NCBI GenBank assembly: GCA_947473305.1
Contig: CANJCB010000007.1
Coordinates: forward strand, 1-64,000
DNA: 64,000 bases
Direction: 5' to 3'
Source: Rhodospirillales bacterium
GTDB taxonomy: Bacteria > Pseudomonadota > Alphaproteobacteria > ATCC43930 > CGMCC-115725
In this document: piece by piece, positions 1 to 64,000 of the stretch
Numbering within the stretch: position 1 is the first letter of the stretch
How the letters are laid out: each line of letters opens with the position of its first letter
Notes under the pieces: generated by a model
Database searches by the model: none
Told to the model about the DNA's origin: nothing
Seen by the model: the letters and a program-made list of their open reading frames with translations, nothing else
Translations under genes and position numbers: made by a program

Positions 1-146
1 ATCACCAGCACCTGATCACCCGGGAAATCGACGGCTGAAAATGAGAAGGGGGTCCGATCGGACCCCCTTCTCATTCCCGAAACCCCAGCCAGCGAGTGGC
101 TCCCTTTGCCTCCGCCACGTGGCTCCCTTTGTCTCCGGCGTTGACA
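1..146. mobile_element. Terminal fragment of an IS21-like insertion sequence
   Basis: Homology of the RND gene to its left stops abruptly at position 147. The neighbouring end reads TGTCAACG on the minus strand, so the element ends with the TG...CA expected of IS21-type termini. Just inside lie two direct copies of an 18-bp repeat (96-113 and 119-136, 17 of 18 identical, 23-bp period), resembling the multiple terminal repeats that IS21 transposases bind. No transposase gene is visible; the element body lies before position 1. The family is inferred from end structure alone, so another IS family with repeated ends remains possible. Confidence 0.55.
40..75. repeat. 36-bp perfect palindrome inside the IS end
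   Basis: Bases 40-75 are a perfect inverted repeat centred on the GATC at 56-59, with no loop. It could form a cruciform or a strong hairpin. It lies just inside the IS terminal repeats and may stop transcription entering or leaving the element. This role is inferred. Confidence 0.7.
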
Positions 147-864
147 CCTCGGCCTTCTTCAATTGCCCCGGCGCCCGGATCGTGGCGCTTTGCTTGGGTC
201 CGTTGATCTGGCCGACAGGGGTATCCGAATCGACGGCGGCCAGCGCGTTCTGAAGCTGTCCCATGCTGATGCCGGCAGCGGCCATGGCATTGGGATCGGC
301 CTGGACCCGCACGGCGAATTTCTGGGCGCCGAAGACCAGGACCTGGGCGATGCCGGGAAGCGTGGAGATCCGCTGACCGATCAGGGTTTCCGCATATTCG
401 TCGACCTGGTTCATCGGCAGCGTATCCGACCGAAGTCCCAGGAAGAGCACCGGCTGGTCGGCCGGATTGACCTTGCGGAAGCTGGGCGGGGTCGTCATGT
501 CGACCGGCAGGCGCTTGGCCGCCGTGGTCATGGCGGATTGCACGTCGAGCGCCGCGCCGTCGATGTTGCGGTTGAGATCGAACTGCAGGGTGATCGAGGT
601 CTAGCCGAGCCCGCTCGTCGAGATGATCGAGGCGACGCCCGGGATCGTCGCGAACTGTTTTTCAAGCGGCGTCGCGACCGAGGAGGCCATCGATTCCGGG
701 CTGGCCCCGGGCAGGGACCCCGAAACGACGATGGTCGGGTAATCGACGCGCGGCAAGGCCGCGACCGGCAGCAGCCGATAGCCAAAGATTCCCACCACGA
801 CGAAGCTCAGCATCAGAAGCGTCGTCATCACCGGACGACGGATGCAAATCTCCGGGAGATTCAT
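147..864 (-). pseudogene. RND multidrug efflux permease (MdtB/AcrB type), N-terminal remnant
   Basis: The N-terminus ([19 protein letters not shown], then [14 protein letters not shown]) is the first membrane segment and start of the porter domain of an inner-membrane RND drug:proton antiporter. The frame has an in-frame TAG at 601-603 where relatives read Gln in a GLGQTSITLQFDL-type motif, so one C-to-T change explains it. After the stop the same frame continues with clear RND sequence (GQRISTLPGIAQVLVFGAQ) until it is cut at 147 by the IS end. Only about 240 of roughly 1,030 codons remain here. It overlaps the adaptor gene upstream by 4 bp. The rest of the permease, if any, is beyond the left edge. 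Confidence 0.85.
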
Positions 865-2060
865 GATGCGGAACCTTGCTTCGAGCCCTTGTCCGAGCCG
901 TTGGTGGTGATCTGCACCTTGACGCCGTTGCGCAGCCGGAGCTGACCGGTCGTCACGACCTTTTCACCGTTCTTGAGGCCATCGACGATCACGGCGAGGT
1001 CGCCCACCGTGCGGTCGAGGGTCACCGGCCTCGCTTCGGCGGTCATGTCGGGCTTGACCACGAAGACATAGGAGCCTTGCTGACCCGCCTGAACGGCCTC
1101 GGAGGGCACGACGATCGCCTCGTCTTCGACGCGCAGCGTCACCTTGATATTGACGAATTGCCCCGACCAGAGCCGGTTTTCCGGATTGGGGAAAGCCGCC
1201 TTGACCGACAGCGTGCTGGTGGAAGCGTCGATCGCGTTCTCGATATAGGCGACGCTGCCCTGCTGCGGCTCGCCCTCGTCGCCCGGAATGGAGGCGATCG
1301 CCTTGACCGGTCCCGCCGCCATGGCTTTCTGGATCCGCGCCAGATCCCGTTGCGGCACCGAGAAGCTTACATAGATCGGCCTGAGTTGGTTCAAGGTCGC
1401 AAGCGGCGGATCGCCGTTCGCCTTGATAGAATTGCCCTCCTTGAAGGCGATGGTTCCGATCTTCCCGTCGATCTGGGCCCGGATCACCGTATAGGAGAGT
1501 TGCACCTGGAGGCTCGCGACGGCCGCCTGGTCGGCCTTCAGCGTGCCTTCCAGCGCCGCGGCGTTGGACTGAGCCTGCTCCAGTTGGTCGCGGGACAGGA
1601 ATTCCTTTTGCGCCAGGGGCGAGAAGCGCGGGACCTGCTGCTGGGCGTATTTGAGCTGCGCCTGATCCTTCAGCACCGTGCCCTGGGCCTTGGCGAGTTG
1701 GGCCTGGGCGTCGCGGTCATCAAGCTCAAAGAGAATGTCTCCGGCCTTGACCTCCTGCCCGTCCCTGACCGGCACCTTGGCGATCACCCCGTCGATCCGC
1801 GAGCGGATGGCGACGCTTGAAATCGTCTGCACATGGGCGATGGCGCCGATCTCGACCGGCATGGGCTGGGCCTTGGCATCGGCCACGACGACCGGCTGCG
1901 CCGCCGCCGCGGGGACCTGCGCTTTATCCTGGGTTTTATTTTCCTGTGATTCTGCGCTGGCCAACGGCCAGAATTGCCAGGCGAAAAACCCCACTATACC
2001 CATGAGAATCAACGGGAAAAGGCGTTTCAGGCGGCGAAGGACGGGCTGTTTCTCAGACAT
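861..2060 (-). CDS. RND efflux periplasmic adaptor (membrane fusion protein)
   Basis: This 399-residue protein is the HlyD/AcrA-type adaptor that links an inner-membrane RND pump to an outer-membrane channel. Residues 12-34 form a membrane anchor. A biotinyl-lipoyl-like half ([18 protein letters not shown]) and its partner ([16 protein letters not shown]) flank a coiled-coil hairpin rich in Ala and Gln, followed by beta-barrel and membrane-proximal domains. It resembles MdtA/MexE-like adaptors. It is intact, but its partner permease downstream is broken by a stop codon and an IS, so it may be an orphan or be recruited to another pump. It is divergent from a TetR gene that probably controls it. 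Confidence 0.9.
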
Positions 2061-2191
2061 CGGGGGATCGGGTCCGTTTCATTTTTACTTGCCGAAACCG
2101 GCATTAAACGATAGACGCTAAACAAGCCGATGGGGGTCGGCCTGGAGGGGACGTGTCAGATCGCAAAAGCGACGCGCTCGGCGCTCCATAG

Positions 2192-2215
2192 GTAAAACTT
2201 TGGAGTTTCATTTAC
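2192..2215. promoter_or_regulatory. Candidate TetR operator between pump and regulator
   Basis: The divergent intergenic region carries AAACT-TTGG-AGTTT (2195-2208), a perfect 5-bp inverted repeat, nested inside GTAAA (2192-2196) and TTTAC (2211-2215). It lies immediately before the TetR start and overlaps the GGAG that would be its ribosome site. Autorepression is the natural reading, but it is inferred from position and symmetry only. Confidence 0.4.
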
Positions 2216-2216
2216 A

Positions 2217-2801
2217 ATGGGTCTCGATGTCGAGCCGGCCTGGAGGGTCGAACGACGCCGCAAGATAGTCGATGCCGCCGCGAAACTTTTCGGGCGCGCG
2301 GGCTATGACGAAGTCCAGATGGACGAAGTCGCCGAACTGGCGGGCGTCGCTAAACCAACCATCTACCGCTATTTCCCGTCCAAGGACGATCTGTTCCTGG
2401 CGGTCTTCAACGAGACCTTCGCGGCGCTCGAAAAGGCGTTGATCGACATAGCGGCGCAGGCTCTGCCGCCGCAGGAAACGCTCCACGCGATGATCCGGCT
2501 GATGCTGAAGACCCTGGGCGGCCACGTCGCCCTGCTCAGCATGCTGACCGGCGACCATGCGGGTCTCGCAGAACGCTGGCGCAAGCTCTATCGCCAGCGC
2601 CGCCGGGTGATCGCGGACCAGTTCCGCCGGGCGCTCGAACACGGGATCGAATTGGGAGTCTTCCGGGAAGTGGACGTCGAGATCTTCGGCTCGATGATCG
2701 TCTCGATGGTCCGCGGCGGCATCATCATGGAAGCCAGCATCCCTCGCGACCGCATTGTCGAGGGCATCACCGCCCTCGTCATCCGCGGCGTGGAGAAGTA
2801 G
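2217..2801 (+). CDS. TetR/AcrR family transcriptional regulator
   Basis: The 194-residue protein has a typical N-terminal TetR helix-turn-helix at about residues 13-60 (IVDAAAKLFGRAGY, then GVAKPTIYRYFPSKDDLF). The remaining 130 residues form a helical ligand domain of the TetR_C type. It is divergent from the RND adaptor-permease pair, an arrangement typical of local drug-pump repressors. The ATG at 2217 follows GGAG at 2202-2205 at 11 nt spacing. With the permease gene destroyed, its present target may be only the adaptor and itself. Confidence 0.9.
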   Translation: MGLDVEPAWRVERRRKIVDAAAKLFGRAGYDEVQMDEVAELAGVAKPTIYRYFPSKDDLFLAVFNETFAALEKALIDIAAQALPPQETLHAMIRLMLKTLGGHVALLSMLTGDHAGLAERWRKLYRQRRRVIADQFRRALEHGIELGVFREVDVEIFGSMIVSMVRGGIIMEASIPRDRIVEGITALVIRGVEK

Positions 2802-2919
2802 CCGAACCGCGCGGGGCCATGAGGTCCCGGCGTTTCTCGGATCAATCACTGCCATGCCCGTTCTAGGCGGCGCCCGACGTTCCTATCCCGTCGCGGCGGA
2901 TATCCTCACAGGATTGTGA

Positions 2920-3393
2920 TCAAGCCTCGTTAAGAGCTTCGCGAAATTCCCGGGCGTCGAACTCGGCCGCCGCTTCCGCCCCGGGCTTGGTCACATGGAG
3001 ATCGAGGCGCGCGGCGGCGATAAGCGCCTCATCGGTGAGCGCCCCGCCGAAATCCTCCCCGACCATCGCCAGTTGCGCGAGCGCGGGACTGGCCGACAGC
3101 AGGCGAAAAAGCGCCGTCACCCGCATATAGACAGCGAGCGTCGTGGGAACGTTGGTCCCAAGTTCCTCGGCGAAGAGGTCGAGCACTTCCTTGGTGTCGA
3201 TCGGCGGCCCCTCGCCGTCTTCATCTTCATCGTCTTCGTCCTCTTCGATCTCCTCGGCCTCCGGATCGTCGTTCGGCTCGTCGAGCCCCGACAGATATTC
3301 ACCGAAAAGAAAGAGCGCCGAGGCGAGAAGATCGGGCTCCACCGCCGGCACATGGGGCTTGGGCCCGCGAGGGGAAGAGGGGATGTCGTCCAT
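2920..3393 (-). CDS. Hypothetical protein with long acidic linker
   Basis: I do not recognise this family. From the ATG at 3393 it is 157 residues. It has a helical N-terminal block (LLASALFLFGEYLSGL), then a run of about 25 residues that is almost all Asp and Glu, then a helical C-terminal half (VLDLFAEELGTNVPTTLAVYM). No signal peptide or membrane segment is apparent. An upstream TTG at 3429 is possible but adds only basic, unconserved-looking residues. Length, codon use and helix content support a real gene. It stands alone, divergent from the TPR gene and convergent with the TetR gene. Confidence 0.65.
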   Translation of the reverse strand: MDDIPSSPRGPKPHVPAVEPDLLASALFLFGEYLSGLDEPNDDPEAEEIEEDEDDEDEDGEGPPIDTKEVLDLFAEELGTNVPTTLAVYMRVTALFRLLSASPALAQLAMVGEDFGGALTDEALIAAARLDLHVTKPGAEAAAEFDAREFREALNEA

Positions 3394-3466
3394 GCCCCGG
3401 TTCTTACCGGATCGAAGCGGAACCGTCAAAAGTCCACGAACGATCCGACGATGATAAGATAGGGGT

Positions 3467-4687
3467 GTGGAACCCGCCGCTCTCTTTGACGCCGCCCTGG
3501 CGCTGCACCGGAAAGGGAGCCTCGACGAAGCCGCCGCCCTCTATGAGCAGGCGCTCGTGGCGGCGCCGGACCATCCGGGCGTGCTCAACAATTTCGGCGC
3601 ATTGCGCATGAGCCAGGGGCGGAACGAGGAGGCGGCCGTGCTCTGGCAACGGCTGCTGGCGCTCCGCCCTCGGATGCCCGACGCACAGAACAACTATGGC
3701 ACCCTTCTGCGCCGGCTCGGCAACAGGGCGGAAGCGATCGAGCATTTCCGCCGCGCGACCGAACTCCGGCCCGGTCATCCCGATGCCTTCTACAATCTCG
3801 GCACGACCTTCATGGACGACAACCGCTATGACCTGGCGGTCGAACCCCTTCTGGCAGCCGCCAAGCTTAGCCCTGAAAGTCCCGATATTTGGGGCAACCT
3901 AGCCCGCGCCATGGACGCGGCGGGCCGTAGGGAAGAAGCGCTGATCTACGGGGAAAGGACGCTCCGGCTCAAAGACAAGGCTGCCTGCGACGGCTTCGCC
4001 GCAAGTGGAGGACAACCCCTCGCCGGCATCCCCCCTCGCCCCTTCGATCCCGCAAAGCCTGAGCGCAACGTCATCGCCTTCAGCCTCTGGGGCGATCGGC
4101 GGTTCTACACGGAGGGAGCCGTTGCCAATGCCGAACTCCAGCCCGCGATCTATCCCGGCTGGACCTGTCGTTTCTATGTGGACCGCGACGTCCCCGCCGA
4201 GGTGGTGGCCCGCCTCAAGGACAGGGGCGCCGAGGTCGTCCCCATGACGATGACGATGGGACCGGTAGAGGGGCTTTTCTGGCGGTTTCTCGTTGCCGAC
4301 GATCCGGGGGTCGACCGCTTCCTCTGCCGGGATTGCGATGCCCGGCTCAACAGCCAGGAACAAGCGGCGGTCGCGGCCTGGATCGCCTCCGGCAAACCCT
4401 TCCACAGCATGCGGGACGCCCCCTTCCACACGGAACTGATCCTCGCCGGCCTCTGGGGCGGTCTGGGCGGCGTGCTTGGAGGAATGGAAGCGCGGTGGCG
4501 AGCCTTCTATAAGCCACATCACTCCCGCTGGAGCGACCAGGATTTCGTACGGCTCGAAATCTGGCCACGGATCAAGTCGCAGCTCCTGACCCACGACAGC
4601 TATTACCGGATCAACGGCGCGGTGGATTTCCCGCCCGAGGGACGGCGCATCCGCCCCTACCATGTCGGCGCGGGCGAAGCGGTTTAA
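3467..4687 (+). CDS. TPR protein with glycosyltransferase-like C-terminal domain
   Basis: The 406-residue protein starts at GTG 3467, preceded by AGGGG. Residues 1-165 hold at least four tetratricopeptide repeats (ALYEQALVAAPDHPGVLNNFG, HFRRATELRPGHPDAFYNLG). From about residue 200 a GT-A-like domain follows: NVIAFSLWGDRRFY, a segment on displacement of a partner, then RFLCRDCDARL, which looks like a DxD-type metal/sugar-nucleotide site, and a HDSYYRIN tail. Proteins of this architecture are often annotated as TPR proteins near glycan genes. No glycan cluster is adjacent here. It overlaps the convergent exporter gene by 4 bp. Confidence 0.75.
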   Translation: MEPAALFDAALALHRKGSLDEAAALYEQALVAAPDHPGVLNNFGALRMSQGRNEEAAVLWQRLLALRPRMPDAQNNYGTLLRRLGNRAEAIEHFRRATELRPGHPDAFYNLGTTFMDDNRYDLAVEPLLAAAKLSPESPDIWGNLARAMDAAGRREEALIYGERTLRLKDKAACDGFAASGGQPLAGIPPRPFDPAKPERNVIAFSLWGDRRFYTEGAVANAELQPAIYPGWTCRFYVDRDVPAEVVARLKDRGAEVVPMTMTMGPVEGLFWRFLVADDPGVDRFLCRDCDARLNSQEQAAVAAWIASGKPFHSMRDAPFHTELILAGLWGGLGGVLGGMEARWRAFYKPHHSRWSDQDFVRLEIWPRIKSQLLTHDSYYRINGAVDFPPEGRRIRPYHVGAGEAV

Positions 4688-6225
4688 TCCAGAGCCGCGT
4701 GGACTTCCGACTTCGGTCCGCGTTTCGGAGCGCGAAGCAGCAGAAGCAGCGGGATCGCCGCGAGCGTCACCACCATCATCAGCTTGAAGTCGTTGATATA
4801 GGCGACCATCGAAGCCTGCCGGGTGATCTCGGCATTGAGCGCCGCGAGGCCCCCGCTGGTTCCGATATCCCAGAACCGCTGGACGGCGGGATTCATCAGC
4901 GGCTGGTTATAGACGTTGATGCCCGCGGCCATGGACTGGTGAACCGTCTGGGTGTTCTGCACCAGGACCGTCACGACCGAGGAGATGCCGATGCTGCCCC
5001 CCACATTGCGCAACAGGCTGAAGATCGCCGCGGCCTCCGTCCGTTTTTCGGGCGGGAGGGTTCCGAAGGCAATGGTCGAAAGGGGCACGAAGGTGAAGCC
5101 GATTCCCACGCCCTGGAGGAGGCCCGCCCAGAGAATCGGCGCATCGCCCATCTCCAGGGAATAGCCGGTCATCTGCCAGAGGGAGACGCCCATCAGAGAC
5201 AGCCCCAGGAGCAGCATCAGCCGCGCATCGACCTTGCCCGTGAGACGACCCACGAAAAGCATGGCAACCATCGTCCCGATGCCGCGCGGCATCAGGACTT
5301 CGCCGGTCGTGATCACTGGATAGTCGAAAAGGTCCTGGAGCATGGGCGGCAGGAGCGCCAGCGTCGCATAGAGCACGATGCCGACGACGAAAATCAGGAT
5401 ATTGCCACTGAGGAAGTTGCGGTCCTTGAAGATCGAAAGGTCGATGAAGGGCGTTTTGGAGGTCAGCGAATGGACCGCGAAGATCCAGAGCGCTCCCGCC
5501 GCCAAGGCACATTCGATCATGATCTCGCCCGACCCGAACCAGTCCAATTGCTGGCCCCGGTCGAGCATGATCTGCAGCGCCCCGACGCCGAGGCTCAGCA
5601 TGGCGAAACCGAAGAAATCGAAGGGCAGCGCCCGGTTGCGCCCCGTCTCCTTCACGAAGACGAGGATGCCGAGAAAGGCCAGGATACCGACCGGCAGGTT
5701 GATGTAGAAAACCCAACGCCAGTTGTAGGTCTCGGTCAGCCAGCCGCCCAATGTGGGCCCCAGGATCGGGCCGACCATGATGCCAGCGCCCCAGATCGCC
5801 ATGGCCTGGCCGTGCCGCTCCTTGGGATTGACGTCGAGCAGGACCGCTTGCGACAGCGGAACCAGCGCCGCGCCGAAGACGCCCTGGAGCAGCCGGAAAA
5901 GCACCATCTGGCCAAGGCTCGTCGCGGCCCCGCACATCATGGAGGCGAGCGTGAATCCCAGGACGGAGCCCAGGAAGACGCGCTTGCGTCCGAAGCGGTT
6001 GGAAAGCCAGCCGGTCATGGGGGTCATGATCGCCGCGGCGACGATATAGGAGGTCAGGACCCAGGAGATCTGGTCCTGCGCCGCCGACAGGCTGCCCTGC
6101 ATATGGGGCAGCGCCACATTGGCGATGGTGGTGTCCAGGGCCTGCATGATCGTCGCCAGCATGATCGAGATGGTGACGAGGGTCCTGTTCTCGGCCGCTG
6201 GCGCGGCCGATCGGTTCAGTGCCAT
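4684..6225 (-). CDS. emrB: DHA2-family drug:proton antiporter (EmrB type)
   Basis: This 513-residue membrane protein of the major facilitator superfamily has the 14-helix DHA2 layout. Visible signatures are the first-helix motif LDTTIANVALPHMQG, the loop 2-3 motif GWLSNRFGRKRVFL and the antiporter motif GPILGPTLGGWLTE. It would export hydrophobic drugs using the proton gradient, coupled through EmrA to an outer-membrane channel. It is the last gene of a marR-emrA-emrB operon, 10 bp after emrA. The terminal 4 bp overlap the convergent TPR gene. Confidence 0.93.
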   Translation of the reverse strand: MALNRSAAPAAENRTLVTISIMLATIMQALDTTIANVALPHMQGSLSAAQDQISWVLTSYIVAAAIMTPMTGWLSNRFGRKRVFLGSVLGFTLASMMCGAATSLGQMVLFRLLQGVFGAALVPLSQAVLLDVNPKERHGQAMAIWGAGIMVGPILGPTLGGWLTETYNWRWVFYINLPVGILAFLGILVFVKETGRNRALPFDFFGFAMLSLGVGALQIMLDRGQQLDWFGSGEIMIECALAAGALWIFAVHSLTSKTPFIDLSIFKDRNFLSGNILIFVVGIVLYATLALLPPMLQDLFDYPVITTGEVLMPRGIGTMVAMLFVGRLTGKVDARLMLLLGLSLMGVSLWQMTGYSLEMGDAPILWAGLLQGVGIGFTFVPLSTIAFGTLPPEKRTEAAAIFSLLRNVGGSIGISSVVTVLVQNTQTVHQSMAAGINVYNQPLMNPAVQRFWDIGTSGGLAALNAEITRQASMVAYINDFKLMMVVTLAAIPLLLLLRAPKRGPKSEVHAALD

Positions 6226-6235
6226 GGCAGGAACT

Positions 6236-7354
6236 CTAGGAGCCGAAGAAGGATCGGATCTTCAGGAACAGCGGATGCCGGTGCTGGGTATCGACCTCGG
6301 CCGTCACGCTCATTCCGGCCCGCAGCGGGTGCTTGGGATCGATATCCTCGACCACGAGGCGGACCGGGAGGCGTTGCACCACCTTGACCCAATTGCCGGT
6401 CGCATTCTGCGGCGGCAAGACCGAAAACTCGGATCCGGTGCCGGGGCTCAGGCTCTCTACCCGCGCCTTGAACTTGGTGCCGGGATAGGTGTCGACCTCC
6501 ACGGTCGCCTCCTGGCCCTCACGCATGTTGGTAAGCTCGGTCTCCTTGAAATTCGCCTCGATCCAGATGCGGTCCGTGGACACCAGGGAGAAGGCGGGAG
6601 AAGCCGAATTGAGATAAGTGCCGACCGGGATCTTGTTGACCTTGGTCACGATGCCATTGGCGGGCGCCCGCACCTCGGTATGGGAGAGATCGAGCTTCGC
6701 CTGGTCGAGGGCGGCCTGGGCCTGCTGGACGAGCGGATGCTTCTCCGTGGCGATATTGGGATCGCCGCCCAGGCTCGCCAGGGTATTGGCGATCTGCTGC
6801 TGGGTCGAAGCCACGTTCTGCCGCGCGGTATCGACGTTGTGGCGCGCCTCGTCGTATTTCGCCTGGGGCGTGACATGGCTCACCAGGAGCTGTTCCTGGC
6901 GGTTGAGCTCGCGCTGCTGATAGGCGAGCGTATCCTCGGTGGCTTTGAGTTCGGTGAGCTTCTGGCGATAGGTGGCGCGCAGGGCATCGATCTGCAGCTT
7001 GACGCCGGCGAGCTTGGCCGCCGAGCTTTCGACCGCGATCTTATAGGACCGATCGTCCAGGCGGAGCAGGAGGTCGCCCTGCTTCACGACCTGGTTGTCG
7101 CGGACCGGCACCTCGATCAGACGGCCGGCCACGTCGGCGCTGATCGGCGTCATATTGGCCTGCACATAGGCATCGTCGGTCGAGACATAGCGTCCCCCGG
7201 TCAGATACCACCAGCCCCCGGCGATCGCGATGACGAGAGGCACCGAGAGCATGAGGAGGATCTGGAGCCAACGGCGGGACCTGGCCCGGCTTTGCGCGGA
7301 TACGCCCGTCCGCTGACCGTCCCTGAGGACTTCGGCGTTGCTGGTGGCGCTCAT
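6236..7354 (-). CDS. emrA: HlyD/EmrA-type membrane fusion protein
   Basis: The 372-residue adaptor has one N-terminal membrane helix (about residues 27-48), a lipoyl-like motif (YVSTDDAYVQANMTPIS and GRLIEVPVRDNQVVKQGD), a long coiled-coil hairpin (about residues 110-215), and the second half-motif EVRAPANGIVTKVNKIPVG. These are the hallmarks of EmrA, which joins EmrB to TolC-like channels. Its start overlaps the last base of the marR stop, indicating translational coupling, and emrB follows 10 bp later. Confidence 0.93.
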   Translation of the reverse strand: MSATSNAEVLRDGQRTGVSAQSRARSRRWLQILLMLSVPLVIAIAGGWWYLTGGRYVSTDDAYVQANMTPISADVAGRLIEVPVRDNQVVKQGDLLLRLDDRSYKIAVESSAAKLAGVKLQIDALRATYRQKLTELKATEDTLAYQQRELNRQEQLLVSHVTPQAKYDEARHNVDTARQNVASTQQQIANTLASLGGDPNIATEKHPLVQQAQAALDQAKLDLSHTEVRAPANGIVTKVNKIPVGTYLNSASPAFSLVSTDRIWIEANFKETELTNMREGQEATVEVDTYPGTKFKARVESLSPGTGSEFSVLPPQNATGNWVKVVQRLPVRLVVEDIDPKHPLRAGMSVTAEVDTQHRHPLFLKIRSFFGS

Positions 7355-7845
7355 CAGGCACTCTCTCTTTCGGTCGGAAGATCAGGCACGGGGACCTCGG
7401 CAATCTTCTCGCCGCGCTCGCCCAGGTTCGATCGGATATGCTTCAGCATATCCATGAGTTTGATCAGGTCGTCGTCCGACAGGCCCGCCATGGCTTCGGC
7501 GCGCAGACCCGTGCCGATCTCGTTCATGAGGTCGATCATCGGCTTGGCCTTCTCGGTCATATAGAGCCGATAGGCGCGACGGTCGGTGGGATCGGAGCGC
7601 CGCTCGACCCAACCCGCTTCCTCCATCCGGTCGATGAGGCGGCCGACGGTGATCGGCTCCAGGTCGAGGCCCTCCGCAAGCCCGGACTGGTTGATCCCCT
7701 CGCAATGCTTGAGCCAGGCCAGAACCTGCCAATGGGAGCGCGTGAGGCCATGCACCCGCGCGCGCTGCTCGAAGCGCTTCCGCAGAAGCCGCGCGATATC
7801 ATGGACAAGAAACCCGAAACTCGGGTCAGGAGGCGTTTTTGTCAT
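7354..7845 (-). CDS. MarR-family regulator of the emrAB operon
   Basis: A 163-residue winged-helix protein (from ATG 7845) with the MarR core: RSHWQVLAWL, LAEGLDLEPITVGRLIDRMEEAGWVERR, then DPTDRRAYRLYMTEKAK, the wing. It is EmrR/MprA-like and first in the operon with emrA and emrB, so it most likely represses them until a drug binds. An in-frame ATG at 7854 is also possible, but the likely -10 box TATAAT occupies 7860-7855, so a transcript would start near 7848-7845, making the mRNA nearly leaderless and favouring ATG 7845. Confidence 0.85.
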   Translation of the reverse strand: MTKTPPDPSFGFLVHDIARLLRKRFEQRARVHGLTRSHWQVLAWLKHCEGINQSGLAEGLDLEPITVGRLIDRMEEAGWVERRSDPTDRRAYRLYMTEKAKPMIDLMNEIGTGLRAEAMAGLSDDDLIKLMDMLKHIRSNLGERGEKIAEVPVPDLPTERESA

Positions 7846-7854
7846 GCTCAACAT

Positions 7855-7878
7855 ATTATAAGCGTGCTTACATTAAGC
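7855..7878 (-). promoter_or_regulatory. emrR promoter with three GCTTA/TAAGC half-sites
   Basis: On the minus strand a perfect -10 box TATAAT lies at 7860-7855. The plus strand shows TAAGC-GT-GCTTA (7859-7870, perfect) followed by a further TAAGC at 7874-7878, giving a second inverted pair GCTTA-CAT-TAAGC (7866-7878). These half-sites cover the -10 and spacer, a position expected for MarR autorepression. No good -35 is seen. The regulator assignment is inferred. Confidence 0.55.
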
Positions 7879-7931
7879 GAGCCCTATTTCTCTGCATAAC
7901 GCGAAAGGCACCCCTGCAAAAAACGCCGGGG

Positions 7932-8684
7932 CTAGCGGGTAAAGGTGACTTCGACGCTGCCCAGCCCCTCGAAGATCACTTCGGCACGCTGTCCGGGCTG
8001 GAGCGTGGTCATGCCGGTGCAGGTCCCTGTCGTGACGACCTGGCCAGCCTTGATGCCGCCGGCCTGGCTCATCAACGTGGGGATCGCGACCAGGGGGATC
8101 AGCGGATTGCCGATGGGATGACCGATCATCTGATCGTAGGTGACGGCGCCGTCCACCTTCAGCGTGACATGCAATTTCTTGATATCGAGGCGCCGCCAAT
8201 CCGCCACCGGCTTGCCGACGATAAAGGCGCCGTTCGAGCTGTAGTCGGCGAGCTTGTCGAGGGCGGGGACGGTTCGTGGATCGGCGAAGCGGTAATCCAC
8301 CAGTTCGATGGCGGGAAAGGCGGTCACGGCCGCCAGGACCTCCTCTTCCTCATAGGGCTTGTCCCGGGCCGGCATGTCCCGGTCGAAGCGGAAAGCCACC
8401 TCGCCCTCGACGATGATCCGGTGCAGGAGGTTCGCGGGATATCGAGCAGGGCTGTCCCGTACGACCGACTCCAGCAAGGCCCCGCGGGCGGCATCCTGGC
8501 CCGGCGGCGCATTGATCTTCCAGCCGCGCACCGCCTCGCCCAACAGCTTCGAGGCGGCGTCCTGGATCGCATGCGCTTCGGCCACGGTTCTCGGCGCGAC
8601 AGCCTCCGGCAGCGGGCCGATCTGATCTCGCTTGCGCCTCGCCTCGGCAAGGATTTGGGCCGCCTGCTCGATTCTGCCGTCCAT
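7932..8684 (-). CDS. MhpD/FAH-type hydratase or decarboxylase
   Basis: The 250-residue protein belongs to the 2-keto-4-pentenoate hydratase / fumarylacetoacetase-like superfamily (MhpD group). Visible features are the N-terminal RTVAEAHAIQDAA segment, the metal-site region VEGEVAFRFDRD with its E-x-E, IELVDYRF, and the C-terminal GQVVTTGTCTGMTTLQPGQRAEV. Members hydrate or decarboxylate 2-oxo acids from ring-cleavage pathways using Mg2+. The substrate cannot be read from sequence. It sits 11 bp behind the sensor kinase on the same strand and may be co-transcribed, which is unusual for a regulatory operon. Confidence 0.85.
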   Translation of the reverse strand: MDGRIEQAAQILAEARRKRDQIGPLPEAVAPRTVAEAHAIQDAASKLLGEAVRGWKINAPPGQDAARGALLESVVRDSPARYPANLLHRIIVEGEVAFRFDRDMPARDKPYEEEEVLAAVTAFPAIELVDYRFADPRTVPALDKLADYSSNGAFIVGKPVADWRRLDIKKLHVTLKVDGAVTYDQMIGHPIGNPLIPLVAIPTLMSQAGGIKAGQVVTTGTCTGMTTLQPGQRAEVIFEGLGSVEVTFTR

Positions 8685-8695
8685 GTTTTTCTCCG

Positions 8696-10063
8696 TCAGC
8701 GTGGAAGATGAATGCGGGCGCGCAGCCCGCCTTGCGGGGATTCCTCGAGCGTGAGGTCCCCTCCGTGGCCCCGCACCACGTCGCGCGCGATGGTCAGCCC
8801 GAGCCCGACCCCGCCCGTCGAGGGATTGCGCGAAGGGTCGAGCCGCAGAAAAGGCCGGAACACGGCTTCCCGCTGGGAGACGGGGATGCCGGGACCGTCG
8901 TCATCGACCAGCACGTCGATCCCGTCGCGCGCGGGCAGCGCGGTCACCCAGATATGGCTGCCGTGCCGGCGCGCGTTGCCGATCAGGTTCGTCAGGCACC
9001 GCCGCATCGCGTCGGGCCGGAGTTCCATCACATAGTCTTCCGGCGCCGTCAGCGAGATCGAGGCCCCCTCCCGCGCCGCCTTCGCCTGCACGTCTTCCAG
9101 CAGAAGGCGCAGATCGGTTTCGCGGGGCGCCTCCGTCCCCTCGCCGCGGGCAAAATCGAGGTAGCCCTGGACCATCCGTTCCATCTCGACGACGTCGGAT
9201 TTCAATTCCTCCACGCTGGGATCCTCGCCCATCAGCTCCAGCGCGAGCTTCATCCGGGTGAGCGGGGTCCTGAGATCATGCGAAACCCCCGCGAGCATTT
9301 CCGTGCGCTGCGTGATCTGCCGTTGGATACGGTCGCGCATCAGGAGAAAGGCCGTCGCCACCTGACGGACCTCGGTGGCGCCCTCGACCTTGAGATGGCT
9401 GACATCGCGGCCCTTGCCGAGGCTTTCCGCCGCCGCCGCCATGCGCCGAAGCGACCTTACCTGGTTGCGCATGAAAAGCGTCGCCACCGCGAAAAGCACC
9501 AGCGACGACCCCATCATCCAGAGCACGAAGATATAGGTCGTGGAGGTATAGAGCCGGTCTCGCGGCGCCACCGCCTGGAGCACGCCGTCCCGAAGTTCGA
9601 TGGAGATCAGGATATCCCGAACATCGGAGACCCCGTCGACGAAGACGGGGCGGCCGAAACGGCCCTGAAAGGCCTGAATGAGTTGATCGCGCGAGGCCCC
9701 CGCCGGCGATTGCAGGCCCGGCGGCAGCGTTTCCCCTGGCCGGAAGACGTAGTCGATCCCCGTCGCCCGCGCCGACCGGTCGAAAAGCTGGTCGAGCAGC
9801 ACGAGCTCCCGGTTCAGGGGCATCTCGTCGATCACCAGCGCGATATCGCCGACCACCCCCGAGGCGAGCCGCCGCGCCACGGTGTTCCAATGGCGGTCGT
9901 AGAAGATCCAGGTCGCGATCACCTGCCCCAGGATGAGCGGCGTGATGATGATGAGCAGCGAACGACCGAACATCGAATGCGGCAGCATCCGCTTGATCCA
10001 GCTTTCCCGACGCGGGCGCGGCGGGGTGAGAGGAACGCTCCCCTCAATCGGGCTTGAGGGCAT
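8696..10063 (-). CDS. EnvZ-like sensor histidine kinase
   Basis: The 455-residue membrane kinase has two membrane helices (about residues 32-54 and 155-178) around a periplasmic sensor, a HAMP linker, a HisKA domain with the H-box AGVSHDLRTPLTRMK, and a HATPase domain with NLIGNARRHG, DDDGPGIP and GVGLGLTIA. All catalytic boxes are intact. It resembles EnvZ. Its start overlaps the response-regulator gene by 20 bp, so the pair is co-transcribed. The signal is unknown; no target operon is nearby except possibly the hydratase downstream. Confidence 0.93.
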   Translation of the reverse strand: MPSSPIEGSVPLTPPRPRRESWIKRMLPHSMFGRSLLIIITPLILGQVIATWIFYDRHWNTVARRLASGVVGDIALVIDEMPLNRELVLLDQLFDRSARATGIDYVFRPGETLPPGLQSPAGASRDQLIQAFQGRFGRPVFVDGVSDVRDILISIELRDGVLQAVAPRDRLYTSTTYIFVLWMMGSSLVLFAVATLFMRNQVRSLRRMAAAAESLGKGRDVSHLKVEGATEVRQVATAFLLMRDRIQRQITQRTEMLAGVSHDLRTPLTRMKLALELMGEDPSVEELKSDVVEMERMVQGYLDFARGEGTEAPRETDLRLLLEDVQAKAAREGASISLTAPEDYVMELRPDAMRRCLTNLIGNARRHGSHIWVTALPARDGIDVLVDDDGPGIPVSQREAVFRPFLRLDPSRNPSTGGVGLGLTIARDVVRGHGGDLTLEESPQGGLRARIHLPR

Positions 10064-10727
10064 AGCCCGTTCCCCTGACCGTCTGGAGATAGCGCGGGAA
10101 TTTCGGATCGCGCTCGATCTTGCGGCGGAGCCTGGTCATCTGGACATCGACGGTCCGGACGTTGCCGCTGAACTGCGCCTCCTCGGACAAGTCCTCGCGG
10201 CTCACCGGCTCGCCGGCGCGGCGCGCCAGGACCGCCAGCAAGGCGGCTTCCGCCGCCGTCAGATGCACGGACTCCGATCCCCGGAAAAGCTCGCTGCGGG
10301 CAAGATCGAAGCGGAAACCGCCGAACACGAGTTCCGGCTGCGCCTCCGGCGTTTGCGGGACGCGCTGGAGAATGTTGCGGATGCGCAGGACCAGCTCACG
10401 AGGCTCGAAGGGCTTGGTGAGATAGTCGTCTGCCCCTCGTTCCAGCCCGGTAATCCGGTCCTCGGTTTCCGCCATCGCGGTCAGCAGCAGGATCGGCAGC
10501 CGGCTTTTCCGCCGGATCGCCTGGGTCAGCTCGAAGCCGCTCTCCCCCGGCATCATCACATCGAGCACGACCAGATCGAAGGAAAAGCTCTCCATCCGGC
10601 CGCGGGCCTCGGCCGCGTCGGCGGCGGTCGTGACCCGGAAGCCGCGCTCCACCAGATAGCGGCTCAAGAGCCCGCGCAGCCTCGCGTCGTCGTCGACGAT
10701 CAGGAGATGAGGCTCTTCCTCGCTCAT
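10044..10727 (-). CDS. OmpR-family response regulator
   Basis: The 227-residue protein has an N-terminal receiver domain with the acidic pocket (VDDDARLRGLL), phospho-acceptor Asp in DLVVLDVMMPGESG, and the conserved Lys in LTKPFEPRELV. The C-terminal winged helix ends in RYLQTVRGTGYALKPD, typical of OmpR/PhoB DNA-binding domains. It overlaps the EnvZ-like kinase and follows a MarR gene by 9 bp, so all three form one operon. It resembles OmpR, but porin targets cannot be confirmed here. Confidence 0.94.
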   Translation of the reverse strand: MSEEEPHLLIVDDDARLRGLLSRYLVERGFRVTTAADAAEARGRMESFSFDLVVLDVMMPGESGFELTQAIRRKSRLPILLLTAMAETEDRITGLERGADDYLTKPFEPRELVLRIRNILQRVPQTPEAQPELVFGGFRFDLARSELFRGSESVHLTAAEAALLAVLARRAGEPVSREDLSEEAQFSGNVRTVDVQMTRLRRKIERDPKFPRYLQTVRGTGYALKPD

Positions 10728-10736
10728 GAGAGGGGA

Positions 10737-11255
10737 TTATACGGCGCCGGGGCGGCGACGCATCGGCTGCGGTGGCGCCTCGAACCGGCGGCGATCCTCC
10801 TCCCCGGTGATGATCCCCAGCATGACCTTGCGGAACCCTTCGACCGCCTCCGGACCCGCCTCGCGATAGGCCCGGGCGATGCGCGCCCGCTGATTCTCCG
10901 AGAGCCGGCGTTCCAGTTCGACGCCCTTGGCCGTCAGTTCCAAAAGCCGCTGGCGGCGGTCTTCGCGGCCGGGGCGCTGGTGGATGAAGTCCTTGGCCAC
11001 AAGCTCGCCCAAGACCCGGCTCAGGCTCTGCTTGGTGATCTGGAGGATGGCGAGAAGCTCGCTCACGGTCATCCGGGGATGACGGCCGACGAAATAGATA
11101 ACCCGGTGATGCGCCCGGCCGAAGCCGATCTCGGCCAGGATCGCGTCGGGTTCCGCCGTGAAGTCGCGATAGGCATAGAACAGGAACTCGATGCCCTCGC
11201 GCAGGTCCTCCTCGGGGAGGAAAGGGGAACTCACGCTCGCTTTGTCGTCAGCCAT
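10737..11255 (-). CDS. MarR-family transcriptional regulator
   Basis: This 172-residue winged-helix protein carries MTVSELLAILQITKQSLSRVLGEL as its recognition region and the wing GREDRRQRLLELTAKG. It is the first gene of a minus-strand set with the OmpR/EnvZ-like pair, and it is divergent from ilvE. It could regulate that set or ilvE. The C-terminal tail (about residues 150-172) is rich in Arg and Pro. The ligand is unknown. Confidence 0.88.
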   Translation of the reverse strand: MADDKASVSSPFLPEEDLREGIEFLFYAYRDFTAEPDAILAEIGFGRAHHRVIYFVGRHPRMTVSELLAILQITKQSLSRVLGELVAKDFIHQRPGREDRRQRLLELTAKGVELERRLSENQRARIARAYREAGPEAVEGFRKVMLGIITGEEDRRRFEAPPQPMRRRPGAV

Positions 11256-11256
11256 G

Positions 11257-11278
11257 TTGAATTGTTTTTCGTTTGAAT
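11257..11278. promoter_or_regulatory. Candidate MarR operator: TTGAAT direct repeats
   Basis: Between the marR start and ilvE, an AT-rich patch contains TTGAAT at 11257-11262 and again at 11273-11278, 16 bp apart, directly before the marR start codon. In a GC-rich genome this patch stands out and would suit autoregulation. No clear core promoter boxes were found, and the site is a weak inference. Confidence 0.25.
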
Positions 11279-11347
11279 GTTACATGCGGCCGGGAAGGAC
11301 GGGGGTAGTCTAACCCATCCGACCGACGTTAAGCACGAGGAACCGCC

Positions 11348-12244
11348 ATGGCTATGCTGCCCTTCGACGATCGCGACGGCTTCATCTGGTTCGATGGCAA
11401 GCTCGGCCCCTGGCGGGACGCCAAGATCCATGTCCTGACCCATGCGCTCCATTACGCGAGCTGCGTCTTCGAGGGCGAGCGGGTCTATGGCGGCAATATC
11501 TTCAAGCTGCGCGAGCACAGCGAGCGGCTGATCAATTCCGGCAAGCTCCTGGGCTTCGACCTGCCCTTGAGCGCCGCCGCCATCGACGAGGCCTGCAATC
11601 AGGTGGTGAAGGCCAACAACATCGTCGACGGCTATGTCCGCCCGGTGGCCTGGCGCGGCGCGGAGCAGATGGGCGTCGCGGCGCAGCAGACCAAGATCCA
11701 TATGGCCATCGCGGTTTGGGAATGGCCCAGCTACTTCAGCCCCGAGGCGAAGATGAAGGGCATCCGCCTGACCCTTTCCAAATGGGCCCGCCCCGCCCCG
11801 AATACGGCGCCGACCTCGTCCAAGGCCGCCGGCCTCTACATGATCTGCACGCTCTCGAAGCACGCCGCCGAGGCCGAAGGCTACGACGACGCGCTGATGC
11901 TCGATTATCGCGGTCAGATCGCCGAGGCGACCGGGGCCAATATCTTCATGGTGATCGACGGCGAGCTTCATACGCCGAAGCCCGACTGCTTCCTCGACGG
12001 GATCACCCGCCGCACGGTCATCGACCTCGCCAAGAAGCGCGGAATCAAGGTGGTCGAGCGCGCGATCATGCCCGAGGAGCTGGCCAAGGCCACGGAAGTC
12101 TTCTTGACCGGCACCGCGGCGGAAGTCACTCCGGTCGGCGAGATCGGCCAATACCGCTTCACCCCGGGCGCCGTCTGCAAGGCGCTGATCGAGGATTACG
12201 ATCGCGCGACCCGTGCCGTGGCCTCGGCCGCGTCGGCCGCTTGA
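11348..12244 (+). CDS. ilvE: Branched-chain amino acid aminotransferase
   Basis: The 298-residue PLP enzyme of fold type IV catalyses the last step of Val, Leu and Ile synthesis and the first of their breakdown. Typical sequences are FIWFDGKLGPWRDAKIHVLTHALHY, VFEGERVYGG, RPVAWRGAEQMGV, and the cofactor lysine region ASNxK-type TSSKAAGLYM followed by YDDALMLDYRGQIAEATGANIFMV. Its length fits bacterial IlvE. RBS AGGAA precedes the ATG. The stop overlaps the start of the following methyltransferase by 4 bp. Confidence 0.95.
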   Translation: MAMLPFDDRDGFIWFDGKLGPWRDAKIHVLTHALHYASCVFEGERVYGGNIFKLREHSERLINSGKLLGFDLPLSAAAIDEACNQVVKANNIVDGYVRPVAWRGAEQMGVAAQQTKIHMAIAVWEWPSYFSPEAKMKGIRLTLSKWARPAPNTAPTSSKAAGLYMICTLSKHAAEAEGYDDALMLDYRGQIAEATGANIFMVIDGELHTPKPDCFLDGITRRTVIDLAKKRGIKVVERAIMPEELAKATEVFLTGTAAEVTPVGEIGQYRFTPGAVCKALIEDYDRATRAVASAASAA

Positions 12245-12978
12245 CGTCCTCCGCCTGCCAGGTCTGCGGTTCCCTCGACCACGCGCCTTATCCGACCCCG
12301 CCGCCCTATCAGCTGACGCGCTGCCGCGGCTGTGGCTTCATCTGGCTCGATCCGCTGCCGACCGACGCGCAGCGGGCCGAACTCTATAGCGACCCCTATC
12401 AGGGCGCCACCACCAGCTATTTCGCCAAGGTCGACAAGAAGATGCGCCGGTCGCGCGGACGGGCGGGATGGCTTGCCCGGCGGGCGCCGGCCAAGGGGCG
12501 CTTCCTCGATGTCGGCTGCTCCGGCGGCTTCATGGTGGAATCGATGCGGGAGCGCGGCTTCGAAGCCCATGGGCTCGATCTCGACGAACATTCCATAGGC
12601 TTCGCACGCGAGCATTTTCCCGCCTGCCATTTCAACGCGATCCCGGTGGAACCCTTCGCGGAAGGCACAGACCTGCGCTTCGACGCGATCTATTCGTCGG
12701 AGGTCATCGAGCATGTCACCGACGCCAACGGCTTCATCGCCGCCATCGCCCGCCTGCTGAAGCCCGGCGGGACCTTCTTCGTCACGACGCCGGACATCAA
12801 CCATTGGCGCAGGCCGAAGGATCTCCTGAAATGGGACGGCTATTCGCCGCCGTCGCATTGCCTCTATTTCGGGCCGAAGAACATGCCGATCCTGATGGCG
12901 CGGCACGGGCTGAAGCTCAAGCATCGCCGCCCGAGCTTCAAGCCGGGAATCAAGATGCTGTTTGTGAAGGAAGCCTAA
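12241..12978 (+). CDS. Class I SAM methyltransferase with N-terminal zinc ribbon
   Basis: The frame is taken from TTG 12241, which overlaps the ilvE stop as TTGA, giving 245 residues. Residues 6-32 carry CQVCG and CRGCG, a two-knuckle zinc ribbon common in glycan or secondary-metabolite methyltransferases. The Rossmann SAM site is GRFLDVGCSGGFMVESM, with the later motifs FDAIYSSEVIEHV and LKPGGTFFVTTPD. Methylated substrate unknown. The same frame stays open far upstream inside ilvE, but that part is antisense to codon pattern and is not used. Its end forms a shared hairpin with moaE. Confidence 0.82.
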   Translation: MTSSACQVCGSLDHAPYPTPPPYQLTRCRGCGFIWLDPLPTDAQRAELYSDPYQGATTSYFAKVDKKMRRSRGRAGWLARRAPAKGRFLDVGCSGGFMVESMRERGFEAHGLDLDEHSIGFAREHFPACHFNAIPVEPFAEGTDLRFDAIYSSEVIEHVTDANGFIAAIARLLKPGGTFFVTTPDINHWRRPKDLLKWDGYSPPSHCLYFGPKNMPILMARHGLKLKHRRPSFKPGIKMLFVKEA

Positions 12979-12991
12979 AGGCTTACTTCAC
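12964..12991. terminator. Bidirectional hairpin across two convergent stop codons
   Basis: GTGAAG (12964-12969) pairs with CTTCAC (12986-12991), and inside it AGCCT pairs with AGGCT, with a 2-nt loop and a small bulge. The hairpin contains the stop codons of both the methyltransferase (plus) and moaE (minus). It has no U tract in either direction, so termination strength is uncertain. Confidence 0.5.
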
Positions 12992-13432
12992 CCAGCGTTC
13001 CTTGGCCTTGTTGTCGCTGTCGCGGGCATCGACCCATTTGCCGCCATCCGGCGTTTCTTCGAGCTTCCAGAAGGGCGCTTCGGTCTTCAGCCAGTCGATG
13101 AGAAAGCGGCAGCTTTCCAAAGCCGCGTCCCGATGCGCCGAGGCGGTCGCCACGAACACGATCCGGTCGCCGGGCTCCAGCCGCCCATAGCGGTGAACGA
13201 TCAGGCAGGCTTCCAGCGGCCAACGCCGACGCGCCTCCGCTTCGATCTCTTCGAGCTTCCGCTCGGTCATGCCAGGGTAATGTTCGAGGGTCAGGGCGCC
13301 GATCTTGTCATCTCCCGCCATGTCCCGCACAAGTCCCACGAAAACCCCGATTCCCCCAATTCCGTGATTGCCTTCGCTGAGGCTGGCCAGTTCCGCGCCC
13401 ACGTCGAAATCCTCCGCCTGGACCCGGATCAT
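12983..13432 (-). CDS. moaE: Molybdopterin synthase catalytic subunit
   Basis: The 149-residue large subunit of molybdopterin synthase inserts two sulfurs into cyclic pyranopterin monophosphate using MoaD thiocarboxylate. Seen are VFVGLVRDMAGDDK, LTLEHYPGMTERKL, the IVHRYGRLEPGDRIVFVA core and KTEAPFWK, which contains the conserved active-site lysine. It follows moaD by 4 bp in a run of cofactor genes. Mo cofactor is required by the formate dehydrogenase encoded at 33516-36380. Confidence 0.95.
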   Translation of the reverse strand: MIRVQAEDFDVGAELASLSEGNHGIGGIGVFVGLVRDMAGDDKIGALTLEHYPGMTERKLEEIEAEARRRWPLEACLIVHRYGRLEPGDRIVFVATASAHRDAALESCRFLIDWLKTEAPFWKLEETPDGGKWVDARDSDNKAKERWVK

Positions 13433-13436
13433 GCCC

Positions 13437-13688
13437 TCAGCCTCCGGTCACAGGCGGGAAAAGAGCGATTTCGTCACCGGGACGGACCGGATGATCGGCC
13501 TTCACATAGTCGTGGTTCACCGCGACCCGCACCACCGAGGGATCCTTCAAAGCCTCGGCGAAGCCAGGCCCGCGCGTCTTCAGCCAATCGACCAAAGTAC
13601 CGACGGTCGTGACCTCGCTGGGCGGGTCCACGATCTCCTCGGCCATGCCGATCCGGGTTCTGAGCCAGGCGAAATAGAGCAGCTTCAT
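13437..13688 (-). CDS. moaD: Molybdopterin synthase sulfur carrier subunit
   Basis: An 83-residue ubiquitin-like beta-grasp protein ending in VTGG. The terminal Gly-Gly is adenylated and thiocarboxylated so that it can donate sulfur to MoaE. MKLLYFAWLRTRIG and DEIALFPPVTGG are characteristic. It is 4 bp upstream of moaE, the usual pairing. Confidence 0.94.
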   Translation of the reverse strand: MKLLYFAWLRTRIGMAEEIVDPPSEVTTVGTLVDWLKTRGPGFAEALKDPSVVRVAVNHDYVKADHPVRPGDEIALFPPVTGG

Positions 13689-13740
13689 CGCGCTTCAGCT
13701 AATCCGTTCCGCGAAAGATTTCAATGATAGGCCCGGAATC

Positions 13741-14109
13741 TCAGGTCCGGTTGATCTTCACTTGAAGGGTGCGGATATGCTTGGTGAACATCCGCAGCAG
13801 CGCCGCGAGGAAGGGATCGGCGTGGGCCATCTTCTCATGGAACTTGTCCAAGGGCACGACGACGCAGACGGTCTTCTCCACCGCGACCGCCGAGGCCATG
13901 CGGGGCTGGTCGTCGATCATCGCCATCTCGCCGAAAAGCTCGCCCGGGTGGACCTGGGCGACGCGGCGGTCCTCGTAGGTGCCTTCCAGCTGTTTCCTGA
14001 TCTCGACCAGGCCTTCCTGGATGAGATAGGCGCGATCGGCCGGATCCCCCTCGCGGAAGATCACCTGATTGGCGAAGAAGACCTTGCGGTCGAGAATGCC
14101 GTGGACCAA
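13741..14109 (-). CDS. Cyclic nucleotide-binding domain protein
   Basis: A small single-domain protein of the Crp-type nucleotide-binding fold, with VIFREGDPADRAYLIQEGLVEI at the start of the beta roll, PGELFGEMAMIDDQPR as the phosphate-binding cassette (Glu in GEMA; the usual Arg position shows QPR), and SAVAVEKTVCVVVP. There is no DNA-binding or kinase domain. I choose TTG 14109 because GGGGGGA precedes it; an alternative TTG at 14166 adds 19 unconserved residues. It sits between moeA and moaD, so it may report cAMP or another nucleotide to membrane or enzyme partners. The role is unknown. Confidence 0.8.
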   Translation of the reverse strand: MVHGILDRKVFFANQVIFREGDPADRAYLIQEGLVEIRKQLEGTYEDRRVAQVHPGELFGEMAMIDDQPRMASAVAVEKTVCVVVPLDKFHEKMAHADPFLAALLRMFTKHIRTLQVKINRT

Positions 14110-14173
14110 TCGGTCCCCCCATGGATGTGGCTCACGGATTATGAGCGCAGCGCCCGCCCCCGGCAATCCCGTC

Positions 14174-15430
14174 TCAGCCGATCAATTCGCCAAAGGGGAT
14201 GAATTCGACGGTCTGGCCGGGTTCGAGTGCCGTCACCTCCTCGGCCACGACCGCCAGTCCGTCCGCTTCCACCATCGAGGTGAGGATACCGGCCCCGTCG
14301 CGGGGAAGCTTTTCCAGCACCTGGCCCTGCTGTCCGCGGAGGAGGCGGACACGGATATATTCCCGGCGGCCGGCGCGCTTCTCATAGGCGAAGCCCACCG
14401 CGACCGGAAAACTCAGCGGGTCCCGGTCGAGCGCGCCTGAAAGCCTGAGCAGCAAAGGCCGTGCGAGCGTCAGGAAGGTCACCATCACCGCAACCGGATT
14501 GCCGGGCAGGCCCAGGAAGGGAACCCGGCCGATCTGGCCCAAGGCGACCGGCCGGCCCGGCTTGATGGCGAGCCGCCAGAAATGCAGCGCGCCCTGGGCC
14601 TCGACCGCCGCCTTCACATGGTCTTCGTCGCCGGTGGACATGCCGCCCGAGGTCACGATCAGATCGTGGTCGCGAGACGCCCGCCCCAGCGCATCGCGGA
14701 TCGTCTCCATCCGATCCGGCAGGATGCCCAGGTCCGTGACCTGGCAACCAAGCCCCGCCAGCAAAGCGCGGAGCACATGGCGGTTCGAGTCATAGAGCAT
14801 GCCGTCCGGCAGTTCGACACCCGGTTCGCAGACCTCGTCGCCCGTCGAAACCAACGCCACCCGCAAAGGCCGGTAGACGTCCAGCATCCTGCAACCCAGG
14901 GAAGCGGCGATCCCGATTTCCTGAGGCCGCATCCGGGTGCCGGCGACAAGCACCTCCGCCCCGGCCGGGATATCCTCTCCCGCCTTGCGCAGATTGGCCC
15001 CGCGCTTGATGCCGGGCGGAATGAGCACCGCCCCTCCCGGTATTTCCTCGCAGTCTTCCTGCATGAGGACGGTGTCCGGTCCTTGGGGTACCGGCGCGCC
15101 AGTGAAGATGCGGACCGATTCGCCACGGCGCACCGGACCATCCCACGGATGCCCCGCCGTCGCGCGCCCGCCGACCCTCAAAGGCGAGGGGGCGTCCGGC
15201 GCCAGATCGTCGAAGAAGACCGCATAGCCGTCGACCGCCGAACTGTCGTAAGGCGGCACATTGCGAGCCGCCGCAAGAGGTGCCGCGAGAATGCGGCCCA
15301 GCGCCTCGGCGAGCGGCACCTGCTCTATCTCGGGCAAAGCCACGGTTCGGCTGCGGAGGAGATCGAGTGCCGCTGAGGCCGTCATCAGCTCGCCGCCGAA
15401 GGCGAAGCAATCGTCGCTGAGCTGGGTCAT
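14174..15430 (-). CDS. moeA: Molybdopterin molybdenumtransferase
   Basis: The 418-residue enzyme inserts molybdate into adenylated molybdopterin. It shows the PPYDSSAVDGYAV motif near the start, TGAPVPQGPDTVLMQED, the MoCF-biosynthesis core IVTSGGMSTGDEDHVK, and FLGLPGNPVAVMV, followed by the C-terminal beta-barrel domain. Length matches E. coli MoeA. Its start overlaps mobB by 4 bp. It works with MoaD/E here to feed formate dehydrogenase and other Mo enzymes. Confidence 0.96.
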   Translation of the reverse strand: MTQLSDDCFAFGGELMTASAALDLLRSRTVALPEIEQVPLAEALGRILAAPLAAARNVPPYDSSAVDGYAVFFDDLAPDAPSPLRVGGRATAGHPWDGPVRRGESVRIFTGAPVPQGPDTVLMQEDCEEIPGGAVLIPPGIKRGANLRKAGEDIPAGAEVLVAGTRMRPQEIGIAASLGCRMLDVYRPLRVALVSTGDEVCEPGVELPDGMLYDSNRHVLRALLAGLGCQVTDLGILPDRMETIRDALGRASRDHDLIVTSGGMSTGDEDHVKAAVEAQGALHFWRLAIKPGRPVALGQIGRVPFLGLPGNPVAVMVTFLTLARPLLLRLSGALDRDPLSFPVAVGFAYEKRAGRREYIRVRLLRGQQGQVLEKLPRDGAGILTSMVEADGLAVVAEEVTALEPGQTVEFIPFGELIG

Positions 15431-15927
15431 GGGACGAGCCCGCTCCGGGTCAGGATGAAATCCGCTATGCCCTTGATATCGCCGCGATCGAAGACCGGCA
15501 CGGAAAGACCCTCTATCGGTCCGTCCGAAGCCACGGCGACGATTTCAGGATCCTCGCCGCAGAGGAGGGGTTTGCCGAGGGTCCGGTCGTGCATCTCCAA
15601 CTTGGGGTGGCTGTGGCGCTTGAAGCCTTCCACCAGCAGGAGATCGACGGGGCTCATCCGACGGACCAGTTCTTCGAGGCTCGCTTCCTCCGCGCCGCGA
15701 TGCTCATGCATTAGCGCCCAGCGGTTGGCGGAGGAAACCATCACCTCCACCGCGCCCGCCTGCCGGTGCAGCCAGCTGTCCTTGCCGGGCTGGTCGACGT
15801 CGAAGGCATGATGCGCGTGCTTCACGGTGGATACCCTCAACCCCCGGCCGATCAGCTCCGGCAGCAACTTGACCATCAGCGTGGTCTTGCCGCTGCCGCT
15901 CCACCCCGCGAGCCCGAAGATCCGCAT
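15427..15927 (-). CDS. mobB: Molybdopterin-guanine dinucleotide biosynthesis adaptor
   Basis: The 166-residue GTP-binding protein has a Walker A loop (GLAGWSGSGKTTLMVKL), KHAHHAFDVDQPGKDS typical of MobB, and LLVEGFKRHSHPKLE. MobB stimulates conversion of Mo-molybdopterin to the guanine dinucleotide form used by DMSO-reductase-family enzymes such as formate dehydrogenase. It is linked to moeA by a 4-bp overlap. No mobA is in the window. Confidence 0.93.
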   Translation of the reverse strand: MRIFGLAGWSGSGKTTLMVKLLPELIGRGLRVSTVKHAHHAFDVDQPGKDSWLHRQAGAVEVMVSSANRWALMHEHRGAEEASLEELVRRMSPVDLLLVEGFKRHSHPKLEMHDRTLGKPLLCGEDPEIVAVASDGPIEGLSVPVFDRGDIKGIADFILTRSGLVP

Positions 15928-15936
15928 CCTGACGCT

Positions 15937-16575
15937 TCAGGCCGCTTTGCTCGGTTTGGCCTGGGGCGCAGGTTCGGCTACCGGCTGCGGTTCTTGCGAG
16001 GAGAAGCGCGGAATATGAGAGAGCCCCAACCGCAGGTAATCGTATCCCGTCGCCAGGGTGAAACCGGCGGCGATCCACAGCAGAAACACGCCGATGTCGG
16101 GAACCCGCAGCCAGTCAGGTCCTTCCTGCCCGACAAGCAGGAAACCGATAGCCGCCATCTGGATCCCCGTTTTCCATTTTGCCAGCCGCGACGAGGGCAT
16201 GCCGACCCGGAGACCCGCCAGATATTCCCGCAACCCCGAAACCAGAATCTCTCGACAGAGGATGATAAGTGCCGGGAAGATCGCCCATCCCGTGATGTGC
16301 TGCTTGGCAGCGAGCCCGAAGAGCGTCGCTCCCACGAGAAGCTTGTCAGCGATGGGATCGAGGAAGCGTCCCAGTTCCGACTGCTGCTTCCAGAGTCGCG
16401 CCACATGCCCGTCGAGCCAATCGGTGACGCAGGCCGCAGCAAAGAGCGAAGCAGCCGCCCAGGCCGCATAGGCCGCATAGGCCGGATAGGCCTCCTGCAC
16501 GCAGATCAACGCAACCACGATCGGGATCACCAGGATCCGCGACAGGGTCAGGAGATTGGGCAGGCTCGTCAGCAT
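15937..16575 (-). CDS. pgsA: CDP-diacylglycerol-glycerol-3-phosphate phosphatidyltransferase
   Basis: This 212-residue inner-membrane enzyme makes phosphatidylglycerol phosphate. The CDP-alcohol phosphotransferase signature DG-x2-AR-x8-G-x3-D-x3-D is present (DWLDGHVARL, then LGRFLDPIADK). Four or more membrane helices are visible. The C-terminal tail is longer than usual and rich in Pro and Gln. It sits between uvrC and mobB on one strand; the pgsA-uvrC pairing is common in proteobacteria. Confidence 0.95.
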   Translation of the reverse strand: MLTSLPNLLTLSRILVIPIVVALICVQEAYPAYAAYAAWAAASLFAAACVTDWLDGHVARLWKQQSELGRFLDPIADKLLVGATLFGLAAKQHITGWAIFPALIILCREILVSGLREYLAGLRVGMPSSRLAKWKTGIQMAAIGFLLVGQEGPDWLRVPDIGVFLLWIAAGFTLATGYDYLRLGLSHIPRFSSQEPQPVAEPAPQAKPSKAA

Positions 16576-16624
16576 GGCTTTCTTTCAGAACCGCCAGGTA
16601 AAGGCGGGCGTATACAAAACCAGT

Positions 16625-18574
16625 TTACCCGTCCACGTGGAAATGATCATAAATCTTTTTCGCAACGGCCTTGCTGATGCCCTCGACCCGCTCCAGGTCG
16701 GTAAGCCCCGCCCGCGACACGCCACGCGCCGAGCCGAAATGATGCAGCAGCGCCTTCTTGCGCTTGCCGCCGATGCCTGAGATCTCGTCGAGCGGCGACG
16801 CGCCGATCGCTTTCACCCGCCGCGCCCGGTGGGTTCCGATGGCGAAGCGATGGGCCTCGTCCCGGATACGCTGGAGGAAGTAGAGCACCGGGTCCTTCTG
16901 ATCGAGGCTGAAGGGCGGGCGGCCGGGCCGGAAGAAGCGCTCCCGCCCGGCATCGCGGTCCGGTCCCTTGGCGATGGCCGCCAAGGCGATATCGTCGATG
17001 CCGAGATCCTCCATCACCTGGAGCGCCGAGGAAAGCTGCCCCGGCCCGCCGTCGATCAGCACGAGATCGGGCCAGGTTCCCTGCTCCCGGTCGGGATCTT
17101 CCTTGATGGCGCGGGCGAAGCGCCGGCTCAGCATCTCCCGCATCATGCCGTAGTCGTCGCCGGGGGTGAGCGCAGCGGGCTCCGCCGAGGCCTCGATCGC
17201 CTCGCCCAAACCTTCTTTTGAATCCGCCAAGGGTCCGACGCCGCGGATGTTGAACTTGCGGTAGGCGTTCTTGATGAAGCCGCCGGGTCCGGCGACGATC
17301 ATCGCACCCACCGCGTGACTGCCTTGGATATGGCTGTTGTCGTAGACCTCGATCCGCTGGGGCGGGGCTTCGAGCCCCAGAGCCAGCGCCGTTCCCTCCA
17401 GCAGTTTTTGCTGGGTGGCGCTTTCCGCGAGCCGACGGGCCAAGGCCTCCCTGGCATTGACGAGGGCATGCTCCAGGACCTGCCGCTTTTCGCCGCGTTT
17501 CGGGACCGCGATTTCCACCTTATGGCCGGCGCTGACGCCCAGCGCCTCGGCCAGGAGGGCGCATTCCTGGGGTTCATGGCTCAACAGGATCTGCCGGGGC
17601 GGCGACTTGTTGTCATAGAACTGCCCGAGGAAAGCGGCGAGGACCTCCTCCAGAGGCAATTGCCGGTCGTGGCTCGGGAAATAGGCGTGGTTGCCCCAGT
17701 TCTGCCCGGCCCGGAAGAAGAAGACCTGGATGCAGGTCTGCCCGCCCGTCTGATGCGCCGCGATCACATCCGCATCGGCGACGCCGGGCAGGTTGATGTC
17801 CTGGCGGCCCTGCACCTGGGTCAAGGCCCGGATCCGGTCGCGCACCATGGCGGCGCTTTCGAACTCCATGGCGTCGGAATGGGCCTGCATGACCCGGGCA
17901 AGGCGCTCCTGCACCTCTTTGCTGCGACCCTGGAGGAAGCTTCGCGCTTCCCCGACCAGCTTCGCATAGCCGTCCTTGTCGATCCGGCCGACGCAGGGCG
18001 CGCTGCAGCGCTTGATCTGGAAGAGAAGACAGGGCCGCGTCCTGGTCGAAAAGATGCTGTCGGAGCAGGATCGCAGCAGGAAGGCCCGCTGGAGCGCGAT
18101 CAGGGTGCGGTTGACGGCCCCGGCCGAGGCGAAGGGACCGAAATATTCTCCCGGCAGATTGCGCGCGCCGCGATGCTTGGTGAGCTGCGCGAAGTCGTGT
18201 CCGCCGGTAATTCGAATGTCGGGAAAGGATTTGTCGTCCCGCAGCAGCACGTTGTAGCGCGGCATGAGGCGCTTGATGAGGTTGCTTTCGAGCAGCAGCG
18301 CCTCGGCCTCGGTATGGGTGACGACGACCTCCATCGAGAAGGTCTCGTTCACCATGCGCAGGATCCGGTTGGAGAGCCCGGCAGCGGAAACGTAGTTGCC
18401 GACCCGGCTCTTCAGGTTGCGCGCCTTGCCCACGTAAAGCGCATCGCCCTTGCGGTCGAGCATGCGATAGACGCCCGAGGTCGTCGGCAGGGTCTTTACG
18501 ACGGCCCGGATCGCCTCGGCGCCCGTTACGGAGCCGGTCGTCTCGCCTTCGGTATTTTCTGGGTCGTCCGCCAT
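16625..18574 (-). CDS. uvrC: Excinuclease ABC subunit C
   Basis: The 649-residue nuclease makes both incisions in nucleotide excision repair. It has the N-terminal GIY-YIG nuclease domain ([20 protein letters not shown]), a Cys-rich segment (KRCSAPC), a UVR motif for UvrB contact, the RNase H-like C-terminal nuclease ([17 protein letters not shown]), and tandem helix-hairpin-helix motifs ([17 protein letters not shown]). Length is normal. It is upstream of pgsA in the same direction by 49 bp. Confidence 0.97.
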
Positions 18575-18606
18575 CGCCTCTCACTTGGCGAAAAGGCGGA
18601 GCGGCG

Positions 18607-19260
18607 TCAACCGGTCTGCTCGGTCAGGATGAAATCAACCAGGGTTCCGTTCGATTCCGCCTGGAAGAAGACGGCGATGTCATGGTCGTCGAGCCACACG
18701 ACCTGGCGGCGGGGCCCGTGTATCTCGAAATGCCGGAGCCGCATCATATGACCGTGAACGTCTACATCCTCTTCCCTGCCACCAGTGATATGGACATTCT
18801 CGACGCGCCCGCTGCGGGTGGACATCAAATGGGTCGCGTCCATCATCTTGCCGGTCCAGGGATTGGTCGGCCGGACATCGACCGGCGCCAGGGTCTTTCC
18901 TTCCGGCGTGACGATGGAGAACCCGTCTTCCCGGGCCTCGCCCTTGATCTCCAGACGCTCGCCGTTGGTGACCGTGATGCCCTGAAAGCCTGTCAGGCGG
19001 CCCTGTTCCCAGGTCTCCACGCGCTGGGCATCCTGGCGATAGAGCGTGATGCCCAGGATCCTGACCGCAACATGCAGCTCGGTATTGACCTGGACCTTGT
19101 CGCCGTTCCGCTCCACGACATTGGTATAGGTGCCGATCGAGCCGAATTTCGGATGGTCGACCTCGTAGCGATAGATTTCGCGCGCGGCCTCGGCCCGGCC
19201 GGGCAGGAAACTGCCAGCGATGAAAAGGCCAAGGGCCAGATATGCCGCAAACCGTTTCAC
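18607..19260 (-). CDS. Exported DUF6134-family protein
   Basis: I choose GTG 19260 because it gives a clean signal peptide (VKRFAAYLALGLFIAG, cleavage after AEA), making 217 residues. An upstream start at 19332 adds 24 polar residues in front of that signal. The mature protein is rich in beta strands (REIYRYEVDHPKFGSIGTY, VQVNTELHVAVRILG, YRQDAQRVETWEQG), as in DUF6134 proteins. Its function is not known; it is probably a periplasmic beta-sheet protein. It precedes uvrC on the same strand by 32 bp. Confidence 0.72.
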   Translation of the reverse strand: MKRFAAYLALGLFIAGSFLPGRAEAAREIYRYEVDHPKFGSIGTYTNVVERNGDKVQVNTELHVAVRILGITLYRQDAQRVETWEQGRLTGFQGITVTNGERLEIKGEAREDGFSIVTPEGKTLAPVDVRPTNPWTGKMMDATHLMSTRSGRVENVHITGGREEDVDVHGHMMRLRHFEIHGPRRQVVWLDDHDIAVFFQAESNGTLVDFILTEQTG

Positions 19261-19356
19261 GCTTAAGCGCCTCGCTGCGCTGGTTTCGCGAGTTCCGGCC
19301 ATTAAACATGGACCGGAACGCGCTGTCAGCAAGGCATATGCGCGAATGCTCCCGGT

Positions 19357-19518
19357 TTAGCCACAGCCGCAGTCGTCGCCGCAACCCTTCGTCTTACGCC
19401 CTTCGGGCTTCGCGACATTGCCGATGGCGCGGCGGAAGCGCTTGGGGAGCACCACCGTCCAGAGGACGAAGCCCGTGGCAAGCGCCACCGCGGCATAGAC
19501 GAGGGTCGTCTGGAGCAT
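19357..19518 (-). CDS. Small Cys-rich membrane protein next to FeoB
   Basis: A 53-residue reading frame begins at ATG 19518, 3 bp after the feoB stop. It has one membrane helix (VYAAVALATGFVLWTVVL), a basic stretch (PKRFRRAIG) and a Cys-Gly tail (GCGDDCGCG). This layout matches small FeoB-associated Cys-rich membrane proteins and FeoC-like partners found after feoB. It may bind iron or help FeoB assembly. The function is inferred from position and composition. Confidence 0.75.
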   Translation of the reverse strand: MLQTTLVYAAVALATGFVLWTVVLPKRFRRAIGNVAKPEGRKTKGCGDDCGCG

Positions 19519-19521
19519 GGC

Positions 19522-21399
19522 CTAGCCTCCGCCGAGCGCGACAGCGATGTGATAGGTGACGAAGGACGCCCCATAGGCGAGCGTGATCATGTAGATGAAG
19601 AGGATCACCGGCCAGCGCCAGGAATTGGTCTCCCGCTTCACGACGCCCAACGTCGAAGCGCATTGCGGCGCAAAGACATACCAGGCGAGCAGCGAGAGCG
19701 CCGTCGCCAGCGACCAGTGGCCCGCGAGTGTGGCGCCCAAGGCCCCCGTGGATTCTTCACCCCCCGCCACCGCATAAACCGTGCCCAGCGCCGCCACCGC
19801 CACCTCGCGCGCCGCCAGCCCTGGAATGAGCGCCACCGCGATCTCCCAGGTGAAGCCGATGGGCGCCAGAAGCGGCTGGAGGGCATGGCCGATCATGCCG
19901 GCGAAGCTGTAATTGATGGCGGGATCCGTGGCTCCCTCCGGCGCGCCGGGCACGGTGCTCAGGAACCAGATCAGAATCATGATCGAAAGGATGATGGTGC
20001 CGGCCCGCTGCAGGAACACCTTGGCGCGGACCCAGACCCCCATGATCACATTCTTGGGATCGGGCAGCTTGTAGCTCGGCAGTTCCATGATGAAGGGCTC
20101 GACCGCGCTCCGCCAGATCAGCCGGCGCAGCACGAAGGCGACGAGGAGCGCGCTGACGATCCCCGTCGCATAGAGCCCGAACATGACGAGGCCCTGCAGA
20201 TCGATGAAGCCCGCGACCGTATTCCGGGGCACGAAGGCGCCGATGATGAGGGTATAGACCGGGATGCGCGCGGAGCAGGTCATCAGGGGCGCCACCAGGA
20301 TGGTGGCCAGCCGGTCGTGCCGGTTGTCGATGACCCGGGTGGACATGATGCCGGGAATGGCGCAGGCGAAGCTCGACAGCAGGGGGATGAAGGCGCGCCC
20401 GTGAAGCCCCGCGCCGCCCATGATCTTGTCCATCAGGAAGGCGGCCCGGGCCATATAGCCGAAGTCTTCCAGCAGGATGATGAAGAAGAACAAGACCAGG
20501 ATCTGGGGCAGGAAGACAAGCACGCTGCCGACGCCCGCGATAACGCCCTCGGCGATGAGGCTCCGCAGAACCCCGTCCGGCAGGGTGGCGTTGACCCATC
20601 CGCCCAGCCATTCAAAGGCGGCCTTGATGCCGTCCATCGCCGGATTGGCCCAGCTGAAGACCGCCTGGAACATCAGGAAGAGAATCACCAGCAGCACCAC
20701 CGTGCCGGCGACCGGGTGGAGCAGCACGGCATCGAGCCGGTTCGTCCAGCTGTCGGGCCGGGCCGGGGGGGCAACCGCGATCTTCAGGATGCGCTCCGCC
20801 TCGCGATGGGCGGCGCGAACCTCGTCGGGACCCGGCTCCTGCCATTCGTCGCGCGATGACGTGAGACCTTGGGCGGCCAGACGGTCGATCTCTTCGAGAA
20901 GCTCGGACGTGCCGTTGCGCCGCACCGCGACCGAGGTCACGACGGGCATGCCCAATTCGTCGGCCAGCCGGTCGAGATCGATGGCGATGCCACGATGCTT
21001 GGCGATATCGAACATGTTGAGCGAGAGGACGACCGGGCGGCCGACCTGCTTCAGTTCAAGGGCGAGCCGAAGCACGAGGCGGAGGTTGGTCGCATCCGCG
21101 ACGCAGACAATGACATCGGGCCGCGCTTCGCCCTGAAGCCGCCCCAGAACCACATCGCGGGTGACCGCTTCGTCGGGGCTCCGCGCGCGCAGGCTGTAGG
21201 TACCGGGGAGGTCGACCACCTGGAAGCGCCGGCCGGAGGGCGTGTCGAAGACGCCTTCCTTGCGCTCGACCGTCACGCCCGGATAATTCGCGACCTTCTG
21301 GCGACTGCCGGTCAGCGCGTTGAAAAGCGCGGTCTTGCCGGAATTGGGATTGCCCACCAAGGCGATGCGGCAGGACATTGCCGCGACTTCGACGGTCAT
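19522..21399 (-). CDS. feoB: Ferrous iron transporter FeoB
   Basis: The 625-residue inner-membrane Fe2+ transporter has an N-terminal G domain with all guanine-binding motifs (GNPNSGKTALFNALTG, YPGVTVERK, DLPGTYSLRA, LNMFD), then a Gate/Core membrane region with about ten helices (FAGMIGHALQPLLAPIG). It is shorter than the 773-residue E. coli protein, as is common in alphaproteobacteria. It is translationally coupled to feoA by a 4-bp overlap and followed by a small Cys-rich partner. Confidence 0.97.
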   Translation of the reverse strand: MTVEVAAMSCRIALVGNPNSGKTALFNALTGSRQKVANYPGVTVERKEGVFDTPSGRRFQVVDLPGTYSLRARSPDEAVTRDVVLGRLQGEARPDVIVCVADATNLRLVLRLALELKQVGRPVVLSLNMFDIAKHRGIAIDLDRLADELGMPVVTSVAVRRNGTSELLEEIDRLAAQGLTSSRDEWQEPGPDEVRAAHREAERILKIAVAPPARPDSWTNRLDAVLLHPVAGTVVLLVILFLMFQAVFSWANPAMDGIKAAFEWLGGWVNATLPDGVLRSLIAEGVIAGVGSVLVFLPQILVLFFFIILLEDFGYMARAAFLMDKIMGGAGLHGRAFIPLLSSFACAIPGIMSTRVIDNRHDRLATILVAPLMTCSARIPVYTLIIGAFVPRNTVAGFIDLQGLVMFGLYATGIVSALLVAFVLRRLIWRSAVEPFIMELPSYKLPDPKNVIMGVWVRAKVFLQRAGTIILSIMILIWFLSTVPGAPEGATDPAINYSFAGMIGHALQPLLAPIGFTWEIAVALIPGLAAREVAVAALGTVYAVAGGEESTGALGATLAGHWSLATALSLLAWYVFAPQCASTLGVVKRETNSWRWPVILFIYMITLAYGASFVTYHIAVALGGG

Positions 21400-21719
21400 C
21401 TCAAAGTCTCCGTCGGGCGGATCAGCACGGCATCCGCCTCTCGACGCCGGAGCGCCACGCGCATATCGTCGAGCTTCACCGCGATCGGATCCCTGCCGAT
21501 GAAGCCTTCGTGCAGGATTTCGACCCGCGCACCCTCGACGAAGCCGATTTCCAACAGGCGGCGCTCCAGTTCATAACTGTCGATGCCATTGGCCGGCGCG
21601 CTCGCGAGATCCAGCCTTTCCACGACGCCGCGCAGACCCCGGGCGCCGCGGCCGAGCGGCACCAAACCACTGCCGCTCTCAGACGAGGGGCGGGACAAGA
21701 TCGAGCGTTCTTCGGGCAT
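21396..21719 (-). CDS. feoA: Ferrous iron transport protein A
   Basis: An SH3-like cytosolic protein that supports FeoB. The FeoA core is visible (LLEIGFVEGARVEILHEGFIGRDPIAVKL and MRVALRRREADAVLI). From ATG 21719, with GGTGA 5 nt upstream, it is 107 residues; a GTG at 21728 is an alternative. About 30 extra N-terminal residues precede the domain. It is the first gene of the feoAB operon, behind a Fur-like promoter. Confidence 0.92.
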   Translation of the reverse strand: MPEERSILSRPSSESGSGLVPLGRGARGLRGVVERLDLASAPANGIDSYELERRLLEIGFVEGARVEILHEGFIGRDPIAVKLDDMRVALRRREADAVLIRPTETLR

Positions 21720-21752
21720 CCAAATCACCGGTGGGGCATAGAGCCCTAGTCA

Positions 21753-21781
21753 TTAATAATCATTCGCATAAATGAGATCAA
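21753..21781 (-). promoter_or_regulatory. feoAB promoter with Fur-like box
   Basis: On the minus strand TTGATC (21781-21776) and TATTAA (21758-21753) are spaced 17 bp, a good sigma-70 promoter. The spacer and -10 carry ATGCGAATGATTATTAATG (21769-21751), which matches the AT-rich GATAATGATTATC-type Fur box in most positions. Binding here would block RNA polymerase, as expected for iron-repressed feo operons. Confidence 0.6.
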
Positions 21782-21877
21782 GTATCCCCATCCTCTGAGA
21801 CAATTTGTCCGGTCGCGCCTTGACGGCGCCGGGCCGCCTGTTCAAGCCGGTTTGCGGGCGCTAGGATCGCGTCCGCC

Positions 21878-22285
21878 ATGAGACGGAACACCCCAAAGAG
21901 ACGTGCACGACGCTTCGGCCTTTGGCTGGGGCTGGTCGCGCTCGCCATCCAGGGGATCTTCCCGTTCCTGCTTGCGGCCGAACTGCGCGCGGCGAGCTTT
22001 GCCGAAGACATGGCGGTTTTCTGCCAAGTCGATAATGGGACCGGTTCCGATCAGGCCGGCGGCGGCATGCAGCCGATGCAGGGGCACGATCATGTCCACT
22101 GCCCGATCTGCCTCGGCCTCCAGGCGGGAGGGCCGTTCCTGCAAGCGGATGCACCGGCTCTCCTCCTGCCGGCATTTGCAGGACCGGCTCATGCCATCCT
22201 CGCCGCTACGGCGCTTGCCCCGGCCTCCTACGCTCTCGCCTATCGATCCCGCGCTCCGCCTTTCCAGGGCTCATCCACCATCTGA
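21878..22285 (+). CDS. DUF2946-like protein, probable copper-linked membrane protein
   Basis: The 135-residue protein has a basic N-terminus, one hydrophobic helix (LWLGLVALAIQGIFPFLLA) and a HDHVHCPICLGLQ motif, the His/Cys-rich signature of DUF2946 proteins. A Met-rich GGGMQPMQGHDHVH stretch could bind copper. Family function is not established. It begins a set with copC, copD, PCuAC and SCO genes, which supports a role in copper handling. Confidence 0.75.
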   Translation: MRRNTPKRRARRFGLWLGLVALAIQGIFPFLLAAELRAASFAEDMAVFCQVDNGTGSDQAGGGMQPMQGHDHVHCPICLGLQAGGPFLQADAPALLLPAFAGPAHAILAATALAPASYALAYRSRAPPFQGSSTI

Positions 22286-22346
22286 CGACCTGATCGCCGG
22301 CAAGGCTCGCCTTGTCCTGCGCGTCCCCTGGAATTGGAGTTTCATC

Positions 22347-22730
22347 ATGATCCGCCTTCGCACGCTTTTTGCCGCCCTCGCGGTATTCCTCGCCCTGGGC
22401 ATGGGCGTCGCCTTCGCCCACGCCCATCTCTCCCGTTCGGCCCCCGCCGCCGACAGCACGGCTTCGGTCGCGCCGAAGGAGATCCGCCTCTGGTTCACCC
22501 GGACGCTGGAGCCCAATCTTTCGTCGCTGGAAGTGACGGATGCCACCGGTCATTCGGTGGCCCAGGGCAAGATGCGTCTCGACCCCGAGGACGCCAAGCA
22601 AATGGTCCTCGCGCTGACGGCGCTGAAGGCAGGGAGCTACAAGGTCGCCTGGAAGGCCGTCTCGGTCGACAGCCACACCACCAACGGCGACTTCGCCTTC
22701 ACCGTGGCCCAGGGCGCCGCCCAGAACTAG
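22347..22730 (+). CDS. copC: Copper resistance protein CopC
   Basis: A 127-residue periplasmic protein with signal peptide (cleaved after AFA) and mature start HAHLSRSAPAADS, in which the N-terminal His is a copper ligand. It has the CopC beta-sandwich and the C-terminal VDSHTTNGDFAFTV with its conserved D-x-H. It starts at ATG 22347 behind GGAG and precedes copD by 9 bp. The frame continues upstream but overlaps the DUF2946 gene, so the longer start is rejected. Confidence 0.94.
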   Translation: MIRLRTLFAALAVFLALGMGVAFAHAHLSRSAPAADSTASVAPKEIRLWFTRTLEPNLSSLEVTDATGHSVAQGKMRLDPEDAKQMVLALTALKAGSYKVAWKAVSVDSHTTNGDFAFTVAQGAAQN

Positions 22731-22739
22731 GCCGATATC

Positions 22740-24299
22740 ATGGACCTGATGGCGGTTTCCCGCGCCATCCACTTCGCCGCTCTCATGCTGCCGGCGGGCG
22801 CCTGGACCTTCATGGTCCTGGTGGCCCGGACGGCGGTCGGAGCGGCGATGCGGCGCGTCCTGGAAATGCTGGCCTGGACAGGGCTCGCGGCGGGTCTCGC
22901 CTCGGGCCTCGTCTGGCTGCTGCTCCAGGCCAGTTCCATGACCGGGATCCCGTCGGAAGCGATCCTGTCGGACGGAACCGCGCTCACTGTGCTGACCCAT
23001 ACCCGCTTCGGCACGGTCTGGGAATTTCGGGGGGTCCTCGGCCTGGCGCTTGCCGGCTTCATGCTGCTGCGCCCCGGCCGCCGCTGGGTCGACGTGACGA
23101 TCCTCGCTCTGAGCGCGGGGCTACTGGGCAGCATCGCCTGGAGCGGGCACGCGAGCGCCGACGACGATCCGCTTCACCTCGGCGCGGATATGATCCATCT
23201 CCTGGTGGCAGGAGCCTGGCTCGGCTCCCTGCCCCCGCTCATCCTCGCCTTGGGCCGCCAGACGGCTCAGTCGGAAACCCTCGCCCTGGTCAGGCGTTTT
23301 TCCACCCTGGGCGTGATCTCGGTTGGAACCCTGATCGCGACGGGGATCGTCAACAGCCTTGTGTTGGTCGGCACGCTACCGGCATTGGTCGGCACGCCCT
23401 ATGGCCGGATCCTCATAGCCAAAGTCCTGCTTTTTATCGCCATGGTGCTGATCGCCTCGATCAACCGGCTTCGGCTGACCCCGGCCCTCGCGGGCAAGGA
23501 TTGGCAGCGGGCAGCGGGACGATTACGGCGCAACGCGCTGGCGGAATGTCTGCTGGGCCTCGGCGTTCTTGCGCTCGTCGGCGTCCTCGGCACCCTCCCG
23601 CCCGGCGCGCATGAGCAGCCGTGGTGGCCTTTCCCGAGCAGGCTCAGCCTTGGCGCTGTCGAAGCCCTGCCGGATCTTCGCAACGAAGCCATCGCCTGGA
23701 TGGCCTTGGCGCTGCTGGGGCTTTGCGCCTTCGTCCTTGCCTGGGCGAAAGGCAAGCGCTGGCTCTGGGGAGCGCCGCTGGGGATAGCCCTCTGTCTCCT
23801 GGGCAGCTGGAACCTCATGCCGCTCGTCTCCGGGGAAGCCTATCCCACCAGCTTCTATGGTCAGACCGAGGCTTTTACCGCCGCGTCGCTCCGGCGAGGC
23901 GAGGCGACCTACCGGCAGAATTGCGCGAATTGCCATGGCCCCGAAGGGCGCGGCGACGGGCCGGCCTTTCAGGCGCTGCGCATCCCCCCGGCGGATCTCA
24001 CGGCCGAGCATCTCTTCGATCATAGCGACGGCGACCTCTTCTGGTGGATCAGCCGGGGAATGGGCGACGATCTGATGCCGGGTTTCGCGGATGTCCTCCC
24101 GGAAGCAGGTCGCTGGGACCTGATCAATTTCCTCCAGGCGCGCGCTTCGGGCGTCTTGGCAAGCGACATGACCGCCGAGGTCACCGCCTTTCCCGCGCCC
24201 CTCGCCCCCGATTTCAGCTTCGAAGCGGAGGGCCGGGAAACGACCTTGTTGGTGGAGGCCGCCAAAGGGGGGGGCTCTGGTCGCCTTTTCCGGCGATGA
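22740..24299 (+). CDS. copD: CopD copper transporter fused to cytochrome c domain
   Basis: The 519-residue membrane protein begins with a CopD domain of about eight helices (AVSRAIHFAALMLPAGAWTF, LVVGTLPALVGTPYGRIL). A c-type cytochrome domain with the haem site CANCHGPEGRGDG follows at about residue 395, with a Met in GDDLMPGF. The frame ends shortly after an eight-G run (24267-24274). With seven Gs, the frame would continue into a redoxin-like tail, so the gene is probably longer or was. The CopD and cytochrome parts are intact, so a functional product is still plausible. Confidence 0.85.
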   Translation: MDLMAVSRAIHFAALMLPAGAWTFMVLVARTAVGAAMRRVLEMLAWTGLAAGLASGLVWLLLQASSMTGIPSEAILSDGTALTVLTHTRFGTVWEFRGVLGLALAGFMLLRPGRRWVDVTILALSAGLLGSIAWSGHASADDDPLHLGADMIHLLVAGAWLGSLPPLILALGRQTAQSETLALVRRFSTLGVISVGTLIATGIVNSLVLVGTLPALVGTPYGRILIAKVLLFIAMVLIASINRLRLTPALAGKDWQRAAGRLRRNALAECLLGLGVLALVGVLGTLPPGAHEQPWWPFPSRLSLGAVEALPDLRNEAIAWMALALLGLCAFVLAWAKGKRWLWGAPLGIALCLLGSWNLMPLVSGEAYPTSFYGQTEAFTAASLRRGEATYRQNCANCHGPEGRGDGPAFQALRIPPADLTAEHLFDHSDGDLFWWISRGMGDDLMPGFADVLPEAGRWDLINFLQARASGVLASDMTAEVTAFPAPLAPDFSFEAEGRETTLLVEAAKGGGSGRLFRR

Positions 24300-24578
24300 G
24301 ATCCGGATCGATCGTCCGGGCCGCGTGTCTGTGATCTTTCCCATGAATTCTGAGATTCGCGCGGCCTATCGTCTCTTCGAAAGGCGCAACCAATCGGACC
24401 CGCTTCCCGCTGCGGCCCCGGAGATCGCCTTTCTCATCGACCGCGCCGGGATGATCCGGGCACGCTGGTCGCCCGGCGACGAGCCCGATTGGGGCGACAA
24501 AAATGTCGTGGCGAAGAGATGCGGCAGATGGATGCCATGCCGCTTAAACCCCGGATATCTTCGGGGCATCGGCATTGA
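24300..24578 (+). pseudogene. Detached redoxin-like tail of the CopD protein
   Basis: Removing one G from 24267-24274 lets copD read on as ALVAFSGDEIRI, then SEIRAAYRLFERRNQSD, then EIAFLIDRAGMIRARW, which looks like the end of an AhpC/TSA- or SCO-like redoxin domain. Near 24513 a second slip, one missing base, shifts again to MRQMDAMPLKPRISSGHRH and a stop at 24576-24578, a His-rich tail. The domain also looks shortened at its start. Either two sequence errors or true decay explains this. Confidence 0.6.
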
Positions 24579-24606
24579 CACCCGAAACGAGCGACAGGAG
24601 ACAGGA

Positions 24607-25116
24607 ATGCTCAGAACCTTGATCGCGGCGATCTTGCTCACCATGACCGCCGGGCTTGCCGTGGCCCAGCAGACAGACGGGGTCCGCGTCAGCGACCCTT
24701 GGGCGAGAGCGACGCCGGGCCGTGCGCCTAACGGAGCCGCCTACCTGACCCTCGTCAATCCGGGCGTCGGCGCCGACCGCCTCGTTGCCGTCTCCACCCC
24801 CGCCGCGGAAAAGGCTGAGATTCATGAAGTGATCATGGAGAAGGGCGTCATGCAGATGCGCCCCGCCGGCCCCCTGACCATCGATGCCGGTAAGACCGTG
24901 GTGCTGAAGCCCGGCGGCTATCACCTGATGCTGATGGGGCTGAAGCAGCCTTTGAAGGCAGGCGACACGCTGCCTCTGACCCTCACTTTCGAGAAAGCCG
25001 GAGTACGGCAAGTGGCAGCCCCCATCGGCGCGGCAGGCGCCATGGGGCCGGCCGGCGGTCCCACCGCCGGCGCCGACCCCCATGCCGGCCACGACATGAG
25101 CCAGCACAAGCCATGA
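24607..25116 (+). CDS. Periplasmic copper chaperone PCu(A)C
   Basis: A 169-residue secreted protein with signal peptide (LIAAILLTMTAGLAVAQ) and the PCuAC domain: VRVSDPWARATPGRAPNGAAYLTL, HEVIMEKGVMQMRP and LKPGGYHLMLMGLKQPL. The H-x10-M-x21-H-x-M copper site is represented by these His and Met residues. A C-terminal His/Met-rich tail (DPHAGHDMSQH) adds possible ligands. It delivers Cu(I) to the CuA site of cytochrome oxidase, with the SCO protein that follows and overlaps by 4 bp. Confidence 0.92.
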   Translation: MLRTLIAAILLTMTAGLAVAQQTDGVRVSDPWARATPGRAPNGAAYLTLVNPGVGADRLVAVSTPAAEKAEIHEVIMEKGVMQMRPAGPLTIDAGKTVVLKPGGYHLMLMGLKQPLKAGDTLPLTLTFEKAGVRQVAAPIGAAGAMGPAGGPTAGADPHAGHDMSQHKP

Positions 25117-25736
25117 GAAAACGCCGCTCCCGCCTCCAGACCTCGCGCCGGCTCCTCTGGATCGCGGCGGGCGCCATCATTGTCGTCGCCCTGGTGGCGG
25201 GCCTCGAACGATGGATCTCCGGCATCGGTCCGCAGCCCGGAGCGGCCCAGGCGATCGGCGGCCCCTTCTCGCTGATCGACCAGGAGGGGCGCCGGGTCAC
25301 CGATCGGGAATTCCGGGGCAAATGGATGCTCGTTTATTTCGGCTATACTCGCTGCCCGGACGCCTGCCCCACCACCCTCAACGAGGTGGCGGGCGCGCTG
25401 GAAAAGCTGGGACCGCTCGCCGACCGGCTGCAGCCTCTCTTCATCACGGTCGATCCGGCCCGCGACACCGCGGCCGAGCTGACGTCCTACACCAAAGCCT
25501 TCGACACCCGCATCCTGGGCCTCACCGGGAGCCCGGCCGAAATCGCCCAGGCGGCCACCGCCTATCGGATCACCTTCGCCCGCCACGAGATGCCCCAGGT
25601 CAGCGATTACGCCATGGACCATACCTCGGTCCTGACGCTTCTCGACGCTTCCGGGCGTTTCGTCATCCGTTTTGGCGATCAGATCGGCCAGGACCGCCTC
25701 GCCGAGAAGTTACGCGCTTTCCTCGAAAAGGGATGA
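25113..25736 (+). CDS. SCO-family copper protein for cytochrome oxidase assembly
   Basis: The 207-residue membrane-anchored thioredoxin-fold protein has an N-terminal helix (LLWIAAGAIIVVALVAGL) and the SCO copper motif YFGYTRCPDACPTTL, with CxxxC. The third ligand is His in MDHTSVLTLLD. It helps load CuA of cytochrome c oxidase. It overlaps the PCuAC gene by 4 bp, completing the copper set begun at 21878. Confidence 0.94.
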   Translation: MRKRRSRLQTSRRLLWIAAGAIIVVALVAGLERWISGIGPQPGAAQAIGGPFSLIDQEGRRVTDREFRGKWMLVYFGYTRCPDACPTTLNEVAGALEKLGPLADRLQPLFITVDPARDTAAELTSYTKAFDTRILGLTGSPAEIAQAATAYRITFARHEMPQVSDYAMDHTSVLTLLDASGRFVIRFGDQIGQDRLAEKLRAFLEKG

Positions 25737-25740
25737 GCGG

Positions 25741-27960
25741 TCAGACGGGCGCGCGCTGCGTCAGCACGGCGGAAGCCGGCGGGAAGACCACGGTGGCAAC
25801 CGTGCCATGGCCGACCTCGCTTTTCAGGACGAGCCTACCCCCGTGGAGCTTGACCAGCCGGTCGCAGACGGCGAGCCCCAGACCCGTTCCCTCGTGCCGC
25901 CGGCGGTGGCCGGTCGCGGCCTGGAAAAACGGTTCGGTCACCCGCTTCAGATCCTTTTCGCCGATCCCGATCCCCGTATCGTGGACCTCGATCAGGGTTT
26001 CCAGGTTCGCCACCCGCGAAATCCGTAACGTGATCAGGCCGCCGGGCGGCGTGAATTTGATCGCATTGCTCAAGAGGTTCAGCAGGACCTGTTGGATACG
26101 CTGGACATCGCCTCGGACCACGGGCGGAGGGTCCGGCAGATCCAGGCTAAGGGTGAGGGTTGCGTCCCTGGCCTGCTGTTGCACCAGACGGACCACGCCT
26201 CTGGCGACAGGCCCGAGTTCGACATCCTCGATGTCCAAAGTCAGCTTGCCGGCCTCCGCCTTCGCGAAGTCGAGGACCTCGCTGATGATGGAAAGCAGCA
26301 GCCTGCCGCTGGCGTTGATATCCCCAGCATATTCCTTGTAAACGGGTTTCCCGACGGCTCCGAACATCTCGCCCTGGATCACTTCGGAGAAACCGATGAT
26401 GGCATTCAGCGGCGTGCGCAGTTCGTGGCTCATGGTGCTCAGGAATTCGGATTTCGCCCGATTGGCCGCCTCGGCCAGTTGCTGCGCGCGCTTCAACTCG
26501 GTGACGTCGGTGCGCACGCCCACGATGCCATTGTTGCTGGTCGGCCGTTCACTGATCTGGAGCCAGCGTCCGTCCCCCAGTTGAACCTGATTCTGCAAAC
26601 CGTCGAGGCTTCGGTGCCGCCTCACCCGCTCGGCGACCCACCTTTCCGGATCGTTGGCGAATTCGGGATCGATGACCTCGCCCTTGGCGATCGAGGCCCG
26701 CACCAGATCCTCGAAGCGCCAGCCCGCGATCTCCTCCAGGCTGTGAAATTCGGTGAAGGTTTCGGCATATTTGCGGTTGCAGAGGATCAGCCGGTCGTCG
26801 GCGTCGAAGAGCCCGAAAGCGTCCGGAATGCTTTCCATCGCATCGATCAGCACGGCCCGGCTTTCCCGAGCCTCCGCGAGCGACTGGTCGAGCGCCTGTT
26901 CCACCCGCCGTCGCCCCCGGGCCATCAGGAAGGTCAGTATGCCGAGCCCCAGGATCATGACGATCACGAGCGCGGCGCGGGCCAGGAAGGTTCCCGTATT
27001 CTCCAACCGTTCCGCATAGACCACATCCAGGTTCTGGATCATGTTCGCGACCAGCGGGAAGGACTCGACCGGCTTGCGCGTGATGAGACGCGGCATGGTC
27101 TCGCCGGGCGCCGCGGCACGGAAGTTCGAACTCAGCACGGTCCGGCCCGACGGAAAATCCTTCAAGCCCTGAAAGGTCGGATCGCTCGCATAAGAACGGC
27201 CCATTGCCCCGTCGGAACGGGGATAGCGCGCCAGCAGAACCCCGTCCTCCCGGAAGAGCGAGAAAGCCGTTCCCTTGTTCGCCCTGATCTTCTGGAAAAA
27301 TTCCTCGAAGAAGGAAATCTTGAAGCCCGCGAGAACGAGGCCCACCAACTGCCCATCGGCATTGTGGATGCCGCGCGTGAGAAAAAAGGTCCAGGTGCCA
27401 TTGCCTCGGTTCTGCACGGGCTGGCTGATGAAGACATCGCTGGGCCTGCCCGACGTGTGGGCAATGAAATAGTCCCGATCGATAATATTTATGGGCGGAA
27501 AAGGCGGGTGGGCGCGGGTGTAGTTGAAAACATCGCCATCGGTGTCGATCAGGGAAATGACTTCGAGCTGGGGTATGCCCTTCATCCGCTCGACGAGCCG
27601 CTGATAAAGGTCATGGCCCGACAGACGTTCGCGAAATTCCCGCGGCGTCTGCGCATTAGCCGCCTTTGCGTCCTCCGCGACGGAATCGAGGATGACATTG
27701 ACCGCCGTGAAGGACTGCCTGATCTGTTCAGAGATGACGGTCGTGAGATTTTCCTGCTCGCGCATCGCCTGGGCGAGCGCGGCGTCATGCTCGCGGATCG
27801 TCACCCGCCACGAGCCGAAAGCGAAGGCGAGGCTCGTCACCACGGCGGTGATGAGGATCATCCCGCCGATATGGCCTCCCCAATCGAAAAGCCGGCTGCG
27901 CGGCAATCTGAAATTGACCACCGGCCTTTTCCCTCCGATCGTCTCGCGACAATCGCTCAT
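25741..27960 (-). CDS. Membrane sensor histidine kinase with Cache and PAS domains
   Basis: From ATG 27960 the protein has 739 residues; ATG 28005 adds 15 more. Two membrane helices bracket a large periplasmic dCache-like domain (about residues 55-320: NIIDRDYFIAHTSGRPSDVFIS, GLVLAGFKISFFEEF). Then come a PAS domain (SIPDAFGLFDADDRLILCNRKYAE), HisKA (FLSTMSHELRTPLNAIIGFSEV) and HATPase (LLNLLSNAIKFTP, TGIGIGEKDL, GTGLGLAV). No receiver domain or response regulator is adjacent, so it is an orphan. It is convergent with the SCO gene. Confidence 0.92.
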   Translation of the reverse strand: MSDCRETIGGKRPVVNFRLPRSRLFDWGGHIGGMILITAVVTSLAFAFGSWRVTIREHDAALAQAMREQENLTTVISEQIRQSFTAVNVILDSVAEDAKAANAQTPREFRERLSGHDLYQRLVERMKGIPQLEVISLIDTDGDVFNYTRAHPPFPPINIIDRDYFIAHTSGRPSDVFISQPVQNRGNGTWTFFLTRGIHNADGQLVGLVLAGFKISFFEEFFQKIRANKGTAFSLFREDGVLLARYPRSDGAMGRSYASDPTFQGLKDFPSGRTVLSSNFRAAAPGETMPRLITRKPVESFPLVANMIQNLDVVYAERLENTGTFLARAALVIVMILGLGILTFLMARGRRRVEQALDQSLAEARESRAVLIDAMESIPDAFGLFDADDRLILCNRKYAETFTEFHSLEEIAGWRFEDLVRASIAKGEVIDPEFANDPERWVAERVRRHRSLDGLQNQVQLGDGRWLQISERPTSNNGIVGVRTDVTELKRAQQLAEAANRAKSEFLSTMSHELRTPLNAIIGFSEVIQGEMFGAVGKPVYKEYAGDINASGRLLLSIISEVLDFAKAEAGKLTLDIEDVELGPVARGVVRLVQQQARDATLTLSLDLPDPPPVVRGDVQRIQQVLLNLLSNAIKFTPPGGLITLRISRVANLETLIEVHDTGIGIGEKDLKRVTEPFFQAATGHRRRHEGTGLGLAVCDRLVKLHGGRLVLKSEVGHGTVATVVFPPASAVLTQRAPV

Positions 27961-28184
27961 GCGCGGCAATGGAATCAAGTCGTGACAGACTTTAATAGAC
28001 CACAATAAATAACGATGGTCTTAACGGCCGGAGCATGGTCGATGTGCCTTCCGACAGACAGGAAGGCAAGCTGCCGCCCTCTGTGACATCCCGCCCAATG
28101 GGAAAGTAAGGAGCCGCCGGTTGCGGAGTCCCTGGCCGGGGTGATATGCCCTGCGCCATCTTGTGAATGGTCAACCCAAGGGGA

Positions 28185-28763
28185 ATGCCGGTGGTCGAAA
28201 TCAGGAAGATCTACACCCAGATCGAGCGCGTCGAAACCGAAGCCGGCAAGCCGCAGGATCCTCCCCTGGTCAAGGTCGCCGTCGTCGCGATCATCAAGAA
28301 CCCCTATGCGGGCAAATACGTCGAAGATCTCTCCGAGATGACCAAGGCCAGCGTCGGCCTGGGACAGCGGATCACCAAGATGGCGGCCGAAGCCCTCGGC
28401 TATCCGGCGGAAAGCTACGGCAAGGGTGCGATCATCGGCACCAACGGCGAGCAGGAGCATGGCGTCGCCTATCTCACCACCGCCTTCGGCAATGTGCTGC
28501 GGGAATCGATCGGCGGGGGCATCGCCTGGATCTCCTCCATGACCAAGCGCGGCGGCCCCGGCACCACGATCGACGTGCCGCTGGCCCATAAGGACGCGCT
28601 CTATGTGCGCTCCCATTACGACGGGGTAACCATCACCCTCCATGACGCCCCGCTGCCGGATGAGATCGCGGTCATCTGCTGCGTCGCCAGCCGCGGCCGC
28701 CCGAACCATCGCCTCGGCGGCCTTGCAGCCAAGGACATGCAGGGGAAGGACGGCCTGGTATGA
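28185..28763 (+). CDS. DUF1185 'amino acid synthesis' family protein
   Basis: A 192-residue protein of the AA_synth family (DUF1185), whose biochemical role is not established. Characteristic segments are VEIRKIYTQIERVETEAGK, VAVVAIIKNPYAGKYVEDLSE, GYPAESYGKGAIIGTNGEQEHG and DVPLAHKDALYVRSHYDG. AAGGGG lies right before the ATG at 28185, so GTG 28191 is a possible alternative. The stop overlaps the amidohydrolase start by 4 bp, the first of five linked genes. It is cytosolic by sequence. Confidence 0.87.
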   Translation: MPVVEIRKIYTQIERVETEAGKPQDPPLVKVAVVAIIKNPYAGKYVEDLSEMTKASVGLGQRITKMAAEALGYPAESYGKGAIIGTNGEQEHGVAYLTTAFGNVLRESIGGGIAWISSMTKRGGPGTTIDVPLAHKDALYVRSHYDGVTITLHDAPLPDEIAVICCVASRGRPNHRLGGLAAKDMQGKDGLV

Positions 28764-30001
28764 GCGGCCCCACCGGACATAGCCACGGCTCCATGGATGT
28801 CGTCTTCACCAATATCGGGACGATCATCACCGGCGACTGGCGGAACCCTTTCGCCCCAGGCGACGAACTCTCCTTCTCGAACGGCAAGATCAAGGCCGTC
28901 GGCAAGGTCGATCAATCCGTCAAGGACGCCGCCGATCTGGTGGTCGACCTGGGTGGCATGACCGTCATCCCCGGCCTCATCGACAGCCATGTCCATACCA
29001 CCTTCGGCGACTATACCCCGCGCCAGAAGACCGTGGGCTTCCTGGAGAGCTATCTCCATGGCGGCATCACCTCGGTCATCTCGGCGAGCGAGATCCATGT
29101 GCCGGGCCGGCCGAGCGATGTCGCGGGCATCAAGGCCCTGGCGCTCGCCGCCCAGCGCAGCTTCCTGAACTATCGGCCGGGCGGCATGCGGGTCTATGCG
29201 GGCTCCCTCATCCTGGAGCCGGGCCTCGTCGAGAAGGATTTCGCCGAGCTTGAGGAACAGGGCGTCTGGCTCGCCAAGGTGGGCTTCGGCGCTTTCAGCA
29301 ATCCCTCCGACGTGGCTCCGATCGTCGCCTGGGCGCGCAAGCACAAGTTCAAGGTGATGTGCCATACAGGCGGCGCCTCGATCCCGGGATCGCAGCCGAT
29401 TTCCGCCGATCACCTCATGCGCATCCAGCCCGATATCGCGGGCCATGTGAACGGCGGTCCCATCGCCATGTCAGATACGGACATGCATCGCATCGTCAAG
29501 GAAACGACGATGGCGTTGCAGATCGCCCAGGCCGGCAATATCCGCAGTTCCATCCTCTGCGCGCGCCTTGCCGAGGAAACCGGCAACTTCGACCGGCTCC
29601 TGATGTCGAGCGACACGCCGACCGGGACCGGCATGATGCCGCTTGGCACGATCAAGACCCTGACCGAGATGTGCACCCTGGCCGGCATCGCGCCGGAAAA
29701 GGTCCTGGCCTGCGCCACGGGCAATGTCGCCAAGATCTATGGCTTCAACTCGGGCTTCCTCGCGCCCGGCAAGGACGCCGACATTACGGTGATCGACGTC
29801 TCCCACGGCAGCATGGCGGACAACGCGCTCGACGGCATGGCGATCGGCGACATTCCGGCGATCGGAGCGGTCATCTCGGGCGGCGTGCCGCGCTTCCTCT
29901 ACAAGAGCCGCAACACGCCGCCGCCCCTGCGCAAGATGACGATCCTGCAGAACCGCTGTCTCCAGACCTTCATCGAAGACACGCCTTATCACTGCTGCTG
30001 A
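28760..30001 (+). CDS. Enamidase-like amidohydrolase
   Basis: The 413-residue protein belongs to the amidohydrolase superfamily and resembles enamidase, the enzyme that opens the lactam 6-oxotetrahydronicotinate in anaerobic nicotinate breakdown. Metal-site features are IDSHVHTTFGD, the Lys in LAKVGFGAF (expected to bridge the metals as carbamate), CHTGGASIPGSQ and LLMSSDTPTGTGM with its catalytic Asp. A hydrophobic cap follows, and the C-terminus ends in HCC. The likely reaction is ring or amide hydrolysis; the actual substrate is unknown. It is coupled to DUF1185 by a 4-bp overlap and followed by the UbiX-like gene. Confidence 0.88.
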   Translation: MSGPTGHSHGSMDVVFTNIGTIITGDWRNPFAPGDELSFSNGKIKAVGKVDQSVKDAADLVVDLGGMTVIPGLIDSHVHTTFGDYTPRQKTVGFLESYLHGGITSVISASEIHVPGRPSDVAGIKALALAAQRSFLNYRPGGMRVYAGSLILEPGLVEKDFAELEEQGVWLAKVGFGAFSNPSDVAPIVAWARKHKFKVMCHTGGASIPGSQPISADHLMRIQPDIAGHVNGGPIAMSDTDMHRIVKETTMALQIAQAGNIRSSILCARLAEETGNFDRLLMSSDTPTGTGMMPLGTIKTLTEMCTLAGIAPEKVLACATGNVAKIYGFNSGFLAPGKDADITVIDVSHGSMADNALDGMAIGDIPAIGAVISGGVPRFLYKSRNTPPPLRKMTILQNRCLQTFIEDTPYHCC

Positions 30002-30002
30002 G

Positions 30003-30569
30003 ATGAGCGATCCCCGGCTGATCGTCGGCATCGACGCCTCGCCCGGGGTGACCTACGGCGTGCGGCTCGCAGCCCTGCTCGCGGAAATGGGCATCGCGAG
30101 CGATATCGTTGTCGCGGGCGATGCCAAGCCTTTCTTCGAAGTGGAAGGGATAGCGGCGCTTCCAGCCACGAGAGCGGGCGACGAGGTCCTCGAAGCGAGT
30201 CCCGGCTTCCAGGGCATGATCCTGGCCCCCTGCGGACCTGAGACCTTGGCGCGGATCGCCGCAGGACAAGCGGAAAGCCTCCTGGCCCGCATGGCGAACG
30301 CCACACTTGCCCAGGGTCGCCGGCTGGTGGTGCTGGACCTGGCGTCGCGGCTCGATCTGCCGCATATCCGCCATATGGAACAGGCGACGCAGCGGGGCGC
30401 CATCGTCTATCCGCCGGTCCCGGCTTTCTATGCGCGGCCGAAGGATCTCGACGAGATGATCGCCCATACGCTGGGCCGCGTGCTCGATCTTTTCGACATC
30501 GACAGCGGCACGGTTCGGCGCTGGCGGGAAACATCGGGAAAGTCCCGGCGCGGCAATCAAGCCGGTTGA
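30003..30569 (+). CDS. UbiX-like flavoprotein with altered active-site motifs
   Basis: The 188-residue protein matches the UbiX/Pad1 fold: GVTYGVRLAALLAEMG near the N-terminus, LAPCGPETLARIAAG, then RGAIVYPPVPAFYARPKDLDEM and GRVLDLFDID. Known UbiX enzymes make prenylated FMN for UbiD decarboxylases. Here the usual PCS-x-KT reads PCGPET and the R-E-T-P loop is replaced (VVLDLASRLDLPH), while the Tyr in PAFY remains. It may bind a flavin but not prenylate it. No UbiD gene is present. It is 1 bp after the amidohydrolase. Confidence 0.82.
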   Translation: MSDPRLIVGIDASPGVTYGVRLAALLAEMGIASDIVVAGDAKPFFEVEGIAALPATRAGDEVLEASPGFQGMILAPCGPETLARIAAGQAESLLARMANATLAQGRRLVVLDLASRLDLPHIRHMEQATQRGAIVYPPVPAFYARPKDLDEMIAHTLGRVLDLFDIDSGTVRRWRETSGKSRRGNQAG

Positions 30570-30625
30570 CAAGGACAGCCTTTCTTCCTCAGTTGGAGTC
30601 CTGCCACTCCATCGGGTTTTTCTGA

Positions 30626-31588
30626 ATGTCCGCTGCCTCGACCGATCCCCTTATCGACGTAGAGCTGACCGCGATCAGCACCGCCGCCGACGATACGAAA
30701 CTCTATGAGTTGCGCCGCACAGACGGCCAGCCAATGCCGCCGGTCGAGCCCGGCGCGCATATCGACATCTACCTGCCCTCGGGCCTCATTCGTCAATATT
30801 CGCTCACGAGCGCCGAAGGGATCACCGACCGCTATGTGATCGGTGTGAAGAAGGATGCGGCGAGCCGCGGCGGCTCACGCGAGATGCACGACACGCTGAA
30901 AGTCGGCATGCGGCTCAAGATCGGCGGGCCGCGCAACAATTTCGAATTGGATGCGGCGGCCCCCCATACGGTGCTATTTGCCGGTGGCATCGGCGTCACG
31001 CCGATCTGGGCGATGGTCCAGCGCCTCGCCGCCACGAACAAGTCCTGGAAGCTCTATTTCTCCAGCCGCAACCGCAGCCAGGCGGCGTTCCTCGATGGGC
31101 TTTCCGCCCATGGGTCGAAGGTCACCCTCCATTTCGACGACGAGGCCCAGGGCAAGTTCCTGGATATGGCCGCCGCCGTCGCCTCCGCGCCCGAGGGGAC
31201 GCATTTCTACTGCTGCGGCCCCACGCCCATGCTGGAAGCTTTCCAGGAGGCGACCGCCAAGGTCCCCGTCGAGAACGTCCATCTCGAATATTTCACCAGC
31301 ACGCAGGAGGCCGCCACCGAGGGCGGCTATACCGTGGTGCTCAAGGAGAGCGGCAAGGAATTCTACGTGCCGGAAGGCAAGACGATCCTCGACGTGCTTT
31401 TGGACGCCAAGATCCCGATCAGCCATTCCTGCACCATGGGGATCTGCGGCAGTTGCGAAACCGTGGTGCTGGAAGGCATCCCCGATCACCGCGACGACTT
31501 CCTGACGCCCAAGGAAAAGGAAGCCAACAAGACAATCATGATCTGCTGCTCGGGTTCCCTGAGCCCCAAGCTGGTGCTCGATCTCTAG
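30626..31588 (+). CDS. Phthalate-dioxygenase-reductase type oxidoreductase
   Basis: The 320-residue PDR/VanB-family protein has an N-terminal flavin domain (GLIRQYSLTSAEG), an NAD domain (LFAGGIGVTPIWAM, CCGPTPMLEAF) and a C-terminal plant-type 2Fe-2S ferredoxin domain (CTMGICGSCETVVLEG, with a final Cys in MICCSGS). Such proteins pass electrons from NAD(P)H to Rieske oxygenases or P450s. No oxygenase is in this cluster, so its partner is either elsewhere or a different protein. Gene order links it to the catabolic set. Confidence 0.92.
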   Translation: MSAASTDPLIDVELTAISTAADDTKLYELRRTDGQPMPPVEPGAHIDIYLPSGLIRQYSLTSAEGITDRYVIGVKKDAASRGGSREMHDTLKVGMRLKIGGPRNNFELDAAAPHTVLFAGGIGVTPIWAMVQRLAATNKSWKLYFSSRNRSQAAFLDGLSAHGSKVTLHFDDEAQGKFLDMAAAVASAPEGTHFYCCGPTPMLEAFQEATAKVPVENVHLEYFTSTQEAATEGGYTVVLKESGKEFYVPEGKTILDVLLDAKIPISHSCTMGICGSCETVVLEGIPDHRDDFLTPKEKEANKTIMICCSGSLSPKLVLDL

Positions 31589-32479
31589 ATGGCAGCAGCT
31601 CAGGCAGCAAGGGACGCCACGGGGCCGGTCTCCCGCTTCTTCGTTTCGCAGCGGATGCGGCTCCACTACGTCGATTGGGGGAACCCCGAAGCGCCGCCGC
31701 TGCTGCTGGTCCATGGGTGGCGCGACCACAGCCGAAGCTGGGACTGGGTGGCGCCCCATTTCACCAAGGATTGGCATGTCATCGCCCCCGACCTCCAGGG
31801 TCACGGCGACAGCCAATGGTCGGGCGACGGCAATTATTCCTTCGCCGCCTATATCTACGATCTGGCGCAGCTGATCCATCAGCTGGAACTGGCACCCGTG
31901 ACGATCCTCGCCCATTCGCTCGGCGGCGAGATCTGCCTGCGCTATACCGGGCTCTTTCCCGACAACGTGCGCAAGATCGCGGCCATCGAGGGGCTGGGCA
32001 TGTCCCCCCGCATCCTCGACGAGCGCGGCGGGAAGCCTATCGCGGACCGGATGCGCGGCTGGGTCGATCATCGCCGCAGCCTCACTGCCCGGCCCGCGCG
32101 CCGCTATGCCTCGGTCGAGGAAGCGCTGCACCGCATGCAGGAAGAGAACAAGCACCTGAGCGACGAGCAGGCCCGGCATCTGACCCATTACGGGGTCAAC
32201 CAGAACGAGGACGGGACCTATAGCTGGAAGTTCGACCCTTATCTCAGGTCCTGGGCGCCCTATGAGATGACGCGGCAGGATGTCTACGACATCTGGGCTC
32301 GGATCACCTGTCCGACGCTGCTGATCTACGGCAAGGAGAGCGACGCCTCAAACCCCACGGAGGACGGCCGCTTCCAGCATTTCAAGACCGCAAACCTAGT
32401 CTGGGTGCCGGACGCCGGCCATTGGGTCCATCACGACCAGCTCGATATCCTGCTGGGTCACGCGAAGGGGTTTCTTTAG
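31589..32479 (+). CDS. Alpha/beta hydrolase
   Basis: The 296-residue enzyme has the alpha/beta-hydrolase core: LLVHGWRDHSRSWDW (oxyanion region), nucleophile Ser in ILAHSLGGEICLRY, and the catalytic His in VPDAGHWVHHDQ. The Asp lies in the segment between, probably IYGKESDAS. Family members hydrolyse esters, C-C bonds from ring cleavage, or haloacids. Its ATG directly abuts the reductase stop, so it is the fifth gene of the catabolic operon. Substrate unknown. Confidence 0.9.
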   Translation: MAAAQAARDATGPVSRFFVSQRMRLHYVDWGNPEAPPLLLVHGWRDHSRSWDWVAPHFTKDWHVIAPDLQGHGDSQWSGDGNYSFAAYIYDLAQLIHQLELAPVTILAHSLGGEICLRYTGLFPDNVRKIAAIEGLGMSPRILDERGGKPIADRMRGWVDHRRSLTARPARRYASVEEALHRMQEENKHLSDEQARHLTHYGVNQNEDGTYSWKFDPYLRSWAPYEMTRQDVYDIWARITCPTLLIYGKESDASNPTEDGRFQHFKTANLVWVPDAGHWVHHDQLDILLGHAKGFL

Positions 32480-32483
32480 GCCT

Positions 32484-32702
32484 TTAGGCGACGCTCGCCC
32501 GAACCGCCTCGACCGCTTTCAAGGTCCGGGGATCGAGCCCCGCTCCACCCGCGTCCACATGAGCGAGGATCGCCTTGCGCATCCGGGGATCCCAGAATTT
32601 GCGGATATGGTCCGCAACCGCATCCACCGCCTTCTCTTCCGGCTGATGCGCGAAGAATTTCCCGATCTGGTTGGCCATATAGACGAGCTTGTCAGGCGAC
32701 AT
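32484..32702 (-). CDS. fdsD: Formate dehydrogenase delta subunit
   Basis: A 72-residue FdsD protein ([20 protein letters not shown], then [17 protein letters not shown]). FdsD is needed for active soluble NAD-dependent formate dehydrogenase, though its exact role is unclear. The longer frame upstream runs through fdhD in another frame and is not used; ATG 32702 gives the family length and overlaps the fdhD stop by 11 bp. It is the last gene of the fds operon. Confidence 0.93.
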
Positions 32703-33519
32703 GTTCACTTGCTTCCAGAAGGATGCGATGGGGGTGGGTGAAGACCTCGAAACCGTCATCGCGCGCAATCGCGGCGAGCGTGATGCCGGCGGCTTCGGCC
32801 ATCCGCACGGCAAGTGACGTCGGCGCGGAAACCGCGACAAGGATCGAGGCACCGATCATGGCGGTCTTCTGTATGAGTTCCACCGAGACCCGGCTCGTCA
32901 TGAGCACAGCGCCCCGAGACGCTACCATACCCCGCCGGGCAATCGCACCCGCCAGCTTGTCGAGCCCGTTATGCCGTCCCACGTCCTCGCGCAGGGCGAC
33001 GATGCCGGAACCGGGCTCCCAATAGGCCGCGGCATGGACCGCGCGGGTCTCCTGGTTGAGCGTCTGAAGGGCCGGCATGGCGCCCATCGCCATCAGCAGC
33101 GCATCTGCGGAAACCGTCAGGTTAGAACTCACCGCGCGCGGCGGCTTCATCGCTTCGGCGAGGCTCTCGATCCCACAAAGCCCGCAGCCCGTAGGCCCGG
33201 CGATGCGACGGCGGCGGTCGGTGAAATTGTCGAGCCGCTCCGGGGCGATCCACATCCGAAGCTCGACCCCGTCGTCGGTGGGCACGACCTCCAGTTCCTC
33301 GATCTCCTCGCGGCGGGCGATCACGCCCTCGGTGAGGCTGAAACCGACCGCGAAGTCCTCAAGATCCGAAGGCGTCGCCATCATGACCGCATAGGAAAAG
33401 CGGTTGTAGGTCATGGCGATCGCCGTCTCTTCCGGGATCGCGCGCTCGCCCTCGGTCGTCCGGCCGCCTCTCCAGGCGGCGCGTCGGACGCGGCGCGCAG
33501 GAGAGGGGACCGAAGTCAC
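32692..33519 (-). CDS. fdhD: Formate dehydrogenase accessory sulfurtransferase FdhD
   Basis: FdhD moves sulfur to the Mo cofactor of formate dehydrogenase, without which the enzyme is inactive. Features are [38 protein letters not shown] carrying the CxxC, and [19 protein letters not shown] 33519 overlaps the fdsA stop as GTGA, giving 275 residues; the frame continues upstream into fdsA but this is not used. Its place in the operon right after the catalytic subunit is typical of fdsC/fdhD. Confidence 0.94.
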
Positions 33520-36380
33520 TCGGCCGCCTGGACGCTCAATGGGATGATCCGGCGGCTCTGGTCCGAATGCTCGCGATACTCGTTCTGCCATTCGGTCGGG
33601 CCGTTGGAGGGCGAGATCTGGACCGCCGTCACCTTGTACTCGGGGCAATTGGTCGCCCAATCCGAATAGTCGGTGGTGATCACATTGGCCTGGGTGTCGG
33701 GATGATGGAACGTCGTGTAGACGACACCCGGCGCCACCCGATCCGTGAGCCTGGCATGGAGCGCCGTGGCCCCGGCCCGGCTCTGGATCCTGACCCAGTC
33801 ACCTTCGCGGATACCGCGCTGCTCCGCATCGTGCGGATGGATCTCCAGAATATCCTCGGGATGCCAGACGACGTTGCCGGTGCGCCGGGTCTGCGCCCCC
33901 ACATTGTATTGGCTGAGGATGCGGCCCGTAGTGAGCAGCAGCGGGAAGCGCGGGCCGACCTTCTCGTCAGTCGGCACATATTCAGTGATCATGAAAGCGC
34001 CCTTGCCGCGCACGAAGCCGCCCACATGCATGATCGGCGTGCCTTCCGGCGCCTTCTCGTTGCAGGGCCATTGGATCGAGCCCATCTCGTCGATCCTCTT
34101 GAAGGAAACGCCGTGGAAGGTCGGCGTCAGCCGGGCGATCTCGTCCATGATCTCACTGGGGTGGTCGTAATGCATCGGCACGCCCATCGCCTTGGCGATA
34201 TCGAGGGTGATTTCCCAATCGCCCTTGCCCTGTTTCGGCGGCATCACCTTGCGCACGAGGTTGATGCGGCGTTCGGCATTGGTGAAAGTGCCGTCCTTTT
34301 CCAGAAAAGTAGCGCCCGGCAGGAAGACATGGGCGTAGTTGGACGTCTCGTTCAGGAAGAGATCCTGCACCACCACGCATTCCATCGCCGAGAGGCCGGA
34401 AGTCACATGATGGGTGTCGGGATCGGATTGGACGATGTCCTCGCCCTGGACGTAGAGGCCGCGGAAGCTGCCGTCCATGGCCGCATCGAACATATTGGGG
34501 ATGCGCAGGCCCGGCTCCTTATCGAGCGACACACCCCAGGCCGTCTCGAAGAGCGCGCGGGTCGTGGCGTCCGAGATGTGACGGTAACCTGACAGCTCAT
34601 GCGGGAAGGAGCCCATGTCGCAGGAACCCTGGACATTGTTCTGCCCCCGCAGCGGGTTCACGCCGACGCCGCGCCGGCCGATGTTCCCGGTCGCCATGGC
34701 CAGGTTCGCCATGCCCATGACCATGGTCGTGCCCTGGCTGTGCTCGGTGACGCCGAGGCCGTAGTAGATCGCCCCATTGCCGCCCGTCGCAAAAAGCCGG
34801 GCCGCCGCACGGATCGTTTCGGCAGGCACACCGCTTACCGCCTCGGAAGCCTCGGGGCTATTCTCGGGCTGGGCAACGAACTGCGCCCAATCCTGGAAGG
34901 TTTCCCAGTCGCAGCGCTCGCGCACGAAATTCTCGTCCACGAGGCCTTCGGTCACGATGACATGGGCCAGCGCATTGATGACCGAGACGTTGGTCCCGGG
35001 TAGGAGAGGCAGGTGATGGTCCGCCTTGATATGGGGCGACTTCACGAGATCTGTGCGGCGCGGATCGACGACGATCAGCCGGGCGCCCTTGCGCAGCCGC
35101 TTCTTCATGCGGGACGCGAAGACCGGATGGGCGTCCGTCGGATTGGCGCCGATCACCATGATCACGTCGGTCTGGTCGATGGACTTGAAGTCCTGGGTGC
35201 CGGCCGAGGTGCCAAAGGTCTTCGAAAGCCCGAAGCCGGTCGGCGAATGGCAGACACGGGCGCAGGTATCGACATTGTTGTTGCCGAAAACCGCCCGCAC
35301 CAGCTTCTGGACCAGATAGGCCTCTTCGTTGGTGCAGCGCGAGGAGGTGATGCCGCCGATCGAGCTCTGCCCATAGGTCGTCTGGATGCGACGGAATTCG
35401 GAAGCCACGCGGCCGATGGCCTCGTCCCAGCTCACTTCGCGCCAGGGATCGGAGATCTTCTCGCGGATCATCGGCTTCAGGATGCGTTCCTTATGGGTCG
35501 CATAGCCCCAGGCGAAACGGCCCTTGACGCAGGAATGGCCCTCGTTGGCGCCGCCGTCCTTATAAGGCACCATGCGGACGAGCTCGTTGCCCCGCATCTC
35601 CGCCTTGAAGCTGCAGCCGACACCGCAATAGGCGCAGGTGGTGACGACCGAATGCTCGGGCTGGCCGATCTCGATGACCGACTTCTCCATGAGCGTCGCC
35701 GTGGGGCAGGCCTGCACGCAGGCGCCGCAGGAAACGCATTCGGAATCGAGGAACGCCTCGCCCATGCCGGCCGAGACGGCGGAGCCGAAACCGCGTCCCT
35801 CGATGGTCAGCGCGAAGGTGCCCTGCACTTCCTCGCAAGCGCGCACACAACGCGAGCAGACGATGCACTTCGAGGGATCATAGGTGAAATAGGGGTTCGA
35901 TTCGTCTTTGGCCTGGTTAAGATGATTCTCGCCCTGATAGCCGTAGCGCACGTCGCGCAAGCCCACCGCGCCCGCCATGTCCTGCAACTCGCAGTCGCCA
36001 TTGGCGGCGCAGGTCAGGCAGTCGAGCGGATGGTCGGAGATATAAAGCTCCAGGACCCCGCGCCGGATCGACTTCAGGCGCTCGGTCTGGGTGTGGACCA
36101 CAATGCCCGGTGCGACCGGCGTGGTGCAGGAAGCGGGCGTCCCGTTACGGCCCTCGATCTCGACGAGGCAGACCCGGCAGGAGCCGAAGCTCTCCAGGGA
36201 ATCCGTGGCGCAGAGCTTAGGCACCTGGATGCCGGTATCCATGGCGGCGCGCATGATCGAGGTGCCTTCGGGCACGGTCACCGCATAGCCGTCGATGGTC
36301 AAGGTGACCTGCTTCAAGGGGACCTGGGCCTCGCTCTTGGGCGCCGGCGTGCCGTAGTCGATTTCCTTGATGAGGGACAT
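33516..36380 (-). CDS. fdsA: NAD-dependent formate dehydrogenase alpha subunit
   Basis: The 954-residue catalytic subunit oxidises formate to CO2 at a bis-MGD molybdenum centre. From ATG 36380 it shows a 2Fe-2S domain (Cys57, 68, 71, 85), a His-ligated 4Fe-4S site (His117, Cys121, 124, 130), two ferredoxin-like 4Fe-4S sites (Cys172-182, 215-225), and the MopB 4Fe-4S site (Cys249, 252, 256, 284). Cys377-His378 in [12 protein letters not shown] is the catalytic Cys (no selenocysteine). It pairs with FdsB and FdsG to reduce NAD+. The molybdenum cofactor genes are at 12983-15927. Confidence 0.97.
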
Positions 36381-36390
36381 GGTCTCTCTC

Positions 36391-37950
36391 CTACTCGGCC
36401 GCTTGACGGCCGGACTCATTCGGTCCGAAGTCTTCGGGGAAATGGTTGATCGCGCTCATGACGGGATAAGGCGTGAAGCCCCCCAGCGCACAGAGCGATC
36501 CGAATTTCATCGTATTGCAGAGGTCCTTGACCAGGGTCAGGTTCGCCTCGACCGCTTCGCCGCGCCCGATCTTGTCGATGACCTCGACCCCGCGCGTCGA
36601 GCCGATCCGGCACGGCGTGCATTTTCCACAGGATTCGATGGCGCAGAATTCCATGGCGAAACGCGCCTGGACCCGCATGTCAACGGTCTCGTCGAAAACT
36701 GTCACTCCGGCGTGGCCGATGAGCCCGTCGCGGGCGGCAAAAGCCTCGTAATCGAAGGGTGTATCGAAAAGCGCGCGGGGGAAATAGGCCCCCAGGGGAC
36801 CCCCGACCTGAACCGCCCGGACCGGCCGCCCGGAAGCGGTGCCGCCGCCGATCTCGTCCACCAACTCACCGAGCGTGATGCCGAAGGCCGCCTCGAAAAG
36901 CCCGCCGTGCTTGATATTGCCCGCAAGCTGGATCGGCATGGTGCCGCGCGACCGGCCGACGCCGAAATCCTTGTAGAAGGCCGCACCCTGCGCCATCACG
37001 GTCGGCACCGCCGCAAGCGACAGCACGTTATTGATGACCGTCGGACAGCCGAAGAGCCCCTTATGCGCCGGCAGCGGCGGCTTCGCCCGGACCACGCCGC
37101 GCTTGCCTTCGAGGCTTTCCAGAAGCGAGGTTTCCTCGCCGCAGACGTAAGCGCCAGCGCCTGCCCGCACTTCCAGATCGAAGGCATGGCCGGAGCCATG
37201 GACCGACGCCCCGAGATACCCGGCCTTCCGCGCGATCTCGATGGCGTCCCGGGTCGTCGCGATCCCATGGGGGTATTCGGAGCGGATATAGATGAAGCCC
37301 TTGGTGGCCCCCGTCGCGATCCCCGCGATGATCATTCCCTCGATCAGCAGGAAGGGATCGCCTTCCAGGATCATGCGGTCGGCGAAAGTGCCGGAATCGC
37401 CTTCGTCCGCGTTGCAGACGATGTATTTGCGATCACCAACCGCGTCGAGAACGGTCTTCCATTTGATCCCGGTCGGGAAGCCCGCGCCGCCCCGGCCGCG
37501 CAGGCCGGACTGTGTGACCTCGTCGACGATTTGCGGGGCTGTCAGCCGCAGCGCCTTTTCGAGACCCTGGAAACCGCCATGGGCGCGATAGTCCTCGATC
37601 GACAGAGGATCGGTTATGCCGCAGCGGGCAAAGGTGAGCCGGGTCTGGCGTTTCAGGAAGGGGATCTGCTCCGGCCGCCCGACCCGCAGCGCATGAGCGC
37701 CTCCGGTCAGCAAGTCGGCGTCGATCAGTCCTTCCACATCGCCGGCCGCCACCGGCCCATAGGCGATGCGGCCTTCCGGCGTCTCGACCTCGATGGTGGG
37801 TTCCAGCCAATAAAGCCCGCGCGAGCCTGTGCGGACGATCTGGATATCGAGCCCGCGCCGGCCGGCACTTGCCGTTATAGCCTGGGCAACCTCCTCCGCG
37901 CCGACCGCGAGCGCGCCCGAATCGCGCGAGATGAAAAGCCGCGCGCTCAT
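36391..37950 (-). CDS. fdsB: Formate dehydrogenase beta subunit (NADH/FMN)
   Basis: A 519-residue flavoprotein that passes electrons to NAD+. It has a thioredoxin-like N-terminus, the NADH-binding GLRGRGGAGFPTGIKWK, the FMN segment NADEGDSGTFADR, GEETSLLESLEGKRG, and a C-terminal 4Fe-4S site (SCGKCTPCRIGS plus a later Cys in KDLCNTMK). It resembles NuoF of complex I. I use ATG 37950, which overlaps the fdsG stop by 4 bp. It precedes fdsA by 10 bp. Confidence 0.96.
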   Translation of the reverse strand: MSARLFISRDSGALAVGAEEVAQAITASAGRRGLDIQIVRTGSRGLYWLEPTIEVETPEGRIAYGPVAAGDVEGLIDADLLTGGAHALRVGRPEQIPFLKRQTRLTFARCGITDPLSIEDYRAHGGFQGLEKALRLTAPQIVDEVTQSGLRGRGGAGFPTGIKWKTVLDAVGDRKYIVCNADEGDSGTFADRMILEGDPFLLIEGMIIAGIATGATKGFIYIRSEYPHGIATTRDAIEIARKAGYLGASVHGSGHAFDLEVRAGAGAYVCGEETSLLESLEGKRGVVRAKPPLPAHKGLFGCPTVINNVLSLAAVPTVMAQGAAFYKDFGVGRSRGTMPIQLAGNIKHGGLFEAAFGITLGELVDEIGGGTASGRPVRAVQVGGPLGAYFPRALFDTPFDYEAFAARDGLIGHAGVTVFDETVDMRVQARFAMEFCAIESCGKCTPCRIGSTRGVEVIDKIGRGEAVEANLTLVKDLCNTMKFGSLCALGGFTPYPVMSAINHFPEDFGPNESGRQAAE

Positions 37951-38417
37951 CGCCGGATCCCGTCGATCATGGCATCGAGCCGTTTCTCGTCGAGGCGCCC
38001 CACCACCTGGCCGTCCGCCAGGGCCGACGGCCCCAGCGCGCAAAGCCCCAGGCAGAAGATCGGCTCCAGGGTCACCGCACCGTCAGGCGTCGTTTCGCCC
38101 CAGCCGATCCCAAGGCGCTCCCGGGCATGGGCGGCGAGCCGGTCCGCGCCCACCGACTGGCAAGCTTCCGCCCGGCAGAGCTTCAGCACATGCCGGCCGG
38201 CCGGCTCATGCCGGAAGTCATGATAGAAGGTGACAATCCCGTGGATTTCCGCGCGCGAGATGTTGAGCGCCTCGGCGACGATCCTGAGCGCGGGGTCCGG
38301 CACGGAACCAAAGGCCTCCTGAAGCGCATGCAGGATCGGCAGGGCCGGTCCTTCCTGCATCTGGTGCGCGGCGACGATCTCTCTCGCCCGCGCTTCGTTC
38401 CACGCTTCGTAAGCCAT
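37947..38417 (-). CDS. fdsG: Formate dehydrogenase gamma subunit
   Basis: A 156-residue NuoE-like 2Fe-2S protein. Cys ligands are in CRAEACQS and CLGLCALGP. I choose ATG 38417 (MAYEAWNEARAREIV); an ATG at 38483 adds a non-conserved stretch that overlaps the regulatory palindromes. It is the first gene of the fds operon, fdsG-fdsB-fdsA-fdhD-fdsD. FdsG links the FMN of FdsB to the FeS chain. Confidence 0.95.
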   Translation of the reverse strand: MAYEAWNEARAREIVAAHQMQEGPALPILHALQEAFGSVPDPALRIVAEALNISRAEIHGIVTFYHDFRHEPAGRHVLKLCRAEACQSVGADRLAAHARERLGIGWGETTPDGAVTLEPIFCLGLCALGPSALADGQVVGRLDEKRLDAMIDGIRR

Positions 38418-38427
38418 TACCGCCCTA

Positions 38428-38442
38428 ATCGAAAGTTTCGAT
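38428..38442. promoter_or_regulatory. LysR-type T-N11-A palindrome upstream of fdsG
   Basis: ATCGAAAGTTTCGAT is a perfect 7+1+7 inverted repeat with T at position 2 and A at position 14, exactly the T-N11-A rule for LysR-type regulators. It lies 10 bp before the fdsG start codon, so binding may also affect translation or a nearby promoter. A second site lies upstream at 38503-38519. Confidence 0.55.
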
Positions 38443-38502
38443 GACTTACCAGCCAATATGCGCCGCGACTCGCCAAAGTTCAATAAAGCGGCCCCGTGAA
38501 GT

Positions 38503-38519
38503 GATAGAGATCTTCTATC
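38503..38519. promoter_or_regulatory. Second LysR-type palindrome, ATAG-N7-CTAT
   Basis: GATAGA-GATCT-TCTATC is a perfect inverted repeat containing ATAG-N7-CTAT, again T-N11-A. It overlaps the stop codon of the LysR gene (38515-38517) and sits 75 bp upstream of the first site. It is a natural recognition site for the adjacent LysR protein, activating the fds operon. Binding is inferred. Confidence 0.55.
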
Positions 38520-39417
38520 GTTTCTGAAGGCCCGGCGCGACTCGCAGAGCTTCGGCCACCAGGGCGGCCGCGACAGGGCTCATGGTCTGTCTTTCGGGGA
38601 CCACGAGACCGATCATATGGGCCGCATCGGGTTCCACGATCGGAATGGCCCGGACCGCATCGCTCAACCCCAGGGTCTCCACCGAGAGCGCCGGCATGAC
38701 ACTCGCCCATTGTCCCGTGCGGATATGGGAGAAGAGCAGGATCATCGAATTCGATTCGAGGGTCGGCGACGGATCGTCCACTCCGGCGCCTCGCAGAAGC
38801 CCGTCGATGATCCGGCGGTTCTGCATGTCCCGCGTCAGGAGACAAAGCGGGATCTTGCCCACTTCGGCCCAGGTCACCTGGGTCCGATCCCCCAGAGGAC
38901 TGGACGCGGCCGTCACGAGGCAATAGCGCTCTTCATAAAGCGGCACCGTCCTGACACGTCCGAGGGGCTCGTTGTCGAGATAGCTGACGCCCGCGTCGAT
39001 CTCGAGGTTTTCAAGCGCGGAGAGGATCTGGATCGAGGTCCGGGACAGGATCGTGAAGCGGACATCCGGGTGCCGGGCGCGAAACGGCGTCGTCAGGGCA
39101 GCCACCATGCCGAGCGCCGTGGGGATCACCGCGATGCGCAGGTGCCCGGACAGCTCGCCCCGACGAAGGGCCCCGATCTCCTCCCGCATGGCGCGCGTGT
39201 CGCCGACGATCCGCCGCGCCCAATCGAGCACCCGCTCTCCCTCCGGCGTGAACCCCAGAAACCGCGAACCCCGATTGACCAGCAGCACCCCCATGGTGTC
39301 CTCAAGCTGCTTCACCCCGGCCGAAAGCGTCGGCTGCGTCACCCCGCAAGCCTCGGCAGCCCGCCCGAAATGTCGCTCCCGGGCAAGCGCCAGAAGGAAG
39401 TCCAGCTTGTCGATCAT
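38515..39417 (-). CDS. LysR-family regulator of the fds operon
   Basis: The 300-residue protein has the LysR N-terminal helix-turn-helix (MIDKLDFLLALARERHFGRAAE, then ACGVTQPTLSAGVKQLED) and an effector-binding domain in two lobes. It is directly upstream of fdsG on the same strand; LysR regulators flank fds operons in other proteobacteria and respond to formate. Here both palindromes between it and fdsG fit a T-N11-A site. Effector not shown. Confidence 0.9.
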   Translation of the reverse strand: MIDKLDFLLALARERHFGRAAEACGVTQPTLSAGVKQLEDTMGVLLVNRGSRFLGFTPEGERVLDWARRIVGDTRAMREEIGALRRGELSGHLRIAVIPTALGMVAALTTPFRARHPDVRFTILSRTSIQILSALENLEIDAGVSYLDNEPLGRVRTVPLYEERYCLVTAASSPLGDRTQVTWAEVGKIPLCLLTRDMQNRRIIDGLLRGAGVDDPSPTLESNSMILLFSHIRTGQWASVMPALSVETLGLSDAVRAIPIVEPDAAHMIGLVVPERQTMSPVAAALVAEALRVAPGLQKR

Positions 39418-39584
39418 CGCGCGATTTCCATGACGGGGCTCAGGAGCTTCACAATTCTTTACATTTCAACGGGCTTGGCACACGCAACAAACCTTCACCT
39501 TGCACGTTGTCGCTACAGAAACCGGAAACCTGCGAAATCCGCGAGAGCGGCCGCAAACTTCGGTAGAGTTCATCGGAGGTTATC

Positions 39585-39815
39585 ATGCGTCGTCTGATTT
39601 TCCTCGCTCTCCCCCTCCTCGCCGCCGCCTGCGCGCAGACGAAGGAGGTCAGCTTCCAGGATCCCAGCGGCCGCATGGCCGCTGCCTGCGGTCCCCTCTC
39701 CGGCCTGTCGGTCGCCGTTCACGAAGCCCACGACGGTTGCGTCGAGGCCTATAAGAACGCCGGCTGGGTAAGGGTGGACGAGCGGGGTCCGGCTCTGGCG
39801 CAGGCTCCGTTCTAG
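39585..39815 (+). CDS. Small lipoprotein, hypothetical
   Basis: A 76-residue protein with a short signal and lipobox (LPLLAAAC), so Cys16 is the lipidated residue of the mature form. It has two further Cys residues in the mature part (AAACGPLSG and DGCVEA) that could form a disulfide. No family is recognised. The start is ATG 39585, with GGAGG upstream at 39573. It stands alone before the MBOAT operon. Confidence 0.7.
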   Translation: MRRLIFLALPLLAAACAQTKEVSFQDPSGRMAAACGPLSGLSVAVHEAHDGCVEAYKNAGWVRVDERGPALAQAPF

Positions 39816-39843
39816 CCTTTTAAGTCGAAGGTATTTTCAGCAA

Positions 39844-39866
39844 CCTCTCCGTCTCGAACGGAGAGG
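39844..39866 (+). terminator. Strong hairpin in the gap before MBOAT
   Basis: CCTCTCCGT (39844-39852) pairs with ACGGAGAGG (39858-39866), a 9-bp perfect stem with a 5-nt loop. It follows the lipoprotein stop at 39813-39815. No U-run follows, so it may act as a processed or Rho-assisted end. It is the only notable structure in the 145-bp gap. Confidence 0.4.
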
Positions 39867-39960
39867 GACAAGCGGGGGGGAGCCAAACCCCACCGGGGAA
39901 GTTGAGGGACCCTCCTTACCCCCTGTCGTCTTGACGAGGCGCCCGTTATAAGTCCGGGCG

Positions 39961-41442
39961 ATGCTTTTCAATTCGCACATTTTCATCTTTGTCTTTCTTC
40001 CCGTTACTCTCGCGGGATATTTCACCATCGGTGGGCGCAGCCGATACCTGGCTTCAGCCTGGCTTGCAGCGGCTTCCCTCGTCTTTTACGGCTGGTGGGA
40101 TCCCCGCTTCGTCCCCCTCCTCTGCGGATCCATCGCGGCGAATTACTTCATCGGCGGCGGGCTGTCCCGGGCGCCAAATCCGGCTTTGCGAAAGGCTTGG
40201 CTGGGCGCGGGCCTGGGCTTCAATCTTCTGCTGCTCGCCTATTACAAATATTTCGGCTTCTTCGTCGCGCAGGCCGATGCCCTGGGCGGGCTCGACATCG
40301 CGGTGCCGGAGATCGTGCTGCCGCTCGGCATCTCCTTCTTCAGCTTCACCCAGATCGCCTTCCTGGTCGATGTCTACCGGGGGCAGGCCCGGGAATATCG
40401 ACCGGTCCACTACGTCCTCTTCGTCACCTTTTTCCCGCATCTGATCGCGGGACCGATCCTCCACCACAAGGAGATGATGCCGCAGTTCGCGAAGGACGCC
40501 GCGCATCGCTTCCGGGCTCTGAACCTCGCTGTGGGAAGCGCCGCCTTTGCCATCGGCTTGGTGAAGAAGGTCGTGCTCGCAGACAGCGTCTCGCCGTTTG
40601 CCAGCCATGTCTTCAAGGCGGCGGATGCCGGGATCGTGCCCGGATTCGCCGAAGCCTGGGGCGGGACGCTCGCCTATACGCTCCAGCTCTATTTCGATTT
40701 CTCCGCCTATTCCGACATGGCGGTCGGGCTCGCGCTGATGTTCGGCATCCGCATGCCGCTCAATTTCTTCTCGCCGTATAAAGCCCGCGACATGATCGAT
40801 TTCTGGCGACGCTGGCATATGACGCTGTCGCGCTTTCTGCGCGACTATCTTTATATCCCGCTGGGCGGCAACCGGCATGGCAGATCGCGGCGCTATCTCA
40901 ACCTGATGGCCACCATGGTGCTGGGCGGCTTCTGGCATGGCGCCGGCTGGACTTTCATCGCCTGGGGCACGCTCCACGGGCTCTATCTCGCGATAAACCA
41001 CGCCTGGCGGGAGAGGCGGAAGGGGCTCAAGCCCCCTTCCCGTCTTCACCGGCTCGCGGCCCGTCTCCTGACTTTTCTCTGCGTCATCGTCGCCTGGGTC
41101 TTCTTTCGGGCGGAGACCTTCGGGGGCGCGCTGCGCGTGCTCCGCGGGATGATCGGTGCCGACGCGAAGCTCTGGGTGCTGGAGCCCTTCCATTGGGATC
41201 GGGGCGCCTGGTTGATCCTGGTTGGTCTCGCCATCGTCTGGTTCGCGCCCAATACCTATCAGATCCTGGCGCGCTATCGCCCGGTCCTGCCCTTCGACCG
41301 CGGCTTGAAGGAAACGAAAGAGCCGGGCTTTCTCTTTCGTTGGCGGCCGACGCCGGCCTGGGCCTATGGGATGGGCGTGCTCGCGACGCTCGGCCTCCTC
41401 TATCTCGGCCGCATCACCGAATTCCTCTATTTCAGGTTCTAG
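39961..41442 (+). CDS. MBOAT-family O-acyltransferase (AlgI-like)
   Basis: The 493-residue multi-helix membrane protein is of the AlgI/DltB type that moves acetyl groups across the membrane to exported glycans. It shows FLPVTLAGYF, LPLGISFFSFTQIAFLVDVY, the IDFWRRWHMTLSRFLRDYLYIPLGGNRHG segment in parts, and the catalytic His in VLGGFWHGAGWTFIAWG. About 10-12 helices are visible. It precedes an SGNH-like protein by 3 bp, the usual two-part acetylation system. No polysaccharide genes lie nearby, so the target is unknown. Confidence 0.92.
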   Translation: MLFNSHIFIFVFLPVTLAGYFTIGGRSRYLASAWLAAASLVFYGWWDPRFVPLLCGSIAANYFIGGGLSRAPNPALRKAWLGAGLGFNLLLLAYYKYFGFFVAQADALGGLDIAVPEIVLPLGISFFSFTQIAFLVDVYRGQAREYRPVHYVLFVTFFPHLIAGPILHHKEMMPQFAKDAAHRFRALNLAVGSAAFAIGLVKKVVLADSVSPFASHVFKAADAGIVPGFAEAWGGTLAYTLQLYFDFSAYSDMAVGLALMFGIRMPLNFFSPYKARDMIDFWRRWHMTLSRFLRDYLYIPLGGNRHGRSRRYLNLMATMVLGGFWHGAGWTFIAWGTLHGLYLAINHAWRERRKGLKPPSRLHRLAARLLTFLCVIVAWVFFRAETFGGALRVLRGMIGADAKLWVLEPFHWDRGAWLILVGLAIVWFAPNTYQILARYRPVLPFDRGLKETKEPGFLFRWRPTPAWAYGMGVLATLGLLYLGRITEFLYFRF

Positions 41443-41445
41443 CGA

Positions 41446-42552
41446 TTGGCCTACCTCAAGCGCTTCTTCCTGACGATTGGATCGATCCTGTCCCTGGCGG
41501 GCGCCATCGACTATGCGATCGATCCCTTCGATCTCTGGAGCCCGCCGAAGATCGACCGGATCAATACCGTCAAATCGGTCGGCAATCCCCGCTTCGTGAA
41601 ACCCCTCCAGGTCGAGCGCCGCGATCCCGAGACCGTGATCCTGGGGACATCCCGGGCCTTCTATGGGATCGACCCGCAGGGTCTCGCCGGGGGCGACCGC
41701 ATCTATAACTTCGGCATGCCGGCGGCCACGGCGACGGAGGTCAAGGGCTATGGCCTCCACGTGTTGGAGGATACGAATGCCAAGCGGCTCATCATCGGGC
41801 TCGACTTCTTTTCCTTCAACGACCTGAGTTCTCCCGACCCGGCCTATGACGACGCGGTCCTGGGGCGGCATGCGGTCTTGCGCGCGGCCCCCCTTATTCT
41901 CTTCACGCAAGCCGCGCTCGAGAGAAGCTGGCGGACCATCCGCGCCTCGCGCCGGGGCGTGGCCGCCGATTTCCATCACGACGGGTTCGCCGTCATCCCA
42001 CCCGTGCCGGGCAAGGACGGCACCGCAATCGCCCTGGAGGATCTTCACCGCTTCCTCCATCTCCCCTATCTCTATGGACATTACGAGAGCTTCGAGCGGT
42101 CGATGGCGGATTATCGCGCCCTCCTTGTCGCCGCCAAGGCCAAGGGGCTCGATGTCATCACCTATATCTCTCCCGAACATGCCTCGCTGACCGAGGCGGT
42201 GCATGTGGCCGGGCTCTGGCCCAGACTGAACGAGTGGAAGCGCCGGCTGGTCGCGATCTCGGAGCCGATGGGGATCCCGCTTTGGGATTTCTCAGGCTTC
42301 AACCGTCTGACCACCACGCCGCTCGGTGGCGAGATGGAAACCCATGTAGACGCGAGCCACTTCCGGCCCTGGGTCGGCCGCCTCGTGATCGAACGGATCC
42401 GAGGGGCTGCCGAACCCGCCGATTTCGGGGAGCGCCTGACCTCGGCCACTATCGAGGCTCATCTGGCCCGCATAGACCGTGACCGCGAGGCCTATCTCCT
42501 CTCCCGCCCCCAGGATGCGGCGCGCGTCCAGGCCATCGCCCATGGCCCCTAA
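41446..42552 (+). CDS. SGNH-like partner of the MBOAT transferase
   Basis: From TTG 41446 it has 368 residues with an N-terminal membrane helix (FFLTIGSILSLAGAIDYAI), so the bulk is periplasmic. The Ser-type motif ETVILGTSRAFYGIDP and the C-terminal DASHFRPWVG resemble the GDS and DxxH blocks of SGNH acyl-transfer proteins such as AlgJ/AlgX relatives. The pair with MBOAT suggests it completes O-acetylation of an exported polymer. Sequence identity to characterised members was not tested. Confidence 0.75.
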   Translation: MAYLKRFFLTIGSILSLAGAIDYAIDPFDLWSPPKIDRINTVKSVGNPRFVKPLQVERRDPETVILGTSRAFYGIDPQGLAGGDRIYNFGMPAATATEVKGYGLHVLEDTNAKRLIIGLDFFSFNDLSSPDPAYDDAVLGRHAVLRAAPLILFTQAALERSWRTIRASRRGVAADFHHDGFAVIPPVPGKDGTAIALEDLHRFLHLPYLYGHYESFERSMADYRALLVAAKAKGLDVITYISPEHASLTEAVHVAGLWPRLNEWKRRLVAISEPMGIPLWDFSGFNRLTTTPLGGEMETHVDASHFRPWVGRLVIERIRGAAEPADFGERLTSATIEAHLARIDRDREAYLLSRPQDAARVQAIAHGP

Positions 42553-42618
42553 TTCCTGTTGCCGCCCATCGCTGCCCTTGGGACACTGTCGGCATATGAA
42601 ACAGGAGCATCTTGCGGG

Positions 42619-43506
42619 ATGACGTCATCACCGATCATTGGAATCCTCGGCGGAAGCGGGCTTTATCAGATCGACGGGCTGACCGATGTGGAGTGGCGCC
42701 GGGTCGACTCTCCCTTCGGAGAGCCTTCGGACGAACTCTGCTTCGGCAACCTCGGCGTGCAGCGGGTCATTTTCCTCCCACGCCATGGCCGTGGCCACCG
42801 CATCCCGCCCAGCGAGATCAATTTCCGCGCCAATATCGACGCGTTGAAGCGCAGCGGCGTCACCGAGATCGTCTCGCTCTCCGCCGTGGGCAGCCTGCGC
42901 CATGCGCTGGAGCCGGGTGATTTCGTCTTGGCGGACCAGTTCATCGACCGAACCTTCGCGCGGGAGAAGAGCTTCTTCGGAACGGGCTGCGTCGCCCATG
43001 TGTCGGTCGCGCGGCCGGTTTGCTCGCGGGTCGGCGACCATCTTTCCAAGGCGGCCGAGGCCGCCGGCATCGGGCTTCGACGGGGCGGCACCTATCTCGC
43101 CATGGAAGGCCCGCAGTTCTCAACACTCGCGGAGAGCCAGCTTTACCGGACCTGGGGCTGCGATGTGATCGGCATGACCAACATGCCCGAGGCGAAACTC
43201 GCCCGGGAGGCGGAGATCTGCTACGCGACGGTCGCCATGGTGACCGATTTCGACTGCTGGCATCCGCACCACGACCATGTGACCGTGGACCAGATCGTCG
43301 GCGTGTTGATGGCCAATGCCGACAAGGCGCGGGCCTTGGTGAAGCATGTGATCCCGCTGCTGTCGGGCCATGCGGGACCTTGCCACGCCGGCTGCCAGAC
43401 GGCGCTGGACACCGCCCTCATCACCGCGCCGGAAGCGCGCGATCCGGCGGTTCTGGCCCGGCTCGACGCGGTTGCCGGGCGGGTGCTGGCCCGATCCCCC
43501 TCATGA
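42619..43506 (+). CDS. mtnP: S-methyl-5'-thioadenosine phosphorylase
   Basis: The 295-residue enzyme cleaves methylthioadenosine (and possibly 5'-deoxyadenosine) to adenine and the 1-phosphate sugar. Seen are GILGGSGLYQIDGL, RHGRGHRIPPSEINFRANIDAL, YLAMEGPQFSTLAES and VIGMTNMPEAKLAREAEICY. ATG 42619 is behind AGGAG at 42603-42607. It starts an operon: mtnP, ankyrin gene, mtnA, aldolase, with 4-bp overlaps. It feeds the pathway that recovers carbon from radical-SAM and polyamine by-products. Confidence 0.95.
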   Translation: MTSSPIIGILGGSGLYQIDGLTDVEWRRVDSPFGEPSDELCFGNLGVQRVIFLPRHGRGHRIPPSEINFRANIDALKRSGVTEIVSLSAVGSLRHALEPGDFVLADQFIDRTFAREKSFFGTGCVAHVSVARPVCSRVGDHLSKAAEAAGIGLRRGGTYLAMEGPQFSTLAESQLYRTWGCDVIGMTNMPEAKLAREAEICYATVAMVTDFDCWHPHHDHVTVDQIVGVLMANADKARALVKHVIPLLSGHAGPCHAGCQTALDTALITAPEARDPAVLARLDAVAGRVLARSPS

Positions 43507-44174
43507 CGGCAATGCCGTCCGGGGTCTTCGGGCTCGCGATGCTGAACGATCCCGCGATCATGGTCGCCGAACTGCCGCCGGGACGCTCGCCCTTTGCGAT
43601 CCACGACCGGAACGGCGAATCTCTCGTGCAATTCTGCCTCTATCGCGGGTTGGTCGCTCATATCGACGCCTTGCTGGCGCTCGGCTTTCCGATCCCGCTC
43701 CACGAAGCCGCGGCGCTCGGACGGCTGGCCGATGTCGGAACCGCGCTTGATCGCAGCCCCGACGCGGTCAACCTGTTGTCGGCCGATGGCTGGACCCCGC
43801 TTCATCTCGCCGCTTTCTTCGGCCATGCCGAGATCGCGGCCATGCTGCTCGACAGAGGCGCCGACGCTTCCCTCTACAGCCGCGCCTTCGAATGCAATCT
43901 GCCACTGCACGCGGCCTGCGCCGGCCGCACGGAGAAGGTTGCCGTGGTCGAGGTATTGATCCCGGCCACCCCGGATCTCGACGCGCGGCAGGGCGCTGGC
44001 TGGACGCCTCTCATGCTTGCCGCCGGAAACGGCATGGAAACCACGGTCGCGCAACTCCTGAAAGCCGGGGCGGATCCCGCCCTCTTCAGCGAGAGCGGCA
44101 AGACGGCAGCCGACCTCGCCCGCGATGGAGGGCATGAAACGGTCCTGGCGCTCTTCGGAAAGGCCACGGCATGA
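43503..44174 (+). CDS. Ankyrin-repeat protein in the MTA salvage operon
   Basis: A 223-residue protein starting at ATG 43503, within the mtnP stop (ATGA). It has at least four ankyrin repeats: [61 protein letters not shown] and [15 protein letters not shown]. No signal peptide. Ankyrin proteins bind partners, so it may be a scaffold or regulator of the pathway enzymes. It overlaps mtnA by 4 bp, so it is tightly coupled on both sides. This placement is unusual and its role is unknown. Confidence 0.9.
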
Positions 44175-45274
44175 AGGTCCAGGGCAAAGCGATGCGCGCC
44201 ATCTGGCTGGAACCCGATGGGACCTCGGTGGGGATCATCGACCAGACGCTGCTGCCCCATCGCTTCACGACGGTGACGCTCCGCACGGTGGAGGAAGCGG
44301 CCCATGCGATCCGCGCCATGCTAGTTCGCGGCGCGCCCCTGATCGGCGCGGCCGCCGCCTATGGCGTGGCCCTGGCCATGGCGCGCGATTCCTCGGACAA
44401 GGCGCTCGACGAAGCCTGCCGGCTTTTGGGGGCGACAAGGCCGACGGCGGTGAACCTGCGCTGGGCGCTGGACGATATGCGGCGGATACTCCAGCCGCTG
44501 GTTCCCGGTGAGCGGATGCCCGCCGCCTATGCCCGCGCCGCCGCGATCTGCGACGAGGATGTCGAAGCCAATCGCGCGATCGGGGATCACGGGCTGCCGC
44601 TGATCGAGAAAGCCCTGCGCGGGACGGAAGCGGTGAATATCCTGACCCATTGCAACGCGGGCTGGCTCGCCACCGTGGACTGGGGCACCGCGCTCGCCCC
44701 GATCTATCGCGCCCATGACGCTGGCATTCCGCTGCATGTCTGGGTGGACGAAACCAGACCGCGCAACCAGGGCGCCAGCCTCACCGCCTGGGAACTCGCC
44801 CAGCATGGCGTGCCTCATACGGTCATCGCCGACAATGTGGGCGGACACCTGATGCAGCACCGCCGCGTCGATCTGTGCATCGTCGGAACGGACCGGACGA
44901 CCGCCAGAGGCGACGTCGCCAACAAGATCGGCACCTATCTCAAGGCGCTGGCGGCCCATGACAACGGGGTGCCCTTCTATGTGGCCCTGCCCTCGCCGAC
45001 CATCGATTGGACCATCGGCGACGGGCTCCGCGACATCCCGATCGAGGAGCGGGATCCTTCCGAGGTCGCGGAGATATCCGGTCAGCTGCCGGATGGGTCG
45101 ATCGGGAAGGTCCGCGTGATCCCGGCGGAAAGCCGTGCCGCCAATTATGCCTTCGACGTGACGCCGGCGAGGCTCGTAACGGCGCTCATCACCGAGCGCG
45201 GAGTTTGCGCCGCTTCCGAGGCAGGACTGGCATCGCTCTTTCCCGAAGCCGCTAAACACCGCTTGGCGGGATGA
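44171..45274 (+). CDS. mtnA: S-methyl-5-thioribose-1-phosphate isomerase
   Basis: The 367-residue eIF2B-like isomerase turns methylthioribose-1-phosphate into methylthioribulose-1-phosphate. Signatures are [21 protein letters not shown], the catalytic Cys in [21 protein letters not shown], and the catalytic Asp in [20 protein letters not shown]. It is downstream of mtnP and the ankyrin gene and is followed by the aldolase by 1 bp. Confidence 0.96.
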
Positions 45275-45275
45275 G

Positions 45276-45932
45276 ATGACCATACCCTCATCCCCTGACG
45301 ATCCCGCCACGGCCCTCTGCCGCGCCGCGCGGCGCATGACGGAATTGGGGTTGAACCAGGGAACCGCCGGGAACCTGAGCGTGCGAAGCGAAGAAGGTTT
45401 CCTGATCACGCCCACAGGCGCCGATTGCGCCGCCTTGACCCCCGGCGGCTTGGTGCCGATGCGTTTCGACGGCAGCCACGAGGGGCCGCTCCTCCCGTCT
45501 TCCGAATGGCGCTTTCACCGCGACATCTTCGAGGCCCGGCCCGAGGTCAATGCGGTGCTGCACGCCCATCCGATGTTCTGCACGACGCTGGCCTGCCTGC
45601 GCCTGGGAATTCCGTCGTTTCACTATATGGTCGCGGTGGCGGGCGGGGCCGATATCCGCTGCTCTCCCTATGCGACCTTCGGCTCGGAAGAATTATCTTT
45701 GCATGCGGTCGAGGCCCTGCGGGGACGTTTAGCCTGTCTGCTTGCGAATCATGGGATGATCGCTGTTGGTGCGACGATCGAGCGGGCGCTGAAACTTGCC
45801 CATGAAGTCGAAACACTGGCGGCGATGTATTGGCGGGTGCGCCAGGCGGGAGAGCCTGTCCTGCTCGACGAGGACGAGATGCGGCGTGTCTTGGGAAAAT
45901 TCAAAACTTATGGACAGCAACCCGCCAGATGA
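45276..45932 (+). CDS. Class II aldolase, likely methylthioribulose-1-P aldolase
   Basis: The 218-residue protein is of the class II aldolase/adducin (fuculose-1-phosphate aldolase) family. It has GLNQGTAGNLSVRSEEGFLITPTG, a Zn-binding HAHPMFCTTLACLR and ANHGMIAVGATIERAL. In Rhodospirillum and others an aldolase of this kind (Ald2) splits methylthioribulose-1-phosphate to DHAP and methylthioacetaldehyde in the DHAP shunt. Its place after mtnP and mtnA favours that function over the MtnB dehydratase, which belongs to the same fold. The absence of mtnC/D/E supports this. Confidence 0.85.
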   Translation: MTIPSSPDDPATALCRAARRMTELGLNQGTAGNLSVRSEEGFLITPTGADCAALTPGGLVPMRFDGSHEGPLLPSSEWRFHRDIFEARPEVNAVLHAHPMFCTTLACLRLGIPSFHYMVAVAGGADIRCSPYATFGSEELSLHAVEALRGRLACLLANHGMIAVGATIERALKLAHEVETLAAMYWRVRQAGEPVLLDEDEMRRVLGKFKTYGQQPAR

Positions 45933-46039
45933 AAGGGATGACAGAAGGGTGACAGTCGGAACTTTGACCATAGATCACTGTTATCGGCGTTGACGCTGCG
46001 GACGGATCGTCGGCTCGCGGCTTTTAGGGGTGGAAATTG

Positions 46040-46867
46040 ATGGCACTTTTTCGTGCGGCGTCCCTCACGGCGTTTCTGATCCTGTTGGGCCTCGGCACCA
46101 CGGCGCATGCCCAAACCCCCTCCCCCCTTGCGAGTTGGCAATACTCGGCCGGCGTGGTGCTGGCGCCGCTGGGAGGCCCGGCACCGGATTGGCAGGTGAC
46201 GCTCGGCGGCGGTTCCGATGTCTATCCGCTTTCCGATGGCTCGGCGAAATATCGGCTGCGCGCCGATCCCCTGATCGATGTGCGGTACAAGGATCTCGCC
46301 TTCTTCTCGGTCGGCGAGGGCCTGGGCGTAAACCTCCTGCGCGGCACGACCTATCGCGCGGGCGTCGCCGTTTCCTATGACGTGGGTCGCCGGGCGGACG
46401 ACGAAGGCCGGCTACACGGCCTCGGCAACATCAGCCCCGCCCCCGCCATCAAGCTCTTCGCCGAATATTCGATCCTGCCGGTGGTGATCACCGCCAATAT
46501 CCGCCGCGTGATGGGCGGCGCCGATGGCTTCATCGGCGACATCGGCGCCTATATGCCGCTCGTCGGCAAGGAGAGCATCCAGGTCTTCGCCGGCCCCTCG
46601 ATCACCTTCGCCGACGGCACCTATATGCGCCATTATTTCGGCATCAGCGCGCAGCAGGCGCTCAATACGCGGTTCGCGCGGCATAACGCGGATGCCGGCT
46701 TCAAGAACGTCAATTTCGGCGTCACGGCGATCTATCACGTCTCGCCGAAGTGGTTCATCGAGGGCGACGCCGCGGTCCAGCACCTGTTGGGAGACGCCGC
46801 GAGCAGCCCGATCGTCGCCCGCGCGACCCAGTTCACCGCGGGCTTCAACGTCGGCTATCAGTTCTGA
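46040..46867 (+). CDS. MipA/OmpV family outer-membrane protein
   Basis: The 275-residue protein has a signal peptide (AFLILLGLGTTAHAQ) and a beta-rich body ending in TAGFNVGYQF, with a terminal Phe, typical of outer-membrane barrels. LASWQYSAGVVLAPLGGPAPDW and YPLSDGSAKYRLRADPLIDVRYKDLAFFSVGEGLGVN are characteristic of MipA/OmpV. Its cellular role varies (porin or scaffold). An in-frame TTG lies 3 bp before the ATG. It is monocistronic and convergent with ychF. Confidence 0.88.
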   Translation: MALFRAASLTAFLILLGLGTTAHAQTPSPLASWQYSAGVVLAPLGGPAPDWQVTLGGGSDVYPLSDGSAKYRLRADPLIDVRYKDLAFFSVGEGLGVNLLRGTTYRAGVAVSYDVGRRADDEGRLHGLGNISPAPAIKLFAEYSILPVVITANIRRVMGGADGFIGDIGAYMPLVGKESIQVFAGPSITFADGTYMRHYFGISAQQALNTRFARHNADAGFKNVNFGVTAIYHVSPKWFIEGDAAVQHLLGDAASSPIVARATQFTAGFNVGYQF

Positions 46868-46870
46868 CCG

Positions 46871-47971
46871 TCAGACGTTGAAACGGAAGTGCAGGATGTC
46901 GCCGTCCTGCACGACGTATTCCGACCCTTCGAGCCGCATTCTGCCGGCTTCCTTCGCGCCCTGCTCGCCGCCGTGGGCGACGAAGTCCGCATAGGCGATG
47001 GTCTCGGCACGGATGAAGCCCTTTTCGAAATCCGTGTGGATCACGCCCGCCGCCTGCGGGGCCTTGGCGCCGCGCGCCACCGTCCAGGCCCGCGCTTCCT
47101 TGGGGCCGACCGTGAGGAAGGTCACGAGGTCCAGAAGCCCATAGCCCGCGCGGATCACCCGGCCTAAGCCAGCTTCCTCGAGGCCCAGGGCTTCGAGGAA
47201 CTCGCGCTTCTCCGCCTCCTCAGCAAGTTGAGAGACTTCCGCCTCGATGGCGGCGGAGATGATGACAGTGCCCGCGCCTTGCTCCGCCGCATAGCGGGCG
47301 GCACGTTCGGTCTGGCTGTTGCCGGTGGCGGCCGACGCCTCCTCGACATTGCAGACATAGAGAACGGGTTTCGCCGTGATGAGCTGCAGGCCCTTCACGA
47401 TGAGGGTCTGTTCCGCGTCGAACTTGATCGAGCGGGCGGGTTTGCCGTCCCGCAGCGCAGCCAGGAGCGGTTGCATGACTTCAAGCTGCTGCTTGGCTTC
47501 CTTGTCGTTGCCGCGCACCTTCTTCTCCGCGGCATGGGCGCGGCGCTCCAAGCTTTCGAGATCGGACAGCATCAGTTCCGTCTCGACCGTCTCCGCATCG
47601 CGGATCGGATCGATGGAGCCTTCCACATGGGTGACGTTGCCGTCCTCGAAGCAGCGCAGCACATGGGCGATGGCGTCGACTTCACGGATATGGCCCAGGA
47701 ATTGGTTGCCGAGCCCCTCGCCCTTCGACGCGCCCCGCACAAGGCCGGCGATATCGACGAATTCAAGCTGGGTCGGGATGATCTTCGCGGATTTGGCGAG
47801 CTTGGCGCAGACGTCCAGGCGCTCGTCCGGCACCGCCACCCGTCCGACATTGGGCTCGATGGTGCAGAAGGGATAATTCGCCGCCTCCGCCGCGGCCGTC
47901 GCGGTCAGCGCGTTGAAAAGCGTCGATTTGCCGACATTGGGCAGGCCGACGATGCCGCAGTTGAAACCCAT
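46871..47971 (-). CDS. ychF: Redox-regulated ATPase YchF (Obg-like)
   Basis: The 366-residue OBG-family P-loop ATPase carries GLPNVGKSTLFNAL, DIAGLVRGASKGEGLGNQFL, an Ala-rich helical insert and a C-terminal TGS domain ending in FRFNV. YchF associates with ribosomes and affects stress tolerance. Length is normal. It is convergent with the MipA gene by 3 bp. A short TCTGA-CCG-TCAGA hairpin (46863-46875) covers the junction. Confidence 0.97.
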   Translation of the reverse strand: MGFNCGIVGLPNVGKSTLFNALTATAAAEAANYPFCTIEPNVGRVAVPDERLDVCAKLAKSAKIIPTQLEFVDIAGLVRGASKGEGLGNQFLGHIREVDAIAHVLRCFEDGNVTHVEGSIDPIRDAETVETELMLSDLESLERRAHAAEKKVRGNDKEAKQQLEVMQPLLAALRDGKPARSIKFDAEQTLIVKGLQLITAKPVLYVCNVEEASAATGNSQTERAARYAAEQGAGTVIISAAIEAEVSQLAEEAEKREFLEALGLEEAGLGRVIRAGYGLLDLVTFLTVGPKEARAWTVARGAKAPQAAGVIHTDFEKGFIRAETIAYADFVAHGGEQGAKEAGRMRLEGSEYVVQDGDILHFRFNV

Positions 47972-48081
47972 GGAAATATGCCAATCGCTGGAGGAAGCGC
48001 GCCGAACCTATAGAGGGCCGCGCCGGGGATGCCAAGCGCATTGCGATTGACAGGAATGGTGGTGTGCGAAACGCTCGCTTC

Positions 48082-48390
48082 ATGGCAACACGCTACGAAT
48101 TCGATTGGGATCCTGCCAAAGCGTTATCCAATCAAAAGAAGCACGGCGTGCGCTTCGAAGACGCCATGGGCATATTTACGGATAAACTTGCGCTCTCTCT
48201 TTTCGATGAGGAGCATAGCGACAATGAAGACCGTTGGATCACATTGGGCGACGACGGCAAAGGGCAGTTGCTCGTCGCAATACACACTTACATCGAATTG
48301 GGAGATAATCGCGTCGCCATACGCATAATCTCGGCGAGACGCCCCACCAATCGTGAAGTACAGTTCTATCTCGAAGGCCTAGGATCATGA
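48082..48390 (+). CDS. brnT: BrnT-family toxin
   Basis: The 102-residue RelE-like ribonuclease toxin shows YEFDWDPAKALSNQKKHGVRFEDA, the hallmark of BrnT, and ISARRPTNREVQFYLE at the end. It inhibits translation by cutting RNA until neutralised by BrnA. ATG 48082 is the usual start; GTG 48064 is possible. A TTGACA at 48047-48052 might be its -35. Base composition here is AT-rich compared with neighbours, suggesting recent transfer. Confidence 0.92.
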   Translation: MATRYEFDWDPAKALSNQKKHGVRFEDAMGIFTDKLALSLFDEEHSDNEDRWITLGDDGKGQLLVAIHTYIELGDNRVAIRIISARRPTNREVQFYLEGLGS

Positions 48391-48587
48391 AAGACGAATA
48401 CGATTTCTCGAAGGCCGAACGGGGAAAATTTCACCGGACGAACATCCAGTTGACCCCTCCCGTCCATCTTGACGCAGAGATTCTCGTCTATCTCGCAGCG
48501 AAGGCTGAAGCGCGAGGGACCTCTCTCAATGAGTTGGTCAATGAACTGCTTCGCAAAGATATCGAATTGATCGAAGCAGCGGGTTAA
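48387..48587 (+). CDS. brnA: BrnA-family antitoxin
   Basis: The 66-residue protein starts inside the brnT stop (4-bp overlap). After an unstructured N-terminus it has a ribbon-helix-helix: IQLTPPVHLDAEILVYLAAKAEARG, TSLNELVNELLRK. BrnA neutralises BrnT and represses the operon. Its stop overlaps the end of pth by 4 bp, so the pair was fitted exactly between ychF and pth. Confidence 0.9.
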   Translation: MKDEYDFSKAERGKFHRTNIQLTPPVHLDAEILVYLAAKAEARGTSLNELVNELLRKDIELIEAAG

Positions 48588-49198
48588 CCCTCAGGTTTTA
48601 CCGCTTCGCGCGGCGGCTTCGGGGGCCGCGGGTTGAGAATGGTCGACACTTTCGACATGAAGCTCGCCACATCGTCCGCTGCCAGCAGCGGGGTGGCTTC
48701 GGCGATAGCATCGATCAGCGCGGGCAACCAGGAGGACTGTTCCTCCGCCGCGAAATTCTGGAGGACATAGGCGAGGACCAGCTCCTTGGCTCCGGGATGG
48801 CCGATGCCAAGGCGCACGCGCCAATAGTCCGGCCCCAAATTGGCGTCGATGGAGCGCAGCCCGTTGTGGCCCGCGGCCCCCCCGCCCTGCTTCACCTTCA
48901 GCTTGCCTGGGGCCAGATCGAGCTCGTCGTGCAGGACGGCGATTTCCCTCGGCTCGATCTTGTAGAAACGCGCTGCCGCCCCGACGGAATCGCCGGAGAG
49001 GTTCATGAAGGTCTGCGGCTTCAGGACAAGCGTCCTCACGCCGCCGATGAGACCCTCGGTGACCTCGCCTTGGAATTTGGCCCGGAACGGGGGCAGGCCA
49101 TGGCGGCGGACAATCGCATCCGCCGCCATGAACCCGATGTTGTGCCGCGTGCGCTCGTAGCGGGCGCCGGGATTGCCGAGCCCGACGAGGAGACGCAT
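48584..49198 (-). CDS. pth: Peptidyl-tRNA hydrolase
   Basis: The 204-residue enzyme recycles peptidyl-tRNA. It has GLGNPGARYERTRHNIGFMAADAI with the catalytic His, and VLHDELDLAPGKLKVKQGGGAAGHNGLRSI. The C-terminal 15 residues are Pro/Lys-rich. It follows rplY by 9 bp, a common pairing; its end overlaps brnA on the other strand by 4 bp. Confidence 0.97.
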   Translation of the reverse strand: MRLLVGLGNPGARYERTRHNIGFMAADAIVRRHGLPPFRAKFQGEVTEGLIGGVRTLVLKPQTFMNLSGDSVGAAARFYKIEPREIAVLHDELDLAPGKLKVKQGGGAAGHNGLRSIDANLGPDYWRVRLGIGHPGAKELVLAYVLQNFAAEEQSSWLPALIDAIAEATPLLAADDVASFMSKVSTILNPRPPKPPREAVKPEG

Positions 49199-49207
49199 GC
49201 AGCCGCC

Positions 49208-49840
49208 TTAGCTACCGGCCGCCGGCGTCGCTGCCGCAGCTTCGCCCGCCGCAGGAGCGGAGTCCTCGCGGACAACCGTCGGCGGGGCCACGCTGGCGAT
49301 GGTGAAGTCGCGGTCGGTGATGGTCGGATGGGTGCCTTCCGGCAACGCCACGGCGCTGATGTGGATGCTGTCGCCGATGTCGCGGCCTTCGAGGCTGATG
49401 GTCAGCCCTTCCGGGATCGCATCCGCACGGCAGACGAGTTCGATCTCATGCCGCACGATATTCAGGATGCCACCGCGCTTCAGGCCGGGCGACTTGTCCT
49501 GATCGACGAAATGCACCGGAACCTCGACCGTCACCTTGGTAGAGGCGCCGACACGCAGGAAATCCACATGCATCGGCGAATCGGTCACCGGATGGAACTG
49601 CACGTCGCGGGGCAGCGTGCGATGGGTGACGCCTTCGATCTCCAGATCCATCAGCTTGGCGAAAAAGCCCGGCTTGTGCAGTTCGCGCACAAAGGAGCGG
49701 GGCTCCAGGGTCACCATGACGGGGTCCTTCTTGTCGCCGTAGATCACGGCTGGAATGAGGCCTGCGCGACGCGTGGCCCGGGCGGCCCCCTTTCCAGCCC
49801 GGTCGCGCAGCTTGGCGCTCAGCTTGGCAATATCTGGCAT
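49208..49840 (-). CDS. rplY: 50S ribosomal protein L25 (Ctc-type)
   Basis: The 210-residue protein is the long L25/Ctc form with a 5S rRNA-binding N-terminal domain (ARATRRAGLIPAVIYGDKKDP) and a C-terminal Ctc domain (DFLRVGASTKVTVEVPVHF), ending in an Ala-rich tail. The gene order prs, rplY, pth is conserved in proteobacteria. Confidence 0.96.
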   Translation of the reverse strand: MPDIAKLSAKLRDRAGKGAARATRRAGLIPAVIYGDKKDPVMVTLEPRSFVRELHKPGFFAKLMDLEIEGVTHRTLPRDVQFHPVTDSPMHVDFLRVGASTKVTVEVPVHFVDQDKSPGLKRGGILNIVRHEIELVCRADAIPEGLTISLEGRDIGDSIHISAVALPEGTHPTITDRDFTIASVAPPTVVREDSAPAAGEAAAATPAAGS

Positions 49841-49971
49841 AGCTAGACACTCTCCTTCATCGAAGCGGCGCCGCTGCGTCTTGCAGGGGCTTCTGCCGCG
49901 TCCGGCGGCGGCCTCCAGGGGTGCCGCTCGCCGCTACCGTCCGCTTTGAGGCTGGACGGAAACTGAATTCC

Positions 49972-50904
49972 CTAGTTGAAGAGGCTCGAAACCGAGCGCT
50001 CCTCGCTGATCCGCAGCATCGCCTCGGCCATCAGCGGCGCGATGGTGAGCTGGCGGATGTTGCGCGCGACCCGCACAGCCTCGGTGCCGAGAATGCTGTC
50101 GGTGATGACCAGCGTCTCCAGGGGCGAGGCAGTGACCCGCGCCACGGCGCCACCCGACAGCACGCCATGGGTGACATAGGCCGAAACCGAGGAAGCGCCC
50201 GCTTCCTTCAAGGCCTCGGCAGCGTTGCAGAGAGTGCCGGCGCTGTCGACGATGTCGTCCACCAGGATGCAGCGCCGCCCGGAGACGTCGCCGATGATGT
50301 TCATGACTTCGGACACGCCCGCGCGCTCGCGCCGCTTGTCGATGATCGCGAGATCCGCATCCAAGGGCCGCGCGATCTGCCGCGCCCGCACCACGCCACC
50401 GACATCCGGCGAGACGATGACGAGGTCGCCGCCGTTGAAATGCTCCTTGATGTCCTTGATGAAGACGGGAGCCGCGATGAGGTTGTCGGTGGGAATATCG
50501 AAGAAGCCCTGGATCTGCCCGGCATGGAGATCGAGGGTCAGCACCCGGTCGGCGCCGGCGGCGGTGATCATATTGGCGACGAGCTTCGCCGTGATCGGCG
50601 TCCGGGAGCCGGACTTCCGGTCTTGCCGGGCATAGCCGTAATAGGGAACGACCGCAGTGATGCGACGGGCCGAGCTACGGCGCAGCGCATCAAGCGTAAT
50701 CAGCAGTTCCATCAAGTTGTCGTTGGCCGGATAGGAGGTCGACTGGATCACGAAGACATCCTCGCCGCGGATGTTCTCGTGGATCTCGACGAAGATCTCC
50801 ATGTCGGAGAAGCGCCGCACGCTCGCCTTCGTCATCGGAAGGTTGAGCGAAGCGGAAATCGCCTCGGCCAGGGGCCGATTGCTGTTACAGGTGATGACTT
50901 TCAT
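49972..50904 (-). CDS. prs: Ribose-phosphate pyrophosphokinase
   Basis: The 310-residue enzyme makes PRPP for nucleotides, His and Trp. It carries [35 protein letters not shown] and the PRPP loop [21 protein letters not shown] 50904 ([20 protein letters not shown]) fits the family; the frame stays open 30 bp further. It is upstream of rplY with a 131-bp gap holding no gene. Confidence 0.97.
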
Positions 50905-51014
50905 ACGGATCTTCGCTGCTCTGGCATCTCGCATCCGGTGCCGCCCGGGCGAAGCGCGCGGGAATGTAACAAAGCGTTCCCTGGCTGTAAACCGCCGAAA
51001 GCCGACAAATCAGC

Positions 51015-51899
51015 TTAAGAGCGAGCGGCCTCCTCCACCCTTTCGACGATGGAGAGGATGCCATCGGTGGCGGCTTCCGCGACGGCCAGGGCGATTTCCC
51101 CCCAGGCGCCGTCAAGAAGCCCCGCGGGAATCGCATTTTCCTGCCCGACCTTGCCGAGGGAGTTCCCGTCCGCCCCGCTGACTTCCCAGGTCACGGTGAC
51201 TTTCTGCTTGCCCGCCGACGCCGCCGCGACCGCGACCGTGCCCGAGACGATCAAAGCGCCTTTCGCCGGCGGCGCGTCCGTGGCCGCTTTGGCAGGCAGA
51301 TCGACACGCCGCAACGCCTCGATCACCGCGCGGGTCAGGGACCGTGTCCCGTCGCCTGGGGCGCCGGTAACCTGACGAACCAGGATCTGCGGGCGGGGAA
51401 TATCGGCGGCCGCAACCGGCGCTTCCTCCTGGATAAGCTTCGCGATGGCGGGCGCACCGGCCTGGGCCAGGCTTTTCATGAGCCCGGGATTGCCCGACTG
51501 CCAGGCGGAGCTAGCCCCCTCGGCTCGGGCGCTGCCTTGCCCGACGGCGGCGCCTTTCGGTGCTTTCAATTCCCAATCCACGGCAATGCCGCTGCGACCG
51601 GCAGGCAAGGCCTCCACCCGCGCGGCACCTTTCAGGAAATAACTCGCCCGGTTATGCCCTTGGGTGCTGGCCGGGATGCCGGCGTCGCGCAAGGCCGAAG
51701 CCATCGCTTCGGCAAGTCCCTTGGCGGCTTCGGCTGGCGCGCCCGCGACCGGTTCCACCGTGATGCCGTAGCTGTCCTTCAGCGCCAGCGAGGGATCCAG
51801 CGGGATCGGCTTATGTTCGGCGAGCGGATGGGGAAGCGGCTGGCAGGCGGCGACGCAGAGACAAATCGTCAGGAACGCGCGTTTCAGGACATCATGCAC
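51015..51899 (-). CDS. Putative lipoprotein, hypothetical
   Basis: From GTG 51899 the protein is 294 residues with a lipobox (LTICLCVAAC), so it is exported and lipid-anchored. The body is Ala-rich with repeated beta-like segments (SYFLKGAARVEAL, GIAVDWELKAPKG, VTVTWEVSGADGNSLG). No known family is recognised. It is alone upstream of prs. The start is uncertain, as no strong ribosome site is visible. Confidence 0.7.
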   Translation of the reverse strand: MHDVLKRAFLTICLCVAACQPLPHPLAEHKPIPLDPSLALKDSYGITVEPVAGAPAEAAKGLAEAMASALRDAGIPASTQGHNRASYFLKGAARVEALPAGRSGIAVDWELKAPKGAAVGQGSARAEGASSAWQSGNPGLMKSLAQAGAPAIAKLIQEEAPVAAADIPRPQILVRQVTGAPGDGTRSLTRAVIEALRRVDLPAKAATDAPPAKGALIVSGTVAVAAASAGKQKVTVTWEVSGADGNSLGKVGQENAIPAGLLDGAWGEIALAVAEAATDGILSIVERVEEAARS

Positions 51900-52146
51900 G
51901 ATGCGACAAGCCCCAGGAGGCAAAAGGCGAAAAACAGGAGAAGATGCGGCATCGGCTTTCGAGTTTGGAGGCTAAGGATCGCCGAAATGATAGAGCCCAG
52001 GGATACCCTAAGCAATCGATCCCCGCATCGGACATCGATTGGACGGATTTGCACAGCGCTTCGTCGGCGGCAGGCATAAATGAAAGAGGGCTTGCGCTCG
52101 CATAATAGGTCAATAATATTGTCATATATCTATGGGATGAGACGCG

Positions 52147-53352
52147 ATGAAGGATTGGTCGGACCGCTATGCCGCGCGCGCCCAAGGCATGGGCGCATCG
52201 GAAATCCGGGAGCTTCTGAAGCTTCTGGACCAGCCGGACATCATCTCCTTCGCGGGTGGGATCCCCGATCCGGCGCTTTTCCCCCGGGCGGAGATTGCCG
52301 AGGCTCACGCGCGGATCCTGAACGATCCGGTGAAAGCGGGCGCCGCGCTCCAATATTCCGCGAGCGAAGGCTACCTGCCACTGCGGGAATGGATCGTCGG
52401 CCATATGGTCAGCCGGGGCGTTGCCTGCGCGCCGGACAATGTGCTGATCACCAACGGCTCCCAGCAGGCGCTCGATTTCATCGCGAAGCTCATGGTCGAC
52501 CCGGGCGACACGGTGCTGGTGTCCCGGCCCACTTATCTCGGCGCGCTCCAGGCCTTCAACGCCTATCAGCCGGCTTATGACCTGCTGCCCGGCCCCGACA
52601 ACAACCGAAGCGCCGAAAGCTATCGGGGCGGAAGCGCCAAGCTGAAGCTCGGCTATGCGATGCCGGAGTTCCAGAACCCCACGGGGCTGAGCCTCGACCT
52701 GGCGCAGCGCCGCCGATTGGTCGAAGACGCCGATGCCCTCGACCTCGTGTTGATCGAGGATGCCGCCTATGAGCAACTCCGCTACGACGGCGAACCGCAG
52801 CCCTGCCTGCTGGCCCTCGACGCAGAGCGGGCGGGCGGCATCGACCTCGCGCGGACGCTTTATTGCGGGACCTTTTCCAAAACCATCGTCCCGGCGCTTC
52901 GGCTGGGCTGGATCGTCGGCCCCAAGGCCGTGATCCAGAAGCTGGTGCTAGTGAAGCAGGCGGGCGATCTCCACAGCGGCACGCTCAACCAGATGGTCAT
53001 GCACGAGGTAGCCTCCCGCCTGCTGCGTGACCAGGTCGCCCGCATCTGCGACGTCTATCGCAAGAGGCGGGACGCCATGCTGGACGCGCTCAAACACTCC
53101 ATGCCTCAGGGTGTCACCTGGACGCATCCCGAGGGTGGCATGTTCATCTGGGTGACCCTGCCGCCGGAGGTGGACGGGGCGGAGCTTCTGCGCCGTTCGA
53201 TCGCCGAGGCCCGCGTCGCCTTCGTGCCGGGCGCCGCCTTCCATGCGGATCGTTCCGGGCGGAACACGCTGAGGCTCAATTTCTCGCTGGCTTCGGAGGC
53301 GACGATTACCGAAGGGATCGGCCGCTTAGGCCGGCTTTTGAAAGCGAGCTAA
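52147..53352 (+). CDS. PLP-dependent aminotransferase (2-aminoadipate/ARO8-like)
   Basis: The 401-residue fold-type I aminotransferase has ITNGSQQALDFIAKLMVDPGD, RPTYLGALQAFNAYQP, FQNPTGLSLDLAQRRRLV, and the PLP lysine in CGTFSKTIVPALRLGWIVGP. This resembles LysN/KAT-type aminotransferases that act on 2-aminoadipate, kynurenine or branched-chain substrates; the exact substrate is open. A TTGCGC/AATATT promoter (spacing 17) lies upstream at 52092-52120. It is convergent with pgeF. Confidence 0.9.
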   Translation: MKDWSDRYAARAQGMGASEIRELLKLLDQPDIISFAGGIPDPALFPRAEIAEAHARILNDPVKAGAALQYSASEGYLPLREWIVGHMVSRGVACAPDNVLITNGSQQALDFIAKLMVDPGDTVLVSRPTYLGALQAFNAYQPAYDLLPGPDNNRSAESYRGGSAKLKLGYAMPEFQNPTGLSLDLAQRRRLVEDADALDLVLIEDAAYEQLRYDGEPQPCLLALDAERAGGIDLARTLYCGTFSKTIVPALRLGWIVGPKAVIQKLVLVKQAGDLHSGTLNQMVMHEVASRLLRDQVARICDVYRKRRDAMLDALKHSMPQGVTWTHPEGGMFIWVTLPPEVDGAELLRRSIAEARVAFVPGAAFHADRSGRNTLRLNFSLASEATITEGIGRLGRLLKAS

Positions 53353-53360
53353 CGGCCCCG

Positions 53361-54119
53361 CTAAAGAGGCAGCGCGATGGCGGAGATCTGCCGCCCGTAG
53401 TCCGCTTCGCCCACCAGGCACATGCGGCGGTAGGAATAGAAGCTCTGGGCTTCCGCCGCCGTGTCGCGGTTGGCTGACTCCACGGCGGCAATACCCAACA
53501 GATTCAAGCGCTTCGCCACATAGCCCGCAAGATCGAACTGGAAGCGGCCCTCGCGCTGGCCCGGCGCGAAAAAAGCCCCGTTCGCCTCGTCTTCCGCCAG
53601 GAAAGGCGCGGGGAATTCCGGCCCCACTTCATAAGACTCCTGGCCGATGCAAGGACCGACGCCGGCGCGGATGCGGTCGCGCCGGGCGCCCAACCGCTCC
53701 ATCGCCGCCACCGTGGCTTCGAGAATCCCGGTGACAGCGCCCCGCCAACCCGCATGGGCCGCCCCGATGGTTCCCGAAGCCGGGTCGCAGAACAGCACCG
53801 GCGCGCAATCCGCGGTCAGAATGCCGAGCGCCACGCCCGGCGTCCGTGTCGCCATGCCGTCCGCGCGGGGATTATCCTCGCGCCGCCAGACGCTTTCGAC
53901 GATGACCGCCTCGGCGCTATGGATCTGGTGACAGGTGGCCAGGCGGTCGGCCGTTACGCCGAGACTTTCCGCCACTCTGGCGCGGTTCTCGGCGACCCTG
54001 TCCGCCTCGTCGCTCGACCCGAAACCGCAGTTGAGCGAGGCGAAGATGCCCTCGCTCACGCCGCCCTCGCGGGTGAAGAAGCCATGCCGGACGCCGTCGA
54101 GGGCTTTGAGGGTGATCAT
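53361..54119 (-). CDS. pgeF: Purine nucleoside phosphorylase / laccase-domain protein
   Basis: The 252-residue protein is YfiH/PgeF (older name: polyphenol oxidase). The zinc/copper ligands are in ATCHQIHSAEAVIV, LTADCAPVLFC and GAAHAGWRGAVTG. Family members act as a purine nucleoside phosphorylase/adenosine deaminase and edit peptidoglycan precursors. It overlaps the MidA-like methyltransferase by 4 bp, and lgt lies upstream. Its start is ATG 54119. Confidence 0.93.
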   Translation of the reverse strand: MITLKALDGVRHGFFTREGGVSEGIFASLNCGFGSSDEADRVAENRARVAESLGVTADRLATCHQIHSAEAVIVESVWRREDNPRADGMATRTPGVALGILTADCAPVLFCDPASGTIGAAHAGWRGAVTGILEATVAAMERLGARRDRIRAGVGPCIGQESYEVGPEFPAPFLAEDEANGAFFAPGQREGRFQFDLAGYVAKRLNLLGIAAVESANRDTAAEAQSFYSYRRMCLVGEADYGRQISAIALPL

Positions 54120-55201
54120 GGGAGAAAGGACTCCTGGTCGGCGAAACCGACGGGCGCCGGAAAGCCGGGATGGGTGAGCGCCAGCACCTTGAAGAGCGTG
54201 CCCATTTCATCCGATGCGATCAAGCGGCGGCAGGCGCTCTCGATGTCTTTCGCCTGCTCGGGGCTCGCGCGCTGGAGAAGCTTCGCCGCGCGCTGGGCCA
54301 AACCGAGCGCGGAGAGAAAGTCGCCTTGGCTGACCGGCCCGTAAGCATCCGCGCCGGCCTTTATCCCTGCCGCCGCAGCGGCCGCAAAATCCACATGGGC
54401 GGTAAGATCGGCCTCGCCCGGCGAGTCCAGCACTCCTTGCGGGCGATGGCGGCGGACGGCCTGCAAGGTGTCCCCGAGACCGCTCGGGAAATAGCCATAG
54501 TCGATGAAAAGCGCCACGCCCTTGTTCCGCTTCAGCCGCGCGCCGATCGCGGTGGCGATGCCGGCGGCGGCCGGGCAGATCTCCCAGAGGCTCCCCGCCG
54601 GCCCCTCCCTCAAACCCGCCGGCAGGCTCGGTTTCGCTTCGAGCCTGAAGGCCAGCGCCCCCTGCTCGTCCAGCCCGATACGGCGCTCGTGCCATCCTTC
54701 GGGGCCGCGCTGGTATTGCCGGATCGGCAGGGCGTCGAGGAATTCGTTGGCGATCAGCAGCATCGGGCCGTGAGGAACATCCCCGATCTCGTCATGCCAC
54801 TGGGCCTCCCCGTCGGCGAGGCGGTCAGCCTGGAGCTTTCGCAGTTTCGGGCTCGTCTCGACGAGATGCGGCCGGATCGCCGCGCGAAACCCCGGGAGCG
54901 CCTTCGCGGCCCGCAGGGCATCCGCCATCAAGATCCCGCGCCCCGGCCCGAGTTCGACCAGCAGCACAGGGTCGGGGCGGCCCATCCGGTCCCAGCAATC
55001 GGCGCACCAAAGGCCGATCAGCTCACCGAAGACCTGGCTGATCTCCGGCGCGGTAATGAAATCGCCCGCCACGCCGAAAGGATCCCGGGTGGAGTAATAG
55101 CCATGGACCGGATGGCCGAGCGCCTCGGCCATGTACTCCGCGACCGTCAGGGGGCCGGTGGCGCGGATGCGCCGGGCCAGAATCTCACCGAGCGGGTTCA
55201 T
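54116..55201 (-). CDS. MidA/NDUFAF7-family SAM methyltransferase
   Basis: The 361-residue protein is of the DUF185 family: YYSTRDPFGVAGDFITAPEISQVFGELIGLWC, VELGPGRGILMADALR, LLIANEFLDALPIRQY. The mitochondrial homologue methylates an Arg of complex I subunit NDUFS2; bacterial substrate is unproven but likely related. It overlaps lgt by 17 bp and pgeF by 4 bp, so the three form an operon. Confidence 0.93.
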   Translation of the reverse strand: MNPLGEILARRIRATGPLTVAEYMAEALGHPVHGYYSTRDPFGVAGDFITAPEISQVFGELIGLWCADCWDRMGRPDPVLLVELGPGRGILMADALRAAKALPGFRAAIRPHLVETSPKLRKLQADRLADGEAQWHDEIGDVPHGPMLLIANEFLDALPIRQYQRGPEGWHERRIGLDEQGALAFRLEAKPSLPAGLREGPAGSLWEICPAAAGIATAIGARLKRNKGVALFIDYGYFPSGLGDTLQAVRRHRPQGVLDSPGEADLTAHVDFAAAAAAGIKAGADAYGPVSQGDFLSALGLAQRAAKLLQRASPEQAKDIESACRRLIASDEMGTLFKVLALTHPGFPAPVGFADQESFLP

Positions 55202-56012
55202 CCGCGTTTCTGAGAGCCTCGGGCGGATAGGGGGTAGCGCGCCAAATGAGATAGAGGCCGAGCAACAGCAGCGGGAGCGAGAGAAGCTGCCCCATGGTCG
55301 CGCCGAAGATGAGGAAACCCAGTTGCTCGTCCGGCTGGCGCACGAATTCGACAGCGGTACGCGCGACCGCGTAGCCCGCCAGGAAAACCCCGACCAACAC
55401 GCCGCGGCGATATCTTGCGCCGGTAAAATGCCGGAGCCAATTCAGCAGGACGAAGAGCACGAGACCTTCGAGCGCCGCCTCATAGAGCTGGCTCGGATGG
55501 CGGGGCTCGGGTCCCGCTCCCGGGAAAACGACCCCCCAGGGAAGGTCCGTGACCCGTCCCCAAAGCTCCGCATTGATGAAGTTCGCGATCCGGCCGAAGA
55601 AAAGCCCGATCGGCGCGGCGGAAACGATGATGTCGGAGAACCCGAGGAAGTCGATCTTGCGCTGCCGCGAGAAGAGAAAGAGCGCGAAAAGCACGCCCAG
55701 CGCCCCGCCATGGAACGACATGCCGCCGTGCCAGAGGTAAAGCGCCTCCACGGGATAGTTGAGGTAATGCATCGGGTTATAGAAGACGACGTAGCCGATC
55801 CGGCCGCCGAGCACGACGCCCAGGGTGGCCCAGACCAGGAAGTCGTCCACCTGCTGCGGCGTCGCGACGCTCGGGGGATGCTTGGAGAGCCTGAGGCAAT
55901 ACCGCCATCCCAGAATGAGCCCGACGATATAGGCGAGCGCATACCAGCGGATGGCGAAAGGTCCGATGGAGACCAGGATCGGATCGATATCGGGAAAGGG
56001 AATGGCGAGCAT
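55185..56012 (-). CDS. lgt: Prolipoprotein diacylglyceryl transferase
   Basis: The 275-residue inner-membrane enzyme attaches diacylglycerol to lipobox Cys. It has seven helices and the Lgt signature GRIANFINAELWGRVTD with Arg and Asn, plus GGMSFHGGALGVLFAL and EPRHPSQLYEAALEG. It precedes the MidA-like gene with a 17-bp overlap, as in other alphaproteobacteria. It would process the lipoproteins at 39585 and 51015. Confidence 0.97.
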   Translation of the reverse strand: MLAIPFPDIDPILVSIGPFAIRWYALAYIVGLILGWRYCLRLSKHPPSVATPQQVDDFLVWATLGVVLGGRIGYVVFYNPMHYLNYPVEALYLWHGGMSFHGGALGVLFALFLFSRQRKIDFLGFSDIIVSAAPIGLFFGRIANFINAELWGRVTDLPWGVVFPGAGPEPRHPSQLYEAALEGLVLFVLLNWLRHFTGARYRRGVLVGVFLAGYAVARTAVEFVRQPDEQLGFLIFGATMGQLLSLPLLLLGLYLIWRATPYPPEALRNADEPAR

Positions 56013-56029
56013 GAGCTGGGCGGCAACCG

Positions 56030-57010
56030 TCAGCGGTAGGGATCGGGGGCGGTCAGGAAGGATTGCACGTAATCGCGCACCCCTTCTTCGAGCGGCGTCG
56101 GTGTTCCCTGATATCCGGCGGCGCGCAGCCGGTCCATCCGGGCCTCAGTGAAGTATTGATACTTGTCGCGAATCTCCAGGGGGGTATCGATGTAATCGAT
56201 TTCCGGCTCCTTGCCGAGGGCGCGAAAGACCGCCTCGGCCAGATCCTTGAAGCTCCGCGCCTGGCCGGTGCCGCAGTTGAAAAGGCCGCTGACATCGGGA
56301 TTGTCGTAAAGCCACAAGATGACGGAAACGCAATCGCGCACGTAGATGAAGTCGCGCAACTGCCCGCCATCGGCATATTGCGGATTGTGCGAGCGGAAGA
56401 GGGTCGCCCGCTTGCCCGCCCGCACGCCCTCGAAAACCTGGTGCACGACGCTGCGCATCGAGCCCTTGTGGTATTCATTGGGGCCGTAGACGTTGAAGAA
56501 CTTGAGGCCGACCCATTGCGAGGCCCGAGATCCCCGGCCCGCCGAGAGCCGCATGACCCGTCGGTCGAAGAGATGCTTCGACCAGCCATAGGCATTGAGC
56601 GGGCGGAGCGTTCCCAGGGCAGCCGAATTATCGTCGAAGCCCGCGGAGCCGTCACCGTAGGTTGCCGCCGACGACGCATAGATAAACCGCGTCCCGGTAT
56701 TCGTGCACCAGCGCCAGAGCTTCTGCGACAAAGTAAAATTGGTCTGGAGGGTGAGGTCTATGTCGGGCTCGGTCGTCGAGGAGATCGCGCCCATGTGGAA
56801 GACCGCCTGAATCTTCGGCCCCTGGTCTTCCAGATAGTCGAGCAGTTCCTCGGGCGGCAGCAGCAGCGCCAATTCGCGCTTGCCGAGGTTGCGCCATTTG
56901 TCGCCGGGGCCGAAGCGATCGCAGATGACGATCTCGCTCTCTCCGCGCTCCTCGAGCGCCGCCGCCAGATTGGACCCGATGAAGCCGGCTCCGCCGGTGA
57001 TGACGATCAT
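56030..57010 (-). CDS. hldD: ADP-L-glycero-D-manno-heptose 6-epimerase
   Basis: The 326-residue SDR epimerase makes the heptose of the LPS inner core. It shows ITGGAGFIGSNLAAALEERGE, FIYASSAATYGDG, LNAYGWSKHLFDRRV, and FFNVYGPNEYHKGSMRSVVH. A Gram-negative LPS core with heptose is implied. The stop is 17 bp before lgt start, same strand. Its upstream 173-bp gap, shared with ubiK, shows no further feature. Confidence 0.94.
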   Translation of the reverse strand: MIVITGGAGFIGSNLAAALEERGESEIVICDRFGPGDKWRNLGKRELALLLPPEELLDYLEDQGPKIQAVFHMGAISSTTEPDIDLTLQTNFTLSQKLWRWCTNTGTRFIYASSAATYGDGSAGFDDNSAALGTLRPLNAYGWSKHLFDRRVMRLSAGRGSRASQWVGLKFFNVYGPNEYHKGSMRSVVHQVFEGVRAGKRATLFRSHNPQYADGGQLRDFIYVRDCVSVILWLYDNPDVSGLFNCGTGQARSFKDLAEAVFRALGKEPEIDYIDTPLEIRDKYQYFTEARMDRLRAAGYQGTPTPLEEGVRDYVQSFLTAPDPYR

Positions 57011-57183
57011 GCCAGCCTCCCAGAAGCCCGCTACCCTGGCCCCTGTTACAGGCTTTCCCCCGGCGCGTCAAAGAAGATGGGCGGCTCCAGGATCGGCCGA
57101 TTCGTATTCCGTTTCGCCGGTCACTATGTTAGCGGGATGAACGGGCAGCCGACCGCGGCGCCCTAGACTCGAGGAGTAGGATC

Positions 57184-57492
57184 ATGCAGGGCGACAACCG
57201 CTTGTTCGACGATCTGGCCCGCATGGCCTCCGGCGCGATGGGGGCCTTCACCGGCCTGCGTGAGGAGTTGGAAGCCCGCATGCGCGATCACGTGGAGCGC
57301 ATGCTCGGCCGGATGAACCTCGTCCGCCGCGAGGAATTCGACGCGGTTCAGGCCATGGCGGCCAAGGCGCGCGCCGATCAGGAGGCCCTGGAGGGCCGGC
57401 TTGCCCTCATCGAGGCCCGGCTGGCGGAGACCTCCGCTGCCCCCGCCGCTTCGCGCCGCCCGTCGCCGAAGAAACCCGCGGCGCCAGAGTGA
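57184..57492 (+). CDS. ubiK: UbiK-family accessory factor (BMFP protein)
   Basis: The 102-residue protein begins with RLFDDLARMASGAMGAF, then a coiled coil (EELEARMRDHVERMLGRM, ALEGRLALIEARLAE). UbiK-type proteins form trimeric coiled coils, bind membranes and aid ubiquinone synthesis with UbiJ. The C-terminus is Pro/Lys-rich. RBS GAGTAGGA precedes the ATG. Function is by family only. Confidence 0.8.
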   Translation: MQGDNRLFDDLARMASGAMGAFTGLREELEARMRDHVERMLGRMNLVRREEFDAVQAMAAKARADQEALEGRLALIEARLAETSAAPAASRRPSPKKPAAPE

Positions 57493-57634
57493 CTCCAAAG
57501 CGCAACGTAATTCCGCTTGCGTGGCGATTCCGGCTTTGGCAGGCTAGATCTAGTGGTGAGTCGATGGGCGGGGACCTAGATCGGGTCTTCTTTGACAGGA
57601 TCCGACGGCTGGCTCGCCCGACAAGGAGGGCGTC

Positions 57635-58138
57635 ATGACCTCTATGATGGTTGAAAGCAGCGTTTCTCACGGCAATCCGATCGATCTCGTGGAAGAGATC
57701 GTCCTCGCCAACGAATGGGCGCATGACCGGGCGAGCGATGAGGAGATGGTGGTCGAGGTTGCCGGCCGCTGGTGCGAATACCGCATGTTCTTCGTGTGGC
57801 AGCAGGAAATCAGCGCGATGCATTTCTCCTGCGGCTTTGACATGAAGGTGCCGCGCAACCGCCGCGCGGCCGTCTATGAACTCCTGGCCGTGGTCAACGA
57901 GAAGCTTTGGCTCGGCCATTTCGACATCACCACCGAAGACATGTCCCCGGCCTTCCGCCAGGCGGTGCTGCTGCGCGGCTCCCTCGGCGCGAGCGTCGAG
58001 CAGATCGAGGATCTGGTGGATATCGCGCTGACCGAATGCGAGCGCTTCTACCCGGCCTTCCAGCTCGTTCTCTGGGGCGGCAAGTCGGCCGAGGACGCGA
58101 TCGCCGCCGCGATGATCGATCCCGTCGGCGAGGCCTGA
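57635..58138 (+). CDS. YbjN-domain protein
   Basis: The 167-residue protein is YbjN-like (bacterial sensory transduction regulator family): NPIDLVEEIVLANEWAHDRAS, WCEYRMFFVWQQEISAMHFSCGFDMKVPRNRR, AVVNEKLWLGHFDI. In alphaproteobacteria it often precedes proC, as here (31-bp gap). It is linked to stress and motility in E. coli, but its action is unknown. GGAGG lies 5 bp before the ATG. Confidence 0.88.
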   Translation: MTSMMVESSVSHGNPIDLVEEIVLANEWAHDRASDEEMVVEVAGRWCEYRMFFVWQQEISAMHFSCGFDMKVPRNRRAAVYELLAVVNEKLWLGHFDITTEDMSPAFRQAVLLRGSLGASVEQIEDLVDIALTECERFYPAFQLVLWGGKSAEDAIAAAMIDPVGEA

Positions 58139-58168
58139 GGGACGCTTTTTTAGCCAGGAGGTCGTGGA

Positions 58169-58978
58169 ATGCCCGGAACCCTGCTGCTCGTCGGCTGCGG
58201 CAAGATGGGGGGCGCGCTCCTCTCGGGCTGGCTCGACCGCAAGGCGGCCGAGCGCTATCACGTGATCGAACCGGGCCCGGGCGCCGAAGGCTTCAAGGGA
58301 AAGCCGGGCGTCGAGATCCACGCCGGTTCCGAGAGTCTCCCGGCCGACCTTGTGCCTGACGTCGTGATCCTCGCGGTGAAGCCTCAGACCATGACGACGG
58401 CGCTTCCCGCCTATCGGCCTTTTGCCGTGAAGGGCGCGGTCTTCCTGTCCATAGCCGCCGGCAAGACCCTCGGATACTTCGCCCGCCATCTCGGCGCGCA
58501 GGCAGCTGTCGTGCGCTCGATGCCCAATACCCCGGCCGCCATCGGGCGCGGCATCGCCGTGCTTTGCGCCAGTCCCACCGTTTCCGCGCCCCAGAAGGAG
58601 CTTTGCGGCGCCTTGCTGGCCGCAGCCGGGGAAGTCGGTTGGGTGGAGGACGAAGGCCTGATCGATGCGGTCACCGGCGTTTCGGGCAGCGGCCCCGCCT
58701 ATGTGTTTCTGATGATCGAATGCCTCGCCAAAGCTGGTGTGGAGTCAGGGCTTGCCCCTGACCTCGCCATGCGGCTCGCCCGGGCGACCGTGGCGGGCGC
58801 GGGCGAACTTGCGCGGCTCTCCCCGGAATCGGCCGCGACCCTCCGGGAGAATGTGACCAGTCCGGGCGGTACCACCCGCGCGGCTCTCGATGTGCTGATG
58901 GGGGCGGAGGGGCTTGAAGCCTTGATGGTGCGCGCCGTGGCCGCCGCCACCCGCCGGTCGCGTGAGCTCGCCGAGTGA
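58169..58978 (+). CDS. proC: Pyrroline-5-carboxylate reductase
   Basis: The 269-residue NAD(P)H enzyme performs the last step of proline synthesis. It carries the Rossmann start LLVGCGKMGGALLSGW, VRSMPNTPAAIGRGIAV and VTGVSGSGPAYVFLMIECLA, then VTSPGGTTRAALDVL. The ATG is behind AGGAGG. The stop overlaps the deacylase start as GTGA. Confidence 0.97.
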   Translation: MPGTLLLVGCGKMGGALLSGWLDRKAAERYHVIEPGPGAEGFKGKPGVEIHAGSESLPADLVPDVVILAVKPQTMTTALPAYRPFAVKGAVFLSIAAGKTLGYFARHLGAQAAVVRSMPNTPAAIGRGIAVLCASPTVSAPQKELCGALLAAAGEVGWVEDEGLIDAVTGVSGSGPAYVFLMIECLAKAGVESGLAPDLAMRLARATVAGAGELARLSPESAATLRENVTSPGGTTRAALDVLMGAEGLEALMVRAVAAATRRSRELAE

Positions 58979-59451
58979 GCGCGGCGCTGAGCCCCGCGGC
59001 CCAGCGTTTCCAGATGCTGCTGCGGGAGGCCGGCTCCTCGGCTGAGGTCGTGCAATTTTCGGAAACCGCGCGTAGCGCCGCGGAAGCCGCCGCGGCGATC
59101 GGCTGCGAGGTGGCGCAGATCGCGAAGTCCGTCATATTTCGGGCGGCCGACGATCATCCTGTCCTCGTGGTCGCAAGCGGACCCAATCGGGTCGACGAAA
59201 AGAAAGTCGCCGCGGCGCTGGGCCAGAAGATCGGCCGCGCCGACGCCGACTACGTCCGCCGGACGACGGGCTATGCGATCGGAGGCGTCGCGCCCATCGG
59301 GCACTCGACCCCGCCGCATGTCTTCATCGACCGCGATCTCGGACGTCACGCGTCGGTCTGGGCAGCGGCAGGACATCCTCACGCGGTTTTCGAGACCACC
59401 GCGGCGGAGCTCGAACGCCTGACCGGCGGGGTCGTCCTCGACGTGGCCTGA
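58975..59451 (+). CDS. YbaK/EbsC-family aminoacyl-tRNA deacylase
   Basis: The 158-residue protein has the YbaK/ProX fold: QIAKSVIFRAADDHPVLVVASGPNRVDEKKVA, then GYAIGGVAPIGHSTPPHVFIDRDL with its conserved GxxPxG-type loop. It removes wrongly charged amino acids (Cys or Ala from tRNA-Pro). GTG 58975 overlaps proC by 4 bp, a plausible functional link through proline. Confidence 0.92.
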   Translation: MSAALSPAAQRFQMLLREAGSSAEVVQFSETARSAAEAAAAIGCEVAQIAKSVIFRAADDHPVLVVASGPNRVDEKKVAAALGQKIGRADADYVRRTTGYAIGGVAPIGHSTPPHVFIDRDLGRHASVWAAAGHPHAVFETTAAELERLTGGVVLDVA

Positions 59452-59482
59452 CCCCATATCCAGTCGAGCTGCGGAGGACCCA

Positions 59483-60118
59483 ATGCCCAAGAAAACCGAC
59501 CCAAAAGCCGACCAAAACCCCGATCCCTCCAACCGGATCTTGGACGCCGGTCTCGCCATCGCCGCCCGCGGCGATTGGCACAAAGCCGGTCTTGCGGCGA
59601 TCGCGACCGAAGCCGGCCTCGCCTTTCATGAGGTCCTCGCGCATTTCCCCTCGAAGCTCGCGATCCTCGACGCCTTCGCCCGGCGGATTGATCTTCAATC
59701 TGTCCAAGGCGCGGAAGACGGGGAAGGCGAACCGCCCAGGGATCGCCTATTCGATGGCATGATGCGACGTTTTGACGCACTCTCGCCGCACAAGCCCGCC
59801 GTCTCGATGCTGCTCCGCGAAGCAAGACGGGATCCGGCGATGATCGGGGCCGGCGCCGCAGCGGTCCTGCGTTCCATGGCCTTGACCCTGGAAGCTTCCG
59901 GTATGTCCTGCGGCGGGATCGCGGGAATGATGCGCGCTAAGCTCTTGGGCGCTCTCTATTTATCCGTGTTGAAGACATGGCTCGGCGACGACAGCGCGGA
60001 CATGACCCAGACCATGGCGACGCTGGATCGGCGCCTCAGAAGCGCCGCGCCCTGGCTCGGTCTGGGCCGCGATGGTGCGGCTGCGAATAGAGGAGGAGAA
60101 GCGGCGCCGACCCGCTAG
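59483..60118 (+). CDS. TetR-family regulator
   Basis: The 211-residue protein has a TetR/COQ9-like N-terminal helix-turn-helix (NRILDAGLAIAARGDWHKAG, EAGLAFHEVLAHFPSKLAILDAF). The rest is a helical ligand domain. No typical TetR target is divergent; it sits just upstream of phasin, but in the same direction. It may act on PHB-linked genes, but evidence is only positional. Confidence 0.82.
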   Translation: MPKKTDPKADQNPDPSNRILDAGLAIAARGDWHKAGLAAIATEAGLAFHEVLAHFPSKLAILDAFARRIDLQSVQGAEDGEGEPPRDRLFDGMMRRFDALSPHKPAVSMLLREARRDPAMIGAGAAAVLRSMALTLEASGMSCGGIAGMMRAKLLGALYLSVLKTWLGDDSADMTQTMATLDRRLRSAAPWLGLGRDGAAANRGGEAAPTR

Positions 60119-60123
60119 ATCGA

Positions 60124-60209
60124 TTGTGCATTGCACAAATGCTTCACTTTTTGGTGGCTTGACGATTCCCTGGCTTCGGAAGATTATGAGATGATTGTGC
60201 AGCGCAACA
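60124..60209 (+). promoter_or_regulatory. Phasin promoter with PhaR-like palindromes
   Basis: Within the 137-bp gap before the phasin gene, TTGACG (60159-60164) and GATTAT (60182-60187) are 17 bp apart and could be -35 and -10. A perfect palindrome TTGTGCA-T-TGCACAA lies at 60124-60138, and a near repeat TTGTGC-AGC-GCAACA at 60195-60209 near the transcript start. TGC/GCA-rich palindromes are the known target type of PhaR, the phasin repressor that responds to PHB granules. PhaR itself is not in this window. Confidence 0.5.
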
Positions 60210-60255
60210 TAATTCGGTTGCGACCCTTTGCTTCACCGAACGCAGGATTACCGAC

Positions 60256-60693
60256 ATGAGCGGCAAGAACGGTTTTTTCGACATGGACATCTCCAAGGCG
60301 ATGCAGGGCTTCTCGATCCCCGGTTTTGACATCGAGGCCTTTGTCGCAACCCAGCGAAAGAACCTAGAGGCGCTGACCCAGGCGAACCAGCTCGCCATGG
60401 AAGGCCTCCAGGCCATTGCCCGCCGCCAGGTCGAACTCGCCCGTCAGGCGGTCGAGGAAGTCACCACCATCGCCCGCGACATCGGACAGCCCGGCAGCGC
60501 CAAGGTCGAAGACAAGATGGCGAAGCACGCCGACCTCGCGAAGCAGGCCTTCGAGAAGGGCCTCGCCAATATGCGCGAGCTGACGACGCTGGCCACCAAG
60601 TCGAACACCGAGGCCTTCGAGGTGCTGAACAAGCGCCTCACGCAGAGCATGGAAGAAGTGCAGAACTTCGCGAAGAAGAAGACCGCCGCATAA
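60256..60693 (+). CDS. Phasin family protein
   Basis: The 145-residue protein is a phasin: [24 protein letters not shown], then an amphipathic helical body ([25 protein letters not shown]) ending in Lys-rich KKKTAA. Phasins coat PHA granules and control their size. It has its own promoter and terminator, so it is monocistronic. The presence of a phasin implies PHB storage. Confidence 0.93.
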
Positions 60694-60722
60694 TTCTTCC
60701 CGGAATAAGGGTCCAAGCTTCA

Positions 60723-60746
60723 GGGTCGCCTTCGGGCGGCCCTTTT
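60723..60746 (+). terminator. Rho-independent terminator of phasin
   Basis: GGGTCGCC-TTCG-GGCGGCCC forms an 8-bp stem (one G-U pair) with a UUCG tetraloop, followed by TTTT. It lies 30 bp after the phasin stop and just before the ribosome site of the csaA-like gene. Confidence 0.85.
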
Positions 60747-60763
60747 GCATGGAGGATGCGAGA

Positions 60764-61099
60764 ATGAGCATCGGTTACGAGGACTTCACGAAGGTCGACA
60801 TCCGGGTCGGCACGGTCACTGCCGTCGAACCTTTTCCCGAAGCGCGCCGGCCGGCCTTCAAGCTCTGGGTCGATTTCGGCGGCGAAATCGGCATCCGCAA
60901 ATCCTCGGCCCAGATCACCGTCCACTACCGGCCGGAAACACTCATCGGCCGGCAGGTCGCCGCCGTGGTGAACTTTCCGCCCAAGCAGATCGGCAAATTC
61001 CTCTCCGAGATCCTGGTTCTGGGATTTCCCGACGAGAGCGGCGAGGTCGTGCTGATCGGACCCAGCCTCCCCGTCCCCAATGGCGGCAAGCTTTTCTAG
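60764..61099 (+). CDS. CsaA-like tRNA-binding domain protein
   Basis: The 111-residue protein has one OB fold of the EMAP-II/CsaA class: [49 protein letters not shown], then [16 protein letters not shown]. It binds tRNA and may act as a chaperone. ATG 60764 has GGAGG 8 bp upstream; an ATG at 60749 lies before that site and is less likely. Confidence 0.93.
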
Positions 61100-61103
61100 G
61101 GCA

Positions 61104-61129
61104 CCTTCGTGTCTGGCCTTCGTGTCTGG
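61104..61129. repeat. 13-bp tandem repeat after csaA
   Basis: CCTTCGTGTCTGG occurs twice in tandem at 61104-61116 and 61117-61129, followed by a partial third copy with a 4-bp deletion (61130-61138). It is 5 bp after the csaA stop and codes for nothing I can see. Probably replication slippage. Confidence 0.9.
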
Positions 61130-61185
61130 CCTTCCTGGCCGCCGACCTCCCTGTTCCAACCCTCTCCAGCAGCGCCAGTCCGAGG

Positions 61186-61205
61186 ACGGCGGCTCCCGCC
61201 GCCGT
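61186..61205. terminator. GC-rich hairpin downstream of csaA
   Basis: ACGGCGGC-TCCC-GCCGCCGT forms a perfect 8-bp stem with 4-nt loop. No U tract follows, so it may be a weak terminator or an RNA end. With the tandem repeat, hairpin and promoter it accounts for the 223-bp gap between csaA and the amidohydrolase. Confidence 0.45.
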
Positions 61206-61268
61206 TAACGTGATAGGCACACAATTTCACGACACTCAATTCCATCACGTTTCTCCGAGGGGCAGCGA

Positions 61269-61296
61269 TTGACTTGAAACGCGACGGCAGCATACT
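61269..61296 (+). promoter_or_regulatory. Candidate promoter of the second amidohydrolase cluster
   Basis: TTGACT (61269-61274) and CATACT (61291-61296) are 16 bp apart, giving 5/6 and 4/6 matches to the sigma-70 consensus. The start codon at 61323 follows GGGGAGG at 61311-61317. No operator symmetry was noticed. Confidence 0.45.
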
Positions 61297-61322
61297 CGCC
61301 GCGCGTTTTTTGGGGAGGCAAG

Positions 61323-62747
61323 ATGGCGACGGCTAACGTCACGGTGGTGAGGAACGGTACGGTTTGGACCGGCGGCCCGAAGCCGCGGCTCCTCGCCAAT
61401 TCCGATGTCGTGATCGCCGACGGCAGGATTGCCGCGATCGAGCCCTCCTATCGCGGGCGGGCCGACCTGGAGATCGACGCGGGCGGCGCCCTGGTCGCGC
61501 CCGGCCTCATCAATGCCCATGTCCATCCGGGCGCCAGCCATCGCGCCAGAGGCGTCGCCGAGGATCTCTCCGTCACCGAGGGCGCGGCCTTCTATCACGG
61601 GGTGGGACGGCTCCTGGCCCTCGGCCTCGACGAGCTTCGCCCCGATGAATTCGCGGCGCTCATGGAATGGGACGCGGCCGAACTGCTGCTGGGTGGCGCG
61701 ACGACCATCATCGCCGAGATGATCGTGCCGGTGGAGGCGGGCCTCCATACGATCTGGCTCAACCTGATCGAACGGCTGGGGTTCAGGGGCCAACTCGGCC
61801 TCACTTATCCCAACAAGCTCGGCGCCATCGGCCGGGTCCAGGACGGCAAGATCGTCACCGGCGACGCGGGCGACGTGATGGGGGCGCTGGAAGCCGGCCT
61901 TCGGCTGCACGACACCCATGACGGCACGCTCGGCGGAAGGCTCCGCATCCATCTCTCGCCCCACGGCCCCGACACCGTGCCCGAGGAAGTGCTGCGCGCC
62001 ACCAAGCGCCATTGCGCCGAACGGGGCATCCACGCGCATCTCCATCTCGCCCAGCATCTGTCCGAATGCGAGACGGTCATGGCCCGTACCGGCAAGAGTC
62101 CGGTGCGCTATCTCCACGATATCGGCTTCCTGGGTCCCGATATCATGGCAACCCACGTGACCCATGTGGACGACGCCGATATCGCCCTCCTGGCCGAGAC
62201 CGGGACCCATGTGGTCCATTGCTCCTATCGCAAGGCCAAGGAGGGGATCACCAGCCCCTTCTGGGAATTCCTGGAGAAGGGCGTCAATGTCGCCATCGCC
62301 ACCGACAGCTTCTCCCACGACCTGATCCTGGACCTGAAGCTCGCCTGCCTCTTGGGCAAGATCCGCAGCGGCTCGGTCGGCCATCCGACGGCGCATCAGG
62401 CTCTGGTCTGTGCGACCCATGGGGCGGCGCGCGCGCTCGGCCGGCCCGATCTCGGCTCAATCGAGCCCGGCGCGCGTGGCGATCTCATGGTGGTGGCGCT
62501 CGACACGCCTTTTATCGCCCCGGTCTTCGATCCGATCCGGGCCATGGTCTATCACGCGACCGCCCGCGACATCCGCCACACCCTGGTCGACGGGCAGCCC
62601 GTGGTGCGCGACGGCAAGGTCGTCGGCATCGACCTCGACGCGCTCCGGCCAAAAGTGCAGGCGGCCTGCAATCGGCTCTGGTCCTTGGCGTCTGACCGCA
62701 ATATCCTGCCGGCTGGCGTGACCTATCCCGCAAGCTGTTGTGGTTGA
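61323..62747 (+). CDS. Metal-dependent amidohydrolase (AtzB/SsnA/deaminase class)
   Basis: The 474-residue enzyme is an amidohydrolase of the cytosine/guanine deaminase-chlorohydrolase class. Metal site: LVAPGLINAHVHPGAS (HxH), HAHLHLAQHLSECE, ATHVTHVDDADI and the Asp in AIATDSFSHDL. A short beta-domain surrounds the barrel (RNGTVWTGG at the start; LVDGQPVVRDGKV at the end). The C-terminus ends in SCCG. It probably hydrolyses or deaminates an N-containing ring or guanidine-like group; the true substrate cannot be told. It heads a set with the isomerase-like gene. Confidence 0.88.
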   Translation: MATANVTVVRNGTVWTGGPKPRLLANSDVVIADGRIAAIEPSYRGRADLEIDAGGALVAPGLINAHVHPGASHRARGVAEDLSVTEGAAFYHGVGRLLALGLDELRPDEFAALMEWDAAELLLGGATTIIAEMIVPVEAGLHTIWLNLIERLGFRGQLGLTYPNKLGAIGRVQDGKIVTGDAGDVMGALEAGLRLHDTHDGTLGGRLRIHLSPHGPDTVPEEVLRATKRHCAERGIHAHLHLAQHLSECETVMARTGKSPVRYLHDIGFLGPDIMATHVTHVDDADIALLAETGTHVVHCSYRKAKEGITSPFWEFLEKGVNVAIATDSFSHDLILDLKLACLLGKIRSGSVGHPTAHQALVCATHGAARALGRPDLGSIEPGARGDLMVVALDTPFIAPVFDPIRAMVYHATARDIRHTLVDGQPVVRDGKVVGIDLDALRPKVQAACNRLWSLASDRNILPAGVTYPASCCG

Positions 62748-62756
62748 GGAGAAAAG

Positions 62757-63074
62757 ATGAAGTTCCTCGTCGAGACCGAAGTCTTCGCGGAAGCGCCGGT
62801 CGATCGCCTGAAGGATCTCATCACCGCCCAACTCGCGCGGCGCTCCAAGGGCTATGGCGAGAGCCCGGTGAAGGTTGAGGCCGCCTATGGCGTGCTGGGC
62901 CGGCGCGGCGCGGTCGCCATCGTCGATGCCCCGGACGCCGACACGCTCCAGGCCATCCTGGTCAACGCCCCTCTTTTCCATTTCGAGCGGATGGTGGTAA
63001 CACCGCTCGTCGATCTGCCTTCGTCGCTGAAGCTCATGGCCGAAGCGGCGGAAAAAGTCTCAAAGCCCCTGTGA
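62757..63074 (+). CDS. Muconolactone-isomerase-like protein
   Basis: The 105-residue protein has a ferredoxin-like fold as in muconolactone delta-isomerase: MKFLVETEVF, then NAPLFHFERMVVTPLVD. It lacks enough identity to assign that reaction. The gene is 9 bp after the amidohydrolase, so a joint catabolic role is likely. It may be an isomerase or a small binding protein. Confidence 0.7.
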   Translation: MKFLVETEVFAEAPVDRLKDLITAQLARRSKGYGESPVKVEAAYGVLGRRGAVAIVDAPDADTLQAILVNAPLFHFERMVVTPLVDLPSSLKLMAEAAEKVSKPL

Positions 63075-63099
63075 CGCCTCCTTATCGGAAAAGGATCTC

Positions 63100-63678
63100 A
63101 TGACGATTGTAACCGCCGAGCCGACGCTCCTTTCCGCGCTCCATTGGGGACGCGGAGCGCTCCGCACCATCGCCTGCCTGCTGCTGGGAAGCCTGGTCAT
63201 CGCCGCTTCCGCCCAGGTGAGCGTGCCGTTGAAACCTGTGCCCATGACCATGCAGAGCATGACCGTCCTGCTGGTCGGCATGGCCTATGGCTGGCGGCTC
63301 GGCGCCGCGACGGTGCTGACCTATCTTGCGGAGGGCGCCTTGGGGCTTCCCGTCTTCGCCGGCTTCAACGGGGGGCTGCCCTATATGATGGGGCCGACCG
63401 GCGGCTATCTCGGCGGCTTCGTACTGGCCGCGGCGGCTGTGGGCTGGCTCGCGGAATGCGGCTGGAGCCGCAGCCTCCTCACGGCGGCGGTGGCGCTGCT
63501 CGTGGGCCATGCGATCCTGTTCATTCCCGGCCTCGGCTGGCTGGCGCATTTCATCGGTTGGACGCGGGCGATCACCGCCGGCTTCCTGCCATTCCTGCTC
63601 GGCACGGGCATCAAGGTCGCGCTGGGCGCGGTGCTGATGCGGGCCGCCTGGAAAGTCGCCCCGGCGGAGGGGATTTAA
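63100..63678 (+). CDS. bioY: Biotin transporter BioY
   Basis: The 192-residue membrane protein is BioY, the biotin-binding S component of an ECF transporter or a stand-alone uptake protein: AQVSVPLKPVPMTMQSMTV, YLAEGALGLPVFAGF, GGLPYMMGPTGGYLGGF. It has six helices. No bioM or bioN is present. It is 25 bp behind the isomerase-like gene; whether its place is functional or chance is unknown. Confidence 0.95.
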   Translation: MTIVTAEPTLLSALHWGRGALRTIACLLLGSLVIAASAQVSVPLKPVPMTMQSMTVLLVGMAYGWRLGAATVLTYLAEGALGLPVFAGFNGGLPYMMGPTGGYLGGFVLAAAAVGWLAECGWSRSLLTAAVALLVGHAILFIPGLGWLAHFIGWTRAITAGFLPFLLGTGIKVALGAVLMRAAWKVAPAEGI

Positions 63679-63685
63679 CTCCCGC

Positions 63686-64000
63686 TTGCTCCCCACAGCT
63701 CCCCTTTTCCACCCCTTTTCTCCCGGGAACCTGCAGCTTCCCAATCGGCTTGTGATGGCGCCGATGACCCGGAGCCGCTCTCCGGGCGGCGTTCCGGGAC
63801 CGGATGTCGCCGCCTATTACGCGAGGCGCGCGGCGGGCGGGATCGGGCTCATCATCACCGAGGGCACCTGGATCGACCATCCGGCAGCCGGCAACCGCAC
63901 GGAAGTGCCGCGCTTTTATGGCGAGGACGCGCTGGCGGGCTGGGCCGGCGTCCTCCACGCCGTCCATGAAGCCGGCGGAAAGATCATGCCGCAGCTCTGG
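63686..64000 (+). CDS. Old Yellow Enzyme-type alkene reductase (5' part)
   Basis: The reading frame begins at TTG 63686, 8 bp after bioY, and runs off the right edge, 105 codons in view. It opens with LFHPFSPGNLQLPNRLVMAP, then MTRSRSPGG and ARRAAGGIGLIITEG, then WAGVLHAVHEAGGKIMPQLW, which is the FMN-binding barrel start of NemA/Xenobiotic-reductase-type enzymes. These reduce activated C=C bonds with NAD(P)H. The start is weak (TTG), but no ATG fits the family's N-terminus. Confidence 0.85.
   Translation, partial: MLPTAPLFHPFSPGNLQLPNRLVMAPMTRSRSPGGVPGPDVAAYYARRAAGGIGLIITEGTWIDHPAAGNRTEVPRFYGEDALAGWAGVLHAVHEAGGKIMPQLW

Follow-up and report, generated by a model that had tools for sequence, protein, structure and literature searches.

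A conserved pairing of DUF1185 with an enamidase-related amidohydrolase in a Rhodospirillales gene cluster

A gene for a DUF1185 protein and a gene for an enamidase-like amidohydrolase form a conserved, co-diversified module that makes up the first two genes of a five-gene cluster in the window analyzed here (the first 64 kb of contig C7, from a 4.7-Mb Rhodospirillales genome in 105 contigs). The cluster is a real locus and is probably catabolic. The remaining three genes, encoding a UbiX-like protein, a reductase, and an alpha/beta hydrolase, are less conserved companions whose connection to the pair is uncertain. All five plus-strand open reading frames (ORFs) of the original prediction were present, and each matched a profile of the family named for it:

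28185..28763, plus strand: DUF1185 gene (PF06684, AA_synth; profile score 223.9 bits, cut-off 27)
28760..30001, plus strand: enamidase-like amidohydrolase gene (Amidohydro_1 match; Lys at the Glu164 position)
30003..30569, plus strand: UbiX-like flavoprotein gene (Flavoprotein, 70 bits; prenyltransferase residues lost)
30626..31588, plus strand: PDR-type NAD(P)H reductase gene (FAD_binding_6, NAD_binding_1, C-terminal plant-type 2Fe2S)
31589..32479, plus strand: alpha/beta hydrolase gene (Abhydrolase_1 match; widespread alphaproteobacterial family)

Junctions between the longest ORFs were as originally described (4-bp overlap, 1 bp, 56 bp, and 0 bp), except that the first becomes a 29-bp gap when the amidohydrolase is started at 28793 (MDVVFTNIGTI), the start backed by homologues, rather than at 28760. 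For the DUF1185 gene, the longest ORF begins at 28167 and homologues back the start at 28185 (MPVVEIRK). A terminator-like hairpin is located at 30594-30611, inside the 56-bp gap preceding the reductase gene. This gap folded no better than shuffled sequence, so the hairpin is no evidence for two transcripts, and a split of the transcript at this point was unsupported. The flanking genes look ordinary: copper/SCO1 genes and a dCache histidine kinase lie upstream, and FdsD, FdhD, and a formate dehydrogenase of the NADH type lie downstream. Beside the cluster itself, the 64-kb window showed no oxygenase, UbiD, transporter, or dedicated regulator.

The hydrolase of the window aligned with the enamidase of Eubacterium barkeri (PDB 2VUN) over residues 14-395 (phmmer E = 1e-114), and its metal site is kept (both His of HxH, two further His, and Asp). 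However, its K173 aligns with Glu164 of enamidase, which we take to be a bridging metal ligand. At this column, the 47 window-clade sequences all have Lys, whereas the other 74, 2VUN among them, all have Glu, and the Lys and Glu sets separate in the tree with a support of 100. No NCBIfam model reached its cut-off for the Lys-type family. On the basis of sequence, we therefore place the window hydrolase as a sister of enamidase rather than a strict enamidase member. The bridging Lys of other amidohydrolases is carboxylated, and by analogy the Lys found here would be too. This Lys/Glu split would let annotators tell true enamidases from the sister family.

The original prediction proposed a search for a conserved neighborhood of DUF1185 and this amidohydrolase; that search, once run, found the pair recurring across phyla. 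The two genes are adjacent in Alpha- and Betaproteobacteria, Actinomycetota, and Chloroflexota, and DUF1185 directly precedes the hydrolase on annotated plasmids of Mariluticola, Shinella, Mesorhizobium, Agrobacterium vitis, and the chloroflexote Thermomicrobium. Scanning genome contigs yielded 80 loci from several phyla, with DUF1185 adjoining the hydrolase in most close relatives. Among loci with enough flank, 26 of 38 from the Lys clade versus 7 of 46 from the Glu clade had DUF1185 no more than 300 bp from the hydrolase; it was absent from the examined stretch in 11 of the 38. Across 385 sampled genomes of the class, DUF1185 was present in 35 of the 36 that carry the hydrolase family versus 81 of 385 overall (hypergeometric p ~5e-26, uncorrected for relatedness). 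The DUF1185 tree splits in parallel with that of the hydrolases: copies adjoining Lys-type hydrolases group together (29 rows, support 96), as do the Lys-clade hydrolases themselves (47 rows, support 100). Candidate DUF1185-hydrolase gene fusions were rejected, since, judged by their coordinates, the long open frames of genomes G185 and G357 do not share a reading frame. The hydrolase of another genome of the class (G165) is identical to that of Dongia mobilis, which identifies the class as Alphaproteobacteria. We found no paper describing the pair in the openly available literature searched, which covered enamidase and the homarine, trigonelline, pyrrole-2-carboxylate, citrazinate, and picolinate pathways.

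DUF1185 structures have been solved since 2007-2008, yet we know of no agreed function for the family. The window protein matched two of these structures by phmmer (2qtp, 1.7e-49; 3byq, 5.9e-25), and its AF2 model (pLDDT 90) returned 3byq (E = 2e-19) and 2qtp as the only good Foldseek matches. Foldseek found no convincing enzyme of known function, the top matches outside DUF1185 having TM scores of ~0.35 or less. At the positions matching the BB2672 interface residues Glu90, His93, and Arg176, no fewer than 87 of 88 DUF1185 sequences retain the same residue. The fold is chorismate-mutase-like (PMC2954203). Members of the family include TgnF, which stimulates a late step of trigonelline breakdown, and HcdD of a coumarin cluster, for which attempts to see an effect in vitro failed (PMC7913881).

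Neighboring genes in related loci point to catabolism. Because the query families were drawn from Lys-type loci, which biases toward finding them there, the following contrast of Lys-type with Glu-type control loci is indicative and inexact: HpaB-type monooxygenases (16/41 versus 2/53), FAD monooxygenases (7/41 versus 0/53), EthD/DUF4286-like proteins (8/41 versus 0/53), UbiD (7/41 versus 0/53), and succinate-semialdehyde dehydrogenase (SSADH; 7/41 versus 3/53), with Mo hydroxylases in both sets (6/41 and 9/53). Related clusters also contain isochorismatase-like hydrolases and amidases, which, like Mo hydroxylases, are typical of N-heterocycle pathways, and Liv-type transporters, which are likely substrate importers. 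In the closest relative (G306, 65% identity), DUF1185, the hydrolase, and a three-subunit Mo hydroxylase adjoin an FAD monooxygenase and three UbiD genes. A Caballeronia locus carries UbiD, DUF1185, the hydrolase, an FAD monooxygenase, and UbiX; its monooxygenase is nearest to PnpA and to HspB, the 6-hydroxy-3-succinoylpyridine 3-monooxygenase.

We propose, at about even confidence, that the two-gene core opens a cyclic amide during the breakdown of an N-heteroaromatic compound, with DUF1185 as the partner of the hydrolase. The original claim that the set degrades an N-heterocycle or amide is supported as to a catabolic role, probably on an N-heterocycle or cyclic amide, and unsupported as to the five-gene set. 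Under this proposal, the amidohydrolase would hydrolyze the C-N bond of a cyclic amide intermediate, lactam or pyridone-like. DUF1185 would be either its physical partner or an enzyme acting on the ring-opened, enamine-like product. Ring opening of a cyclic enamide by enamidase first gives an enamine, which is then hydrolyzed to the aldehyde. This chemistry, together with the chorismate-mutase-like fold and the stimulation by TgnF, suggests that DUF1185 acts at or just after ring opening. The pairing offers a direct test of DUF1185 function, namely a change in the rate or product of the hydrolase.

Hydroxylation and decarboxylation steps would then be supplied by other loci in the same genome, where partner genes were sought family by family. 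The original prediction held that the set lacks both an oxygenase and a UbiD partner. This is true locally, and contig C7 as a whole contains neither UbiD nor a Rieske oxygenase, but it does not hold genome-wide: we found 8 matches to UbiD, 15 to Rieske-type PF00848, an FAD monooxygenase homologue (43%) on contig C36, and HpaB on contig C22. The C22 locus groups HpaB, a flavin reductase, DUF2848, a cupin, MarR, two UbiD, and one UbiX. Its HpaB, DUF2848, cupin, and MarR are 60%, 64%, 70%, and 45% identical, respectively, to genes near the pair in a genome of the same family (G389). It would be reasonable to suppose that the pathway is divided between C7 and C22. Of the hydrolases of G306 and G389, that of G306 is the nearer to the window hydrolase.

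The third gene product scored just over the cut-off of TIGR00421 (111.8 versus 108.9) and under that of NF004685 (116 versus 188). It deserves its original label of an altered UbiX-like protein, being changed at many positions invariant across 15 canonical sequences. The equivalents of S15, K129, R139, and E140 are P14, A103, L113, and A114; the SGASG loop and PCS motif are missing, with an 11-residue deletion, and the equivalents of Tyr169 and Glu49 are kept. We take K129, R139, and S15 to be prenyl-transfer residues, and a published proposal has E140 donating a proton to the departing phosphate (PMC6541611). Over residues 1-118, the protein shares 31-38% identity with canonical UbiX, versus 60-77% among canonical sequences, and residues 119-176 have a similarity of 0.65, equal to that between canonical sequences. 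A single-sequence AF2 model of low confidence (pLDDT 60) matched the UbiX fold and was uninformative on the active site. The nearest homologues in the 385 genomes are ~50% identical, so this altered form looks rare among them. Judged by its residues, the protein is probably no flavin prenyltransferase and would make no prenylated flavin. It would exemplify, in nature, a prenyltransferase fold that has lost the residues needed for catalysis.

The last two genes are tied to the pair more loosely. The reductase has the domain order FAD, NAD, and C-terminal 2Fe2S, and several of its homologues adjoin Rieske oxygenases; it might feed a Rieske oxygenase encoded elsewhere. The alpha/beta hydrolase, whose family occurs in 57 of the 385 genomes (E ≤ 1e-45) and which has a second copy on contig C24, might cleave a later ester or amide. 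Neither was linked to the DUF1185-hydrolase pair in related loci. Among the other loci examined, none had all five genes, and only that of Caballeronia (L046) had DUF1185, the hydrolase, and UbiX side by side. We therefore rejected a conserved five-gene operon, and the earlier view of the five genes as one functional set is unsupported. These absences, along with the loss of catalytic residues in the UbiX-like protein, are what would be expected of a chance assembly, in which a real DUF1185-hydrolase pair had been joined by a UbiX copy in decay and by two genes with no relation to it. We consider this doubtful: the five genes are tightly packed on one strand, the frame of the UbiX-like gene remains open, with the composition of coding sequence and a conserved C-terminal third, and UbiD and UbiX recur in related clusters. 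As to the first two genes, a chance assembly is compatible with our preferred explanation.

The substrate could instead be an aromatic-pathway intermediate that is a lactone or a carbocycle, with no N-heterocycle involved. Some Lys-clade members are accompanied by Rieske dioxygenases, LigAB, and other aromatic genes, from which a carbocyclic or lactone substrate is possible, and DUF1185 is found in a cluster for coumarin, a lactone (PMC7913881). Set against this are the activity of the characterized homologue, enamidase, on a cyclic enamide and the Mo hydroxylases, isochorismatase-like hydrolases, and amidases of related clusters, and we regard such a substrate as unlikely.

Still less probable is that the hydrolase is a ring-opening oxygenase with an amidohydrolase fold, with DUF1185 and the alpha/beta hydrolase acting on the resulting formyl amide. 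The precedent is KpiC, an amidohydrolase-family extradiol dioxygenase of 3,4-dihydroxypyridine in 4-hydroxypyridine breakdown, whose partners are an alpha/beta hydrolase and a monooxygenase of the FAD_binding_3 family (PMC7356986). The window has an alpha/beta hydrolase, FAD monooxygenases recur in relatives, and Gln replaces the first metal His in 15 of 121 hydrolase sequences. However, the nearest characterized relative of KpiC is enamidase at only 28% identity (PMC7356986). The window protein, in contrast, has an enamidase match of 1e-114 and retains both HxH His, the two other His, and the Asp. Least probable of all is a role for DUF1185 as a sensor or biosynthetic amino-acid enzyme, proposed in the structure paper from branched-chain amino-acid transport genes in the vicinity and a hexamer whose formation varies with salt and pH (PMC2954203), given that Liv-type transporters recur in these catabolic clusters as likely substrate importers, that DUF1185 co-diversified with the hydrolase, and that it belongs to trigonelline and coumarin clusters (PMC7913881).

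Returning to the preferred reading, opening of a cyclic amide by the two-gene core, we compared the locus with known systems. A bolder form of this reading, which we think improbable as a whole, would envisage a widespread two-component, Lys-type system for lactam opening, with DUF1185 dedicated to it as a subunit or second enzyme, and would make the UbiX-like protein a rebuilt, non-prenylating member of the same pathway. Enamidase of E. barkeri, the type defined by hydrolysis of 6-oxo-1,4,5,6-tetrahydronicotinate, shares full-length homology and the HxH, two further His, and Asp with the window hydrolase; the two differ in Glu164 versus Lys173 and fall in separate clades, and the window hydrolase has no nicotinate genes alongside. 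BB2672 (3BYQ) and SPO0826 (2QTP) have family and fold in common with the window DUF1185 protein. TgnF and HcdD belong to the same family, but their partners are TgnE and HcdE, in contrast to the Lys-type amidohydrolase here. KpiC, KpiB, and KpiA likewise combine an amidohydrolase-fold ring opener, an alpha/beta hydrolase, and a flavin monooxygenase, but are distant in sequence, use oxygen-dependent chemistry, and include no DUF1185 among the listed Kpi proteins (PMC7356986). UbiX/Pad1 and the third protein share the Flavoprotein fold, the conserved C-terminal third, and the Tyr169 and Glu49 equivalents, whereas the window protein has lost S15, K129, R139, E140, the SGASG loop, and PCS and has no adjoining UbiD. 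Finally, phthalate-dioxygenase-type reductases share the FAD-NAD-2Fe2S order of the window reductase, which, unlike them, has no oxygenase gene alongside.

Upstream of the five-gene cluster, the window holds a group of genes:

22149-28005: CopC, a CopD-cytochrome fusion, one further ORF, SCO1/SenC and a dCache histidine kinase

Among the enamidase-like amidohydrolases, 15 of the 121 sequences, including those of loci L004-L009 and L032 and their relatives, carry Gln where the HxH motif of the metal site has its first His. The hydrolase frame of L009 contains one in-frame TGA, and a search of its source genome (G289) for DUF1185 returned no match. Near hydrolases of the Glu-type (enamidase) clade, two tandem DUF1185 genes are often found rather than a single adjacent gene (L012, L013, L016, L071-L075, and others).

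Elsewhere in the source genome of the window, contig C22 carries three tandem genes (L158:12816-15645) with near-identical starts (LPALLxGRLxLPVIAAPM), flanked by HpaB/flavin reductase on one side and by DUF2848 on the other. The same locus encodes the other UbiX of this genome (L158:16373-16978). Sequence comparison with canonical UbiX indicated that the equivalents of E140 and K129 are retained in this protein, whereas the equivalent of Tyr169 appears to be lost, because APDFTAQP stands in the position of the canonical PAFY.
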